Below are positions 1-56,114 of a stretch of 56,114 nt of DNA, piece by piece. A model generated the notes under the pieces. The model was not told the origin of the DNA. It saw nothing but the letters and a program-made list of their open reading frames with translations, and searched no databases. Each line of letters starts with the position of its first letter. Position 1 is the first letter of the stretch. The stretch covers positions 1 through 56,114 of the forward strand of contig MGOY01000040.1 in assembly GCA_001797275.1 (NCBI GenBank). Direction: 5' to 3'. Made by a program: the position numbers and the translations under genes. The DNA is from Clostridiales bacterium GWF2_38_85 (GTDB lineage: Bacteria > Bacillota > Clostridia > Oscillospirales > CAG-382).

Positions 1-8
1 TTCGTGCT

Positions 9-118
9 ATGGAATTATCCAACCACGGGTGATGAATTTCATGTTCTCGCCCGCTTTTTTATGCTCCCGTGCTCGGATAATTCTCTATTCATAATCTATC
101 TAATAATGATAATTCCAT
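9..118. repeat. Nested palindromic element at the window's left edge
   Basis: No gene is seen in positions 1-128. The stretch holds nested inverted repeats: an outer TATGGAATTATC (9-20) pairs with GATAATTCCATA (107-118), and an inner pair GAATTATCC and GGATAATTC (about 12-84) encloses CACGGG and CCCGTG. It lies directly downstream of birA on the minus strand, so it could be a structured transcript end, a small palindromic mobile element or a structured RNA. There is no good T-run, so a simple terminator is less likely. Confidence 0.5.
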
Positions 119-128
119 AAAACATATT

Positions 129-1094
129 TTATCGCTTAACCCTTACCGTTATCTCGCCGCTGCGGAGGGTTTCTTCGCTGCCGTTTGCGTTGCGGATGAC
201 AAGACCGCCTGTGTCGTCGATTGCTGCAGCATATGCATTGAATTTCTCGCCGTTTTTGTAGTAGTCGATATGCTTACCGATTACAAGCGAATGGCTGCGG
301 TAGTCGTCAAGAAACGATCTGTCTGTCAAGTTATCTGTCAGCTCCAGCAGGTTGTCTACAATGGTAGCAATCAGTTTGTTTCTTGTGATGCCGTCAGGAT
401 TTAATGCAGCAGCGACATCTTTTAGCTCGACAGGAAAATCGGCTGTGCTGATATTGATACCGATACCGATTATTATACTCTGTACAGTGCCGGTTTCAAA
501 GCTTGTGGTAGCCTCGGTGAGGATACCGCATATTTTTTTGCCATCCAGATAGACATCATTCACCCATTTTATCTGCGGTTTTTTGTCTGTCAACTTCTCA
601 ATTGTGCGTACTACAGCAACAGAAGCTGCCGAGGTAATCAGAACAGCATCATTTATATTAAATTGCGGATTTACAATCAGCGTCATATAAATGCCGGTTT
701 GTTCAGGCGAATAAAATTGACGACCGAATCTGCCCCTGCCGGCAGTCTGAGTTTCAGCCGCAATCAGAGCATTTGTTGTCATACCGTTAGCAATCAGCCT
801 TTTAGCTTCGTTGTTGGTGGAGTCAATTTCTTTATATATGTAAACAGGGAGCTGTTTGTTCTTGTCGCAGAGAAAGTTTTTGATTCCTTCGGCAGAAATC
901 AGGTCGTTGTTTTCGGCAAGCCGATAGCCCTTGTTCTGTCCGGACAGGATTGTGTATCCTTCATCCTTGAGGGTGTTGACAGCCTTCCAAACAGCATTTC
1001 TTGACACACTCAGCTTCTCTGCAAGCATTTGTCCGGAAAGGTCGGTGTCTCTGTTCGCTTCAAGCTCCTTCAATATCTCGCTTTTAAGTGGCAT
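129..1094 (-). CDS. birA: Biotin--[acetyl-CoA-carboxylase] ligase / biotin operon repressor
   Basis: BirA activates biotin with ATP and transfers it to a lysine of biotin carboxyl carrier proteins; the two-domain form also represses biotin genes. At 321 residues it is the usual bifunctional length. An N-terminal winged helix (about 1-65, with SVSRNAVWKAVNTL as recognition region) precedes the catalytic domain. The biotinyl-AMP loop GRGRFGR is at 119-125 and KWVNDVYLDGKKICGIL at 176-192, followed by GIGINI. It is divergent from cheC and has its own promoter candidate. No biotin synthesis or carboxylase genes are nearby, so its regulatory targets cannot be seen here. Family assignment is secure; repressor activity is inferred from the winged helix. 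Confidence 0.95.
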   Translation of the reverse strand: MPLKSEILKELEANRDTDLSGQMLAEKLSVSRNAVWKAVNTLKDEGYTILSGQNKGYRLAENNDLISAEGIKNFLCDKNKQLPVYIYKEIDSTNNEAKRLIANGMTTNALIAAETQTAGRGRFGRQFYSPEQTGIYMTLIVNPQFNINDAVLITSAASVAVVRTIEKLTDKKPQIKWVNDVYLDGKKICGILTEATTSFETGTVQSIIIGIGINISTADFPVELKDVAAALNPDGITRNKLIATIVDNLLELTDNLTDRSFLDDYRSHSLVIGKHIDYYKNGEKFNAYAAAIDDTGGLVIRNANGSEETLRSGEITVRVKR

Positions 1095-1130
1095 TATATC
1101 AGCCTTTCAATGGGAGTTAAATATATGTAT

Positions 1131-1159
1131 ATAATAGCACAATATTTTTATTATGTAAA
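1131..1159 (-). promoter_or_regulatory. Candidate sigma-A promoter for birA
   Basis: On the minus strand TTTACA (1154-1159) is separated by 17 bases from TATTAT (1131-1136), about 37 bases before the birA start. The region is AT-rich, so the match may be chance. Confidence 0.4.
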
Positions 1160-1235
1160 TGTAAATATTCAATATTGTCTTTAGTCATAATTGATTCTGT
1201 CGAAATATAAGTATAAAGTTTTGCAGGAGGGGCTT

Positions 1236-1862
1236 ATGAGTGCGAACAGTATAAACAACATTGAGAGCCTGAACGAGTTTCAGCTTGATGCTCTCAGGGA
1301 AATAGGAAACATCGGTGCAGGCAACGCAGCAACTGCACTTGCAACGCTGTTGTCTGACAGGGTAAATATGTCGGTGCCGGTTTTGAATATCATGAATGTC
1401 GAGGATGTTACAAAGGTTCTCGGTGGCCCGGAAAACCCTGTGGTCGGGATTTTGATGACTTTGTCCGAGGATGTCAAGGGCGTTATTATGCTTGTGTTCG
1501 AGGAAAAGTTTCTGAGTGTTGTTATAAAAACACTGCTCGGTCAGGAAATCGACAGTCTGAATAATCTGAGCGAGATGGATCGTTCGGTGTTTATGGAAAT
1601 AGGCAATATAATGTCAAGCACATACCTGAATGCATTGGCTGCTATGACAGGGTTAAGCATACAAATATCAACACCCGATATTTGTGCTGATATGGCAGGC
1701 GCAATAATGAGTGTGCCGGCATCGATATTCGGCATGACAGGCGACAAGGTACTGATGCTACAGGAGGACTTTATCGGTGAAGAGCATATTACAAGCCATC
1801 TGATAATGTTACCTGAAATCGATTCTTTGAACGCAATTCTCAAGAGCCTGGGGGCGGAATAG
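1236..1862 (+). CDS. cheC: CheC-family chemotaxis CheY-P phosphatase
   Basis: CheC dephosphorylates the response regulator CheY-P and binds CheD to tune receptor adaptation in the cytoplasm. The protein has the duplicated CheC fold with both phosphatase motifs intact: EIGNIGAGNAA near the N terminus and EIGNIMSSTYLNAL in the second half, each with the E-x-x-N pair. I start it at 1236, behind GGAGGGG, rather than at an upstream in-frame codon at 1191 without a ribosome site; this gives 208 residues. The TAG stop overlaps the GTG start of cheD, indicating translational coupling. No other chemotaxis or flagellar gene lies in the window, so the signalling partners must be elsewhere. Confidence 0.93.
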   Translation: MSANSINNIESLNEFQLDALREIGNIGAGNAATALATLLSDRVNMSVPVLNIMNVEDVTKVLGGPENPVVGILMTLSEDVKGVIMLVFEEKFLSVVIKTLLGQEIDSLNNLSEMDRSVFMEIGNIMSSTYLNALAAMTGLSIQISTPDICADMAGAIMSVPASIFGMTGDKVLMLQEDFIGEEHITSHLIMLPEIDSLNAILKSLGAE

Positions 1863-2335
1863 TGGGGAATATAATAACTGTTGGAATATCCGACATGAAA
1901 ATAGCCTCAGGTGATGATATATTGATAACCTATGCTCTCGGTTCGTGTGTCGGCACCTGTTTATATGATAAAACAGCAAAGGTAATCGGATTGTCGCATG
2001 TACTGCTGTCGAATAGCGATCTTTGCAGCAACGACAGCAATGTCTATAAATATGCGAACACCGCTATAAAAGAGCTTGTCCGTGCTATGCGGGTAAAGGG
2101 TGCCGCTGTTCACAGGATGACTGCAAAAATTGCGGGTGGAGCACAGATGTTTACAAACAATACACTCAAGGTTGGCGAACGGAATATAATAGCCGTTGTG
2201 GATGAGCTGAATATACTGGGTATCAGGATTGTTGCTTCAGATGTCGGTGAGAACTACGGAAGGACAATGGAATGCTATGCAAATGACGGAAGGGTAATGA
2301 TAAAATCGTTTACAAAGGGTAACCAGATAATTTAA
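1862..2335 (+). CDS. cheD: Chemoreceptor glutamine deamidase CheD
   Basis: CheD deamidates glutamines on methyl-accepting chemoreceptors and forms a complex with CheC. The 157 residues contain the family's catalytic region: the cysteine in GSCVGTCLYD, the histidine in GLSHVLL, and the IAGGAQMF segment. The start is GTG at 1862, inside the cheC stop codon, so cheC and cheD form a coupled pair. The gene ends at 2335 and overlaps the end of the convergent sodC by four bases, leaving no room for an intrinsic terminator between them. Family call is secure. Confidence 0.94.
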   Translation: MGNIITVGISDMKIASGDDILITYALGSCVGTCLYDKTAKVIGLSHVLLSNSDLCSNDSNVYKYANTAIKELVRAMRVKGAAVHRMTAKIAGGAQMFTNNTLKVGERNIIAVVDELNILGIRIVASDVGENYGRTMECYANDGRVMIKSFTKGNQII

Positions 2336-2817
2336 TGTCTGCTGTATGCTTCAATAACACCGCAGGCTATTCTTTCGCCTGAGTTGCCGGAGGGCTGAGT
2401 ACGGTAATCATCAGGATTTTCATGAATTACAACAGCGCGGTCGATTATATCAGCAACTTTAAACCGATTTGTGAAGAAAGACATTTTTAATTTACCATTG
2501 TTTGAGAACAAAACAGGGAAATCACCTGCATGGTTGCCATGAGGTTGATTGTCAGGATTCCAATGACCGCCGGCTGCCATGAAAGCTCCCTCATTTGGTT
2601 GCATATCACAATCACCGTTTTCATGCAGATGGAATCCAAACGGACCGATTGGCTGTGATGTTGCTGTTGCGGGCTGGTATTCAGGCAGATCTTCAACTTC
2701 AGCGGATACAATAACGCCGTCCTTGACATTTCTGAATATAACAAGCCCATGTATCTCAGGATATTTTGGGTTTCCTTTGAGCGTTGCATAAGCAACAGAA
2801 GCTTTTTTATTATTCAT
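2332..2817 (-). CDS. sodC: Cu/Zn superoxide dismutase family protein, without signal peptide
   Basis: Cu/Zn SOD converts superoxide to oxygen and peroxide. The 161 residues carry the copper site pattern GFHLHENGDC, the zinc loop GGHWNPDNQPHGNHAGDFP, a later metal-site histidine in AVVIHENPDDYRTQPSGNSG and the final SGERIACGVI. The first residues (MNNKKASVAYATL) form no signal peptide or lipobox, whereas most bacterial SodC proteins are exported, so this one is predicted cytosolic. A strong GGAGGT ribosome site precedes it. It is convergent with cheD and follows a small unknown gene on the same strand. In a presumed strict anaerobe it likely protects during transient oxygen exposure. The family is secure; metal content and location are inferred. 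Confidence 0.92.
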   Translation of the reverse strand: MNNKKASVAYATLKGNPKYPEIHGLVIFRNVKDGVIVSAEVEDLPEYQPATATSQPIGPFGFHLHENGDCDMQPNEGAFMAAGGHWNPDNQPHGNHAGDFPVLFSNNGKLKMSFFTNRFKVADIIDRAVVIHENPDDYRTQPSGNSGERIACGVIEAYSRH

Positions 2818-2894
2818 TAAACGATACCTCCGTAATTTTTATATCAATATTATTTTATGATATTGAATTAAAATCTGATATAACAATTCAAAGT

Positions 2895-2920
2895 AAAGAG
2901 AGCAGTTTAATGCTCTCTTT
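2895..2920 (-). terminator. Hairpin terminator, possibly bidirectional
   Basis: A perfect 10-bp stem AAAGAGAGCA / TGCTCTCTTT with a six-base loop lies just past the 49-residue gene on the minus strand. Both sides are flanked by short T-runs, so it may work in both directions and would separate this gene from sodC. Confidence 0.7.
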
Positions 2921-2933
2921 TTAAGTCATTAAA

Positions 2934-3083
2934 TTATTTTCCGTCTTCACCGCCTGGACCGTCGCGTCTTTCGCGCTTGTCATCAGTCGGCTTAAGACCT
3001 GTGCTTGTCCATTGATTGTTGCCTGCGGTTTTCTTGTTTTTATTTGTTATACTCTTCTTTGGATTTTTGTTTTTTTCGCTCAT
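2934..3083 (-). CDS. Small hydrophilic protein of 49 residues, unknown function
   Basis: This gene is short but well supported: ATG at 3083 follows AAGGGAG at good spacing, the frame runs 49 codons to TAA, and a hairpin terminator follows. The protein is very basic at its start (MSEKNKNPKKS, then NKNKKT), has a central NNQWTSTGLKPTDD and ends in a charged glycine-rich tail (RERRDGPGGEDGK). There is no hydrophobic segment, cysteine or known domain. Composition suggests an intrinsically disordered protein, perhaps nucleic-acid binding; that is a guess. I do not recognise the family. It lies between sodC and a divergent LRR gene. Confidence 0.7.
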   Translation of the reverse strand: MSEKNKNPKKSITNKNKKTAGNNQWTSTGLKPTDDKRERRDGPGGEDGK

Positions 3084-3185
3084 AGAATTTCTCCCTTCGG
3101 ATTTATTTTACCCTGTAGAGTAAAACAGATACATTGAACATTTTTGAAATGATATAAAATTCTGTATTGTAATTATATCAAATGA

Positions 3186-3740
3186 ATGTTAGAATATAAT
3201 AAAATAAGCGAAAACAGCAGGTGTAGGTGTAGCATGTTAGACTTTTATTACAGAATGATTGATGATGAGTCATTTTGCATAACAAAATGTGTGGGTACCG
3301 GAGATACAGCGATTATTCCGACCAACATCAAAGTAACTGTTTTGTTCGATGATTTATTCAAGGAAAGAAAAGACCTCGTCAAGGTGGTTATTCCCGATAC
3401 TGTAACCCAGATTGGCGGGTTTGTTTTTGACGGCTGTGTTAACCTGAAGGAGGTTATACTGCCGCCGAAGTTAAAGGATATGTGGCAGTATGCAATGACA
3501 CGCTGCGGTATCGAGAGAATTGAAATACCGGGTACTGTTGAATCAATAATTCCATTTACATTTTTTAAATGCGAAAATTTGAAAGAGGTTGTGCTTAATG
3601 AAGGTACAAAACGCATTTATGCCTGGGCATTCAAGGATTGCACAGCTTTGCGTGATGTTTATTTGCCTGCAAGCATCGAGATTATCAGTGATAAGGCATT
3701 CGAGGGCTGCAATAATATAATCCTTCACGAAGCAAAATAA
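3186..3740 (+). CDS. Leucine-rich repeat (LRR_5, BspA-type) protein
   Basis: The 184-residue protein consists mainly of LRR_5 repeats, recognisable as VVIPDTVTQIGGFVFDGC, LKEVILPPKLKDMWQYAM, IEIPGTVESIIPFTFFKC, LKEVVLNEGTKRIYAWAF and VYLPASIEIISDKAFEGC. These form a right-handed solenoid typical of protein-protein contacts. No signal peptide or membrane anchor is visible, so unlike many BspA-type proteins it seems cytoplasmic. The start is uncertain: ATG at 3186 or ATG at 3234 (MLDFYYRM), neither with a strong ribosome site. It stands alone between a divergent small gene and the M3 peptidase gene. Its ligand is unknown. Confidence 0.8.
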   Translation: MLEYNKISENSRCRCSMLDFYYRMIDDESFCITKCVGTGDTAIIPTNIKVTVLFDDLFKERKDLVKVVIPDTVTQIGGFVFDGCVNLKEVILPPKLKDMWQYAMTRCGIERIEIPGTVESIIPFTFFKCENLKEVVLNEGTKRIYAWAFKDCTALRDVYLPASIEIISDKAFEGCNNIILHEAK

Positions 3741-3794
3741 GATGGCTATCATATTTAATTAAAAGTATAACCAAATATAAATTAGGAGCAGCAT

Positions 3795-5516
3795 ATGATT
3801 TATTACAATACATATCAAAAGAATAACCGAAAAAAAGCTATAATTATTTCGGTCATTGCATTGGTCGTTATCCTTGTAATCAAGAGTTTTATTTTTCCTG
3901 CATCGAACAATTACGGAAGACGTACAATATCGTTTGACAAAATCCAATATCATCATGTCGATGTAAACTCGGTTATTGATGTTTTCAGAGAAGCGATAAT
4001 TGTTATAAGTGGTGAGAACTCTTATAACGATCAGCTCAGAGCAGCTCAGAGTGTAAATTATGATTATTGGGAATTTTATACCATGTCGACTTATGCTCAA
4101 ATAAAATATAATTCGAATACGGCAGATGAATACTACAGTGCCGAGGTTGAATATTACAACAAGAACGAACCAATACTTGAACAGAAGGTAGCCGATTATT
4201 ATATTACCTGTAGCAAGTCGGTTTATGCAGATAAATTCGAATCGGAATATTTCGGCGAGGGCTGTTATGATGCGTATGCTGATGGTAATTTCTACACCGA
4301 CGAGATAGTTGAGCTTATGCAAGAAGAAGCTGACCTTGTTGAACAGTATTATGAACTATATGCTTCGCCTGTTATCGAATATGAAGGTAAAGAACAGGAG
4401 CTTTCAACTATTCTTAGTGAAGATATCGATGATACTGAATATTACGAAGTTCTTGTTCTGTATTACGATAAATACAATAAGCTGCTTGGCGAAATATATA
4501 TTGACCTTGTCGAAGTTCGTCATGATATAGCTGATGAAATGGGATACGACAGATATATCGATTATGCTTATGATAGCTTTTCCCGTGAATATACACCCGG
4601 CGATGTTTCAAATTTCACTGAGGATATAAAGGAATATATTGTACCATTATATAAAAGACTCAACACAGAAGGTTATTATGACAAGGATTACGCATTACCA
4701 ATGGCAGATAACGAGATGTTATATGCAATAGAAAAATCAACTCAGAAAATGTCTTCAAAAATAAAAAGCATTTTCAACTATCTTGAAAATTACAATTTAT
4801 ATGACATTGAATATTCGCCGGATAAAATGACAACAACCTATCAGACATACCTACAGACTTTCGATGCGCCGTTTATATTTATGAACAGCACCGGTTCTAT
4901 TTACGATTTGTCTGATTTTGCTCACGAGTTCGGGCATTTCACAGATTCGTATATAAATTATAATCAGACATATATAATTGAAGATGCTGAGGCAGCTTCG
5001 CAGGGGATGGAGTATCTGCTCCTGAATTATCTGAGCGGTTGTACAGATGAAGTCAAAGAAGCTGTTAAAACATCAGCCTTCCTTACTGCTGTTGATACAT
5101 ATATTTATCAGGGATATTATAATGCATTCGAGGAAGAGGTATATTCGCTCGATGAAGATACCCTTACAGTCGATATGCTTAACGAGATTGCCGGGAAGAA
5201 CGCCAAAGAATTTGGAATAACCACGAGTGATAGCGATGAGTATTATATGTTCAGTTGGATTGATATTGAGCATTTCTTTGTAAGCCCATTTTACGTAACA
5301 AGCTATTTTGTATCTATAGATACAGCAATTCAACTATATGAAATGGATCTTGCAGAAGCAGGAGCCGGGGTTGATGCTTATCTTGATATGCTGGAACGAG
5401 ATTTTTCGAAGACATATTTCGAAAATCTCGAGCGTGTCGGCTTGAAAAGCCCGTTCATTGAGGGAAGAGTTGAAATGACGGTAACATTATTGAAAAAGGC
5501 TATTTACGAAGACTGA
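3795..5516 (+). CDS. Membrane-anchored M3-family zinc metallopeptidase
   Basis: The protein resembles oligoendopeptidase F/thimet-type peptidases that cleave short peptides. An N-terminal basic stretch and one membrane helix (about residues 12-34) anchor it with the catalytic part probably outside. The zinc site HEFGH is at 377-381, with D384 three residues later and the third ligand likely E399 in EAASQGMEYL. The 573 residues are close to PepF length, though the N-terminal region is divergent and rich in tyrosine and acidic residues. AGGAG precedes the ATG. It is monocistronic, followed by the nadA promoter. Peptidase class is secure; substrate and topology are inferred. Confidence 0.87.
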   Translation: MIYYNTYQKNNRKKAIIISVIALVVILVIKSFIFPASNNYGRRTISFDKIQYHHVDVNSVIDVFREAIIVISGENSYNDQLRAAQSVNYDYWEFYTMSTYAQIKYNSNTADEYYSAEVEYYNKNEPILEQKVADYYITCSKSVYADKFESEYFGEGCYDAYADGNFYTDEIVELMQEEADLVEQYYELYASPVIEYEGKEQELSTILSEDIDDTEYYEVLVLYYDKYNKLLGEIYIDLVEVRHDIADEMGYDRYIDYAYDSFSREYTPGDVSNFTEDIKEYIVPLYKRLNTEGYYDKDYALPMADNEMLYAIEKSTQKMSSKIKSIFNYLENYNLYDIEYSPDKMTTTYQTYLQTFDAPFIFMNSTGSIYDLSDFAHEFGHFTDSYINYNQTYIIEDAEAASQGMEYLLLNYLSGCTDEVKEAVKTSAFLTAVDTYIYQGYYNAFEEEVYSLDEDTLTVDMLNEIAGKNAKEFGITTSDSDEYYMFSWIDIEHFFVSPFYVTSYFVSIDTAIQLYEMDLAEAGAGVDAYLDMLERDFSKTYFENLERVGLKSPFIEGRVEMTVTLLKKAIYED

Positions 5517-5535
5517 TGCTCGTATATCTCTCGAC

Positions 5536-5563
5536 TTGACAAAAAACGAGAAGCGGATATAAT
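5536..5563 (+). promoter_or_regulatory. Sigma-A promoter for nadA
   Basis: TTGACA (5536-5541), a 16-base spacer and TATAAT (5558-5563) match the vegetative consensus. It lies in the gap between the M3 peptidase gene and nadA. No obvious NiaR/YrxA operator is recognised around it. Confidence 0.8.
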
Positions 5564-5608
5564 AAACACATAATAAATTTTATTTTCTTGAAAGGGATGG
5601 TAATAAAA

Positions 5609-6526
5609 ATGAGACGGGTCAGAGATATACAAGACGAAATTATAAAGTTAAAAAAAGAAAAAGATATATGTATTCTTGCACACAGTTACCAGGCGCGTGA
5701 GATTCTCGAATGTGCAGATTTCAGCGGTGATTCATATCAGCTGAGTGTTATGGCTGAAAAAGCGACACAAAAGACAGTTATTATGTGCGGTGTCAAGTTT
5801 ATGGCAGAGACAGTCAAAATTCTTTCACCAGAAAAAACAGTCTATCTTGCAAATGCTGTTGCCGGATGTCCGATGGCGGAACAAATGGATAAGGAGTTCA
5901 TTCTTGGGGTGAAGAAAATGTACCCCAATTACACTGTTGTCGCATATATCAACACCACCGCAGAGCTTAAAACAGTCTGCGATGTCTGCGTTACATCATC
6001 TTCTGCAGTGAAGATTGTAAAAGCTATTCCGAATAATAATATCCTATTCATCCCTGACTGCAATCTCGGCGATTATGTAGCGAAGCAGGTTCCCGAAAAG
6101 AATATCAAACTTCTGCAAGGAGGATGTCCGATTCATGCCGCAGTTACGCTTAAGGATATTCAGGAAGTAAAAGCTGCACACCCCGACGCACTTGTGCTGG
6201 TACATCCGGAATGTAAACCCGATGTTGTCGCACTGGCCGATTATATCGGCTCTACCTCGGGGATAATGGACTATGCAATCAAATCCGACCATAAGGAATT
6301 CATAATCGGAACCGAAAACAGCATTGCCGAGCATCTGCAATATATGTGCTCCGATAAGAAGTTTTATGCTATGTCAAAGAAACTTATCTGCTCCAATATG
6401 AAAGCAACTACACTTGTTGACCTGTATGACTGCATAAACAGCGACGGTGGTGAAGAAATTGTTCTTGATTCTCAGACAATCAAAGATGCAAAACACTGCA
6501 TAGATGAAATGATAAGACTGGGTTAA
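5609..6526 (+). CDS. nadA: Quinolinate synthase A
   Basis: NadA condenses iminoaspartate with dihydroxyacetone phosphate to quinolinate, the committed step of de novo NAD synthesis, using a [4Fe-4S] cluster. Three conserved cysteines are visible in IMCGVKFMAE, LQGGCPIHA and ICSNMKATTL, matching the three-ligand cluster of the family. ILAHSYQ near the N terminus and VHPECKPDV are also typical. I choose ATG at 5609 (305 residues) behind AAAGGGATGG; an ATG at 5597 is possible. The usual partners nadB and nadC are absent here, so the gene is isolated. It is transcribed from its own promoter and ends at a hairpin shared with the convergent sigma factor gene. Confidence 0.95.
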   Translation: MRRVRDIQDEIIKLKKEKDICILAHSYQAREILECADFSGDSYQLSVMAEKATQKTVIMCGVKFMAETVKILSPEKTVYLANAVAGCPMAEQMDKEFILGVKKMYPNYTVVAYINTTAELKTVCDVCVTSSSAVKIVKAIPNNNILFIPDCNLGDYVAKQVPEKNIKLLQGGCPIHAAVTLKDIQEVKAAHPDALVLVHPECKPDVVALADYIGSTSGIMDYAIKSDHKEFIIGTENSIAEHLQYMCSDKKFYAMSKKLICSNMKATTLVDLYDCINSDGGEEIVLDSQTIKDAKHCIDEMIRLG

Positions 6527-6542
6527 CCTGAACAGACATAAA

Positions 6543-6578
6543 AAAACTATCTATGCAAGGTCTCGCATAGACAGTTTT
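6543..6578. terminator. Bidirectional terminator between nadA and the sigma factor gene
   Basis: AAAACT-a-TCTATGC pairs with GCATAGA-c-AGTTTT around an eight-base loop, one internal mismatch, with A-run and T-run on opposite sides. It lies in the gap between two convergent genes and fits termination of both. Confidence 0.8.
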
Positions 6579-6591
6579 ATATTTGATGATA

Positions 6592-8115
6592 TTAAAATAT
6601 TGTTAAAAATATGTTGTCAACAAATGGCTCATCCTGAGAGGGAGTTCGAAGCATACCATTTTCCTGTAATTCTTTTATTACGTGAGCAACAACATTAAAG
6701 GAATAGCTTTGTACATTTCCGTTTACTTGGTTATGCAGTCTTTTAGGAGTAAAAGTCTTATACTGTTTGTAAAGGGTTGCAACCCAATCATGCAATAACC
6801 CAGTTATTTCATGTTCCATATTTGTTAAATCATAAGAAGCAATATATTGTTCTTTGTTAAAAATAGTTATATTAGAATAATACCTGTTATTTTGCTTAAA
6901 CACCAAATTAAAACGGAGCGCTTTTGCGGTATCCTCTGTATTATCATTATCGAATTCACCGGTTTCATTATTTATATGTGAAACGAAAAATTCAGCATTT
7001 CTTAATGCAACATTTAATTCATTATCAAAAAGTTTCCCTAACCAATAGTAAGTCAATTTAATGTTGTCATTATATGAGTAGGTATTGCATCCGGCATATA
7101 GCTCATCTAATTTTTCAATACCTTCATTAACAATAAACCAACCATTTCCACCGTCTTTGCGTAAAGGACGAGGTAAAGGATTTTCTTCTTTGGCTTTACT
7201 GACTGCTGTCCTAAGTATTGAGGGAAGAACGATATAAGCAAGCTTTGTTATAGGGAAGTCTTTTCCGTAAAAGCCTATGCTCTTAATTTCTTCAATACTA
7301 TTATCATATACAGTCCAGACCTTCTCGGCAATCTCCTTGATTTTCGATTGTAAAGCATTGCACATTTTTTGATTGTCTGATTCTTTTACAATAATAAAGT
7401 TCGTTTGATACTTATTGCCGACTTTCTCAATTGCATCTCCGTATATCATATACTCAAGAGCTTCTTCGAGATATAATGTTGGAATTCCAGTTGCAAGACT
7501 TACTTCCTCAATAGTTATCGGAGAATCATAACAAGCAACTGCGATTGCTTTATAAATTTGATTGCATAAGTACTTATTTGGATCAAAAGAACCATTGCAC
7601 ATTACATGCATTTTAATTTTACTGTAAGTTTTATTCACAATATCCAATCTCACTTTCATTTTTTCTCTGCCTGTGTGCAGACGCCACTTCACTGTTTCAA
7701 CAGAAAGATCATATTTTTTTGCAATCTGATATATATTAAGCTCGTAAACATAAAAATCAACTAAGATATTTCTATACATCGAACTGAGAGTATGCAGTGC
7801 TTTGAAGGTCAAGCTGTATTCTTCAGTTTTTTGTATATTATCAATCAGTGAAGTTTTGTCTTCAATATCAAATAAGTATTCTTCACCGTATACAATATTC
7901 TTTTCATGTTGATTTTGCTGGATTTTTCTTGCATATCGATTATGTGCAACCCGCCAGATATAATTGCCGAGGTTATCAATTTTCTGCTTTTGCATACTTT
8001 CTATGATACAAAGCAGAATTTCCTGTGATAGATCCTCAGCATCAGTACGAGAATTTAATCGATGCAGGCAAAATCGGTAAATAAGCTCAATATAACTAAG
8101 AATTTCACTGTCCAT
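6592..8115 (-). CDS. ECF-like sigma-70 factor with a long unknown C-terminal extension
   Basis: The first third is an ECF-type sigma factor: region 2 at about 8-75 (DAEDLSQEILLCII, YIWRVAHNRYARK) and region 4 at about 107-155 (YQIAKKYDLSVETVKWRLHTGREKMK). Normal ECF factors are about 180 residues; this one is 507. The added 340 residues start with what looks like a winged-helix segment (about 185-245) and then an alpha/beta region I do not recognise. No anti-sigma gene is adjacent, so the extension may serve as built-in sensor or regulator. AAGGAA precedes the ATG, and a promoter with a 140-base leader lies upstream. It follows the surface-protein block on the same strand. Sigma identity is firm; target genes and signal are unknown. 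Confidence 0.85.
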   Translation of the reverse strand: MDSEILSYIELIYRFCLHRLNSRTDAEDLSQEILLCIIESMQKQKIDNLGNYIWRVAHNRYARKIQQNQHEKNIVYGEEYLFDIEDKTSLIDNIQKTEEYSLTFKALHTLSSMYRNILVDFYVYELNIYQIAKKYDLSVETVKWRLHTGREKMKVRLDIVNKTYSKIKMHVMCNGSFDPNKYLCNQIYKAIAVACYDSPITIEEVSLATGIPTLYLEEALEYMIYGDAIEKVGNKYQTNFIIVKESDNQKMCNALQSKIKEIAEKVWTVYDNSIEEIKSIGFYGKDFPITKLAYIVLPSILRTAVSKAKEENPLPRPLRKDGGNGWFIVNEGIEKLDELYAGCNTYSYNDNIKLTYYWLGKLFDNELNVALRNAEFFVSHINNETGEFDNDNTEDTAKALRFNLVFKQNNRYYSNITIFNKEQYIASYDLTNMEHEITGLLHDWVATLYKQYKTFTPKRLHNQVNGNVQSYSFNVVAHVIKELQENGMLRTPSQDEPFVDNIFLTIF

Positions 8116-8155
8116 ATGATTTCCTTTTAATGCAAATTTACGAATTTAATTGATA

Positions 8156-8167
8156 GAAACATGTTTC
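8156..8167. promoter_or_regulatory. Perfect 12-bp palindrome in the sigma factor gene's leader
   Basis: GAAACATGTTTC reads the same on both strands and lies about 41 bases before the start codon of the extended sigma factor gene, downstream of its promoter. It could be an operator. The gap 8116-8459 otherwise holds only the promoter, a terminator and a repeat copy. Confidence 0.3.
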
Positions 8168-8255
8168 AATAATAAAGTGCAATTTTTGTGCTTTAGGATA
8201 GGGGAATGTTTAAAATCATTTATATTTTTCTGATTTTATTTTCCATACAAACTTT

Positions 8256-8284
8256 ATTTTATCACAATATTGGCGTAAATACAA
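8256..8284 (-). promoter_or_regulatory. Candidate promoter for the extended sigma factor gene
   Basis: On the minus strand TTGTAT (8279-8284), a 17-base spacer and TAAAAT (8256-8261) form a reasonable sigma-A promoter, giving a leader of about 140 bases. Confidence 0.55.
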
Positions 8285-8352
8285 TTGAAAAACCTTAATA
8301 AAATCGGGTACTCATTATAAATTAATTTGTTAGCTTAATATGGAGCAAAGAA

Positions 8353-8378
8353 ATCAGCACACCTTTCGGTGTGCTGAT
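8353..8378 (-). terminator. Terminator downstream of the 981-residue surface protein gene
   Basis: A perfect 11-bp stem ATCAGCACACC / GGTGTGCTGAT with a four-base loop is followed on the minus strand by TTTCTTTG. It ends transcription before the sigma factor promoter. Confidence 0.85.
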
Positions 8379-8404
8379 CGTTTTATAAAGTTATTAAATT
8401 ACTT

Positions 8405-8459
8405 TATACTAATCTCGATTTTCGATTAAAAACAATGTTTTATGAGAGATTGTTATTAT
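8405..8459. repeat. Family 3 palindromic repeat, short copy
   Basis: Begins TATACTAATC and ends in GAGAGATTGTTATTAT, matching the two ends of family 3 (TATACTAATT and GAGAAATAGTGTTATA). It abuts the stop codon of the 981-residue surface protein gene exactly, so the element edge lies at the gene end. Confidence 0.6.
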
Positions 8460-11405
8460 TTATGCGTGGCGTTTCTTTATAACAATAGCACAACCTGCTG
8501 CAATAACAAGTGCGAATATTGCTATTACAATATCTGCATCGCCTGTAATTGGAGTTGTATCGCTTGTATCATCGCTGACATCACTCTCAGCTTCGCTTTC
8601 AGCAGCGGGTTCAGCTGTGTTTGTGAAGGCTTCGAATTCAGAAATGAATACAAAGGACTGTGCTGTAGGAATGTTGCGTGTTGCAACGAGTTTGATATAA
8701 CGAGCTGTAATACCGACAGGGAGGTCGAGTATACAGTTGTAAGAAGCAAAGCCTTCTTCTGTTGCAAGTTCAGTCTCATATGTTCCGTCGCCGACATAGA
8801 AGAAATTCACGCCGTCAACAGATGCATAATATGAAACGCTAACAGGAGCGCCGATACCCCAGCCTAAGTGCAGATAACTGGAGTTCAGTTTTGCAATTCC
8901 TTCTTTAGCTTCGCCAAGATCGAAGATGATCTCATGTGAGTCAGCGCCTGAGAAACCAACCCAGTTAGCATCAGCGGGATCACCGGCAGCAAAAATACCA
9001 TCAGTAAGTTCTTTGCTGTCAGTATCCGGATAACTTGAGTTAAGTGTTGAAGGAACTACATAGGTTGCACCAAGAGCTATATTTTCAGGCTCGAGAGCAC
9101 CAAGGTCTGATGTATTTCCTAATTTGTAATAATCATTAGCTTCGTCAAGAGCATATCCGACTGCGATAAATGCATTGAATACATTTGTCTGAACAGCGGG
9201 ATCGCCTGACTTATATGAGAAGGATTTAACTATCGCGCCTGTTTCAAGGTTGATATTGTAAAGGTAAACGGGTGTATCAGCAACAAGAGCAGCAATAGCA
9301 TTGTGAGAATCAACTATTTGAGTAGTTATATGATTCTGTTTGAACTGCCAGCTGTACTGCCAGTCTGTTTCTGCTAACGCATCTTTTTGAGCTTGAGTTA
9401 ATCCTGCCCAAAGAGCAATATAATCATTACCTGTATTTGTTGTGTAAGCGAACTCATCATCCGCAAGTGTTAACGGAGCATTATCCATTGAACCGCCTGT
9501 AGGATTGAGAACTTCTTTAACAACATATGCACCGAGAGTTTCGTTGTATTTAAATACTACAACTCTCTTCCAAGCAAATGTGAACGAATCAACTGTTGAA
9601 AGCTCAATAACACCTGCGCCTTCAAGATCATCAGCTGTATCACCGACAGGATTGCATATTGTGGTTGTTCCTGCAGCAGCATCATTGATAGCAGTTACAT
9701 AAAGCTTCTGAACATTTGTATATGTGTAGACTTCCATTTCGCCAAGGAAGGTCCAACCGTGTGTTGCGTTCTTTACTACTGAGAATTTAACATAACGACC
9801 GCTGACAAGCTTTTCAGCTGATACATTATATTCGAATACATCATAAAAATCAGCAGCTTCATCACCAGTACCGCTTGCTTCTTGTTCATGATATACACCG
9901 GCAACATATGTGTAGTTTATACCATCATCGGAAACATATATATTGAGAGCCTGAGGAGCAAATATGCCAGCGTCGCCGCCGCCATAAGCGCTCATTGCGA
10001 AATCACCGAGGTTTGTGTACTGTGCACCAAGGTCTATAACGAAATCGTTAGTTGCACCAAGATATCCTGACCAAGCTGCATCTGTATAAGATAATGCTGT
10101 ATTAAGAAGTCCGTCTGTAAGCTCTTTGTTATCAGCATCCGGATAACCTGATGCAGGAGCAGGATTTGCAGTATAGGTTTTACCTGCTGCAATATTTTCG
10201 GAATAAGCGCCTTCTCTTACGAGAGCAGCACCGTAAGTTGTGTTACCAACTTCGGGAACGATTTCGATCTTTGCACCTGCTTCAAAGGTTTCAGCTTCCA
10301 TATCGATTTTGGAGAGCTTTAATAAATATCCTACCTGAACATCACCGGTTAAGAGTTTCTGGTACTTATTAGCATCAAGACCATCTGAATGAATTGTAAG
10401 AACAATACCACCTTCAGGAATTGTTATGCTTGCTGATGCACCGGGTGCATTGACTTTTTCGGTAACGACATATGCCTGTCTGGGAGCATCCCAAACTGCT
10501 ACAATCGAATTAGCCCAGTTGGGATTTCCGTTTGCTGCTGTAACTGCAGTGCCCAATGTTTCCGTGAAAATGGAAATATCACCGCCGGCAATTTTCTTGT
10601 TGAATGCATCAAGTGGTGCTTCAAGATAGAAATAACCGTTATCGGGTATTATCTTGTCATATCCGGCTGTGGTTTGATAAACAGCATTATCTGTTGACCA
10701 ACCGTGAATGTTAAGAGCATTGTAACCTTCGTCACCAGTGATAGTAGCTGAATCAACATATGCTGAATCAAGACCGGGTGCCGATGTTGTTAACCAAAAA
10801 CCGATGTTAGCAACACTGGTTACACCAAGAGCGCTATAAGGAATAAAAGATTCAAACTGACAGCTTGTATCTGTTTTGCTGCCTGACATTGTAACAGCAA
10901 CAGCACCGCCATCGCTTCTTAATAAAGAAACGGTACCATCTGCTGCAAAGTTGTAATCATAAAGATGTGAACGAGCAGCTGGAGTTGCCATATCTGTATC
11001 AAGCCATAAACGAACATTGGTTGCAGTTGTCTGGTAAGCGGGAGAAGCTTGTGCACCTGTATTGTTTACAGGAGCTTTATTGATTTTAACTGCAAGATAA
11101 AGGCCATTGGCATCCCATTTTAAATTGTAATCGAATGCTAGATCCGAAGGAGATTTTCCTTCAGCCCAGGGATTCTGCCAAAGACCGTTAGATCCGTTTA
11201 CTGTTTTCCAACCCTCTGTCCATGCAGCATCGGTAACAGCACTATCAATTGTCGGAGCGGTAGCTGCAGCAAGACCTGCATAGTAGTTTACGCCCGGAAT
11301 CGGAGCAACCGGATCCGCAGCGGAAACAAAGGTTGTTAACAAGCTCATAACCATGAGTATGCTCAGCATTACTGCAAAGCTTTTCTTAAAAGTGCTTGTT
11401 TTCAT
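8460..11405 (-). CDS. Large secreted protein with CBM9/DOMON-like and two discoidin-like domains, sorting-like tail
   Basis: The 981 residues begin with a signal peptide (about 1-30, ending FVSAA). A region at about 40-240 resembles the CBM9/DOMON-type beta-sandwich (FDYNLKWDANGLYLAVKI). Two F5/8 type C (discoidin) domains follow, about 400-560 and 775-930, each starting with ENIA.G.TY and containing KELTDG and ARYIKL/GRYVKF. The end has an acidic linker, TPITGD, a hydrophobic helix and KKRHA, the layout of a sortase sorting signal with a non-LPXTG motif. No catalytic domain is visible; it probably binds glycans or displays itself on the cell surface. It has its own strong promoter. Function is unknown beyond binding; no sortase is in the window. 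Confidence 0.8.
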   Translation of the reverse strand: MKTSTFKKSFAVMLSILMVMSLLTTFVSAADPVAPIPGVNYYAGLAAATAPTIDSAVTDAAWTEGWKTVNGSNGLWQNPWAEGKSPSDLAFDYNLKWDANGLYLAVKINKAPVNNTGAQASPAYQTTATNVRLWLDTDMATPAARSHLYDYNFAADGTVSLLRSDGGAVAVTMSGSKTDTSCQFESFIPYSALGVTSVANIGFWLTTSAPGLDSAYVDSATITGDEGYNALNIHGWSTDNAVYQTTAGYDKIIPDNGYFYLEAPLDAFNKKIAGGDISIFTETLGTAVTAANGNPNWANSIVAVWDAPRQAYVVTEKVNAPGASASITIPEGGIVLTIHSDGLDANKYQKLLTGDVQVGYLLKLSKIDMEAETFEAGAKIEIVPEVGNTTYGAALVREGAYSENIAAGKTYTANPAPASGYPDADNKELTDGLLNTALSYTDAAWSGYLGATNDFVIDLGAQYTNLGDFAMSAYGGGDAGIFAPQALNIYVSDDGINYTYVAGVYHEQEASGTGDEAADFYDVFEYNVSAEKLVSGRYVKFSVVKNATHGWTFLGEMEVYTYTNVQKLYVTAINDAAAGTTTICNPVGDTADDLEGAGVIELSTVDSFTFAWKRVVVFKYNETLGAYVVKEVLNPTGGSMDNAPLTLADDEFAYTTNTGNDYIALWAGLTQAQKDALAETDWQYSWQFKQNHITTQIVDSHNAIAALVADTPVYLYNINLETGAIVKSFSYKSGDPAVQTNVFNAFIAVGYALDEANDYYKLGNTSDLGALEPENIALGATYVVPSTLNSSYPDTDSKELTDGIFAAGDPADANWVGFSGADSHEIIFDLGEAKEGIAKLNSSYLHLGWGIGAPVSVSYYASVDGVNFFYVGDGTYETELATEEGFASYNCILDLPVGITARYIKLVATRNIPTAQSFVFISEFEAFTNTAEPAAESEAESDVSDDTSDTTPITGDADIVIAIFALVIAAGCAIVIKKRHA

Positions 11406-11479
11406 AGTGATATCCTTTCTGAAATAAATTAAATTCAGCTACATAAGTATTTTATAAATCTTTTTAAACACGAAAGTCA

Positions 11480-11497
11480 GCTGCATTGTAATGCAGC
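11480..11497 (-). promoter_or_regulatory. Hairpin in the leader of the 981-residue surface protein mRNA
   Basis: GCTGCAT and ATGCAGC form a perfect 7-bp stem around four bases, about 75 bases before the start codon. It could stabilise the mRNA 5' region of a highly expressed surface protein or be regulatory; no known riboswitch is recognised. Confidence 0.35.
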
Positions 11498-11557
11498 ATC
11501 ACAATTCTTATTTTAGAAAGAAATTTATAATATACTATATATAAACTTCATAAATTG

Positions 11558-11586
11558 ATTTTACCACAGTTTAAAGTACATGTCAA
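11558..11586 (-). promoter_or_regulatory. Strong sigma-A promoter for the 981-residue surface protein gene
   Basis: On the minus strand TTGACA (11581-11586), exactly 17 bases, then TAAAAT (11558-11563). The leader would be about 145 bases. The remaining gap 11406-11938 is AT-rich and contains a terminator and a family 3 repeat but no gene. Confidence 0.8.
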
Positions 11587-11796
11587 TATATGTTTATAAA
11601 AAATATATAAATACGAGCGAATTTTTTATTATATTTATGCGAAAATCAATAAATAATACAAACAAAATGTTTATATCTATTATATATATCTATTATATAT
11701 TTAAAATATAATAAATAACAGATTCATGTAATCAAGTAAATTGATTTTATTTGTTCATAAATTAAAGCAGTTGTTCATTGTTATACACAGAAATTT

Positions 11797-11830
11797 AAAA
11801 GCAGACATACAATTAAGTGATGTCTGCTTT
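11797..11830 (-). terminator. Terminator of the two-gene surface protein operon
   Basis: AAAAGCAGACAT pairs with ATGTCTGCTTT; on the minus strand the stem is followed by TTTTAAATTT. It lies downstream of the gene ending at 11939. Confidence 0.75.
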
Positions 11831-11860
11831 AAGTGTTGCATAATTTAATTTGTTATGCTC

Positions 11861-11959
11861 TATACTAATTCGATTTAATAACAGGTGTAAAATTTATGGT
11901 AACATCTTTGTTTTTTTGAAAAACACTATTTATTGTTTCTAATGAGAAATAGTGTTATA
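11861..11959. repeat. Family 3 palindromic repeat overlapping the end of a surface protein gene
   Basis: Starts TATACTAATTCGATTTA and ends GAGAAATAGTGTTATA; both ends closely match the copy at 49365-49472. The right end lies inside the coding sequence of the neighbouring minus-strand gene, where it encodes the last residues YNTISH and the stop. Confidence 0.7.
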
Positions 11960-12568
11960 TACTATTATAGAAGATATTGCAGAAACAGCTAATATGATTA
12001 TTGCAAATATCAGTGAATAATTACCGGTAATCGGAGTTTCTGTTCCGGATTCATCGCCGACTGAATTATCAGGAATATCATTTATGCTGTAAAGTCTGAG
12101 CTTTTCAAGTGCGACAGACCAGCTGACATCCCCGGTATCGGTCAGGATAACCTTAATATACTTTGAAGGCTGCTCAAGCTCAGCAGTTATCATGTAATTT
12201 ACCCAACCGCTTCCCGAAGGTTTTCCAAGAGTATATTCAAGTTGCTGCCATGAAACTCCATCGCTACTGGTCTCTAATACAATGGCTGTATTCATATCCG
12301 GATTGCTGCTTTCGAAAACTGCAATGAGTAATTCTATATAAGCAAGATCATCTAACTTCCAGATTACATAACCGTCATCATTTGTCTGCTTTGTTATACG
12401 GTTTGAATTTAATGAAGGGTTCTCGCTTTCAAAAAGAATATTACTTGATCTCGCCACACATTTTGTAGAATCAGTGAAGTCATCTTCAAATGTAACCTCG
12501 GCTGATACGTTAATGGCAAATAACATTATTAATATTACAAAAAGAAATACGGGAATAACTTTTTTCAT
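11939..12568 (-). CDS. Secreted beta-sandwich protein with damaged sorting-like tail
   Basis: The 209 residues have a signal peptide (about 1-23, ending INVSA), a single domain resembling a discoidin/jelly-roll sandwich (SSDGVSWQQLEYTL, PSKYIKVILTDTG), then ETPITGN and a hydrophobic helix. Unlike its two neighbours, which end in KKRHA and RKRA, this protein ends VYNTISH with no basic tail. Those last six residues and the stop are encoded by the right end of a family 3 repeat, so the original tail appears to have been replaced. It is the second gene of an operon, 34 bases after the first, with GGAGAG as ribosome site. Function unknown; cell-surface binding is likely. Confidence 0.75.
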   Translation of the reverse strand: MKKVIPVFLFVILIMLFAINVSAEVTFEDDFTDSTKCVARSSNILFESENPSLNSNRITKQTNDDGYVIWKLDDLAYIELLIAVFESSNPDMNTAIVLETSSDGVSWQQLEYTLGKPSGSGWVNYMITAELEQPSKYIKVILTDTGDVSWSVALEKLRLYSINDIPDNSVGDESGTETPITGNYSLIFAIIILAVSAISSIIVYNTISH

Positions 12569-12602
12569 TCTTCTCTCCGTAACGGCTTATTTTATAATTA
12601 TG

Positions 12603-13322
12603 TTAGGCTCTTTTTCTAGATATAACAACAAGACCTGCTGCTGAAACAGCAACAATCGCAAGGAATATTGCTATGTCGTCGCTTGTATTCGGAGGTGTTG
12701 TTTCGGGTTGGGATTCAACAGGAGCTTCGGATGTATACTGTATAACCTGGATCTCAGAGCAGAATACCATGTTCATGTCGCCATTAGTTATAACTGTTTT
12801 AACATATCTGCCGGAAACAGCATCGTCAAGAAGCAGCTCAACGGTATTATAGGTTGCTGTCGCATCGTCAACAGTTCCGGTAACAGCTCCGACACCGGCG
12901 CTAGTAAAATCTGTTCCGTTATCTGATACAAAAAATTCGACCTTTGATGGGAGATCAATACCTACAGATATAAAATTCTCTGTATGGAAGATAAAATCGG
13001 CAAGTCCGTCTGTAACGGCACCAAGATCGATTACTACTTCGTAATATAATTTTTCTTCTGCATCTTCTTGCGCACGGGATATCTGGAATCCGTACCATGA
13101 AGCATCATAACCGGGTTCTGTTGTGATTATGCCGTCGGTAAATTCAACATCACCGGTATCGACATAATTTGGGTTTTCAATATAGCCGCCGAATGCGGTA
13201 TAGGCTTTGCCTTGTGAAACTACAACTTTATTTAAGTCGCGGTCCACAGCTGCAATGGTTGATACTGCTGAGAGTGTGAACGCCAATACTATTGCCAGAG
13301 TCGCAAATAATAATTTCTTCAT
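12603..13322 (-). CDS. Secreted discoidin-like protein with sorting-like C terminus
   Basis: The 239 residues comprise a signal peptide (about 1-25), one F5/8 type C-like domain (KAYTAFGG, VEFTDGIITTEPG, WYGFQIS, YYEVVIDLG, SGRYVKTVI), a short proline/threonine linker, PNTSD, a hydrophobic helix and RKRA. The domain is similar to those in the 981-residue protein, so the block arose by duplication of a binding module. PNTSD is a degenerate version of the PxTG sorting motif, with serine in place of glycine. It is first in a two-gene operon with an excellent promoter and AAGGGG ribosome site. Ligand unknown; glycan or surface binding is inferred. Confidence 0.75.
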   Translation of the reverse strand: MKKLLFATLAIVLAFTLSAVSTIAAVDRDLNKVVVSQGKAYTAFGGYIENPNYVDTGDVEFTDGIITTEPGYDASWYGFQISRAQEDAEEKLYYEVVIDLGAVTDGLADFIFHTENFISVGIDLPSKVEFFVSDNGTDFTSAGVGAVTGTVDDATATYNTVELLLDDAVSGRYVKTVITNGDMNMVFCSEIQVIQYTSEAPVESQPETTPPNTSDDIAIFLAIVAVSAAGLVVISRKRA

Positions 13323-13369
13323 CTTTTTACCCCTTCCAAAATGTGGACATCATAATCCACTTCTATAAC

Positions 13370-13398
13370 ATTATATCATTTGTTAATTATTTTGTCAA
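13370..13398 (-). promoter_or_regulatory. Consensus sigma-A promoter for the surface protein operon
   Basis: On the minus strand TTGACA (13393-13398), 17 bases, TATAAT (13370-13375): a perfect match to the consensus, about 48 bases before the start of the first discoidin-like gene. High expression is expected. Confidence 0.87.
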
Positions 13399-13428
13399 TA
13401 TATTATCAATAAAAATGTTAATAAAATA

Positions 13429-13746
13429 TTATAAATTATCGGGGTTAGTATATTTGATCAATAAATCGGTGTTATCATCATCCGCAGCTTTATTTTTTCC
13501 TATGAATCCGCAAACGATACATTTGTGGGTTATGATATACCCTTTTTTAGGGTGTGGTATAACCGCGACAGGTCGCATCAACCCGCCGCAATTATTTGCC
13601 CTATCGCCTGGATTTACGTCAACATGCAAGGAATATAGGCACTTTGGGCAGTGATTTCTTGATGTATAACCTAATTGAGGAACTGTAGCCCCACAATTTT
13701 TACAGATAAACGTGTCATCGTTCTTCACAAATCTTTTAATTTTCAT
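13429..13746 (-). CDS. RNHCP domain protein (zinc-binding), unknown function
   Basis: The protein contains the family hallmark SRNHCPKCLYSLHVD followed by NPGDRANNCGGLMRP, plus CKNCGATVPQLG before it and HKCIVCGF near the end. The paired cysteines suggest zinc ribbons. I start it at 13746 (MKIKRF, 105 residues), which matches the usual start of the family; an upstream in-frame ATG at 13797 has a ribosome-site-like AAGGAA with no spacing. It is on the minus strand, upstream of the surface operon promoter and divergent from yqhQ. The biochemical role of RNHCP proteins is not established; some neighbours in other genomes are translation-related. Confidence 0.85.
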   Translation of the reverse strand: MKIKRFVKNDDTFICKNCGATVPQLGYTSRNHCPKCLYSLHVDVNPGDRANNCGGLMRPVAVIPHPKKGYIITHKCIVCGFIGKNKAADDDNTDLLIKYTNPDNL

Positions 13747-13963
13747 TATATGTCCCGTTTCTATACGTTTTCTATATAAATATGTTGATTTAAGCATTTC
13801 CTTCGTTATAAAATGAAAAATTTACAAAGAAGCTATTTACAAGACTTGATTATTTGTATTATAATACATTAGTTATCGAATTTCAATAGTAGCAGTAGAT
13901 TTATGAATTTTTAAATTTTGTTAAACGATAAACTAAAATTATATTTTCGAAGGGAAAAGGCTG

Positions 13964-14977
13964 ATGGCTAAAAAAATAATAAATCCCAGATTGAATGCAG
14001 TCGGCGGTCAGGCGGTTATTGAGGGAGTGATGATGAAGCATAAAGATAATTATGCGATAACAGTCAGAAAACCCGATGACAGCATTGATGTAAAAACTTA
14101 TAAGTTTTCAAGCATAAGAAAAAAGAGCAAAATTCTCAGGCTCCCTATTATAAGAGGATTCATGAATTTTATAGATATGATGATTCTTTCATACGGAACA
14201 TTGAACAAAGCAACAGAGATGCTTGGTATTGTCGAGGAAGAGGAAGGTAAATTTGAGAAATGGTTGAAAAAGAACTTCGGCGCATCAATTCTCGGATTTG
14301 TTATGGTTATTGCAACTATATTATCGCTTGTACTTGCGGCAGGAATGTTTATATTGCTTCCGACAGCAGCCGGCGGACTTATAAATTCACAGATTGAGCT
14401 TGGATGGAGCAGAGCGTTTGTTGAAGGTATTGTAAGGGTTATAATACTTGTTCTATACCTTTATTTCGTTTCGCTCATACCGGATATGAAGAGAGTATTC
14501 CAATATCACGGTGCGGAGCATAAAAGTGTATTCTGTTATGAAGCCGGAGTTGACATGACGGTTGAGAATTCAAAAACCTATAAACGCTTTCACCCGAGAT
14601 GCGGCACTTCGTTTTTGTTCGTTTTAATTATTGTTTCTGTTGTTGTTTCATCTTTTATACCATTTACGGATGTATGGCTCCGTACCGCAACAAAAATTCT
14701 CGTTTCACCGCTCATTATCGGCTTGGGTTATGAGTTTCTTATGTATGCAGGCAAGCATGATAATAAGTTGGTAAAAATACTTACAGCCCCAGGCCTCTGG
14801 ATGCAGAGAATAACAACAAAAGAGCCTGACGATAAAATGCTTGAGGTTGCTATAATCTCGCTAAAGAGTGCGATGCCGGATGAATTTACGAATTTCACAC
14901 CTCCGGTTTCGGAAGTAAGAGAAGCCGAGAATCTTGAAAATACAAATAATGAAGAAACAGTAAAGGACAGCGAATGA
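13964..14977 (+). CDS. yqhQ: DUF1385 membrane protein YqhQ
   Basis: YqhQ-type proteins are integral membrane proteins of unknown function, widespread in Firmicutes. The family signature is clear: GGQAVIEGVMMK near the start, LPIIRGFMNFIDMM, and FQYHGAEHKSVFCYEAG plus HPRCGTSFLFVL. Several membrane helices lie at about 115-145, 155-170, 215-235 and 240-255. The 337-residue length is typical; the last 35 residues are an acidic tail. AAGGGAAAAGG precedes the ATG. The stop overlaps the ATG of prmC, giving the common yqhQ-prmC arrangement. The conserved histidines and cysteine in HGAEHKSVFC and HPRCGT hint at metal binding, which is my inference. Confidence 0.92.
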   Translation: MAKKIINPRLNAVGGQAVIEGVMMKHKDNYAITVRKPDDSIDVKTYKFSSIRKKSKILRLPIIRGFMNFIDMMILSYGTLNKATEMLGIVEEEEGKFEKWLKKNFGASILGFVMVIATILSLVLAAGMFILLPTAAGGLINSQIELGWSRAFVEGIVRVIILVLYLYFVSLIPDMKRVFQYHGAEHKSVFCYEAGVDMTVENSKTYKRFHPRCGTSFLFVLIIVSVVVSSFIPFTDVWLRTATKILVSPLIIGLGYEFLMYAGKHDNKLVKILTAPGLWMQRITTKEPDDKMLEVAIISLKSAMPDEFTNFTPPVSEVREAENLENTNNEETVKDSE

Positions 14978-15807
14978 CAGTTCAGGTATTAAGAAAGAAG
15001 ACTAAACAAACCTTAATCGAATATTTAGTTGAGGATGCAGATATAATAGGCGATATTGTTACCGCTTCGGTGCTTGATGTAAGCAGAAGCGATATGTTGC
15101 TTGCACTTCAGAATGAAGTAACTGCGCAGCAAACCAAAGCTGCTTACGATATTGTGCAAAAGCTGATGACGGGCATGCCTATACAATATGTACTTGGAGA
15201 ATGCTATTTCTATGGCTTGCCCATAAAAATAGGCAAGGGTTGCTTTATACCCAGAAGCGATACCGAGCTGTTAGTAAACAATGCAATTAAAAGGCTGCTC
15301 AATGGCGGTAAATTTGCCGATATTTGTTCGGGTAGCGGCTGTATAAGCAAGGCTGTCGCAACACATCGTCCTGATGTAAAGGGTATAGCACTCGATTATT
15401 ATCCGAAGCCGCTTGAGTATTCGGCTATTAATCTTTCTGATTGCAGTAATGTTGAAGTCAAACATTTCGATGCACTTGATGAAGCTGAATATAAGGCTCT
15501 TGGTATACTTGATATGATAATATGCAATCCTCCATACATACCTACGGAGGATATTATCTTTTTAGATACCAATGTACAGTTCGAGCCCGAGACTGCTCTT
15601 GACGGCGGCGAAGGCGGGTTGAAGTTTTACAAAGCTGTAATAGAATACGGAAGTAAGCGCCTTAATGAAAACGGTATATTTTTATTTGAAGCAGGAATAA
15701 AACAAGCGGATGATGTTGAAGCACTGCTGCAGGAAAAAGGTTTCATAACCGAATCGATGAAGGACTTGGGCGGAATACTGCGTGTTGTTATCGGGACAAG
15801 GCAATGA
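14974..15807 (+). CDS. prmC: Release factor glutamine N5-methyltransferase
   Basis: PrmC methylates the glutamine of the GGQ motif in peptide chain release factors, improving termination. The 277 residues show the N-terminal helical domain, IPRSDTELLVN, the SAM-binding DICSGSGCISKAVA and the catalytic NPPYIP motif that recognises glutamine. The variant DICSGSGCI replaces the common DLGTGSG, a conservative change. ATG overlaps the yqhQ stop by four bases and its own TGA overlaps the start of the next methyltransferase gene, so the three genes are translated as one unit. Function is secure at family level. Confidence 0.94.
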   Translation: MTVQVLRKKTKQTLIEYLVEDADIIGDIVTASVLDVSRSDMLLALQNEVTAQQTKAAYDIVQKLMTGMPIQYVLGECYFYGLPIKIGKGCFIPRSDTELLVNNAIKRLLNGGKFADICSGSGCISKAVATHRPDVKGIALDYYPKPLEYSAINLSDCSNVEVKHFDALDEAEYKALGILDMIICNPPYIPTEDIIFLDTNVQFEPETALDGGEGGLKFYKAVIEYGSKRLNENGIFLFEAGIKQADDVEALLQEKGFITESMKDLGGILRVVIGTRQ

Positions 15808-16616
15808 ACGAAATTATAACATCAAGAAGTAATGAAAAGATTAAGGAAGTCGTAAAACTTCAGGATAAAAAATCGAGAAATTCGTCAGGGAAATTTCTTT
15901 TTGAAGGTATAAAGCTGGCTGAAGAGTATATAAATAAAATTGGTATTCCTGATATGATATATGTCCGTGAGGATGTTTTGAACAAGTATCAGCTTATAAA
16001 AAACCTTCCGTCAGAAAAAATAACTTGCGTTTCGACTTCGGTTTATGATAAGATAAGCAGTGAAAAATCTCCGCAAGGTATATTATGTGTTGCAGATTTT
16101 CTTCCTAACATCAAAAATTATGACGCTGACAACGACGGCGGGATAATACTCGAATCGATAAGAGATGCCGGAAACCTCGGAACTATGATCAGAACGGCAG
16201 CAGCGTTAGGCATCGGCAACATATATATGAGTGAAGATTGCGCCGATGTATACAACAGCAAAACACTACGCGCTGCAATGGGTGCGATTTTTACGGGAAA
16301 CCTGATAATATGCTGCGACCTCGCAGCAGTAATACAAAACATAAAGGCAAAAGGAAGTAAGGTTTATGCGGCAATGCCGAGAGGCGATGCTGCAGTACTT
16401 GGAAAAGATAGTATTGGAAAGAACGATGCCGTTGTTATCGGCAACGAAGGCGAAGGAATAAGCAAAAGAATATCCGAAATATGTGATGCATTGACCATAC
16501 TTATGGAAAACACAAGCGAAAGTCTCAATGCTGCAACTGCTGCGGCGATAATCATGTGGGAAATGAAAAAGACTTCAGATAATAGAGAAGATAGTATGAA
16601 ATTGTTTCACACTTAG
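15804..16616 (+). CDS. TrmH/SpoU-family RNA 2'-O-methyltransferase
   Basis: A SPOUT methyltransferase acting on ribosomal or transfer RNA ribose. The N-terminal substrate-binding domain (NEKIKEVVKLQDKKSRN, FLFEGIKLAEE) is followed by the knotted SAM domain with ESIRDAGNLGTMIRTA, VIGNEGEGISKRI and MENTSESLNAATAAAI, the three SpoU motifs. Asparagine and arginine in NLGTMIRTA are the typical active-site residues. The 270-residue length fits the RlmB/TrmH-like group of Firmicutes. Start overlaps the prmC stop. A family 1 repeat begins 15 bases after its stop. The exact nucleotide target cannot be told from sequence. Confidence 0.9.
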   Translation: MNEIITSRSNEKIKEVVKLQDKKSRNSSGKFLFEGIKLAEEYINKIGIPDMIYVREDVLNKYQLIKNLPSEKITCVSTSVYDKISSEKSPQGILCVADFLPNIKNYDADNDGGIILESIRDAGNLGTMIRTAAALGIGNIYMSEDCADVYNSKTLRAAMGAIFTGNLIICCDLAAVIQNIKAKGSKVYAAMPRGDAAVLGKDSIGKNDAVVIGNEGEGISKRISEICDALTILMENTSESLNAATAAAIIMWEMKKTSDNREDSMKLFHT

Positions 16617-16630
16617 CGTGAAAATTAAGC

Positions 16631-16735
16631 TATATAAAACTGATAAATGAATTACCTTAGCGATTTTGAAAAAGCCTTTTCTGTACGGCTTTTTCAGAAT
16701 CAATAATATCCTGATTCATTTGTTAGTTTAATATA
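16631..16735. repeat. Family 1 palindromic repeat (about 105 bp), copy A
   Basis: Left end TATATAAAACTGATAAATGA; the reverse complement of the right end reads TATATTAAACTAACAAATGA. The interior has a second stem (AAAAAGCC / GGCTTTTT). It lies between the SpoU methyltransferase gene and dprA and is flanked by the direct repeat TTGTTTCACACT at 16602-16613 and 16755-16766. No coding capacity. Confidence 0.85.
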
Positions 16736-16806
16736 ACATAGATAAAAAGATAACTTGTTTCACACTATATTGTGTGCGGCCGCTACGCGGCAGAATGTAG
16801 ATTAGT

Positions 16807-18063
16807 ATGGACAACATAGTTTATTCGGTCTGGCTTTCCGAGATATTGGGCGTTGAAAACAAAACATATACAAAGCTGATGGATAAATTCGATGATGCTT
16901 ACGGTGTTTACAGCTCTGAAGATTTCGATTCGCTACAGTTGACCGATAACACAATTAATAAGCTGAAAAACAAAGATATTTCAAAGGCTCTTAAAATACT
17001 TGATGAATGCCGCAACTGCGGTATTGATATAATAGATCGTAGTAATCCGCTGTATCCAAAAAGATTGCTGACTATAACTACTCCGCCATATATTTTATAT
17101 GTCAAAGGCAAGCTCAGAGATCTGAATGATGAAGTCTGTATAGGCGTTGTCGGCACCCGTGATATGTCCGAGGTCGGGAAAATTGCAGCTGCAAATATGG
17201 GTTACGGGCTGGCAGCAGGTGGTGCAGTTGTCGTAAGCGGACTTGCTCAGGGCATAGATTCAACTGCACATATCGGATGTATAAAGTCTGGTGGATATAC
17301 TGTTGCTGTACTTGGCTGTGGACATAATAAAACAATAAGGAAGGATAATGTCAAACTGTTTGCTAAAATTGTTGAGACAGGTGTTGTAATCAGCGAATTT
17401 TCACCCTCAACAATTGCCGCAAGATTCACATATCCACAGAGAAACAGGATAATCAGCGGTATGTCTCAGGCAACGGTTGTTGTCGAGGCAAACGACAAAA
17501 GCGGAGCACTGATAACCGCAAGATATGCGGCAAAGCAGGGGCGCTCGGTTTATGCAGTAGCAAACAATGACGGTGTGTTGGATTATTCAGGTGGTATTAC
17601 ACTGCTTGAAGAAGGAGCAAGGTTAATTCGCAATGCTGATGAGGTGTTGGAACGATTCGAATTGCTGTATCCGCATAAAATAGATAAACTGAATGCTATA
17701 AAAGCTATAAATAAATTTACTTATACTGAAACACCTGCAGCAAAAGTGAATTTAGCTCCCGAAAAGGTTAAAATCGAACAGGCTAAGCCTATACGGGTTA
17801 CAGAAAAAATAATTCAAATAAAAAAGAATCAAATAAATAAAGAAGTCGTCAAGCTGCCTCCTGAGCTTGATGACAGCGAGCTTGGAAGCTTTGAAAAAGA
17901 AGTATGCCGACAAATTTACAATAACGGCTCAATAAATACAGACGAGTTGTGTATAATACTTTCAAGCGATATCAACAAGGTAAACATGGCGCTGACAATG
18001 CTTGAAATCAGCGGATTCATAGAAGCTGCGGCTGGTGGTATGTTTCTGCCGAGCACAAATTGA
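16807..18063 (+). CDS. dprA: DNA-processing protein DprA (Smf)
   Basis: DprA loads RecA on single-stranded DNA during transformation. The 418 residues show an N-terminal helical SAM-like domain, the Rossmann core with GVVGTRDMSEVGK, VVSGLAQGIDSTAHIGC, VAVLGCG and ISEF, then QRNRIISGMSQATVVVEA and SGALITARYA, and a C-terminal winged helix (about 360-415) found in many DprA proteins. A lysine-rich linker of about 60 residues joins the domains. ATG at 16807 has no clear ribosome site; a palindrome GCCGCtacGCGGC lies about 20 bases upstream. It precedes topA, the usual Firmicute order. No other competence genes are present, so a general recombination role is possible. Confidence 0.94.
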   Translation: MDNIVYSVWLSEILGVENKTYTKLMDKFDDAYGVYSSEDFDSLQLTDNTINKLKNKDISKALKILDECRNCGIDIIDRSNPLYPKRLLTITTPPYILYVKGKLRDLNDEVCIGVVGTRDMSEVGKIAAANMGYGLAAGGAVVVSGLAQGIDSTAHIGCIKSGGYTVAVLGCGHNKTIRKDNVKLFAKIVETGVVISEFSPSTIAARFTYPQRNRIISGMSQATVVVEANDKSGALITARYAAKQGRSVYAVANNDGVLDYSGGITLLEEGARLIRNADEVLERFELLYPHKIDKLNAIKAINKFTYTETPAAKVNLAPEKVKIEQAKPIRVTEKIIQIKKNQINKEVVKLPPELDDSELGSFEKEVCRQIYNNGSINTDELCIILSSDINKVNMALTMLEISGFIEAAAGGMFLPSTN

Positions 18064-18127
18064 CGCCAATGATAAAGGACGAAACTATTTCTTATATCTG
18101 CGTTACATGAAAGGATTGGATTAATTA

Positions 18128-20374
18128 ATGAGTGTACTGGTGATTCTCGAGTCTCCCACGAAGGCACCAACAGTGAAGAACTATCTTGGAAAAGGCTATA
18201 AGGTTATGGCTTCAAAGGGACATGTCAGAGACCTTCCCAAATCAAAGTTCGGAGTAGATATAGATAATAATTTCGAACCTCAGTATATAAATATCAGAGG
18301 CAAGGGTGAGCTGATTAATCAGCTCAAAAAGGAAGCAAAATTAGCTGATGTAATTTTACTTGCAACCGACCCTGACCGCGAGGGCGAAGCAATATCCTGG
18401 CATATTGCGAATGTAATCGGGGAAAACAGAAAAAAAGTTAAACGAATTACCTTTAATGAATTAACCAAGACAGCAATAAAAGCAGCAATAAAAATACCTC
18501 GCAAAATCGATATGAATCTTGTTAATTCACAGCAGGCACGCCGTATTCTTGACAGAATTGTCGGTTATAAAATCAGCCCTCTGTTTTGGAAGAATATAAA
18601 AAGCGGACTTTCGGCAGGAAGAGTTCAATCAGTTGCGACACGACTGATAGTTGAGAGAGAACAGGAAATAAGAGCTTTTATACCCGTCGAATATTGGAAT
18701 CTGTCCGCTGTACTCCAAAATTCAAATAATGCAAAGTTAACAGCGAAATTCTATGGAACCGAAAGCAAAAAAATTGAGTTGAAAACAAAAGAAGAAACAG
18801 ATAAAGTTATAGTAGCAACCGAAAAAAGTCAATTCAAGGTCGTTTCGATAAAGAATGCTGTTAAATATAAAAAACCTGCACCGCCATTCAGCACATCTGC
18901 AATGCAGCAGGAAGCAAATAAAAAATTATCCTTCCAGTCGCAAAGGACCATGAAGGTTGCTCAGGAATTGTATGAAGGAATTTCGTTGGGTGATAAAGGC
19001 ATACAAGGTCTTATAACTTATATGCGTACTGACTCACTCCGCATATCCGATGAAGCAAGAGAAGCAGTAAAAAATTATATTACCGATATCTATGGTACGG
19101 AATATTATCCTTCTCAGCCGAATATTTACAAATCGAAAGCAAACATTCAGGATGCTCATGAAGCTATCAGACCTTCTGATGTAAAATTAACACCCGATTT
19201 GATAAAAAACAAGCTTTCACTCGACCAGTATAAATTATATAAGCTTATCTGGGAGCGTTTTGTGGCAAGTCAGATGGCAAACGCACAGTATGATACTATT
19301 ATAGCTGATATTGAATCGGCAGGCTATATATTCCGGGCAGGCGGATATACAATAAAGTTCCCCGGATATTTGGCTGCAACCCGTGATGACCTTGTTGAAG
19401 AAGATAACGGCGATGATGAGCTTCAGAAGGGTAAACTGCCAAAAATCACAGAGAACGAGATACTCAAGCTTGATGAAATACTGAAAGAACAAAAATACAC
19501 TCAACCGCCGGCACGTTATACTGAAGCGACATTTCTTAAGATGCTTGAAGAAAAAGGCATCGGCCGTCCATCGACCATAACACCTACAATAATAACAATT
19601 ATAAACCGGGGATATGTCAAACGCGAGGGAAAAACATTGTTTCCGACGCCGCTTGGTGAAATAACTACTGAGCTGATGATAAAATCTTTTCCCGACATAG
19701 TCGATTACGGGTTTACAGCAAAAATGGAAGAGGATCTCGATAAGATTGAAGAAGGAACGGAAAACTATCTGAAGGTTTTACAGAATTTTTACGATCCGTT
19801 TGCCAAAATGCTTTCGGAGGCAGAAAAGACTATAGGTGGGATCGATAAAAATTCAATAAATCCAATTGAAGAAACAGACTTGATTTGTGACAACTGCGGT
19901 GCTAAAATGATAGTAAAGACAGGCAGATACGGTAAATTCGCCGCTTGTCCGAATTATCCGCAGTGCAAGAATATAAAACCTTTAAAACACAAAGCTGAGA
20001 ATAATGAAAAAGAAGAAGTCCTTTCACCTGAAAAATGCGAAAAGTGTGGCAAGGATATGGTACTGAAAAACAGCAGATACGGTCAGTTCTATGCTTGCAA
20101 GGGATTTCCGGAATGCAAAAACACCCGACAAGTGCCTCGTGATACCGGTGCAATATGTCCGCTTTGCGGTAAAAGGATTCTTATAAAGCAGGGGAAATCG
20201 AAAACACTCTTTTACAGCTGTGAGGGTTATCCCGACTGCAAATTTTCAGTCTGGGATCAGCCGCTGAGTGACAAGTGCCCTAAATGCGACGGATTGCTTC
20301 TGAAATCAAAGAAAAAGAAAATAATTTACTGTAACGACAACAAATGCGGTTACAGTGAAAAGATAGAAGAATAA
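18128..20374 (+). CDS. topA: DNA topoisomerase I
   Basis: Type IA topoisomerase that relaxes negative supercoils. TOPRIM signatures are VILESPTKAPTVKNYLG with DPDREGEAISWH for magnesium; the catalytic tyrosine is Y298 in GLITYMRTDS. After the core (to about 570) come four zinc-ribbon modules: CDNCGAK, CEKCGKD, CPLCGKR and CPKCDGL, each with a second cysteine pair or equivalent. The last has CNDNKCGY. Length 748 is slightly above the Bacillus enzyme owing to these modules. AAAGGA precedes ATG. The nudix gene starts within 10 bases of its stop, so topA is cotranscribed downstream. Confidence 0.97.
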   Translation: MSVLVILESPTKAPTVKNYLGKGYKVMASKGHVRDLPKSKFGVDIDNNFEPQYINIRGKGELINQLKKEAKLADVILLATDPDREGEAISWHIANVIGENRKKVKRITFNELTKTAIKAAIKIPRKIDMNLVNSQQARRILDRIVGYKISPLFWKNIKSGLSAGRVQSVATRLIVEREQEIRAFIPVEYWNLSAVLQNSNNAKLTAKFYGTESKKIELKTKEETDKVIVATEKSQFKVVSIKNAVKYKKPAPPFSTSAMQQEANKKLSFQSQRTMKVAQELYEGISLGDKGIQGLITYMRTDSLRISDEAREAVKNYITDIYGTEYYPSQPNIYKSKANIQDAHEAIRPSDVKLTPDLIKNKLSLDQYKLYKLIWERFVASQMANAQYDTIIADIESAGYIFRAGGYTIKFPGYLAATRDDLVEEDNGDDELQKGKLPKITENEILKLDEILKEQKYTQPPARYTEATFLKMLEEKGIGRPSTITPTIITIINRGYVKREGKTLFPTPLGEITTELMIKSFPDIVDYGFTAKMEEDLDKIEEGTENYLKVLQNFYDPFAKMLSEAEKTIGGIDKNSINPIEETDLICDNCGAKMIVKTGRYGKFAACPNYPQCKNIKPLKHKAENNEKEEVLSPEKCEKCGKDMVLKNSRYGQFYACKGFPECKNTRQVPRDTGAICPLCGKRILIKQGKSKTLFYSCEGYPDCKFSVWDQPLSDKCPKCDGLLLKSKKKKIIYCNDNKCGYSEKIEE

Positions 20375-20383
20375 TTGAGTATT

Positions 20384-20854
20384 ATGAATGATTATATATA
20401 TGAAATTCGGAAACTTATCGGTCATAGCACATTGATGTGTACAGCATGTGGAGTTATTATCGAGAATGAAAACAATGAAATACTCCTGCAGAAAAGAGCG
20501 GACAATAAAAAATGGGGATTACCGGGCGGTTCGATGAATATCGGCGAAAAATTCGTTGAAAATGCAAGGAGAGAGGTCTTTGAAGAAACAGGATTAATTG
20601 TTGATAATTTAACGTTATTCGGGATATTTTCAGGGGAAGACAGGATAATTGAATACCCAAACAAGGATGTATGTTATGTTACAGATATAATTTTTCGCAC
20701 AAAAACATATAAGGGTGAATTGCTTCAAAAAACTGATGAAACAGAGGCTCATAAATTTTTTAGCAAGAATAGGCTTCCCGATAATATAAGTGTGTTTGAT
20801 TTTAAAATAATAAAATTGTGGAAAAAAGGTTGTAAAGAAATTGTTGTTGATTGA
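20384..20854 (+). CDS. Nudix hydrolase
   Basis: A pyrophosphohydrolase of the Nudix superfamily; substrates may be damaged nucleotides or nucleotide sugars. The Nudix box is complete: GSMNIGEKFVENARREVFEETGL spans the G-x5-E-x7-REUxEExG pattern. The preceding NKKWGLPGG and MCTACGVIIENENNEILLQKR are typical of the group. ATG at 20384 is preferred over TTG at 20375, directly after the topA stop. 156 residues is a usual single-domain length. It lies between topA and plsX in the same direction, an unusual place, so it may be a local addition. Substrate not predictable. Confidence 0.88.
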   Translation: MNDYIYEIRKLIGHSTLMCTACGVIIENENNEILLQKRADNKKWGLPGGSMNIGEKFVENARREVFEETGLIVDNLTLFGIFSGEDRIIEYPNKDVCYVTDIIFRTKTYKGELLQKTDETEAHKFFSKNRLPDNISVFDFKIIKLWKKGCKEIVVD

Positions 20855-20869
20855 AGGGAGGTTGTTACG

Positions 20870-21955
20870 GTGATAAAACCAAGAATAATCGTTGACGCTA
20901 TGAGCGGAGACAATGCACCGGCAGCAATTATAGAAGGTGCGATTGCCGGAGCTGTTCAATATGAAACTGATTTGATTTTAGTCGGTGATGTTGATATTAT
21001 AAAATCAAGAATAGATGAACAGCAAAAAAAATACAATAATATCAATCAGGACAAGATGCCGGATATAATTATAAAACAGTCTTTATCTGTTGTTTCAATG
21101 GAGGACGATCCTTCTGTTGTAATGAAGGAAAAAGAAGACTCCTCTCTTGCGATTGCTATGAGTCTGCTTAAAGAAGGTGCAGGTGATGCACTTGTCAGTG
21201 CAGGTAATACCGGAGCAGTATTCACAGCTGCGACACTTGTTTTGAGAAGAATAAAAGGTGTACGCCGTGCAGCACTCGCTGCGATTATACCGCTTGATAA
21301 TCCGTTTTTATTACTTGATTCGGGTGCAAATACCGATGTCCAACCCGAAATGCTCGAACAGTTTGCGCAAATGGGTTCGTTTTATGCCGAGCGTGTTATG
21401 GGAATTGAAAAACCGCGGATAGGATTAATAAACAATGGTATTGAACCACATAAAGGAACAGAGCTTCAGCAGGATACGTATAAGCTGTTGAAAAAAACAG
21501 AAATAAATTTTGTCGGCAATATTGAGACACGTGATCTGCCCGCAAATATATGCGATGTTGCAGTCGCAGACGGATTTACCGGCAATATTGTCCTTAAGCT
21601 TATTGAGGGCATGGGCGGGTTTATGTTAAGAAAGTTGAAACAACTTTTTTATTCGAACAACATGACAAAGTTTGCTGCGGTACTTACACAAAAGCAGCTT
21701 GATGAATTAAAACGTTCGGTAGACCACAGAGAGCATGGCGGAGCGGTTTTACTCGGTATTGCCAAGCCCGTTATTAAGGCACATGGCAGCTCAGACGCTT
21801 ACAGCATAACAAGAACAATAAAACAGGCATCAGATTATGCGAAAGGTCAGGTTATCGAAGCACTGACAGAAGAGTTCTCAAAGAAGAAATTTGCCCGTAT
21901 ACGCAGCTTCTTTGACGTAAAGGACGAAAAACATATTAATCCAAACGTGGATTAA
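20870..21955 (+). CDS. plsX: Phosphate acyltransferase PlsX
   Basis: PlsX makes acyl-phosphate from acyl-ACP for phospholipid synthesis by PlsY. The 361 residues contain IIVDAMSGDNAP at the start, DALVSAGNTGAVF, PLLDSGAN-like LLLDSGAN, VADGFTGNIVLKL and GGAVLLGI, all family motifs. The start is GTG at 20870 behind GGGAGG. In Firmicutes plsX is normally followed by fabD/fabG or acpP and then rnc; here acpP is missing and rnc follows directly after about 100 bases. That gap contains a GTTTTATGC / GCATAAAAC inverted repeat. Peripheral membrane location is known for the family. Confidence 0.95.
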   Translation: MIKPRIIVDAMSGDNAPAAIIEGAIAGAVQYETDLILVGDVDIIKSRIDEQQKKYNNINQDKMPDIIIKQSLSVVSMEDDPSVVMKEKEDSSLAIAMSLLKEGAGDALVSAGNTGAVFTAATLVLRRIKGVRRAALAAIIPLDNPFLLLDSGANTDVQPEMLEQFAQMGSFYAERVMGIEKPRIGLINNGIEPHKGTELQQDTYKLLKKTEINFVGNIETRDLPANICDVAVADGFTGNIVLKLIEGMGGFMLRKLKQLFYSNNMTKFAAVLTQKQLDELKRSVDHREHGGAVLLGIAKPVIKAHGSSDAYSITRTIKQASDYAKGQVIEALTEEFSKKKFARIRSFFDVKDEKHINPNVD

Positions 21956-22059
21956 TATGTTAACGAGTTTTATGCTTTTCAGCATGCTGTGTTAATGAAA
22001 TTCGGCTGTACTGAACCGCATAAAACATCGATTCTCGATTGAAAGGTTGGTTAAAGATT

Positions 22060-22782
22060 GTGTCAGCGATGATTGAGCCGCTTCCTCTTGAATTTCTTGA
22101 GGAAATTGTAGGCTATAAATTCAAAGAAAAAAAGTATATACTTACCGCACTCACTCATTCTTCATATATAAACGAAGCAAAAGCTCATGGCATAAAGTCG
22201 AAGGATAACGAAAGAATGGAGTTTCTCGGCGATTCTGTGCTGTCGATTGTTGTTACCGACTACCTGTTCAGAAATTGTAGGAGTATGGACGAAGGTGGGC
22301 TTACCAGAATGCGTGCTGCAATTGTCTGTGAGGATTCACTTGCCGAAAAAGCCGCAACAATAAAGCTGGGCGAATTCATGCTCATGGGACATGGTGAGGT
22401 TATCAACGATGGCAGAAACCGCAAGAGTATAATCGCAGATGCATTCGAAGCTGTTATTGCTGCAATATATATTGATGGCGGAATTGTGGAAGCATCAAAA
22501 TTCCTATTGCCGTTTGTTGTTGAGAACGTAAATTTACTTAAGAAAAAGACCTGCGAGGATTTCAAATCACTTCTCCAGCGCTTTGCTCAGCAGAGCCATG
22601 AAGAGGTGCTTGAATATGAGATGGTTGAGGAAAGCGGACCGCCGCATGAAAGACAATACACTTTCAATGTCAAGCTTAATAATAACATTGTCGGCGTCGG
22701 GGCAGGTCGTTCGAAAAGACAAGCAGAACAGAACGCAGCATTTGAAGCGTTAAAGCTGTTCGATGCATTACCCGAAGAATGA
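22060..22782 (+). CDS. rnc: Ribonuclease III
   Basis: RNase III cleaves double-stranded RNA in rRNA precursors and mRNAs. The catalytic domain has the signature NERMEFLGDSVL and the second acidic site ADAFEAVIAAIYID; a double-stranded RNA binding domain covers the last 70 residues (FKSLLQRFAQQSH, GAGRSKRQAEQNAAFEAL). I choose GTG at 22060 (240 residues) because GAAAGGTTGG lies nine bases upstream; ATG at 22069 is an alternative and a TTG at 22039 would run through the ribosome site. Its TGA overlaps the ATG of the radical SAM gene, and smc lies further downstream, the classic rnc-smc neighbourhood. Confidence 0.95.
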   Translation: MSAMIEPLPLEFLEEIVGYKFKEKKYILTALTHSSYINEAKAHGIKSKDNERMEFLGDSVLSIVVTDYLFRNCRSMDEGGLTRMRAAIVCEDSLAEKAATIKLGEFMLMGHGEVINDGRNRKSIIADAFEAVIAAIYIDGGIVEASKFLLPFVVENVNLLKKKTCEDFKSLLQRFAQQSHEEVLEYEMVEESGPPHERQYTFNVKLNNNIVGVGAGRSKRQAEQNAAFEALKLFDALPEE

Positions 22783-23801
22783 AGAAACATATCAATATAC
22801 CCTATTTTGTACCGCACGAAGGTTGTGGTCATTCCTGTGTTTTTTGCTCACAAGAAAAAATTACTGGAAAAGAATGCAAAACAAATTCCAATATTGAAGA
22901 AAAACAGCAGTTTTTCGATACTGTTGAAACAACTCTTGCAACTGTGTCAACTGATACAACTACCGAAATTGCCTTCTTTGGCGGCAGCTTCACCGGTATA
23001 GAAGAACCTAGGATGATAATGCTGCTCGAATGGGCATACAGCTTTGTAAAATCAGGCAGAGTTTCGGGGATCAGATTGTCAACACGACCGGATTATATAA
23101 ACGAACATAAGTTAAATATACTTCAAAAATACGGTGTAACAGCAGTCGAACTCGGTGTTCAGAATATGAATGATGCTGTGCTTACAGCATCAAAACGGGG
23201 ACATACCGCCGATGATACTCGAAAAGCGGCAAAACTGATAATTGACTATGGATTTACGTTCGGCGGTCAAATGATGCTCGGACTGCCGTTATCGACAGCT
23301 GACGATGAGGTTTATACCGCAGAGCAGATTGTGGAAATGGGAGCGGACAATACCCGGATTTATCCGATTCTTGTGCTTGTAGGAACCGAGCTTCACAGAA
23401 TGCGTCTGGCAGTTAAATATGAGCCGCCTGCGTTTGATGAGTTGGTTGACAGAGGTGCAAAGTGCTTGGAGGTGTTTCTGAAAGGCGGAGTAAAACCTCT
23501 GCGAATAGGACTTCAGGCAAGTGATGAAATCAACAGCTACAGAGAATATAACCCTGCATACGGTGAGCTTGTATGGAACAGGCTGTATCTCTGCAGGATG
23601 ATTAATTTGATTGAGAGCGGCGGTATAACCGACAGTGTCGTGTTTACGGTCAATTCGGCGGATATATCAAAAGCTGTCGGGCAGAAGAGAAAGAACATCA
23701 ATTATTTAGTTGATAAATATAAATTCAGAAGCGTTAAAATTATAAGCGATAATACGCTTGCAAACGGTGATATTATTAAAACGGCAACTATATTAAACTA
23801 A
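22779..23801 (+). CDS. Radical SAM protein of the Elp3-like group
   Basis: The 340 residues begin with a radical SAM cluster motif, CGHSCVFC (C-x3-C-x2-C), and continue with FFGGSFTGI, RLSTRPDYI, VELGVQNMND and GGQMMLGLP, typical of the Elp3/HemN-type TIM barrel. There is no acetyltransferase domain as in true Elp3. The gene is commonly found between rnc and smc in Clostridia, but its reaction is not established. ATG overlaps the rnc stop. The last residues, TILN, and the TAA stop are encoded by the left end of family 1 repeat copy B, so the original C terminus may have been slightly altered. Family placement secure; function unknown. Confidence 0.87.
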   Translation: MKKHINIPYFVPHEGCGHSCVFCSQEKITGKECKTNSNIEEKQQFFDTVETTLATVSTDTTTEIAFFGGSFTGIEEPRMIMLLEWAYSFVKSGRVSGIRLSTRPDYINEHKLNILQKYGVTAVELGVQNMNDAVLTASKRGHTADDTRKAAKLIIDYGFTFGGQMMLGLPLSTADDEVYTAEQIVEMGADNTRIYPILVLVGTELHRMRLAVKYEPPAFDELVDRGAKCLEVFLKGGVKPLRIGLQASDEINSYREYNPAYGELVWNRLYLCRMINLIESGGITDSVVFTVNSADISKAVGQKRKNINYLVDKYKFRSVKIISDNTLANGDIIKTATILN

Positions 23802-23893
23802 CAAATGAATTGTGATTTTATTAATTTGAAAAAAGCCAAAAAGTATAGGCATTTTTCAAATTGCTGTAGTAATTCACTTATTAGTTTTATATA
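23789..23893. repeat. Family 1 palindromic repeat, copy B (supplies a stop codon)
   Basis: Left end TATATTAAACTAACAAATGA, right end CACTTATTAGTTTTATATA. The left end is inside the radical SAM gene: ATA TTA AAC TAA gives its last codons and stop. Interior arms TTTGAAAAAAGCC and GGCATTTTTCAAA pair. A family 2 copy abuts it on the right. Confidence 0.87.
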
Positions 23894-23980
23894 AATAATA
23901 CTTATTTATATGATGTCAAAAAGTCCATAAGTCAAAGACTTTTCGATATCATGTATTGAATATTTAATTGCTACATTAAT
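23894..23980. repeat. Family 2 palindromic repeat, copy A
   Basis: AATAATACTTATTTATATGA through TATTTAATTGCTACATTAAT; nearly identical along its length to 50313-50400. An interior stem pairs ATGATGTCAAAAAGTC with GACTTTTCGATATCAT, with slight mismatches. The left terminal repeat is missing, as if family 1 had been inserted into or next to it. Confidence 0.8.
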
Positions 23981-24016
23981 GAGCTGAAATAATAATTAAA
24001 TCTACGGAAAGGAAGT

Positions 24017-27000
24017 TTGTTTGTTGCAATTAATTATGTGACGAGCGAACATTTTTGTAAATTGAAGTTAAAAGCGGTTGAAATGCATGGTTTTAAATCC
24101 TTCCCCAATAAAACAAAAATTGAATTCGGTGACGGTATAACCGCTATTATCGGGCCTAACGGAAGCGGCAAGTCAAATGTTTCGGATGCTGTTCGTTGGG
24201 TGCTTGGTGAAATGTCGATGAAAAGTCTGAGAGGAAACCGTATGGAGGATATTATCTTCAACGGTGCGGCAGGCTTTTCTCCTTCAGGTGCGTCAAGTGT
24301 CTCATTGATTCTTGACACCTCCGAGGAATATAGTGCAAGCAGTTTGAATGAAGCTGAGGAAGTCAAGAAAGACAAGGTTGCTTTGCTCGAAGATGCACCT
24401 GAAATATCAATTACAAGAAAATATTACAGAAACAGCGACAGCGAATATTATATAAACAAAAAGCAAGTCAGATTGAAGGATATCTATGAGTTGTTCTATG
24501 ATACCGGTATCGGCAGAGAGGGCTATTCTGTTATCGGTCAGGGTAAAATCAGTGAGGTGCTTTCGCAAAAAGATGAAGACAGAAGAAGCATCTTTGAGGA
24601 AGCCGCCGGAATATCAAAATACAGATACAAAAAGCTCGAAGCTGAACGTAAACTGAAGGACACCGAAAACAACTTAGTCAGAATCAACGATATAGTCGGC
24701 GAAATATCCTCCCGAATCGGACCTTTGCAAAAAGAAGCCGAGAATGCAAAGAAATATCTTATACTGAGCGAAGAGAAAAAGGGCCTCGAACTGACATTGT
24801 GGCTTGAAAAAGTCGATAAGCTGCGTGAGAAGCTGTCGGAAAACGAAATTGCGAAGGCTGCGACAAAGCAGAAAAGCGAACAGTTGAATGCTGACCTCGC
24901 ATCGCTTGAAAAGGAGCTTGATGCAAGCATACAGGACACCTATGAGATGTCTCGCCAGACCTCAGAAAATGAACGCAAGACTGCTGAAATCAAACAGTCG
25001 GTCAGCTCGCTTGACGGCGAAAAAGCAGTGCTTGAAAACGAAATTTCTCATCTGAATCGCATTATCGAAGAAAACAAAGAATCGGCAGAAACCGCAGCAA
25101 GCGAAGAAAAAAATATAGCTTCAAATATATATACCGTAACTGAAAAGTATAATGTTCTAAAATCAGAATTAGAGCGAAAGCAAAAAGAATACGAAGGTTT
25201 ACATAATAAATACTCAACCGAGAAATCGGTTCTTGCCGAATCGGTTACAAATTACAACCGACTCATCCAAGATAAACAAAGCAAGTCGGATGAGCTGTCA
25301 AAACAGAAAATAACACTTGCAACAAAAACTGCTCAGAAAGCTGCTTTTGGTGACAGAATAGCAGCATTGACAGCCGAAATTGATACATCAGAGCAGAAAT
25401 GTGAGCTTCTCGAAAGGAGCCTGAAGGAAACAGGTGAGAAGGCTGACAATACAAAGTCAGCAGCAGATGATCTCCGTAAAGAATGCGACAATGAGTCTGA
25501 AGAAATAACAAAGCTCAAAAAATCGGTTGACATAATTGAAACAACTGTCAACGAAAAACGCTTTGTAATGGCGGGCAAGGAACAAAAAAGGGACAGCCTT
25601 GAAAGATTAGAGCAGCTATTTGAAGGTTATTCAGACAGCGTCAAGACACTGCTGACAGCTTCGAAGAATTTTGAGCTGAAATGCAGGGTTTACGGTACTG
25701 TTTCATCGGTCATCAACACCGACAGTGAGTTCGTTGTCGCACTTGAATGCGCTCTTGGTGCAGCAGTGCAGTATGTTATTGTTGGCGACGAAGACGATGC
25801 AAAGCAGTGTATAAACTATCTTAAACAACATAATTCCGGCAGAGCGACCTTTTTGCCGCTGACAACAGTTAAAGGCTCGCTTGCCGATACATCAAAAATC
25901 AAAAAGCTACCCGGGTTTATCGGACTTGCGTCGGAGATAATATCTACCGATGAGAAATTCAGGGTTATTGCAAACGATTTACTCGGAAGAACCGTTATCG
26001 CCGATAATATCGACAATGCAGCCAATCTCGCTCGTGCCTGTGATTACAGAATAAAAATCGTTACCAAAGACGGTCAGGTCATACATGCCGGCGGACATTT
26101 CACCGGTGGTTCAGAGATGAAACGCACCGGTATATTGACGCGTGCACTTGATATAGAAAAACTTAATGAAGAAATAAAGCTGCTTAATGAAAAGTTGCTC
26201 GATGACCAGGTAAAGCAGAACAGCATTGAACGTGAAATTCAAAAAAAGAAACAGCTGCTTTCAGAGAAGTTAACATCATTATCCGAGCTTGAGAAAACCG
26301 CAGCAGCACAGAACAGCGAATATGTTATCGCAGCAGCAACCATTGCGGAAGAAAGAAAGCGTAATGAACAGCTGAACGAAAATCTAAACACACTTGTCAC
26401 TGATGGGCAGACAGGCAATTCTGAACTTGAGGAGCTTACTGCATCGGTAATGAAGCTTGAAGCTGAAATTACCGATATAGACAGAAAAATTGAAGCAGCA
26501 AAAGTTGAAAGTGACAAGCGTGATGAGGCTGACAGAGCATTACTTGATGATATCAACAATCGAAGATTTGAGCTTGCCCATATAAAAAACGAGCTTGAAA
26601 AAAATTACGACAATATAAAAGGACTTGAAGCATCAAAAGAAGCTGTCAGGGAAAAAATAAAACAAAGTAATAATGCTGCAATCGAAGCAGAAATAAAAAT
26701 AATTGACACGAAGGCAAGAATTGATGAAATCGAAGCGACTAAATCAAGTGTTGAATCCGAAACAGTAAAAATCAACGAACAGCTTAAGCAGCTTATTATA
26801 AAGCAGGAGAAAAAGCAGGAGCAGATAAATAATTTGCGTCATCAAAGCAAAAAGCTGTCTGTCGATAAAGATGAAGCGTTCCGCGAATACACAAACATTG
26901 CGTCAAAGGATGAAACCTGGAACAGTGAGTATGAGCAGATATTGTCGAAGCTTTGGGATGAATATGAGATGTCCTATTCGCAAGCAAACGAGTTCAGGTT

Positions 27001-27697
27001 ACCATCCGAAAAGATGGAAAAGGCTGCAACTCGTCTGTCATCAATAAAAAATCAAGTCCGTTCGCTCGGCTCAATCAATGTAAACGCAGTTGAGGAATAT
27101 AAAACCACCAAAGAACGTTACGATATTTTGACAACACAACTGGATGATCTGAACAAGACGAGAAAAAGTCTTGACAGTGCAATCGAAAAGCTTGAAACCA
27201 ACATGAAAACCACCTTTGCCGATACATTTTATAAAATCAACAGCAATTTCGGACAAGTTTTCGGAGAACTTTTTGGTGGCGGTACAGCATATGTTGAGTT
27301 GATTGACCCGAATGATCCGCTCGGCTCCGGAATAGATATAATCGTCAAACCGCCGGGCAAGACCATTAAGAATATTTCGCTGCTTTCGGGCGGTGAGCAG
27401 TCCTTTGCGGCAATAGCGCTTTATCTCTCACTGCAGAGGATAAACCCCGCACCCTTCTGCATTTTTGATGAGATTGATACTGCACTTGATGAGGTGAATG
27501 TTAACAAACTGGCTGACTTCGTCAGAAGGCACTGCGAGAAAACGCAGTTTATTTTCATTACTCATCGCCGAGGCACAATGGAGAGAGCTGACAGACTGTA
27601 TGGAATCACAATGCCCCACAAGGGTGTTTCGGAATATCTGAAGCTTGATTTAACCAGACTGCATGATCAGGGGCAGAAGGAGTTTGTTCTGAAGTAA
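24017..27697 (+). CDS. smc: Chromosome segregation ATPase SMC
   Basis: SMC dimers with ScpA/ScpB compact and segregate the chromosome. The protein has Walker A GPNGSGKSNVSDAVRW, long coiled coils (about 190-520 and 690-1040), a hinge (about 540-680 with GTVSSVINTDSEF and GGHFTGGSEMKRTG), the ABC signature LSGGEQSFAAIAL and Walker B FCIFDEIDTALDEV. Length 1226 is normal. The start is uncertain: TTG at 24017 follows GGAAAGG, but family alignment favours TTG at 24062 (KLKAVEMHGFKSF), which lacks a clear ribosome site. It lies in the usual rnc-smc-ftsY order. Two repeats separate it from the radical SAM gene. Confidence 0.96.
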   Translation: MFVAINYVTSEHFCKLKLKAVEMHGFKSFPNKTKIEFGDGITAIIGPNGSGKSNVSDAVRWVLGEMSMKSLRGNRMEDIIFNGAAGFSPSGASSVSLILDTSEEYSASSLNEAEEVKKDKVALLEDAPEISITRKYYRNSDSEYYINKKQVRLKDIYELFYDTGIGREGYSVIGQGKISEVLSQKDEDRRSIFEEAAGISKYRYKKLEAERKLKDTENNLVRINDIVGEISSRIGPLQKEAENAKKYLILSEEKKGLELTLWLEKVDKLREKLSENEIAKAATKQKSEQLNADLASLEKELDASIQDTYEMSRQTSENERKTAEIKQSVSSLDGEKAVLENEISHLNRIIEENKESAETAASEEKNIASNIYTVTEKYNVLKSELERKQKEYEGLHNKYSTEKSVLAESVTNYNRLIQDKQSKSDELSKQKITLATKTAQKAAFGDRIAALTAEIDTSEQKCELLERSLKETGEKADNTKSAADDLRKECDNESEEITKLKKSVDIIETTVNEKRFVMAGKEQKRDSLERLEQLFEGYSDSVKTLLTASKNFELKCRVYGTVSSVINTDSEFVVALECALGAAVQYVIVGDEDDAKQCINYLKQHNSGRATFLPLTTVKGSLADTSKIKKLPGFIGLASEIISTDEKFRVIANDLLGRTVIADNIDNAANLARACDYRIKIVTKDGQVIHAGGHFTGGSEMKRTGILTRALDIEKLNEEIKLLNEKLLDDQVKQNSIEREIQKKKQLLSEKLTSLSELEKTAAAQNSEYVIAAATIAEERKRNEQLNENLNTLVTDGQTGNSELEELTASVMKLEAEITDIDRKIEAAKVESDKRDEADRALLDDINNRRFELAHIKNELEKNYDNIKGLEASKEAVREKIKQSNNAAIEAEIKIIDTKARIDEIEATKSSVESETVKINEQLKQLIIKQEKKQEQINNLRHQSKKLSVDKDEAFREYTNIASKDETWNSEYEQILSKLWDEYEMSYSQANEFRLPSEKMEKAATRLSSIKNQVRSLGSINVNAVEEYKTTKERYDILTTQLDDLNKTRKSLDSAIEKLETNMKTTFADTFYKINSNFGQVFGELFGGGTAYVELIDPNDPLGSGIDIIVKPPGKTIKNISLLSGGEQSFAAIALYLSLQRINPAPFCIFDEIDTALDEVNVNKLADFVRRHCEKTQFIFITHRRGTMERADRLYGITMPHKGVSEYLKLDLTRLHDQGQKEFVLK

Positions 27698-27703
27698 TAA
27701 TAT

Positions 27704-27789
27704 TTCTCATAAGAAACAGTAAAGAATTCTTCGAATAAATTCATATAATAAAGACTTTTTCTTGAATTTATAACTGTTTCTTATAAGAA
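27704..27789. repeat. Inverted repeat related to family 3
   Basis: TTCTCATAAGAAACAGT (27704-27720) and its inverted partner at 27773-27789 differ at one of 17 positions. AGAAACAGT is shared with the family 3 copies near 44989 and 49380. It fills the gap between smc and the YccF gene and could also terminate smc transcription. Confidence 0.6.
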
Positions 27790-27812
27790 TGAATATAAAG
27801 GATAAAAATTAT

Positions 27813-28178
27813 ATGCGAACAATAGGTAATATACTTTGGGCTATATTCGGTGGTTTTATTCAGTTTTTGCTTTGGGGCGTGACCGGGCTGTTGCTTTGTA
27901 TAACATTAATCGGTATACCCTTCGGACTGCAGTGCTTCAAGATAGCAGGTTTTGTGCTGTGGCCGTTTGGCAGGGATGTCATATACGGAGGTTCCGCTCC
28001 ATCGTTTCTGATGAACATACTTTGGATTCTGTTCTGCGGTTGGGAGCTTGCGGTATCAGCAATAGTTCTGGGATTGTTATATTGCATCACACTTATTCTG
28101 ATACCGTTCGGAATACAATCGTTCAAGTTTGCCAAACTTGCATTGATGCCTTTCGGCACCAGAATAGTTCGTGTTTGA
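27813..28178 (+). CDS. YccF/DUF307 family inner membrane protein
   Basis: A small integral membrane protein with two repeated YccF motifs: LCITLIGIPFGLQCFKIAGFVLWPFG and a second LYCITLILIPFGIQSFKFAKLALMPFG. Each repeat holds hydrophobic segments and the IPFG..CFK/SFK signature, so the 121 residues span the membrane about four times. ATG at 27813 is chosen because AAAGGAT lies nine bases upstream; the ATG at 27789 has none. It sits between smc and ftsY. The family's role is unknown. Confidence 0.86.
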   Translation: MRTIGNILWAIFGGFIQFLLWGVTGLLLCITLIGIPFGLQCFKIAGFVLWPFGRDVIYGGSAPSFLMNILWILFCGWELAVSAIVLGLLYCITLILIPFGIQSFKFAKLALMPFGTRIVRV

Positions 28179-28204
28179 AAATCTGAAAGGGATAAATAAA
28201 AAGC

Positions 28205-29131
28205 ATGGGATTTTTTGATAAATTAAAAGCAGGTCTTTCAAAGACAAAGAAAACACTTTTAGCACCGCTTGAAGGATTGTTTTCATCCTACGATAAAATA
28301 AATGACGATTTTTATGAGGAGCTTCTTGACATTCTCATATGTGCGGATGTCGGAGCTACAGTCTCGGATGAAATCGTCGGATCCTTGAAAAGTGTTATCA
28401 AGGAGAAGAATCTGAAAAGTGCAGCGGAAGCAAAGCTTGAACTTATGGCTATAATCTCAGAAATGATAGGTGAGGGCTGTGAGTTCAGCATTAAATCTCC
28501 AATGACCGTAATGTTGATTATTGGTGTAAACGGTGTCGGTAAGACCACTTCAATCGGTAAGATTGCAAAATATCTTACCGACAGCGGAAGCAAGGTAATG
28601 CTTGCGGCAGCAGACACATTCAGAGCAGCTGCAATTGATCAGCTTCAGGTCTGGGCAGATCGTGTTGATGTTCCACTTATAAAGCAGAGCGAAGGTTCAG
28701 ATCCTGCTGCGGTTGTATTCGATGCAATCGGAGCTGCGAAAAAGCAAAAATGCGATGTGCTTATAATAGATACGGCCGGCAGACTTCACAACAAAAAGAA
28801 TCTGCTTGATGAGCTTTCTAAGATCAACCGCATTATCGACCGTGAAGTTCCCGACAGCTACAGGGAAACAATGCTTGTATTAGATGCCGTAACAGGTCAG
28901 AATGGTATTACGCAAGCAAAAGAATTTGCTAAAGCTGCAAAGATCAATGGTCTTATCCTTACCAAGCTTGATGGCACCGCAAAGGGCGGTATCATTATAG
29001 CAATAAAGAAAGAGCTTGGAATACCGGTCAAATTTATCGGCGTCGGGGAAGGGATTGAAGATATGCAGCCCTTCTCCGGCAAAGAATTTGTTGAAGCGTT
29101 GTTTGATATAAAAAATACGGGTAACGAATAA
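28205..29131 (+). CDS. ftsY: Signal recognition particle receptor FtsY
   Basis: FtsY docks SRP-ribosome complexes at the membrane and hydrolyses GTP with Ffh. The 308 residues consist of a short N-terminal amphipathic stretch (FFDKLKAGLSKTKKTLLAPL), the N domain and the SRP GTPase G domain with GVNGVGKTTSIGKIA, DTFRAAAIDQLQVWA, IIDTAGRLHNKKNL, TKLDGTAKGG and GVGEGIEDMQPF. There is no long acidic A domain, as is normal for Firmicutes. AAGGGATAAATAAAAAGC precedes the start. rdgB begins at the next base after the stop. Function is secure. Confidence 0.97.
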   Translation: MGFFDKLKAGLSKTKKTLLAPLEGLFSSYDKINDDFYEELLDILICADVGATVSDEIVGSLKSVIKEKNLKSAAEAKLELMAIISEMIGEGCEFSIKSPMTVMLIIGVNGVGKTTSIGKIAKYLTDSGSKVMLAAADTFRAAAIDQLQVWADRVDVPLIKQSEGSDPAAVVFDAIGAAKKQKCDVLIIDTAGRLHNKKNLLDELSKINRIIDREVPDSYRETMLVLDAVTGQNGITQAKEFAKAAKINGLILTKLDGTAKGGIIIAIKKELGIPVKFIGVGEGIEDMQPFSGKEFVEALFDIKNTGNE

Positions 29132-29737
29132 ATGAAGCTGGTTTTAGCGACACATAATAAGCATAAAATTCAGGAAATGTCCGACATACTGAAATCAATA
29201 AATAATGATTTCGAGCTGCTTTCACTTGATGATATCGGATTTACAGGCGATATAGTTGAGTATGCTGACACATTTGAAGGCAATTCACTGATAAAAGCAA
29301 AAACAATAAGCGACTTTCGCGGGTTGCCCTCGATTGCGGATGATTCCGGGCTGATGGTTGACATACTTGGTGGAACCCCGGGTGTTTATTCGGCAAGATT
29401 CGCCGGTGAAGGCTGCAGCAGCAGTGACAATAACGACAAACTGCTGAGATTGCTTCAGGGTGTAGAATTCGACAAAAGGACAGCAAGATTTGTTAGTGTT
29501 ATAACCTTGTATATGCCAAACGGTGATACCATTTCTGCAAGAGGTGAATGTGAGGGTTTAATTACATTTTCTCCAAAAGGCAACGGCACTTTTGGATATG
29601 ATCCTGTGTTTTATTATCCCACATACGGGAAAACCTTTGCCGAAATGTCACCAAGCGAGAAAAACAATGTCAGTCATAGAGGGAATGCACTTAAAATATT
29701 TGCAAAAAAGTTGTTATATTATAAATTTATTTCTTGA
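29132..29737 (+). CDS. rdgB: Non-canonical purine NTP pyrophosphatase (dITP/XTP)
   Basis: RdgB/HAM1 removes ITP, dITP and XTP from the nucleotide pool. The family motifs are present: ATHNKHKIQEM at the start (the common SxN becomes THN), YADTFEGNSLIKAK, ADDSGLMVD for metal binding, GVYSARFAG, and GNGTFGYDPVFYYP, then MSPSEKNNVSHRGNAL. Length 201 is normal. The ATG directly follows the ftsY stop, with a ribosome site inside ftsY (GGGTAACG, weak). A family 1 repeat begins 11 bases past its stop. Confidence 0.95.
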   Translation: MKLVLATHNKHKIQEMSDILKSINNDFELLSLDDIGFTGDIVEYADTFEGNSLIKAKTISDFRGLPSIADDSGLMVDILGGTPGVYSARFAGEGCSSSDNNDKLLRLLQGVEFDKRTARFVSVITLYMPNGDTISARGECEGLITFSPKGNGTFGYDPVFYYPTYGKTFAEMSPSEKNNVSHRGNALKIFAKKLLYYKFIS

Positions 29738-29747
29738 AACCGTGATA

Positions 29748-29816
29748 ATATATAAAACAAATGAATTGTGATTTTATCATTTATGGCTTTGGTAATTTAT
29801 TTGTTAGTTTTATATA
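29748..29816. repeat. Family 1 palindromic repeat, short copy C
   Basis: TATATAAAACAAATGAATTG on the left and AATTTATTTGTTAGTTTTAT on the right; compared with other copies about 36 bases of the interior and three bases near the left end are missing. Lies between rdgB and the cdaA promoter. Confidence 0.8.
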
Positions 29817-29846
29817 GAACATTGGCTTTGAAGAAACTCGGAAATG

Positions 29847-29875
29847 TTGACAATAGTAGCTTTATATGGTACAAT
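29847..29875 (+). promoter_or_regulatory. Sigma-A promoter for cdaA-cdaR
   Basis: TTGACA (29847-29852), 17 bases, TACAAT (29870-29875): near-consensus, with a leader of about 80 bases before cdaA. Confidence 0.85.
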
Positions 29876-29964
29876 ATTTTTTATAAATTGAAATAGTCAG
29901 GCAAACGCAAAACTTTGATTTTGCAATCGATTAAATTTAATTCTTTAAAGGAGTAGGTCGGTTT

Positions 29965-30837
29965 ATGGAAACTCTCAGTAATTTTTGGAACTACATTATA
30001 AACCAACTCAGCTCGGTAGGTATTTCGGATATCATCGACATATTTACCGTTGCGGTTATTTTTTATTACTCCTTTAAATTCATTCGCGACAGACGTGCCG
30101 GAAAGGTTGCATCCGGTGTACTTTTAATGCTCTTCATTCTGTTAATCAGCGATGTTGTCGGTCTTCATACATTGAATTTTATACTCAGCAACATATTTCA
30201 GGTCGGTCTTATTGCACTTATAGTAGTTTTCCAGCCTGAACTCAGAAGCGCTCTCGAAAAAATTGGTTCAGGCTCTTTTACTCGTATGAACAAGAAATTC
30301 GATCCGCATACAAACACAGAACTACAAAGATGTATAACCGAAATCTGCGTTGCTGCCGAGAATTTGTCTCAGAATAAAACAGGTGCGCTTATTGCTTTGG
30401 AAAGACACACAAAATTAGGGGATGTTATTAAAACAGGAACCCTTATTGATGCAGTTACATCAAATTTCCTGATTTGCAATATCTTTTTTAATAAAGCTCC
30501 ACTGCATGACGGCGCTGTAATAATACGCAACAGTAAAATATATGCGGCAGGCTGTTTTTTACCGCTCTCGACAAATAACGAAATTGTTAAAACACTCGGC
30601 ACAAGACACAGAGCAGGGCTTGGTATGAGTGAGAACAGCGATGCGATAATTATTATAGTTTCTGAAGAAACAGGAATAATATCAGTCGCTATCGATGGTG
30701 TTCTGAAGAGAGGATTTTCGAGAAAATCGCTTGAGGAGTATCTGAATATGAACCTTACAGAAGAAAGTACGGTTGAGACCATTCGCTCAAAAACAAAATC
30801 GTTTATCAATATAGGGGGCGATAAACATGCCAAATGA
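29965..30837 (+). CDS. cdaA: Diadenylate cyclase CdaA (c-di-AMP synthase)
   Basis: CdaA makes cyclic di-AMP from two ATP and controls potassium, osmotic and cell-wall homeostasis. N-terminal membrane helices lie at about 20-40, 45-65 and 72-90; the DAC domain follows with PLHDGAVIIR (DGA motif) and LGTRHRAGLGMSE (RHR motif), both needed for catalysis and intact. Length 290 is standard. AAAGGAG precedes the ATG. The last codons overlap the start of cdaR, a known regulatory partner. glmM, often third in this operon, is not present here. Confidence 0.97.
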   Translation: METLSNFWNYIINQLSSVGISDIIDIFTVAVIFYYSFKFIRDRRAGKVASGVLLMLFILLISDVVGLHTLNFILSNIFQVGLIALIVVFQPELRSALEKIGSGSFTRMNKKFDPHTNTELQRCITEICVAAENLSQNKTGALIALERHTKLGDVIKTGTLIDAVTSNFLICNIFFNKAPLHDGAVIIRNSKIYAAGCFLPLSTNNEIVKTLGTRHRAGLGMSENSDAIIIIVSEETGIISVAIDGVLKRGFSRKSLEEYLNMNLTEESTVETIRSKTKSFINIGGDKHAK

Positions 30838-32098
30838 TACAGCAGTAAAAACAAATGAAATAACACCCGCAAAAGCCGGCAGTAATCGTCTGCGTAATTT
30901 TTCGGTTCAAATTTTGGCGTTTTTGGGTGCAATTGTCCTTTGGTTTTATGTTATGGGAGTCAACAGCCCGACTTATGAAAAAACATTTAATGATATTCCG
31001 GTTACAGTTATCGGGAGTGATAATCTCAGGCAAAATTATGGATATACAATTTTATCCGGTACAGACATAAAAATTGATATAACAATACAAGGCAGAAGAA
31101 GCGATATAAATAAATTAGTAAATTCAGATATTCAAATACAAGCTGACGTTTCGGATATCAATACAGTCGGTCAGAATGTTTGCTCACTAATACCGGTATT
31201 GCCTAACGGACTATCGACATCTTCAATGTCCTCCTCAAACATATCATTATATATTGATAAAAGCATCAGTAAATCAATCCCCGTAAAGGTTACACACACC
31301 GGATATATAACGACAGGGCTTATTCTCGGTGCATATGAACCCAATCCGGCAAGTGTAACAGTTGAAGGACCGGAGAATATTATAAATACAATAGAAGGCG
31401 CATATGCAGACCTTGAGCTTGATAAAATAGAAGGCTCAATTAACGCACGTCAGAAGTTGGTATTGAAGAATAGTGACGGAGAAATAATAACAAACCCATA
31501 CATAAACCTTAGAACAACAGAGGTTGATGTCTATATACCTGTGTATATTGAAAAGACCATACCGCTTACAATTGCATTTGTCGATGGTGTTTATCCGGTT
31601 GATAAAGCAACCATAGTTATTGAGCCGGCAGCTGTTTTAATACGCGGAGTGGTTGAAAAGATGAGTGATATCAATAAAATTACTCTTGATGTACACGAAG
31701 CATTGATCGACGGAGAATATCAGGCATCAATACCCATTTCATTGCCTGCCGGAATCGAAAATAAAAGCGGAAAATCTTCTGCTAAAGTTACAATTTCATT
31801 ACCTGCCGTTGTGTCAAGAATTGTTTCGGTTAATAACATAACATATATAGAAGTTCCCGTAGGATTGGATTATACAATCAGCCCCAACAGTCAGACTGTC
31901 TTAGTTAAACTAAAGGGAGAATCTGCGGCTTTGATTAATTTCGATTATATGCTTGATTTAACGGCAACCGTTGATTTAAGCAGTCTTGAAGGCAAGAACC
32001 CGGGAGTTTATCAACTACCTGTGACAATTGATACAGATTTCGAAAATTCGGGAATATATTCATTTGGAACATATTACATTGATATCATTGTTCGATGA
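30827..32098 (+). CDS. cdaR: YbbR-domain protein, CdaA regulator
   Basis: CdaR interacts with CdaA outside the membrane and adjusts c-di-AMP synthesis. The 423 residues have a short cytoplasmic N terminus, one membrane helix (about 28-48, FSVQILAFLGAIVLWFYVMG) and an extracellular stretch of about four YbbR repeats (for example YTILSGTDIKIDITIQG, TTGLILGAYEPNPASVTVEG, VVEKMSDINKITLDVHEAL). ATG lies 11 bases inside the cdaA end, behind AGGGGG, so the two are coupled. The repeat number is judged by eye. Confidence 0.93.
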   Translation: MPNDTAVKTNEITPAKAGSNRLRNFSVQILAFLGAIVLWFYVMGVNSPTYEKTFNDIPVTVIGSDNLRQNYGYTILSGTDIKIDITIQGRRSDINKLVNSDIQIQADVSDINTVGQNVCSLIPVLPNGLSTSSMSSSNISLYIDKSISKSIPVKVTHTGYITTGLILGAYEPNPASVTVEGPENIINTIEGAYADLELDKIEGSINARQKLVLKNSDGEIITNPYINLRTTEVDVYIPVYIEKTIPLTIAFVDGVYPVDKATIVIEPAAVLIRGVVEKMSDINKITLDVHEALIDGEYQASIPISLPAGIENKSGKSSAKVTISLPAVVSRIVSVNNITYIEVPVGLDYTISPNSQTVLVKLKGESAALINFDYMLDLTATVDLSSLEGKNPGVYQLPVTIDTDFENSGIYSFGTYYIDIIVR

Positions 32099-32125
32099 GT
32101 TTCTATTTTGAAAGGATGGTTTATA

Positions 32126-32530
32126 ATGACCGTTAAGGCATTTGTTTTAAATACGGAAAGCGAAGATGCTCTTGTTGTGGTTCGCAGAAAATCGGCGTGT
32201 GTATCCTGCACAACCGGTTGTATAGGCTGTTCAAAGGGTAAGGAGCACAGAGCGGTCGCAATAAATAAAATAGGTGCAAAAAGCGGAGATATTGTGAATG
32301 TATTTTACCCTAATGTCAATGCTGCAACCTTTACGATTTTCATGCTTCCGATAATACTGGCGATTCTTACTTATTTTCTTGTATTACCGCTCGGGACTGA
32401 TTACGCGTCTGCCTTGTCTTTTGTATCATTGATTGCCGGTTTTGTTGCTTTGTATGTTGTTGTAGGCAGAATTATGTATAAGTTCAGCAAGCTTGAGATA
32501 ACTGAAGTTTTGTCTTCTGAAGAAAAATAA
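32126..32530 (+). CDS. SoxR-reducing/RseC-family membrane protein
   Basis: RseC/MucC-family proteins are small membrane proteins with an N-terminal cysteine cluster, often linked to Rnf complexes or redox control. Here CVSCTTGCIGC gives C-x2-C-x3-C-x2-C, followed by two membrane helices (about 68-90 and 97-117) and a short cytoplasmic tail. ATG at 32126 sits behind AAAGGATGG; a TTG at 32108 would span the ribosome site. 134 residues is typical. It follows cdaR by about 27 bases; no rnf genes are in the window. Precise role unknown. Confidence 0.87.
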   Translation: MTVKAFVLNTESEDALVVVRRKSACVSCTTGCIGCSKGKEHRAVAINKIGAKSGDIVNVFYPNVNAATFTIFMLPIILAILTYFLVLPLGTDYASALSFVSLIAGFVALYVVVGRIMYKFSKLEITEVLSSEEK

Positions 32531-32552
32531 ATTTCTATATGAAACTCAATAT

Positions 32553-32640
32553 ATGCCGTTTACAGCGGCATTATACTTTATATTGTGTTACAATGCAATG
32601 ATACCATTGCATTGGATATTTAATTGCCGCATTAATAAAA
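32553..32640. repeat. Family 2 palindromic repeat, copy C, with perfect internal hairpin
   Basis: Right end TATTTAATTGCCGCATTAAT matches the other family 2 copies; the left side has ATGCCG/CGGCAT and a related GCGGCATTATA. The interior is different: CAATGCAATG and CATTGCATTG form a perfect 10-bp stem around ATAC (32591-32614). It occupies the gap before recJ and could terminate upstream transcription. Confidence 0.6.
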
Positions 32641-32678
32641 AAATAATGTTCCAAAATGCGAGAGGTTAAAACTTACTT

Positions 32679-34781
32679 ATGACTAAAAGGCAATGGATAC
32701 TAAAAGAATATAATAAAGGAAAAGCCGAAAAACTCGAAAAAGAGCTTGGAATATTACCGATTACAGCAAAGCTTCTTTGCATCAGAGGAATAACAGAACC
32801 TGAACAAGCAAGGGCATTTCTTTACGGCAACAATCCGGAGTTTTATGACCCTTTCCTGCTTGCTGATATGCAAAAAGCAGTAGACAGGATAAAGCTTGCA
32901 AAAGAGCATGGCGAAAGAGTATGTGTTTACGGAGATTACGATGTTGACGGTGTTACATCGACAACAGTATTATATAAGTATTTGAGAAGCTGTGGCATCC
33001 GCTGTGGTTATTTTATTCCCGAAAGAATTACCGACGGTTATGGGCTAAATCCGGATGCGATTGAGAGACTGTCGAAGGAATACAGCCTGATTATAACAGT
33101 TGATACAGGTGTCACCGCTATTGATGAAGTTGAATACGCAAAAAAACTTGGTGTTGATATACTCATAACCGATCATCACAGTTGCCGCGAATTTTTACCG
33201 GATGCGGTTGCAGTTGTCAACCCTCAGAGAAAAGATTGCAGCTACCCATTCAAGTGTTTAGCGGGAGTAGGTGTTGTTTTTAAACTTATATCAGCACTTG
33301 AGGGTAATAGCGATCGGGTCTGTGACGAATATGGCGACCTGATTGCTCTTGGCACGATTTCGGATGTTATGCCTTTAATCAACGAGAACCGGCAAATTGT
33401 AAAGGTTGGCATAAAGAAACTTGCAAACACCGATAATTTAGGTCTGGCAGCATTGATGAGATGCTCGGGTGTAATCCGTCAGGGTAAACCTTCCCGGACA
33501 ATCAATTCAAGTATAGTCGGTTTCGTGTTGGCCCCGAGAATAAATGCGGCAGGCAGAATCGCAAAAGCATTGTATGCAGTTGAGCTGCTTCTTGCGGATA
33601 CAATCCAAAGAGCAGATGAAATAGCTGAGAAGCTTTGTGAAATTAACAAACAAAGACAGGAAACTGAGCTTGAAATATACAAAGAAGCATTGAGACAACT
33701 CGAAATACAAAAAGAAAAGGGAAACAAAATTTATGTTTTTAGCAGTGACAACTGGCATCAGGGTGTAATAGGGGTTGTTGCTTCAAAAATTTCTGATAAA
33801 TATGAAGTACCTTCAATTTTATTTTCATATGAAGGTGATATAGCCAAAGGTTCTGCAAGAAGTATTAAAGGATTTAACATAATGGATGCATTAACCTCCT
33901 GCGAAGACTTGCTTCTTGAATACGGTGGTCATGAGCTTGCCGCCGGTATATCGATCAGACGACAGGATTTTGATGAATTTTCCGAACGCATTAATGAATA
34001 TGCCAAAGATAAAATAATTGAAAACGCAGTTTCACGGTTTGAAATAGATTGTGAATGCAGCTTTAACGATGTTTCGCTTACAAGTATATCTGAAATATCA
34101 AAGCTGGAACCATTCGGGCTTCAGAATCCACTTCCGCTTTTTATGATGCGGAATATGTTTATCCAGAGTGTAGCACCGGTCGGCAATAATATGCACGTCA
34201 AGTTGCGAATAATCCCTGCAGATTGTGATAAGAATGATAACCTCAGAAGTCTGACAGCTATGTGTTTCGGAGCAACCTATGAAAAGTTTCCGTATTGCGC
34301 TGGTGATATCTGCGACATTGTATTTGGCATGGACCAGAATGAATACAATGGTGTTATAAGCGCTCAAATGCTTGTTAAGGATGTAAGACTTTGTGAAGAA
34401 AACGGACAAAAACAAAAGCAGCAGGAAATATTATATCATAGACGGTTTGAAGAACAAATAGAATGTATTCCGACACTTGAGGAATTCCGTGAAATATACA
34501 GATATCTTAAAAGGTCAGCAGCTGACGATAAATTACATATGAATATACTTATGCAATCACGTCACATTGTTTTTCAAAAATCAACAATCGGCTCATTTAA
34601 GCTACGCGTTATGTTGGATGTTCTCGAAGAGCAGCAGCTTGTGGAATGCCAATACGATAACGAGCAATTATTTGTCAAAATAAAAATTCTCCCCTTTTCG
34701 GGTAAAATAAATCTTGATAATTCAAAAATATTAGGTGAGATAAAGAAAAGATCAACCGGAGGTTCATGTGAACGACATTAA
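32679..34781 (+). CDS. recJ: Single-stranded-DNA exonuclease RecJ
   Basis: RecJ is a 5'-3' exonuclease in recombination and mismatch repair. The DHH-superfamily motifs are VYGDYDVDGVTSTTVL, ITVDTGVTA, LITDHHSC and GTISDVMPL, followed by the linker, DHHA1 domain (YGGHELAAGISI) and an OB-type domain (about 460-570). The 700 residues include a C-terminal extension of about 130 residues common in Firmicutes. GAGAGG precedes the ATG with somewhat long spacing. The 3' end overlaps the GTG start of rel by 14 bases. Confidence 0.95.
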   Translation: MTKRQWILKEYNKGKAEKLEKELGILPITAKLLCIRGITEPEQARAFLYGNNPEFYDPFLLADMQKAVDRIKLAKEHGERVCVYGDYDVDGVTSTTVLYKYLRSCGIRCGYFIPERITDGYGLNPDAIERLSKEYSLIITVDTGVTAIDEVEYAKKLGVDILITDHHSCREFLPDAVAVVNPQRKDCSYPFKCLAGVGVVFKLISALEGNSDRVCDEYGDLIALGTISDVMPLINENRQIVKVGIKKLANTDNLGLAALMRCSGVIRQGKPSRTINSSIVGFVLAPRINAAGRIAKALYAVELLLADTIQRADEIAEKLCEINKQRQETELEIYKEALRQLEIQKEKGNKIYVFSSDNWHQGVIGVVASKISDKYEVPSILFSYEGDIAKGSARSIKGFNIMDALTSCEDLLLEYGGHELAAGISIRRQDFDEFSERINEYAKDKIIENAVSRFEIDCECSFNDVSLTSISEISKLEPFGLQNPLPLFMMRNMFIQSVAPVGNNMHVKLRIIPADCDKNDNLRSLTAMCFGATYEKFPYCAGDICDIVFGMDQNEYNGVISAQMLVKDVRLCEENGQKQKQQEILYHRRFEEQIECIPTLEEFREIYRYLKRSAADDKLHMNILMQSRHIVFQKSTIGSFKLRVMLDVLEEQQLVECQYDNEQLFVKIKILPFSGKINLDNSKILGEIKKRSTGGSCERH

Positions 34782-36963
34782 CAGTTTGATAGAAAAATTA
34801 CCCGCAGGTGGTAATTATGATATTGAAAAAATCAAGAGAGCGTATGAGTATGCGACCAGGATGCACGAAGGTCAGCTTCGTAAATCGGGTGATCCGTATA
34901 TAACTCACCCTTTTGCTGTTGCGGAAATTGTTATCGACCTTCAGCTTGATACCGACTCAATTTGTGCTGCTTTCTTGCATGATACGGTCGAGGACTGCCC
35001 GGATAAGGCAAGCTGTCTGAATATCCGCAAGGAATTCGGAGAAGATGTCGCAAATATAGTCGATGGTATGACAAAGTTGGTTCAGATTCCATTTGAAAAC
35101 AAGGAAGAAGAACATATCGAGAACCTACGTAAGATGTTCCTTGCAATGTCCAAGGATCTGCGAGTTATATTCATCAAGCTTGCTGACAGACTTCACAATA
35201 TGCGTACCCTTGAGTTCCGGAGTGAAGCAAAACAAAGATCAATAGCTCTCGAAACCATGCATGTCTATGCACCGCTTGCACATAGGCTCGGTATGCAGAA
35301 GATGAAGCAGGAGCTTGAAAACCTTGCATTGAAATACCTCGATCCTATCGGATACAACGAGGTAGAAAACTATATACAGAGAAGTTACGGCCAGCATATC
35401 GACTTTCTTGAGAGTGCAAAAAAGAAGGTCGAAAAAAGACTTGAGGAATATGGCATAAAATTCACGCTCGAAGGTCGTATCAAATCAACATACAGCATAT
35501 ATAAAAAGATGTATAACCAAAATAAAGCTTTCGAAGAGATTTATGATTTATATGCGATCAGGGTTATTGTCAATTCCGAGCTTGACTGTTACAGCGCGTT
35601 GGGTATTATACATGAACAGTTTAACTCTATCCCGGGCCGATTCAAGGACTACATATCCACACCAAAGCCTAATATGTATCGCTCACTTCATACAACCGTT
35701 ATAGGAAGAGAAGGAATACCTTTTGAGGTGCAGATAAGAACATGGGAAATGCACAGGGTTGCGGAATACGGTCTTGCTGCACACTGGAAGTATAAATCGG
35801 GAGAGCAGACAAAAGAGAGTATCGACAAGAAGCTGCAGTGGATCAGAACACTGCTTGAAACAGAAAAAGATCCCGATGATCCCGATGAATTTCTCAGACC
35901 ACTCAAGATAGATTTATTTGAAGACGAAATTTTCGTATTCACACCAAAGGGCGACGTCGTTAACCTGCCAAACCGTGCGACAACAATAGATTTTGCATAT
36001 GCGATACATTCTGCAGTCGGTAATAAGATGGTGGGTGCAAAGGTAAACGGCAACATTGTTCCGATCGATTATATGCTGCAAACCGGACAGATTGTTGAGG
36101 TTCTTACCTCGGCAGCATCAAAAGGTCCGAGCAGAGACTGGCTGAAGATTGTTTGCTCAAACGAAGCAAAGAATAAGATTAGGCAGTTTTTCAAGAAGGA
36201 AATGCGTACCGAAAATATTCAACTCGGCAAGTATGAAGTTGAACGTGAGCTGAAGCGTTTCGGAAGACACTTTACAGATTCACAGCGAAATGAGATTGTG
36301 GGTAATATAGCTCAACGGATCGGATTGCCTGAAGCTGATGATCTGTACAACAATATCGGCTACGGCGGCATGTCAGCAAGCAAGCTGTCCTCGAAGCTCA
36401 AGGATGAGTTTGACAGAATTATACGTCCCGAACAACCGGACGAGCCTGTAATTGAAAAACCCAAAAAAGAAAAACGCTCGAGGGATATGTCTCAGAGTGT
36501 TATTATTGACAGTGTATCGGGATGTCAGGTTAAATTCGCAAAGTGCTGCAATCCGCTGCCGGGCGACAGTATTATCGGATATATAACAAAAGGTTATGGT
36601 GTCTCGATCCACAAATATGATTGTCCAAAAGCAACCGAAGGTTTAAAGAAAATTGATGATAAAGACAGATGGGTTGTTGCAAGTTGGTCAAGCAAGGTTA
36701 TAGAAAAAAATAATAACAATAACGATTTCACGGCAACACTTGATATTTTTATTTCGTCATCATCGACTGCAATTGCCGATGTTACTATAGCTCTCAGCGA
36801 ACTTAAGGTATCAATCATATCCATGGTAACAAAAGAAATCGATGGCAATATGAAGCTGGTTATAGGAATCAAGTGTTCGGGAATTGAGCATTTAAAGTCA
36901 ATAATCAATATAGTAAAGAAGATTAAAAATGTTAAGGAAGTAGTCAGAGGATATCAGATATAA
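34768..36963 (+). CDS. relA: Bifunctional (p)ppGpp synthetase/hydrolase Rel
   Basis: Rel makes and degrades (p)ppGpp in the stringent response. Domains in order: HD hydrolase (YITHPFAVAEI, FLHDTVEDC), synthetase (YDLYAIRVIV, PNMYRSLHTTVIG), TGS (FVFTPKGDVVNLPNRATTIDFAYAIHS), helical, the conserved cysteine region KCCNPLPGDSIIGYIT, and ACT (about 660-731). Both catalytic parts look intact, so it is bifunctional. GTG start at 34768 follows GGAGG inside the recJ end. Length 731 is typical. Dtd follows, as in most Firmicutes. Confidence 0.97.
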   Translation: MNDINSLIEKLPAGGNYDIEKIKRAYEYATRMHEGQLRKSGDPYITHPFAVAEIVIDLQLDTDSICAAFLHDTVEDCPDKASCLNIRKEFGEDVANIVDGMTKLVQIPFENKEEEHIENLRKMFLAMSKDLRVIFIKLADRLHNMRTLEFRSEAKQRSIALETMHVYAPLAHRLGMQKMKQELENLALKYLDPIGYNEVENYIQRSYGQHIDFLESAKKKVEKRLEEYGIKFTLEGRIKSTYSIYKKMYNQNKAFEEIYDLYAIRVIVNSELDCYSALGIIHEQFNSIPGRFKDYISTPKPNMYRSLHTTVIGREGIPFEVQIRTWEMHRVAEYGLAAHWKYKSGEQTKESIDKKLQWIRTLLETEKDPDDPDEFLRPLKIDLFEDEIFVFTPKGDVVNLPNRATTIDFAYAIHSAVGNKMVGAKVNGNIVPIDYMLQTGQIVEVLTSAASKGPSRDWLKIVCSNEAKNKIRQFFKKEMRTENIQLGKYEVERELKRFGRHFTDSQRNEIVGNIAQRIGLPEADDLYNNIGYGGMSASKLSSKLKDEFDRIIRPEQPDEPVIEKPKKEKRSRDMSQSVIIDSVSGCQVKFAKCCNPLPGDSIIGYITKGYGVSIHKYDCPKATEGLKKIDDKDRWVVASWSSKVIEKNNNNNDFTATLDIFISSSSTAIADVTIALSELKVSIISMVTKEIDGNMKLVIGIKCSGIEHLKSIINIVKKIKNVKEVVRGYQI

Positions 36964-36985
36964 ACCCTTATGATGAGTGGATAAA

Positions 36986-37438
36986 ATGATATTAATAGTG
37001 CAACGGGTAAACAGTTCGAAGCTTTGGGCGGATGGCAAATTTGTCGCAGAAGTAGGGAAAGGTCTTGTAGTTTTTGCAGGGATTTTTACCGATGACAGCG
37101 ATGTGGATATCAATAAAGCAGTCGAAAAGGTTTCTGAACTTAGAATATTTGAAAACGAAAATTGTAAGATGGATTTATCAGTCAGAGATATCAAGGGCGA
37201 AGTTATGCTTGTGCCTAATTTCACTGTATGCGGGGATACATCGCACGGTCGTCGCCCGGATTTCATCAAAGCTGCAAGACCTGAGCAGGCAAAGCCTATG
37301 TTCGAACAGTTATATGAAAAAATTAATTCAGTGATACCTACAAAAGAAGGGGTTTTCGGTTCGGATATGCGGGTTGTTGCTGAAAACGACGGACCTGTTA
37401 CAATCCTGATTGATACGAAATCAAAGCTTGGAAAATAA
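36986..37438 (+). CDS. dtd: D-aminoacyl-tRNA deacylase
   Basis: Dtd removes D-amino acids and glycine mischarged on tRNAs. The two chiral-proofreading motifs are recognisable: LVPNFTVCGD takes the place of SQFTL, and ENDGPVTILI contains the GPVT with the cis-proline. N terminus MILIVQRVNSSKL fits the family MRAVVQRV start, so I use ATG at 36986, 150 residues; a GTG nine bases upstream is less likely. It lies 22 bases past rel, in the same operon. The first motif has N for the usual Q, a modest change. Confidence 0.94.
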   Translation: MILIVQRVNSSKLWADGKFVAEVGKGLVVFAGIFTDDSDVDINKAVEKVSELRIFENENCKMDLSVRDIKGEVMLVPNFTVCGDTSHGRRPDFIKAARPEQAKPMFEQLYEKINSVIPTKEGVFGSDMRVVAENDGPVTILIDTKSKLGK

Positions 37439-37474
37439 TTTTTTCAAACTTCTCGTTGGGAAAGAAAGTTTAAA

Positions 37475-38947
37475 ATGAATCTATATATAGACAACACTAC
37501 CGGATTGCTCAATGAATATTTCTTTCAGATGCTCTGCCTTATATATTTTCATGGTGAGAAATTTCCGAGAAATCCGGTGGCGAGTGAAAATTCCGTTTAC
37601 TTCAGCCTTGACAAACAAAATAATAGCTTTGTATCGGAAGTAACTGTTGAGACAAGCGGAAAGAAAACAATCGCAAGAGCTGCTGTATCTTCGGAAGATA
37701 TGTTGGGCGAGAAAAGCGAACCATCTGTCGTTGCAACAGCTTGTGGGAAAGCATATCTTGAAGCCTGCGAAAAACATTTCGGTTTTCTGCCTCCTTGGGG
37801 ACTGTTGACCGGAATCAGACCAACAAAAAGAGCGCTTCAATATCTTGAAAACGGGTTCAATGAAGAACAAGTCACCGATATTTTTAGCAAGGATTTTTTT
37901 GTTCAAAGAAACAAATCCGATATGTGTATCACTATTATAAAGAAACAGCATAATATTTTACAAAGCATAAATGAAAACGATTGTTCATTATATATTGCTA
38001 TTCCGTTTTGCCCCACAAGATGCCAATATTGTTCATTTGTATCATACAGCGGACCAAAGCTTTTTGCTTTGATACCCGATTATATTGAAAAATTAATTAC
38101 CGATATAAAAGAAACCGCAAAGCTGATAGAGAAATGCGGTTTGAAGCTGATAAGTGTATATATCGGCGGCGGTACGCCAACAATACTTACACATGAACAG
38201 ATTGCATTGATAACGGGTTGTGTCGCTGAAAACTTTGACATGAGTCATGTCCGCGAATTTACACTCGAAGCTGGCAGACCCGATACAATAACAAGCGAAA
38301 AATTGATTGCTGCCAAATCAAACGGTGTTACTCGTGTCAGTATTAATCCGCAGACACTTAATGAAAACATACTGAAGAATATGGGCAGAAGCCATACAGT
38401 AAAACAATTTTTTGATGCCTTTGAGATTGCCAGAAACCTTGATTTTACAGTAAACACCGACCTTATTGCTGCACTACCCGGAGATACGGTAGACGGGTTT
38501 ATCAATACGCTTGAGCAGATAATAAAGCTGAATCCCGATAATATAACAGTCCATACATTGTCATTTAAGAATGCAGCAATATTGAGAGCTGATAATTATA
38601 CCTCCGATCCTAAAGGAAACCTCGCAAACCGATCAGTCGATTATGCGGCAGAAAGGCTTCCCGGCTTCGGATATAGTCCCTATTATCTGTACAGACAGAA
38701 GAACACTGCCGGCAATGCCGAAAACTGCGGATATGCTAAAGACGGCAAAGAGAGCTTGTATAACATATTGATGATGGAGGATAGCAATACCGTATTCGGC
38801 TGTGGAGCTTCTGCAATGACAAAAATCGTTCAAGGAACAAAAATCGAACGTTTTGCATTCCCGAAATATCCATATGAATATCTGAACCCTTTACAAAACA
38901 GTATTTTTGAAGACGAAATTTTAAAACTTATTTGTAAAGGCAACTGA
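37475..38947 (+). CDS. hemZ: HemZ-like radical SAM coproporphyrinogen dehydrogenase family protein
   Basis: HemZ resembles oxygen-independent coproporphyrinogen III oxidase (HemN family). The 490 residues have an N-terminal domain of about 165 residues and a radical SAM domain with CPTRCQYCSF, SVYIGGGTPTIL, EFTLEAGRPDTI, RVSINPQTLNE and VNTDLIAALPGDT. The typical N-terminal domain feature WGLLTGIRPTKR is present. Whether it makes haem or acts like the related HemW chaperones is unclear, since no other haem genes are nearby. GAAAG precedes ATG. It sits in the rel-dtd-hemZ run. Confidence 0.9.
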   Translation: MNLYIDNTTGLLNEYFFQMLCLIYFHGEKFPRNPVASENSVYFSLDKQNNSFVSEVTVETSGKKTIARAAVSSEDMLGEKSEPSVVATACGKAYLEACEKHFGFLPPWGLLTGIRPTKRALQYLENGFNEEQVTDIFSKDFFVQRNKSDMCITIIKKQHNILQSINENDCSLYIAIPFCPTRCQYCSFVSYSGPKLFALIPDYIEKLITDIKETAKLIEKCGLKLISVYIGGGTPTILTHEQIALITGCVAENFDMSHVREFTLEAGRPDTITSEKLIAAKSNGVTRVSINPQTLNENILKNMGRSHTVKQFFDAFEIARNLDFTVNTDLIAALPGDTVDGFINTLEQIIKLNPDNITVHTLSFKNAAILRADNYTSDPKGNLANRSVDYAAERLPGFGYSPYYLYRQKNTAGNAENCGYAKDGKESLYNILMMEDSNTVFGCGASAMTKIVQGTKIERFAFPKYPYEYLNPLQNSIFEDEILKLICKGN

Positions 38948-38982
38948 GCTTTCATAGCATTTTATACTGAAAGGACCTTTTT

Positions 38983-39852
38983 ATGACAGATAAAGAATAC
39001 ATTATCAAATGTGAAGAGAGATACGAAAAAGAACTTGATGAAATAGCTGATAAACTATATGTTGATAAGGCAGTCAAGCTTGTCCTGATTGCAGGTCCGT
39101 CATGCGCGGGAAAAACAACGACAACCAATAAGCTTAAGAAGAAACTGAGCCGTTATAATGCTACAACATATATGTTATCGCTTGATGATTTTTATAAAAG
39201 TCCTGAATTTGCACCTCTTGACGAAGATGGAAAACCCGATCTTGAGTCTGTTCAAAGCCTTGACATTAATTATCTGCATGAATGCCTGCATGACATCAGC
39301 ATCGGGAAGTCAGCATATATTCCTACCTTCGATTTCAACCTCAGAGGCAGAACCGACAATTATTATAAAATCAAGCTTGAAGAGGATGATATTTGTATCA
39401 TCGAAGGGTTGCATGCATTGAATTCGGAAATATACCGAAGCTATGTTGATGAAAATGCTATGTATAAGATTTTTCTCGATCCGCAGCCATATGAGGATTT
39501 CCCGTTTACACCTTCAGGTGCAAGACAGCTCAGACGGCTGGTTCGTGATTACTACCACCGCAGTGCAAAGGCTGAAAAAACCTTTTCAATGTGGCCGAGC
39601 GTAAGAAACGGCGAGAAAAAATATATTTATCCATATTCTGATTGTGCAAATGAGAAGATAAATACCTTCTTTGAGTATGAATTGTCTGTTTTAAAAGATG
39701 AAGCGATAAAAATATTATCCGAAATTAAAAGAGACAGCGAATATTATGATAAAGCTTCGGTAATTATCGAGAAGCTTTTAAGATACAGAGCAATAGACCC
39801 CTCAAATATACCCGAAGGGTCGTTAATGAATGAGTTCGTAAAAAAGCAGTGA
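38983..39852 (+). CDS. Uridine kinase-like nucleoside kinase
   Basis: P-loop kinase of the uridine kinase/phosphoribulokinase family. Walker A is IAGPSCAGKTTTTNKL (about 33-46); downstream SLDDFYK, CIIEGLHALN and RRLVRDYYHR match the uridine kinase-like group. The 289 residues are longer than classical Udk (about 210), with an extra C-terminal helical part; the common longer form in Clostridia also has an N-terminal TGS-like region, which is missing here. GAAAGGACC precedes ATG. It lies between hemZ and the flippase gene. Substrate is likely a pyrimidine nucleoside but unproven. Confidence 0.84.
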   Translation: MTDKEYIIKCEERYEKELDEIADKLYVDKAVKLVLIAGPSCAGKTTTTNKLKKKLSRYNATTYMLSLDDFYKSPEFAPLDEDGKPDLESVQSLDINYLHECLHDISIGKSAYIPTFDFNLRGRTDNYYKIKLEEDDICIIEGLHALNSEIYRSYVDENAMYKIFLDPQPYEDFPFTPSGARQLRRLVRDYYHRSAKAEKTFSMWPSVRNGEKKYIYPYSDCANEKINTFFEYELSVLKDEAIKILSEIKRDSEYYDKASVIIEKLLRYRAIDPSNIPEGSLMNEFVKKQ

Positions 39853-39883
39853 ATATAAAATTCAGAAACGGTATCAATTTCAC

Positions 39884-41551
39884 ATGAGAAAAGTCAGCGG
39901 TCGTCAAAGCTTTGCAATCGGAGCTACGGTTCTTATTGCATCCAACTTCATTGTTAAAATATTAGGAGCATTATTTCAGATAATAATGCTAAATATAATT
40001 GGTAGCGATGTTATGGGACTATATGCCGCTGCCTTTAAAGTTTATGCGTTCTTTTTTATCATTACCACAACCGGACTTCCAATAGCTGTATCGAGAATGA
40101 TAGCCTCATCCACTGCTTTAGGGAGAGCAAGAGAAGTCAAGCGTAGTTTTAAGATCTCAATGAGCTTATTCATTGTACTCGGATTAATTGGTTCTCTGAT
40201 AATGTTTGTATTTGCAAAGCAGATTTCCGAATTGCTTAAAATGGAAGAAGCTGTTTACGCTATCAGAGTTATTGCGCCTTCTATTTTGTTAATATGTGTA
40301 GTATCGGGGTTTAGAGGATATTATCAGGGATTGCAGAATATGACACCGACAGCAATATCTCAGATTATTGAGGTGCTATTTAAACTGCTTGTTGGCTTCG
40401 GAGCCGGTTATTGGGCATTTAGACAGGAATATTCATATGGAATTGTAGCGGCATATGTTATAAGCGGAATTACTGTCGGTGTTGTTTTCAGTGCGGCTTA
40501 CATGCTGCTTGAATATTATAAAAACAAGAAAATACCAATTAAAAACACCGATAGAACCTCTGATTCTTATCAAAATATATTAAAGAGAATATTCATGATA
40601 GGGTTACCGATAACTCTGACGGCAGTTATAATAAATTCTGTTGGAATCATTGATGTATTTTCGATAAATCGCATTCTTTCTAATTCAATGATTGAAGATT
40701 CGGCCGAATCATTTTACTCCTGGTATGTCAACATAGCCGAAACCCTTTCCTCTATGCCTTCGTCGATAATAGTCGCAATCGGAATAAGTATTCTTCCTGC
40801 TATTACATATGCCATTGTTCAGAAGCAGATAAAAAAAGTCCGCTGGTCAATCAGAGCAGCAGTCAGGATAACTGCGATTTTGGCGATTCCAAGCGGCATA
40901 GGTATGTCTATACTGGCAAGACCGATAATAATGCTGTTATTCATAAACAGCAGTGAAACGGCAGCAATAAATGAAACGTTATCGGTTGCAGCAATTGATG
41001 TTGCTGCCCCTTGCTTAGTAATATTATCGATAGCAATGATTGCAACCTGCCTCTATACTACAACAACCTCAGTTATGCAATCCTGCGGGTTACAGGGAAA
41101 AACAGTGTGGTCGGGAGCAAAGGCTATTGCAGTTAAGTTCGTGGTTTCAATAGGACTTTTATATATTCCGGGGGTTGGAATTTACGGTGCTGCGATCGGC
41201 ACAGTATTATGCTATTATACAGCTTTGATTTCAAATGTCGGTTATCTGAATAAATATTTCGGCAGACCTCTTGGCATATTGAAAATATTGATGAGACCTC
41301 TATATGCATCATTGATTTGCGGAGCAGCGGCATGGAGTATGTACAAGCTGTTATATTTCATATATCCCTCAAATGCGATTGCTGTTTTGGGATCGATTAT
41401 TGTTGCGATTGTTGTATATACCGCAGCATTGCTGTTAATTAAAGCAATCCCACCGGTAGAAATCAAAATGCTGCCAAAGGGTGAAAAAATATATGCTTTG
41501 CTCAGAAGATACAATCTTATAAATGAGGTAAAAGTAAAAAATGAAAGATAA
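39884..41551 (+). CDS. SpoVB/YabM-like MOP-superfamily flippase
   Basis: A polytopic membrane transporter of the MATE/MOP flippase superfamily, probably moving lipid-linked cell-wall or cortex precursors. About 14 hydrophobic helices span the 555 residues; GLYAAAFKVYAFFFIITTTGLPIAVSRMIA and FRGYYQGLQNMTPTAISQIIEV are typical of SpoVB. Position before mazG, HU and rqcP corresponds to yabM in Bacillus subtilis. ATG at 39884 has only a weak ribosome site. The end overlaps the mazG start by 11 bases. Orthology to spoVB versus yabM cannot be settled by eye. Confidence 0.88.
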   Translation: MRKVSGRQSFAIGATVLIASNFIVKILGALFQIIMLNIIGSDVMGLYAAAFKVYAFFFIITTTGLPIAVSRMIASSTALGRAREVKRSFKISMSLFIVLGLIGSLIMFVFAKQISELLKMEEAVYAIRVIAPSILLICVVSGFRGYYQGLQNMTPTAISQIIEVLFKLLVGFGAGYWAFRQEYSYGIVAAYVISGITVGVVFSAAYMLLEYYKNKKIPIKNTDRTSDSYQNILKRIFMIGLPITLTAVIINSVGIIDVFSINRILSNSMIEDSAESFYSWYVNIAETLSSMPSSIIVAIGISILPAITYAIVQKQIKKVRWSIRAAVRITAILAIPSGIGMSILARPIIMLLFINSSETAAINETLSVAAIDVAAPCLVILSIAMIATCLYTTTTSVMQSCGLQGKTVWSGAKAIAVKFVVSIGLLYIPGVGIYGAAIGTVLCYYTALISNVGYLNKYFGRPLGILKILMRPLYASLICGAAAWSMYKLLYFIYPSNAIAVLGSIIVAIVVYTAALLLIKAIPPVEIKMLPKGEKIYALLRRYNLINEVKVKNER

Positions 41552-42344
41552 AATCAATGAATTGCTTTCAAAAAATAATTATAGTTTTTATGATCTGACA
41601 TCGATAATGGAGATATTGCGGGCACCCGGTGGCTGCCCCTGGGATAGAGAACAGACACATAAGAGTATTCGTCACAACCTGATAGAAGAAACCTATGAAG
41701 CAATAGAGGCAATCGATACCGATGACAATGAGCTGCTTTGCGAGGAGCTTGGTGATGTAATACTTCAGGTTGTGTTTCATTCGAGAATGGCTGAAGATGA
41801 AAAAGCGTTTGACATAAATAATGTAATAGATGGTATATGCAAAAAGCTGATAGTCAGACATCCCCATGTATTCGGAGATGTCAAGGCTGATACAGCAAAT
41901 GAAGTACTTATTAACTGGGATACAATTAAGCAGAAACAGAAGAACAGAAAGACAACGACAGAATCGATGCAGGGCATCTCACGTGCTTTGCCTGCATTAA
42001 TGAGAGCAACAAAGATCGGTGAAAAAGCGAAGAAGGTCGGTTTTGATTTCCCGGATGCGAAATCCGCAGCGGCTAAAGTCAGCGAGGAGTTGAATGAGGT
42101 TTTGAATGCTAAACAAGACACTGCGGCGGAAGAAATCGGGGATTTATTATTCGCTTCTGTTAACCTTGCAAGAATTTACGGTGTTGAACCTGAAGGTGCA
42201 TTAACACAAGCGTCAGATAAATTTGTGGCACGGTTTTCCGCTATGGAAGATTGTATAAATGGTGAAGGCAAATCCATGAAAGACATATCGTTTGAGGAAG
42301 CGGATAAAATCTGGGACAAAGTTAAGAAAAATACCTGCAATTGA
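41541..42344 (+). CDS. mazG: Nucleoside triphosphate pyrophosphohydrolase MazG
   Basis: MazG hydrolyses (d)NTPs to monophosphates. The N-terminal MazG domain has LRAPGGCPWDREQTHKSI, EETYEAIEAI and EELGDVILQVVFHS, the EExxE metal site; a second MazG-like unit lies at about 160-250 (KVSEELNEVL, EEIGDLLFASVNLAR). The 267 residues lack the tetrapyrrole methylase domain that is fused N-terminally in Bacillus YabN. Start overlaps the flippase gene. An HU promoter lies downstream. Confidence 0.95.
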   Translation: MKDKINELLSKNNYSFYDLTSIMEILRAPGGCPWDREQTHKSIRHNLIEETYEAIEAIDTDDNELLCEELGDVILQVVFHSRMAEDEKAFDINNVIDGICKKLIVRHPHVFGDVKADTANEVLINWDTIKQKQKNRKTTTESMQGISRALPALMRATKIGEKAKKVGFDFPDAKSAAAKVSEELNEVLNAKQDTAAEEIGDLLFASVNLARIYGVEPEGALTQASDKFVARFSAMEDCINGEGKSMKDISFEEADKIWDKVKKNTCN

Positions 42345-42377
42345 TAAGAAAAAGTGAAAAAAATGTTGTTTTTACTA

Positions 42378-42406
42378 TTGATTTTGAAGCATTATAGTGA
42401 TATACT
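42378..42406 (+). promoter_or_regulatory. Candidate promoter for the HU gene
   Basis: TTGATT (42378-42383), 17 bases, TATACT (42401-42406), about 32 bases before the HU start. Good spacing and sequence for sigma-A. Confidence 0.65.
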
Positions 42407-42437
42407 GTAAACGCAAAAAAACGAAGGGAGATATAAA

Positions 42438-42710
42438 ATGAACAAGACAGATTTAGTAGATGTTATAGCATCTGAAGCTGGTTTAAAGAAAAAAGATGCA
42501 GAGGCTGCATACAATGCATTATTTGGCGCAGTTGAAAAAGAACTCGTATCCGGTGGCAAAGTTATGCTTGCAGGTTTTGGAACTTTCAAAGTAAAAGAGA
42601 GAGCCGAGAGACCGGGCAGAAATCCCAAAACTCTTGAAGAAATCACAATACCTGCATCGAAAGCAGCTGTATTCACACCCAGCAAAAATCTTAAGGACGC
42701 ATTAAAATAA
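42438..42710 (+). CDS. hup: HU-family DNA-binding protein
   Basis: HU bends and compacts DNA. The 90 residues match the family over the full length: MNKTDLVDVIASEAGLKKKDA, GKVMLAGFGTFKV, and the DNA-binding arm RAERPGRNPKTLEEITIPASKAAVFTPSK (in two parts). GAAGGGAG precedes ATG. It has its own promoter and lies between mazG and rqcP, a position usual in Ruminococcaceae-like genomes. Confidence 0.97.
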   Translation: MNKTDLVDVIASEAGLKKKDAEAAYNALFGAVEKELVSGGKVMLAGFGTFKVKERAERPGRNPKTLEEITIPASKAAVFTPSKNLKDALK

Positions 42711-42739
42711 GTTTTTATCACAGATTAGGAGGCTTGAAA

Positions 42740-42991
42740 ATGCGGCTTGATAAATATCTTAAAGTATCAAGAATAATAAAACGCCGCACAGTTGCAAATG
42801 AGGCTTGCGATAAAAGTTATGTTACCGCAAACAACAGACCTGTCAAAGCCTCCTATGATGTGAAAATCGGCGATGAAATTTGTGTTTCATTCGGCAATAA
42901 AAAAGTACAGTTCAAGGTGCTGTCGATTAATGAACACTCCAATAAATCAGATGCAACTTCAATGTACGAATTAATTGAAGATAATCAATAA
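42740..42991 (+). CDS. rqcP: S4-domain ribosome quality control protein RqcP (YabO)
   Basis: RqcP binds stalled 50S subunits with RqcH and helps alanine tailing. The S4 RNA-binding domain covers MRLDKYLKVSRIIKRRTVANEAC and the following SYVTANNRPVKASYDVKIGDEI. The 83 residues and the position ahead of yabP fit YabO. ATG at 42740 follows GGAGG; a TTG at 42734 is too close to it. Function is transferred from Bacillus. Confidence 0.94.
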   Translation: MRLDKYLKVSRIIKRRTVANEACDKSYVTANNRPVKASYDVKIGDEICVSFGNKKVQFKVLSINEHSNKSDATSMYELIEDNQ

Positions 42992-43038
42992 TAATATTAT
43001 TGGGAACAATCAATAATCATGTTTGCGAATCTACTGTA

Positions 43039-43065
43039 ATAAACCGCACTGTATCTGCATATGTT
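43039..43065 (+). promoter_or_regulatory. Possible sigma-E promoter for yabP-yabQ
   Basis: ATA (43039-43041), 16 bases, CATATGTT (43058-43065) resembles the mother-cell sigma-E consensus ATA-N16-CATACANT. yabP and yabQ belong to the sigma-E regulon in Bacillus, which supports the reading. The match in the -10 is incomplete. Confidence 0.35.
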
Positions 43066-43086
43066 CTATAGGGACTAATTATATAT

Positions 43087-43190
43087 GCGGAGGTGCAGTA
43101 GCTTGAAAACCAAAGGGGAAAACTATACCTTTGTGCGTACCTCCACCAAATTTTCACTATTTTATGTGCCTATAAAGGCGTGGAGGTTAT
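43087..43190 (+). promoter_or_regulatory. Structured yabP leader with competing anti-Shine-Dalgarno pairings (includes family 4 repeat)
   Basis: GGAGGT at 43089-43094 and the Shine-Dalgarno GTGGAGGT at 43180-43187 can both pair with ACCTCCAC at 43139-43146. The first pairing is extended by GCA/TGC and encloses a stem CAAAGG/CCTTTG (43111-43133); the second is an 8-bp stem that would hide the yabP ribosome site. The part from about 43128 to 43190 recurs inverted at 53625-53686, so it comes from a repeat. This fits a translational on/off switch, but no ligand is known. Confidence 0.45.
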
Positions 43191-43478
43191 ATGGCTAATC
43201 AACATAAACTCACAATGGAAAACAGATCAAGGCTTGTTATAACAGACGTCAGAGATGTATATAGCTTTGATGATCATATAATAAACCTGCATATCGGTGA
43301 AGAAAATGATCTGATGATTAGCGGCGATGGGTTAAGTATAACAAAGCTGTCGCTTGATAATCCCGAGGGCGGCGAGGTTGTTATTTGCGGAACTGTTGAA
43401 GCAGTAGTATATTCGGAAAGCGGTCGGAATTCGAAGAATGCATCAAAACCCGGGCGTTTACAGAAGCTATTTAAATAA
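43191..43478 (+). CDS. yabP: Sporulation protein YabP
   Basis: YabP is a small mother-cell protein needed for normal spore development, similar to YqfC. The 95 residues show the family pattern: KLTMENRSRLVITDVRDVYSFDD, then EENDLMISGDGLSITKLSL and a C-terminal valine-rich strand GGEVVICGTVEAVVYSE, ending in a basic tail. GGAGG four bases before ATG is part of a repeat-derived hairpin. yabQ starts three bases after the stop. This is one of the clearest signs that the organism forms spores. Confidence 0.92.
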   Translation: MANQHKLTMENRSRLVITDVRDVYSFDDHIINLHIGEENDLMISGDGLSITKLSLDNPEGGEVVICGTVEAVVYSESGRNSKNASKPGRLQKLFK

Positions 43479-43481
43479 ATT

Positions 43482-43961
43482 ATGCAAACAGATTTCAACA
43501 GCCTGATGATCTTTTTTCTGTATTCGAACATAGTCGGAGCGGGAATTGGCGTTATCTACGATATATTCAGAATAATCAGAATAATTCTTCCGAAAACAAA
43601 AACGATAATTTTTTTTGAGGACATACTCTTTTGTCTGACTGCTGCACCTGTAATGAGTATTTTTATATTCAATACAGGCTACGGAATTGTCAGAGGCTTT
43701 TCCATATTAGGAGCAATTATCGGATTTTCGGTTTATTACTTTACTGTTGGGAAGATAATATACCGTTTATCTAATATAATAATTAATTTTATAAGAAAAC
43801 TTTTAAATTGCTTATACAGAATTATAACGACTCCTTTTATTATATTGTTTAGAAGTGTTTTTATGGTTTCGAAAAAAGCTATCGTTATTATTAAAATACA
43901 TAACAAACTCAGAAGGGATATAAAAAGCGCCGAATTCGGCTTCAGACTTGTAAGGATTTAA
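43482..43961 (+). CDS. yabQ: Spore cortex biosynthesis protein YabQ
   Basis: YabQ is a membrane protein needed for spore cortex formation. The 159 residues contain four hydrophobic segments (about 8-25, 40-60, 68-85, 92-120) and the family features GVIYDIFRIIR and FFEDILFCL. It follows yabP with a three-base gap and probably shares its promoter. Its TAA stop lies at the edge of a short family 3 copy. Confidence 0.92.
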   Translation: MQTDFNSLMIFFLYSNIVGAGIGVIYDIFRIIRIILPKTKTIIFFEDILFCLTAAPVMSIFIFNTGYGIVRGFSILGAIIGFSVYYFTVGKIIYRLSNIIINFIRKLLNCLYRIITTPFIILFRSVFMVSKKAIVIIKIHNKLRRDIKSAEFGFRLVRI

Positions 43962-43990
43962 TACTAATTATCATTTGAGAAGTAGTGTTT
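43961..43990. repeat. Family 3 repeat, minimal copy at the yabQ stop
   Basis: AATACTAATT joined by seven bases to GAGAAGTAGTGTT: the two ends of family 3 with no interior. It starts at the yabQ stop codon. Confidence 0.55.
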
Positions 43991-44009
43991 GTGAAAGGAT
44001 ACGATTAGT

Positions 44010-44294
44010 ATGGGCAACAGAAAAAGAACAAACATATTTGTTCGGATCGCAGTAATATTTGTGATCGTGTTTTTTGTTGTGTCAATAGTTCAGATGCAGG
44101 TCAAACTTTCAGAGCTGAAGGAACAGAAAAATCTTGTCGAATCTGAAATCAATAAAATAAGTGATGATATTGATGAAATCAATCTTCGGCTTGAAACACC
44201 GCTTACTGATGAGTATATAAAACGTGTTGCAAGAGAGAAGCTCGGTTATTGTGATGAGGACGAAATAATTTTTTATAACGATCTTACCGATTAG
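44010..44294 (+). CDS. divIC: DivIC/FtsL-like septum formation initiator
   Basis: Bitopic division protein that joins the FtsL/DivIB complex at the septum. The 94 residues have a short cytoplasmic part, one membrane helix (about 10-28), a coiled coil (KLSELKEQKNLVESEINKI onward) and the conserved end YIKRVAREKLGY. Location between yabQ and yabR is the classic divIC place. GAAAGG precedes ATG. Confidence 0.92.
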   Translation: MGNRKRTNIFVRIAVIFVIVFFVVSIVQMQVKLSELKEQKNLVESEINKISDDIDEINLRLETPLTDEYIKRVAREKLGYCDEDEIIFYNDLTD

Positions 44295-44330
44295 ATATGA
44301 AACAGACAAATAGAAGTAATGTGTTTCACA

Positions 44331-44434
44331 TATATAAAACTAATAAATGAATTACTATAGCAATTTGAAAAACACCTATACTTTTTGGCTTTTTTAAATT
44401 AATAAAATCACAATTCATTTGTTAGTTTTATATA
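44331..44434. repeat. Family 1 palindromic repeat, copy D
   Basis: Left TATATAAAACTAATAAATGA, right CAATTCATTTGTTAGTTTTA. Interior arms AATTTGAAAAA and TTTTTTAAATT pair loosely. It separates divIC from the S1-domain gene and is preceded by TGTTTCACA, similar to the sequence flanking copy A. Confidence 0.85.
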
Positions 44435-44508
44435 ATAATAAAATTGAATCACCCGGCGAAGGATTCAATATGAAACCTGTCAACAAAAAACGCCGAGAAA
44501 GGCAGTTT

Positions 44509-44916
44509 ATGCAAATAGAAGTCGGAAAGACTGTTAAAGGGGTAATATCAAAGATAACCAACTTTGGAGCCTTTGTTGCACTTGACGGTGGGAAATCGGG
44601 AATGATACATATTTCTGAGGTTTCAACAGATTATGTCCGTGATATACATACATATCTTAATGAAGGACAAACTGTGGAAGCAATAATAATTACTATTGAT
44701 GAAAATAACCGCATAGGATTATCAATAAAAAAGCTGCTTGAAATAAAGAAAGCTACAAGACAGCCTGATGAATATGCCCCTGCCGGAAAACAAGGTCAGA
44801 GCTTCGAAGATATGATGAATCGTTTCAAGACAGAAAGTGATGAAAAAATTTCTGATTTAAAAAAAGGCGTCGAAAGTAAGCGAGGCAGCGGTTTCATTAA
44901 AAAAAATAATAAATAA
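44509..44916 (+). CDS. S1-domain RNA-binding protein (YabR-like)
   Basis: An S1 domain covers about residues 1-75 (MQIEVGKTVKGVISKITNFG, GKSGMIHISEVSTDYV, VEAIIITIDENNRIGLSIKK); the remaining 60 residues are basic and probably disordered, with SFEDMMNRFKTESDEKISDL. I start at 44509, where AAAGGCAG gives a good ribosome site and the domain begins; ATG at 44470 (after GAAGGA) would add 13 basic residues. The general stress protein 13/YabR group binds ribosomes or RNA. 135 residues. A hairpin terminator follows. Confidence 0.88.
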   Translation: MQIEVGKTVKGVISKITNFGAFVALDGGKSGMIHISEVSTDYVRDIHTYLNEGQTVEAIIITIDENNRIGLSIKKLLEIKKATRQPDEYAPAGKQGQSFEDMMNRFKTESDEKISDLKKGVESKRGSGFIKKNNK

Positions 44917-44925
44917 CGAAGATTT

Positions 44926-44983
44926 GTGGTGTTGCAATAGTGTATTCAATTTTATGTGAATACATGCAATACCACTTTGTTTT
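44926..44983 (+). terminator. Terminator after the S1-domain gene
   Basis: Two-part stem: GTGGT...TGCA pairs with TGCA...ACCAC, and inside it GTATTCA pairs with TGAATAC; followed by TTTGTTTT. Ends the spore/division gene run. Confidence 0.7.
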
Positions 44984-44988
44984 AAATA

Positions 44989-45020
44989 TAGAAACAGTGA
45001 TAAAATTCGGCATATGTCGA
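44989..45020. repeat. Family 3-related repeat fragment
   Basis: TAGAAACAGTGATAAAATTC followed by G is identical over 21 bases to 49380-49400. It lies between the terminator and the fumarase gene. Confidence 0.55.
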
Positions 45021-45066
45021 ACTGCCCGAAACATTCCGCTTCAACAAGAAAGGTATGATTATAAAT

Positions 45067-45918
45067 ATGGGAAATATTAGAGAAATTAATTCAAACGAAA
45101 TAGAAGAAGCAATTTATAAGTTATTCCTTGAAGCCAATATAAATCTGCCCTGTGATGTCCATAATGCAATTATGAAAGCAGCAGAAAACGAAGATACAGA
45201 AATCGGCAAGAGCATTCTCTGCAAGCTTGACGAGAATGCAATATATGCAAAGAAATCAAAGCTGCCCATTTGCCAGGATACCGGTATGGCAATCGTTTTC
45301 ATCGAGCTGGGGCAGGATGTCCATATAAATGGCGATAATCTGAATGTAGCAGTCAATAATGGTGTCAGGAGAGCCTATATTAACGGTAGCTTCCGTAAGT
45401 CGGTAGTCAGTCACCCACTCGAACGCAAAAACAGCGGTGACAACACCCCTGCGGTTATACATACCGAAATCATTGAAGGTAATAAGGTTAAGATATCAGT
45501 TTCACCAAAAGGTTTTGGCAGCGAAAACATGAGTAAGCTGAAAATGTTCAATCCGTCAGTTGACACCGGTGCAATAGTTAAGTTTGTTACAGAAACGGTC
45601 AAGGAAGCCGGTGGCAACCCCTGCCCGCCTATTATAGTAGGTGTAGGCATTGGCGGCAGCTTTGAGTATTCGGCTTATCTGGCAAAAAAGGCTTTACTTC
45701 GTGAAGTTGGAGATCATAATCATGATGAAAGCTACAAAAAACTTGAAATTGAAATGCTTGATAAAATCAATAAAAGCGGAGTAGGTGTACAGGGCTTGGG
45801 GGGCAACAACACCGCATTGTGGGTTGCTGTCGAGGGCTATGCAACACATATTGCGGGATTGCCTGTTGCAGTCAATATATCCTGCCATGCAACCCGTCAT
45901 GCAAGTATAATTATTTAA
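45067..45918 (+). CDS. Class I (Fe-S) fumarate hydratase, alpha subunit
   Basis: Two-subunit class I fumarases and tartrate dehydratases use a [4Fe-4S] cluster; this is the alpha (TtdA/FumA N-terminal) subunit. Cluster cysteine regions are PICQDTGMAIVF, GGNPCPPIIVGVGIGGS and ISCHATRHAS. VGIGGSFEYSAYLAKKALLRE is diagnostic. 283 residues is normal. ATG at 45067 lies behind AAGAAAGG with about 12-base spacing; ATG at 45055 is too close. The beta subunit gene, normally next, is absent: the following gene is hpf. Either beta is encoded elsewhere or the activity is incomplete. Confidence 0.92.
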   Translation: MGNIREINSNEIEEAIYKLFLEANINLPCDVHNAIMKAAENEDTEIGKSILCKLDENAIYAKKSKLPICQDTGMAIVFIELGQDVHINGDNLNVAVNNGVRRAYINGSFRKSVVSHPLERKNSGDNTPAVIHTEIIEGNKVKISVSPKGFGSENMSKLKMFNPSVDTGAIVKFVTETVKEAGGNPCPPIIVGVGIGGSFEYSAYLAKKALLREVGDHNHDESYKKLEIEMLDKINKSGVGVQGLGGNNTALWVAVEGYATHIAGLPVAVNISCHATRHASIII

Positions 45919-45989
45919 AATTACACTAGAATATTTGTTAAATTTCGCTTATTTTTAAAAAAACTATATCGTTTTTCCTCAGACTATGC

Positions 45990-46019
45990 TATAATAATAT
46001 CACAGATATAATTCTGTGG
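45990..46019 (+). promoter_or_regulatory. Possible -10 element and palindrome upstream of hpf
   Basis: TATAAT at 45990-45995 is followed by CACAGA-TATAAT-TCTGTG (46001-46018), a perfect 6-bp inverted repeat near the expected transcript start. No convincing -35 is seen, so the promoter class is open; the palindrome could be an operator. Confidence 0.4.
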
Positions 46020-46067
46020 ATGTATCTGCAAAGTGCGATGGCGCAAGCCGGAAAGGAAGGAAAACAA

Positions 46068-46586
46068 ATGAAGCCGATTATTGTTGCAAGAAAATTCAAT
46101 GTAACAGATGACATTAGGGCAAGGATTAATAAGAAGTTAAAAAAGTTCGACAAATTCTTTCCCGAGGAAACCGAAACAACCATAACCCTTTTTGAAAAAA
46201 GAGGCAGAGAAACCGTCGAAATCACTTTTTTCCGCAACGGAACAATCTTTCGTGCAGAAGAAACGGATAAGGATGTAATCTGCGCTTTGGATAAAGCGGT
46301 TGATGTACTTGAACGCCAGATTATAAAAAACAGAACCCGTCTTGAAAAGAAAATCCATATAGTAAAAGAAATTCCGATTCCGGTTACCGATGAACCGGAA
46401 GAAGAAATAAAGATAACCAAACATAAGAAATTCGAAATATTACCTATGTCGGTCGAAGAAGCTGTAATGCAGATGAACCTTTTATCACATACCTTCTATA
46501 TGTTTCGCAATACCGACAGCGGAGTAATAAACTTAGTTTACAAACGCAAGAACGACGAATACGGAATAATTGAACCGACTGAATAA
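46068..46586 (+). CDS. hpf: Ribosome hibernation promoting factor, long form
   Basis: HPF dimerises 70S ribosomes into 100S particles in stationary phase or stress. The N-terminal S30AE domain (about 1-100, IIVARKFNVTDDIRARI, GTIFRAEETDKDVICALDKAVD) is followed by a linker and the C-terminal dimerisation domain (KKFEILPMSVEEAVMQMNLL, YKRKNDEYGIIEP). 172 residues makes it the long form of Firmicutes. ATG at 46068 follows GGAAGGAAAAC; the upstream in-frame ATG at 46020 overlaps the leader. Confidence 0.95.
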   Translation: MKPIIVARKFNVTDDIRARINKKLKKFDKFFPEETETTITLFEKRGRETVEITFFRNGTIFRAEETDKDVICALDKAVDVLERQIIKNRTRLEKKIHIVKEIPIPVTDEPEEEIKITKHKKFEILPMSVEEAVMQMNLLSHTFYMFRNTDSGVINLVYKRKNDEYGIIEPTE

Positions 46587-46628
46587 ATACGCGAGAATGG
46601 AACTTCCCGGTTCGGAAAGGTGATATGT

Positions 46629-47099
46629 ATGGCTGCAACTGATGATTTTTTAAAAACCATGTCGGAAATAACTAAGGAAAGCGGTAAATACGCAAAGGAA
46701 TTGTTTGATAAAGGTTATGATAAAGCAAAAACAATTGCTGAAGTTACAAAACTGAATATCGATTTGTCAAATCAAAAAAGAACTCTTGATCGACTTTATA
46801 CCGAACTCGGAAAGCTATATTATGTTAATCGTCAATCAGGCGAGAATGAAAGAATCAAAGCTGTTTGTGCAAAAATAGATACAAGCAGAGTAGCGATTGA
46901 TAATCTCGAGCTTACGATTGAGTTGACGAGGAATCCGAAAAAGTCTGAAACGGATGAGGAAAGCCAGAATGAAGCCGCAAAGACACCCGAACCCGATTCC
47001 GAAGCGGTGGAATTAATTATATGTACAGAATGCGGAGCCGAGAATATTCAGGACGAAGAATTCTGTATCGGATGCGGTAAATTGTTAAAAAGCGAATAA
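46629..47099 (+). CDS. Coiled-coil protein with C-terminal zinc ribbon
   Basis: The 156 residues comprise an N-terminal helical region (about 5-95) with coiled-coil character (LDRLYTELGKLYYV, TSRVAIDNLELTIEL), an acidic linker, and a zinc ribbon CTECGAENIQDEEFCIGCG (C-x2-C-x10-C-x2-C). No signal peptide or membrane segment. ATG at 46629 follows GGAAAGG at eight bases; GTG at 46620 would overlap that site. It follows hpf by 42 bases and ends at a strong terminator, so the two may be cotranscribed. Function unknown. Confidence 0.83.
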   Translation: MAATDDFLKTMSEITKESGKYAKELFDKGYDKAKTIAEVTKLNIDLSNQKRTLDRLYTELGKLYYVNRQSGENERIKAVCAKIDTSRVAIDNLELTIELTRNPKKSETDEESQNEAAKTPEPDSEAVELIICTECGAENIQDEEFCIGCGKLLKSE

Positions 47100-47107
47100 A
47101 ATAATGC

Positions 47108-47145
47108 AAATGATTGGTCGTCATTTACGATGACCAATCATTTTT
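47108..47145 (+). terminator. Strong intrinsic terminator upstream of groES
   Basis: A 15-bp stem (AAATGATTGGTCGTC with GATGACCAATCATTT, one G-T wobble), six-base loop, then TTTTT. Confidence 0.9.
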
Positions 47146-47202
47146 GGCAATATTGCGCACAGGATGTTAAAAAACGACCTTTAATTGTTAAAAATATGTT
47201 AA

Positions 47203-47598
<396 letters not shown>

Positions 47599-47626
47599 TA
47601 CTCATTGCTGCAGAATAATTAATTGA

Positions 47627-49291
<1,665 letters not shown>

Positions 49292-49328
49292 AAGTACAAG
49301 CATAAAAACACCTCATAATGAATATTAT

Positions 49329-49357
49329 AAAGGAGTAAGGGTATCCCTTGCTCCTTT
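49329..49357 (+). terminator. Terminator of the groES-groEL operon
   Basis: AAAGGAGTAAGGG pairs with CCCTTGCTCCTTT (one wobble) around a three-base loop; followed by AATCATTT, a weak T-run. Confidence 0.8.
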
Positions 49358-49364
49358 AATCATT

Positions 49365-49472
49365 TATACTAATTTGATTTAGAAACAGTGATAAAATTCG
49401 AGGGAAAGTCCTTGCCCGACGAACTTTTTCAAAGGATTTAATCTATTATTACTTACGAGAAATAGTATTATA
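49365..49472. repeat. Family 3 palindromic repeat, long copy
   Basis: Starts TATACTAATTTGATTTAG and ends GAGAAATAGTATTATA, matching both ends of the copy at 11861-11959. Between groEL and the pseudo-deacetylase gene. Confidence 0.7.
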
Positions 49473-49499
49473 ATTATTATTCTGTCAGAGGTGAAACGA

Positions 49500-50216
49500 A
49501 TGAGGCATTATTATCATAATATCCACACTAAAAATAAAATCCAGATTATTGCTGTTATATCCGCATTATTTATAATATGTTTGATTATTTTCAGAGATAA
49601 TAATATAAGCCAGGTGCAATCGGCATTCAATCCGATTATTTGTGTTGCAACTGATGAATCGGTATATTCGATTACAGCCTCTCTCGACAGCAACGTTCAA
49701 CTCACAGACTTTAGGACATTCATTGAGGTAGCAAACGGATTGAATATAAAAATAACCTTCTTTGTCTCCGAAAGCTTTTTTAAGACCAATGTTGAAACGA
49801 TAAAAGAAGTCATGAAATACTCGCATGAGATCGGTTTTCTGCTTGAAAATGATACAAGCAAAATGAGTCGAAATGAAATTATGAGGTATTTGGCAAACTT
49901 CAATGATGAATTTTATAAAAAATGCGATAGGTATCCTAAGTATGTCAAATACAAAAACAGCTCTGAAGAAGCAGGAAATCTTTTTGATGTACTCGCTGCC
50001 TTCGGACAGTATAGCATTGGGCTTCAGGCTTACAGCTCTGCAGAAAGCGGTGTGATCGTTGATATTGGTTATATTGACGCAACCTCATCTTCAAAGCTAA
50101 TTTCGCTGGTTACCGATGCAATTACAAATAAACTGACCTCTGTTCCGCTTCGCGATCTTCTTTATGATGTCGATATACCGGCTGACACCGATGGGAAACA
50201 AAAATATAACGAATAA
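49500..50216 (+). CDS. Membrane-anchored polysaccharide deacetylase-like protein lacking catalytic residues
   Basis: The 238 residues have one N-terminal membrane helix (about 17-34) and an extracytoplasmic domain like NodB deacetylases: ITASLDSNVQLTDFRTFIEV aligns with the usual LTFDDG region, LNIKITFFVSESFF with ATFFV, and YSHEIGFLLENDTSKMSRNEI with HEIGNHSxxHxxL. The metal-binding Asp pair is DS, and the metal histidines of HSxxH are missing (LENDTS), so deacetylase activity is unlikely. ATG at 49500 follows AGAGGTG. It may bind peptidoglycan or act in sporulation, but that is open. The fold assignment by eye is moderately sure. Confidence 0.65.
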   Translation: MRHYYHNIHTKNKIQIIAVISALFIICLIIFRDNNISQVQSAFNPIICVATDESVYSITASLDSNVQLTDFRTFIEVANGLNIKITFFVSESFFKTNVETIKEVMKYSHEIGFLLENDTSKMSRNEIMRYLANFNDEFYKKCDRYPKYVKYKNSSEEAGNLFDVLAAFGQYSIGLQAYSSAESGVIVDIGYIDATSSSKLISLVTDAITNKLTSVPLRDLLYDVDIPADTDGKQKYNE

Positions 50217-50304
50217 AACCTGAAATGAATATTATAAAAATAGTGGTTCATAAAAAAGATAATTATAAATGTGCACAAAATTCTTTTACTGGTATTTATT
50301 AAAA

Positions 50305-50400
50305 CGGCAATTAAATAATACTTATTTATATGATATCAAATAGTCTATAAGTGAAAGACTTTTCGACATCATGAGATGAATATTTAATTGACGCATTAAT
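50305..50400. repeat. Family 2 palindromic repeat, full copy B
   Basis: CGGCAATTAAATA at the left and TATTTAATTGACGC at the right are inverted; the interior ATGATATCAAATAGTC / GACTTTTCGACATCAT stem matches copy A. Confidence 0.82.
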
Positions 50401-50526
50401 AATAAGAATTTCGATGTGAAACTCAAATCTGATGTTCCGGTTGATATTTTCACTAAAGCTGACACAGAAGTTGTATTTGATATTGTCGCAGTCAATGGAT
50501 GTAAACGCCTACCTATATTAAACTAA
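50401..50526 (+). pseudogene. Gene fragment trapped between two repeats
   Basis: An open frame of about 41 codons without a proper start, reading FDVKLKSDVPVDIFTKADTE and then VVFDIVAVNGCKRLP, is bounded on the left by a family 2 copy and on the right by family 1 copy F, which supplies ILN and the stop. Codon choice looks protein-like. No family recognised; likely a remnant. No ribosome site is seen; GTG at 50416 is the only candidate start. Confidence 0.4.
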
Positions 50527-50618
50527 TAAATGAATATTGATTCGATCATTTGATAAAAAACCGAAAATTATAAATTTTTCATCGAATAATTGATGTAATT
50601 TATTTTTTGTTTCATATA
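50514..50618. repeat. Family 1 palindromic repeat, copy F (diverged right end)
   Basis: Left TATATTAAACTAATAAATGA; right TTTATTTTTTGTTTCATATA is worn. The interior has AAAAATTTAT-like arms. It ends the fragment on its left and begins the next on its right. Confidence 0.75.
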
Positions 50619-50620
50619 GG

Positions 50621-50842
50621 CAAGAAATTCAAATAAAGATTCTTTTTGTCTACATTCCAGTAAAATTTCAGAGGTATAGTATAATAACCTGCGGTGTGTA
50701 TTTGCTCTATGATTTTTCATTGTCGAACATAACAGATGACGAAGCAGCTTTTCTTGTTAATCACTCTATTTGTTATTTGAATGTCAGAACAACAGTAGTT
50801 TATGAATTTGTTTTTGATGTCGAAAAAGGGATATCTTTATAA
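50621..50842 (+). pseudogene. Second open-frame remnant of about 73 codons
   Basis: The frame has no ATG or ribosome site but stays open to TAA at 50840-50842, reading CGVYLLYDFSLSNITDDEAA, FLVNHSICYLNVRTTVVYEF and FVFDVEKGISL. It looks like the C-terminal part of a real helical protein. Unknown family; probably the leftover of a gene whose front was lost, perhaps to the repeat insertion immediately upstream. The rest of 50217-51080 contains repeats and a promoter only. Confidence 0.4.
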
Positions 50843-50937
50843 GAAAATATTATTGAAAGGGGAATATTGTTGACAATTATATAGTTAAATTGTGCAAAAG
50901 AACTATAAAATGTATCAAGCAAGCATTAATTTTCTCC

Positions 50938-50966
50938 TTGACAAAATGACAATGATAGTATAAAAT
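50938..50966 (+). promoter_or_regulatory. Promoter for the Gfo/Idh/MocA oxidoreductase gene
   Basis: TTGACA (50938-50943), 17 bases, TAAAAT (50961-50966); leader about 110 bases. Confidence 0.75.
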
Positions 50967-51080
50967 AAATGTAAATAAATTATATATTATTAACTTATTA
51001 ACTGATGACTATAATATTTGGCTGTGCTTTATGATAAAAGCTGTATTTTATGTTATAGTTTCTCAACCGGGATAAATATA

Positions 51081-52082
51081 ATGATAAAAAAGATTAGATT
51101 CGCTACAATAGGGACCAGCTGGATTTGCGAAGAGTTCATAGAAACAGCAAAGACTTTTCCTGAGTTTGAGCTGAAAGCAATATATTCCCGCAATGAACAG
51201 AATGCAATAACATTTGCTCAGAAACATAAATCGGAAAAATATTATATCGACCTCGAAAAAATGGCATCTGACAACGAGATAGACGCTGTATATATAGCAA
51301 GTCCCAATTCGTTTCATGCTGAACAATCAATACTGTTTATGCAAAAAGGAAAATCTGTTTTATGCGAAAAACCTCTCGGTTCAAATGTTTTTGAAGTCAA
51401 AAAGATGATTGAATGCGCAGAAGAAAATGATGTACTGCTGATGGAAGCATATAAATCAATGCTTATGCCGGGACTTCTGACCGTGTATGAGAATTTACAC
51501 AAGTTAGGACAGATACGCAGTGTGTATGCAAACTTTTCAAAGTATTCAACAAGATATGATAGACATAAAAACGGTGACAACGTCAATACCTTCAAAGCGG
51601 AATATTCTAACGGTGCAATGCTTGATCTCGGTATTTATTGTCTGAACCCGGTTATTTTTATGTTCGGAATGCCTGAACAGGTGAAAGCAATAGGTCAGGT
51701 AATCCCTGATGGCGTTGATGGTGCCAATGCTGTTATAATGAAATATGACGGTTTAATAGTAACCCTGAATTTTTCGAAGATATCAAATTCATTTTTACCC
51801 TGTGAAATCCAGGGTGAAGATGCAACAATGATAATCGACAGGTTCAATATACCTGAAAAAGTTGATATTATATACCGAGATAAAAGAACCGAAACTCTTG
51901 AATTCAGTCAAAGACATGACAGTATGTGTTATGAAATCGAAGAGTTTATAAATTGTTTGACGACCGGTGGAAAACCAAAAATCAATTCATTGAGGCTATC
52001 ATTGAATAGCATTGAAATTGCTGACGAAATCAGACGACAAATCGGTGTCATATATCCCGCTGACAATACTATATTAAACTAA
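51081..52082 (+). CDS. Gfo/Idh/MocA-family NAD(P)-dependent oxidoreductase
   Basis: Sugar or inositol-type dehydrogenases of this family have an N-terminal Rossmann domain and a C-terminal substrate domain. Visible are IRFATIGTSWICEEFI (dinucleotide loop, with a T-S variant of GxGxxG), DAVYIASPNSFHAEQ, VLCEKPLGSN (EKP motif with catalytic lysine) and AMLDLGIYCLNPVIFMFG (D-x3-H region, with C instead of H). The last change may affect catalysis or show another substrate. ATG at 51081, 333 residues; an upstream TTG frame lacks support. The last residues TILN and TAA come from family 1 copy E. A sugar kinase follows, suggesting linked sugar metabolism. Confidence 0.87.
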   Translation: MIKKIRFATIGTSWICEEFIETAKTFPEFELKAIYSRNEQNAITFAQKHKSEKYYIDLEKMASDNEIDAVYIASPNSFHAEQSILFMQKGKSVLCEKPLGSNVFEVKKMIECAEENDVLLMEAYKSMLMPGLLTVYENLHKLGQIRSVYANFSKYSTRYDRHKNGDNVNTFKAEYSNGAMLDLGIYCLNPVIFMFGMPEQVKAIGQVIPDGVDGANAVIMKYDGLIVTLNFSKISNSFLPCEIQGEDATMIIDRFNIPEKVDIIYRDKRTETLEFSQRHDSMCYEIEEFINCLTTGGKPKINSLRLSLNSIEIADEIRRQIGVIYPADNTILN

Positions 52083-52173
52083 CAAATAAATTGTGATTTT
52101 ATTAATTTTAAAGAAGCTAAAGGGTATAGGCTTTTTAAAATTGCAGAGGTAATTTATTTATTAGTTTTATATA
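52070..52173. repeat. Family 1 palindromic repeat, copy E (supplies a stop codon)
   Basis: TATATTAAACTAACAAATAA at the left; TATTTATTAGTTTTATATA at the right; interior arms AATTTTAAAGAAGC and GGCTTTTTAAAATT. The left end forms the final codons and stop of the oxidoreductase gene. Confidence 0.87.
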
Positions 52174-52314
52174 AAAAAGATAATAGGTTGAACAAAAAGA
52201 AGTATAGCTTCTAATCTCAGTTTGTTCGACCTGAGAATTTGTGACCTCCATCAGAAAGATGGAATTTTCGCACTCCGAAACCCACAAATTCCGAAAGAAA
52301 GAGTGTATTTTATT

Positions 52315-53433
52315 ATGAGAGATAAATTAATTGCTGTTTGCCGTAAGTTTAGAGTTGATGGTGATTGTGTTGATTGGAGAGCTATATCTAACGGACTTAT
52401 CAATGATAGTTATTGGATGGAATTCCGTAAAGATGAAAGAGATAAACAATATGTTCTACAGAGAATAAACCTGCATGTTTTTAAATCTCCCGATAAGGTT
52501 ATGGAAAACATTGAGCGTGTAACCGATTATATAAAAAGCAAGTGTAAAAACAGCGGTAATAGCTCAAAGCGTTCCTATATGACATTTTATCACACAAAAG
52601 ATAACAAGAATTATTATATCGATGATAACAATGATTTCTGGCGTATCAGTAAGTATATCCAAAATTCAATTATTATAGATGATACGGATGACCTTGATAT
52701 TATACGTGAAATAGGATTTGCATTCGGTCAGTTCCAGGAAAAGCTCAGTGATTTCCCGGCTGAAATGCTTTATGAAACAATAAAAGATTTTCATACAACA
52801 ACAAAAAGATACCAAGCTTTTAAAAAGTCAATAGAAGAATCTAATATCGAGCGATTGATTATTGCTAAGAATGAAATTGATTATCTTCTATCTGTTGAGG
52901 AACAGGCATGCAAGCTGACGATTATGGCTGAAAACAGACTGCTACCATACAGAGTTACTCATAACGATACCAAATGCAATAATGTACTGCTTGATGAAGA
53001 TACACGTAAAGCATTATGTGTAATTGACCTTGATACTGTTATGCCGGGATTAGTGATGCATGATTTTGGTGATGCTGCAAGGTATATATGCAATAATGCA
53101 TGCGAGGACTCGAGAGATTTAAATAAGGTTCATATTGATATAAGCAAGTTCAGAGCCTTCACTGAAGGATTTTTATTGCCTATCAAACATACTCTGACTG
53201 AACTTGAAATTGAGTATATGGCATATGGCGTTTTTGTCATGGCAACAGAACTTGCAACAAGATTTTTAACAGATTACCTTAACGGCGATAAATATTTTAA
53301 AATTAACTATACCGACCATAATCTTGCAAGAGCAAGATGCCAGATTGCTCTTGCAAAGGATATTTATTCAAATATGAATCTTATGAATAAAATAGTCTAT
53401 GAATATGTAAATCAGCTTGTAATGGCAATATAA
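52315..53433 (+). CDS. N-acetylhexosamine 1-kinase-like phosphotransferase (APH fold)
   Basis: The 372 residues resemble NahK of the bifidobacterial lacto-N-biose pathway, which phosphorylates GlcNAc/GalNAc at C1. Shared features: GLINDSYWMEF near the start, YVLQRINLHVFKSPDKVMEN, a middle ISKYIQNSIIID, RVTHNDTKCNNVLLDEDT (catalytic Asp), VIDLDTVMPGLVMHDFGDAARY (metal DLD) and FLTDYLNGDKYF. ATG at 52315 follows a GAAAGAAAGAG site; an upstream open frame from 52222 is discounted. No lacto-N-biose phosphorylase or other pathway gene is nearby; the oxidoreductase upstream may be a partner. The kinase class is firm, the sugar is inferred. Confidence 0.82.
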   Translation: MRDKLIAVCRKFRVDGDCVDWRAISNGLINDSYWMEFRKDERDKQYVLQRINLHVFKSPDKVMENIERVTDYIKSKCKNSGNSSKRSYMTFYHTKDNKNYYIDDNNDFWRISKYIQNSIIIDDTDDLDIIREIGFAFGQFQEKLSDFPAEMLYETIKDFHTTTKRYQAFKKSIEESNIERLIIAKNEIDYLLSVEEQACKLTIMAENRLLPYRVTHNDTKCNNVLLDEDTRKALCVIDLDTVMPGLVMHDFGDAARYICNNACEDSRDLNKVHIDISKFRAFTEGFLLPIKHTLTELEIEYMAYGVFVMATELATRFLTDYLNGDKYFKINYTDHNLARARCQIALAKDIYSNMNLMNKIVYEYVNQLVMAI

Positions 53434-53445
53434 ATAATAATGAAC

Positions 53446-53476
53446 ATCACACCCCGCCTTAATGGCGGGGTGTGAT
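53446..53476 (+). terminator. Strong hairpin after the sugar kinase gene
   Basis: A perfect 13-bp stem ATCACACCCCGCC / GGCGGGGTGTGAT, five-base loop, followed by ATATTTAC. Confidence 0.85.
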
Positions 53477-53477
53477 A

Positions 53478-53505
53478 TATTTACTAACAAATGAATATTA
53501 ATTTT
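53478..53505. repeat. Partial family 1 end
   Basis: TATTTACTAACAAATGAATA resembles the family 1 left end, directly after the terminator. No matching right end is found nearby. Confidence 0.4.
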
Positions 53506-53592
53506 GTATAGAAAAAATTTCAAATTTCTATTGCCAATATCGACAAAATGTGTTAATATGTCAATATAAAATTTTTTAATCATATCATATAA

Positions 53593-53785
53593 TTGATACT
53601 AGTCTCTCATAAAACATAACGCTAACCTCCACGCCTTTGTAGACACAAACTTGAATGTAAATTTAGTGGAGGTACGCTCTAAGGCTTAATTAAGCTTTAT
53701 GTTTAAAAGCTAAAATTCTGTAAAAAACCCATTAAGCAAAGGTTTTTTCTTGAATTTTATCTATGTTTTTAATCGAGATAAGTAT
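53593..53785. repeat. Family 3-like element with nested family 4 hairpin
   Basis: The ends ATACTAGTCTCTCATAAAAC and GTTTTTAATCGAGATAAGTA are imperfect inverted repeats and resemble the copy at 8405-8459. Inside, at about 53625-53686, lies an inverted copy of the yabP leader repeat with ACCTCCAC (53632-53639) and GTGGAGGT (53665-53672 approximately). It fills the gap upstream of the SPFH gene; the gap 53434-53817 has no gene. Confidence 0.55.
53722..53750 (+). terminator. Terminator-like hairpin in the SPFH gene leader
   Basis: AAAAAACC pairs with GGTTTTTT around 11 bases, followed by CTTG. It could be a terminator of upstream transcription or an attenuator. Confidence 0.4.
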
Positions 53786-53817
53786 GAAAAAACAAAATAT
53801 TTAGGAGGCAACAATTT

Positions 53818-55782
53818 ATGGATTACGTCAGTATAGCACTCTATAGCGCGATAGCATTGATAACACTTTACATATTGATTTTTAAAGTGCTTGGTTTACG
53901 TGTAATCAGCTCAAATGAAGTCGGTGTAATCGAAAAGTGGTGGAGCTTTAAAGGATCATTAAAAAACTCCATTATTGCCTTGAATGGCGAAGCAGGTTAT
54001 TCGCCTGATTTACTTCGTGGAGGTATCCATTTCAGATCGGTATTCATGTATAAAATACATAGATATCCTTTGATAACGATTCCACAGGGACAGATTGCTT
54101 ATGTATTTTCAAGAGACGGTGAACCGTTGAAGCCCACTCAGACTCTCGGCATGGTTGTACCTGATGCGGTTAACTTTCAGGATGTCCGCGGATTTTTGCA
54201 AAATGGCGGTCAAAGAGGCCCGCAACGCGGAATATTAAGAGAAGGTACATATGCAATTAACCTTGCTCAGTTTATAGTAATTACTTCTGATAGTATAAAA
54301 AGCATTTCAAGCACCAGAGAAGAAATAGCAATTATCAGCCGTATGCAGGATACATTGAAAGAACGTGCTGCATTCATCCCGATTATTATTATGGGCAGGG
54401 GCGGCGACCAGAGTGATCTTATGGGTATTGTTACGGTACATGACGGTAACACTATACCTCAGGGAGAAATAATTGCTCCGGATGTCGGTGACGGGCATTC
54501 AAGCTTTCAGGATCCTGAGAAATTTCTTACTCTTGGCGGTTGCCGCGGTAAACAGCTTCAGGTATTGACTGACGGTACATATTATATAAATCGTCTATTT
54601 GCAACAGTTGAATATCGTCCGAAGACAGTCGTCCCGATCGGATTCGTTGGTGTTGTTGTATCGTTTTACGGAGTCGAAGGTGTTGATACAACAGGTAGTG
54701 ATTACAAGCACGGCGAACTGGTTGGAAAAGGTTGTAAAGGTGTTCTTGAAAAGCCGCTTATGCCCGGTAAATATGCATTCAATACCGATGCAGGTAAGGT
54801 TGTTCTTGTTCCGACTACGAATATAATCCTGAAGTGGAATAAAGGCGAAACCGGGTCACATAAATATGATGAGAACCTGACTGAGGTTGACATAATTACA
54901 AAAGACGCATTCGAACCGGCTCTTCCGCTGTCTGTTGTTATGCATATAGATTACAAACAGGCGCCTTGGGTTATTCAACGTTTCGGCGATATCGGAATGC
55001 TGGTCAATCAATCACTTGACCCGCTTGTAAGTGCATACTTCAAAGATGTAGCACAAACGAAAACATTAATCCAGCTGATTCAGGAACGCAGTGAGATCCG
55101 TGAAAGAGCTGTCAGCGAGATGAAAAATAAGTTTGCAAAATACAATCTTGAGCTTGAAGAGGTTCTGATCGGTACACCGAGATCCGAGGTAGGAGATATT
55201 CAGATTGAAAATATCCTGACCCAGCTCCGTGACCGTCAGATAGCAGAAGAAAAGAAGGTTACCTACCAGAAGCAGCAGCAGGCTGCCGAAAGCGAGAAGT
55301 CGCTGCGTGAAGCTGAAGCCATTGCCGAACAACAAACCTTTCTTACCAAATCGAAAATCCAAATTGATATCGAGGCTAACAGCGGTGCGGCTCTTGCCCG
55401 CAAAGCTGAACAGGAAGCCGGTCAGATTATAGCTCTTGCTAAAGCAAATGCATCAAGGGTATCAATGGAAGGCGAAGCACAAGGCTCGAAGGAATCTGCA
55501 GTCGGTCTTGCACGCGCTAAGGCTATTGAAGCTCAGGTTAAAGCATACGGCGGTTCGGAATACAGACTTATCCAGGATATTGTCGAGAAGCTTTCGGATG
55601 CAATCAAGAATGCAAATGTTGATATAGTTCCGAAAACTGTCGTCAACATGGGCGGCGAGGGTGATAAAAACAGTAGCAATTCATCAATAATGGATACACT
55701 GCTTAAATTTATTACAATCGAAAAGCTCGGTGTAAACCTTCAGAATAAACTTGAGGAAACCAAAGACGAGAAGGTAAGTTAA
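53818..55782 (+). CDS. Large SPFH/flotillin-like membrane protein
   Basis: The 654 residues begin with a membrane helix (about 5-27), then SPFH/band 7 segments (SNEVGVIEKWWSFKGS, VVVSFYGVEGVD, VVPIGFVG) and a long C-terminal coiled coil rich in AEA/EAEAIAEQQ (about 450-580), ending in PKTVVNMGGEGDK and a tail. The SPFH region seems present in duplicated form, with RGGIHFRSVFMYKIHRYPLI and two similar segments FQDVRGFLQNGGQRGPQRG and FQDPEKFLTLGGCRGKQLQV, so it is longer than typical flotillins (about 500). Flotillins organise membrane microdomains. GGAGG precedes ATG. No NfeD partner is adjacent. Family secure, role inferred. Confidence 0.88.
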   Translation: MDYVSIALYSAIALITLYILIFKVLGLRVISSNEVGVIEKWWSFKGSLKNSIIALNGEAGYSPDLLRGGIHFRSVFMYKIHRYPLITIPQGQIAYVFSRDGEPLKPTQTLGMVVPDAVNFQDVRGFLQNGGQRGPQRGILREGTYAINLAQFIVITSDSIKSISSTREEIAIISRMQDTLKERAAFIPIIIMGRGGDQSDLMGIVTVHDGNTIPQGEIIAPDVGDGHSSFQDPEKFLTLGGCRGKQLQVLTDGTYYINRLFATVEYRPKTVVPIGFVGVVVSFYGVEGVDTTGSDYKHGELVGKGCKGVLEKPLMPGKYAFNTDAGKVVLVPTTNIILKWNKGETGSHKYDENLTEVDIITKDAFEPALPLSVVMHIDYKQAPWVIQRFGDIGMLVNQSLDPLVSAYFKDVAQTKTLIQLIQERSEIRERAVSEMKNKFAKYNLELEEVLIGTPRSEVGDIQIENILTQLRDRQIAEEKKVTYQKQQQAAESEKSLREAEAIAEQQTFLTKSKIQIDIEANSGAALARKAEQEAGQIIALAKANASRVSMEGEAQGSKESAVGLARAKAIEAQVKAYGGSEYRLIQDIVEKLSDAIKNANVDIVPKTVVNMGGEGDKNSSNSSIMDTLLKFITIEKLGVNLQNKLEETKDEKVS

Positions 55783-55795
55783 ACATTGAAGTATA

Positions 55796-55827
55796 TTATT
55801 CCGGCAGTGCAATCGCTGCCGGAATAA
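55796..55827 (+). terminator. Terminator of the SPFH gene
   Basis: Perfect 12-bp stem TTATTCCGGCAG / CTGCCGGAATAA with eight-base loop; A/T-rich on both sides. Confidence 0.85.
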
Positions 55828-56114
55828 TCATAAAATCAGTAAGAATATGTTGAAAATAAGAAGTAACCATTAACATGGGTGTAAAATAGTAATATAATAT
55901 AGCAAAAGAAGAAAATAATACTAAATATAAAAATCATATGTATATGTTTTGCTTAATTTGGTACTAATAAATGTTTTCTAAAATAAACAAAGAGTCATTC
56001 GTTATTAGTTGATGGTCTTTGAAACCTGCTAATAAAAGTCAAGTCCTAAATCAGAAAAATTATCATGTAAATAATGGGAGTGATCTGCAGAAAAATATGT
56101 ATAACAAAACTAAT
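55828..56114. other. AT-rich region without a gene at the right edge
   Basis: No coding frame is seen. ACTAATAAATG (55962-55972) and CATTCGTTATTAGT (about 55996-56009) form an inverted pair like the ends of family 1, perhaps a worn, short copy. Possible promoters for a gene beyond the window cannot be judged. Confidence 0.4.

Follow-up and report, generated by a model that had tools for sequence, protein, structure and literature searches.

The window analysed here is a contig of 56,114 nucleotides from Clostridiales bacterium GWF2_38_85 (MGOY01000040.1; genome G000), and it carries a yabP gene whose ATG is abutted on its left by a short, structured sequence that recurs elsewhere in the genome (Table 1). 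A sequence-only reading of this leader had described a GGAGGT, a CAAAGG/CCTTTG pair and two complementary arms, ACCTCCAC and GTGGAGGT, ahead of yabP. It had proposed that one arm pairs either with the upstream GGAGGT or with the arm that contains the yabP Shine-Dalgarno (SD) site, forming mutually exclusive structures of the kind found in riboswitches and thermosensors, and that the hairpin had been co-opted from a dispersed element with an inverted copy near 53625. All of these sequence pieces, including those of the second stem in the upstream alternative, lie where they were reported, as does the yabP ATG, and the inverted copy is present on the minus strand.

Table 1. Features of the yabP leader and the second element copy in the window
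Feature	Position	Strand	Remarks
Putative displaced host SD, GCGGAGGTGCAG	43087..43098	+	Core 43089-43093, GGAGGT 43089-43094; left of the element; based on sequence and family-wide SD enrichment
Repeat element, TAGCTTG ... GTGGAGGTTAT	43099..43190	+	Abuts the yabP ATG; model matches 43094-43193 and 43093-43193
Possible leader ORF of 31 codons, TTG start, LKTKGENYTFVRTSTKFSLFYVPIKAWRLYG	43103..43198	+	Stop overlaps the yabP start; predicted from sequence
CAAAGG/CCTTTG hairpin	43111..43133	+	CAAAGG 43111-43116, CCTTTG 43128-43133; unique to the yabP copy among aligned copies
ACCTCCAC, 5' arm of the conserved stem	43139..43146	+	
GCCTATAAAGGC, inner hairpin stacked on the conserved stem	43168..43179	+	
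GTGGAGGT, 3' arm of the conserved stem	43180..43187	+	Holds the current yabP SD (within 43182-43187)
yabP, host gene	43191..43478	+	YabP family, Pfam PF07873; ATG at 43191
Second element copy	53619..53717	-	ACCTCCAC 53666-53673, GTGGAGGT 53625-53632; only a 10-codon ORF after it

Taken as a single sequence, the pattern in the yabP leader is only modestly unusual. Base shuffling of the leader segment produced an 8-nt inverted repeat with a competing upstream 6-mer in 86 of 20,000 trials, and tiling the contig in 104-nt windows gave 34 such cases in 2,155. The leader folds with a z-score of -1.70, a stability matched or exceeded by 10 of 200 shuffles. The pattern rises above chance because a unit of about 100 nt recurs and because its stem covaries across the copies. 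BLAST of the leader against its own genome (2.83 Mb in 47 contigs) found it in eight places, including itself, and 24 matches were obtained there with each of two covariance models, R1 and R2, which bears out the derivation of the hairpin from a dispersed element.

The proposed switch, on the other hand, did not hold as a conserved feature of yabP. Model R2, applied to the yabP loci of 29 relatives and to three more loci (33 sources), matched only the window's own, so the conservation at orthologues that marks a riboswitch or RNA thermosensor was absent from this set. The upstream alternative pairs 43089-43094 with 43139-43144 and thereby uses the host SD, which lies outside the element. Across the 24 copies in G000 this pairing shows no co-selection (own pairing -6.02 kcal/mol vs -5.76 when permuted), and the yabP copy has the strongest of them (-15.7). 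We read the alternative as a by-product of the position of the element, because any purine-rich SD left outside faces the pyrimidine arm of the element. The part of the proposed structure that stands is the stem holding the yabP SD, which is conserved with covariation, while the upstream alternative is specific to the yabP copy; a conserved yabP switch was rejected on the strength of the element-free loci of these relatives together with this lack of co-selection. In the predicted folds the alternative stem is the minimum-energy structure (-31.8, against -28.8 with the SD stem forced). Nevertheless, the yabP SD stays paired in the predicted ensemble, with an unpaired probability of at most 0.05, so the alternative does not free it; with the leader masked as if by a ribosome, the predicted probability is about 0.3.

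The element is about 95 nt long and its copies occur in both orientations. Those in G000 align nearly gap-free across about 100 nt; they open with TTAGC[GAT]TGAAAAA, followed by some 24 nt of variable sequence, then GCGTAYCTCCAY, a spacer, the inner hairpin, RTGGAGRT and finally TTATTAT. Two subfamilies in G000 are distinguished by their stems, ACCTCCAC/GTGGAGGT and ATCTCCAT/ATGGAGAT. Several individual copies and variants depart from this plan. A G496 subfamily (L195, L197, L198, L199, L202, L203 and others) exceeds the other copies by 30 nt and has an additional hairpin, GGCAAGC...GCTTGCC, in place of part of the 5' arm of the stem. At L071 (G000:C14:38846-38945) an inverted copy lies at the 3' end of an apparent rpsT and abuts its stop codon, and at L074 (G000:C14:252130-252228) two right halves of the element occur in succession, which suggests that one copy inserted into another.

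The distribution of the element is patchy and confined to a few distantly related bacterial genomes. In a family-level search of 63 genomes, three had matches (G000, G040 with two and G017 with one), and the single congener examined, G001, had none. An order-level search of 394 genomes, in which the best 10 candidates per genome were scored and absences carry little weight, found matches in four and added G200, with three weak ones (E 3.8e-4 to 0.0067). Eleven of 391 genomes responded to a class-level pattern search; the matches were genuine in G000 (five) and G496 (six), and each of the other nine had a single match to the string without the rest of the element. Model R3, run on 41 genomes, gave 55 matches in G496, 21 in G438 and none in the remaining 39. 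Within the 11 genomes of the genus of G438 there were 41 matches in G438, 49 in G471, one each in three genomes and none in six. All three single copies (L225, L228 and L229) run up to the ATG of a long ORF. The totals per carrier are 55 in G496, 49 in G471, 41 in G438, 24 in G000 and one to three in each of six more genomes. Membership in a known RNA family was rejected on the results from Rfam, in which the window had no match at gathering score and seven copy-bearing loci, searched at E up to 1, gave one weak V_AS7 match away from the element. Similarly, a phage or plasmid origin was rejected after blastn searches of phages and plasmids with two copies, one from G000 and one from G496, which gave no match, and two pattern searches of viral contigs, the first returning eight stretches without the left end of the element and the second none.

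The position of the element relative to genes was scored in 90 copies: 24 in G000, two in G040, one in G017, three in G200, 51 of the 55 in G496 (the other four hits being truncated or partial) and nine in G438. Left ends were set by script, and by hand in 25 copies; the 49 hits in G471 stand outside all counts. Since the nine G438 rows are mostly single copies or the last units of arrays and are therefore biased towards genes, totals are also quoted without them. On its right, the element ends at the start codon of an ORF that is 75 aa or longer in 64 of the 90 copies, or in 56 of 81 without G438 (G000 15/24, G040 2/2, G017 1/1, G200 3/3, G496 35/51; G438 8/9), whereas 185 of 2,039 same-strand ATGs with little upstream open frame at the same loci (about 9%) satisfy the ORF criterion. 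The start codon falls at the identical model position in 61 of the 64 gene-side copies (53 of 56 without G438), although the models include the last bases, TTATTAT. By the same 75-aa criterion, 26 of the 90 copies lie away from an ORF start. One copy in G496 (L148/L142, G496:C65:5719-5819) lies within an ABC-transporter ATPase gene, 11 nt past its apparent start, and is one of the few that interrupt coding sequence.

The genes that follow the element differ from one another, with the exception of one paralogous pair. In G000, 14 of the 15 gene-side proteins match Pfam, all in different families: ferritin, class I E/Q tRNA synthetase, YabP, SpoIIIAB, SecA, thioredoxin, PMT_2, radical SAM, aldose epimerase, VTC, cation efflux, GNAT, zinc ribbon and CotH. 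Such a set is unlike the regulon of one metabolite. Furthermore, several of the Pfam matches begin at residues 1-8, so the N-termini look native.

An SD core is present within 15 nt of the left end in 40 of the 56 gene-side copies (G438 excluded), compared with 2, 8, 5 and 7 of 56 in control windows further upstream; the other 16 have no SD core within reach. Left of the copies that do not precede a gene there is no enrichment (5 of 25, against 4, 4, 2 and 1 in the controls). The left SD therefore goes with the gene and not with the element, which places the element between the SD of a gene and its start codon. At the right end, a new SD is found in 14 of 15 gene-side copies in G000, 2 of 2 in G040, the single one in G017 and 8 of 8 in G438, and in none of those in G200 (0/3) or G496 (0/35).

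Occupied and unoccupied sites can be compared at dtd (Pfam Tyr_Deacylase), which follows the same upstream gene, presumably one whose C-terminus resembles RelA, in 11 of 11 genomes of the genus of G438 and G471. In nine sister species the gap before dtd measures 14-72 nt; four of these gaps hold, as judged by eye, a GGAG-type SD, and five a stretch of GGGGG. The gap in G471 is 404 nt long and consists of GGCGGAGG and four tandem units of the element, followed by the dtd ATG; that in G438, of 394 nt, is filled by other repeats and not by the ~95-nt element. From sequence comparison, these sites appear to agree with an element placed between a pre-existing SD and the start codon, but the left SD in an array could also be the remnant of a unit. 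Tandem arrays of ~91-nt units occur in G438 as well, at L178:561-1421 (9.4 units) and L179:470-943 (4.7 units), the latter directly before a long ORF, and variation of their length between strains is possible. A different dispersed repeat is also found near gene starts in G438 and G471. It carries the motif TGCATTTTCGAGC together with a palindrome, for instance AAAACCGCAAGCGGTTTT, and occurs at L255 upstream of dtd (G438:C1 near 2857270), L221 and L249.

The SD stem and its inner hairpin change in a compensatory manner. In 25 copies, 94.5% of cells pair, vs 86.1 in shuffles, with 38 doubly changed cells vs 12.5 and eight pairs with a double change vs 3.4. In 20 copies drawn from four genomes, U-A, G-U, A-U, C-G and G-C all occur at the three middle stem pairs, and there are 32 doubly changed cells vs 10.5; the number of pairs with a double change in this set (5 vs 4.0, 119/500 shuffles) is not in excess, and neither test shows an excess of further pair types. 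Alignment A4 omits L084 and L088, whose 3' parts are interrupted, and alignment A5 comprises 20 chosen copies, the yabP copy not being among them. In G200 and G496 the stem is present without an SD sequence in it, from which it appears that the family keeps the stem and not SD sequestration.

These data also bear on whether the element is a true regulatory RNA acting at many genes, in which a 5' helix (CGUGAAAAAUA/UAUUUUUCAUG) and a GAUAC/GUAUC hairpin compete with the SD stem in a balance that responds to some signal. This would extend the switch proposed for yabP to the whole family. We consider it unlikely, even though the stem covaries, the 5' helix is conserved in sequence and could compete with it, and several second-subfamily copies in G000, such as L078, have the competing helix as their minimum-energy fold. 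Own pairings also beat permuted ones, at -7.59 vs -6.09 for the helix and -6.51 vs -5.38 for the hairpin, with 0 of 5000 permutations as good in either case; however, the permutations ignore relatedness, and the support they give the helix is confounded because the copies are related. Column tests of the helix gave covariation scores of 0.145 vs 0.123 (56/500) and, in a second test, 0.071 vs 0.062 (119/500), which is not clear covariation, and the helix was accordingly rejected as an established alternative state. In the yabP copy itself it is weak (-5.0, equal to the median for swapped partners). The stem without an SD in G200 and G496, the unrelated targets and the absence of the element from most relatives argue further against regulation of this kind.

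The element opens with a start-like codon, spaced from the old SD as a host start would be. A frame 0 of 20 or more open codons occurs in 38 of 51 copies in G496 (8 in frame +1 and 18 in frame +2), 3 of 3 in G200, 2 of 2 in G040, 9 of 24 in G000 (10 in frame +2) and 3 of 9 in G438, and the longer G496 variant, with its additional 30 nt, stays in frame. Relative to the gene start, the leader stop lies between -10 and +60 nt in 27/51 copies in G496, 3/3 in G200, 2/2 in G040, 7/24 in G000, 1/9 in G438 and 0/1 in G017; in the type II copies of G000 the leader frame stops 36-37 nt before the start codon. Coupling through an overlapping leader is plausible in G496, G200 and G040 and at yabP, where the predicted leader has 31 codons, but would not be general, because the frame is open in so few of the G000 and G438 copies. 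It might instead be supposed that the conserved unit is a small peptide (consensus near MKN...TxxRTSTNFSFKFVPxKAWRL) and that each repeat is a copy of a very small gene joined to the upstream side of another gene, as the open frame 0 in G496, G200 and G040 and the in-frame longer variant would allow. This we regard as highly improbable: near-identical copies within a genome are not independent, we estimate that 30 codons are open by chance in about a quarter of cases, and second-subfamily copies stop early. As the frame is not kept in G000 type II or G438, a small-peptide gene was rejected as the conserved unit.

In all, there are many copies of the element, mostly ending at start codons and there having an SD just to their left, with a compensatory stem and, in places, arrays of ~91-nt units. 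We think it probable that the feature in the yabP leader is one copy of a mobile, structured repeat of about 95 nt lying in the gap between SD and start codon; its spread is suggested by copy number and patchiness, although the analysis turned up no transposase or intermediate for it and no insertion at strain level. Copies would have arisen by insertion, or replacement, at translation starts, and the element would supply replacement initiation signals, in the form of its own SD in G000, G040, G017 and G438. At yabP, the old SD may now serve the 31-codon leader ORF and the SD of the element may serve yabP, although folded into the stem; a ribosome on the leader would melt this stem, so that yabP translation would be coupled to that of the leader. 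In G200 and G496, which have no new SD, termination-reinitiation at the overlapping leader stop would have to serve.

The ends of the element also bear on how it moves. Among 81 copies, terminal inverted repeats of the kind that define MITEs were not found (6.5/18 matches vs 7.5 for shuffled ends), and flanking direct repeats, with boundaries uncertain by a few bases, are barely above chance (mean 3.12 vs 2.97 nt, 10/200 permutations as high). A search for Y1_Tnp (PF01797) gave no match in G000 or G496, nor in G001, G017, G436 and G764; the domain is present in G438, G471, G040 and G200 and in the element-free G546 (13 matches), G608 and G788. A resident Y1 transposase was rejected as the mover on the grounds that the carriers G000 and G496 gave no match. 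The same results weigh against an ordinary selfish intergenic repeat, MITE- or REP-like and without site preference, of which selection purged the gene-hitting copies and left those beside starts. Such a repeat would be dispersed, patchy, structured and present in both orientations, as this one is, but the excess of coincidence with start codons over comparable ATGs and the SD enrichment left of gene-side copies only are at odds with it, and we judge it quite improbable. More tentatively, and with more doubt than confidence, we suggest that our preferred reading of a repeat in the SD-to-start gap could represent a class of bacterial mobile elements that recognise translation starts as such, perhaps in the mRNA (a guess to which the location of the element gave rise), and insert between SD and start codon. 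They would carry a replacement initiation region, consisting of a new SD or of a leader ORF whose end lies on the start codon, and would thereby keep the host gene translated.

Several known systems share features with this element. Translational riboswitches and attenuation leaders likewise have an SD in a stem, competing structures and a leader ORF before the gene; they are conserved at orthologous, related genes, whereas the ~95-nt element lacks such conservation at yabP and is found at genes unrelated to one another. The case warns against taking every SD-sequestering hairpin of a single genome for a riboswitch, since such hairpins can be repeats. The bcr elements of the Bacillus cereus group are mobile chromosomal repeats with conserved RNA folding, but are longer, and we know of none placed between an SD and a start codon; nor did the open-access literature that we searched contain a description of an element in this position. 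Small hairpin repeats moved without target duplication, as for REP elements and their IS200/IS605-like Y1 enzymes (RAYT) in the sections of PMC3733652 available to us, would resemble the element, although it has no GTAG/CGTC end tag and Y1_Tnp is missing from G000 and G496. The Rickettsia palindromic elements, as the available sections of PMC10969869 describe them, are also short, multicopy and ORF-bearing, and are tolerated by genes whose reading is preserved; they are in-frame insertions inside ORFs, however, and the ~95-nt element lies before the start codon (56/81), usually with its leader in a separate frame. The BOX, RUP and SPRITE repeats of Streptococcus pneumoniae are short interspersed structured sequences thought to be parasitic and mobile, of which BOX forms tandem units, can encode ORFs and has no functional theme among its neighbours (PMC3049150, in the parts accessible to us). 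The ~95-nt element is similarly short, structured and interspersed, with tandem units, a possible leader ORF and unrelated neighbours, but in the same parts of that source these repeats are over-represented between convergent genes, away from gene starts, unlike an element concentrated exactly at start codons (PMC3049150). Small mobile repeats are widespread among bacteria; as far as the accessible sections of these papers go, those known lie downstream of genes or inside coding sequences. A repeat that fills the few bases separating SD from start codon, and does so in front of scores of unrelated genes in distant lineages, would, if our reading is true, represent a novel form of coexistence of a selfish sequence with its host; it would rewire the translation of many genes at once, and would pose the question of which enzyme finds start codons.
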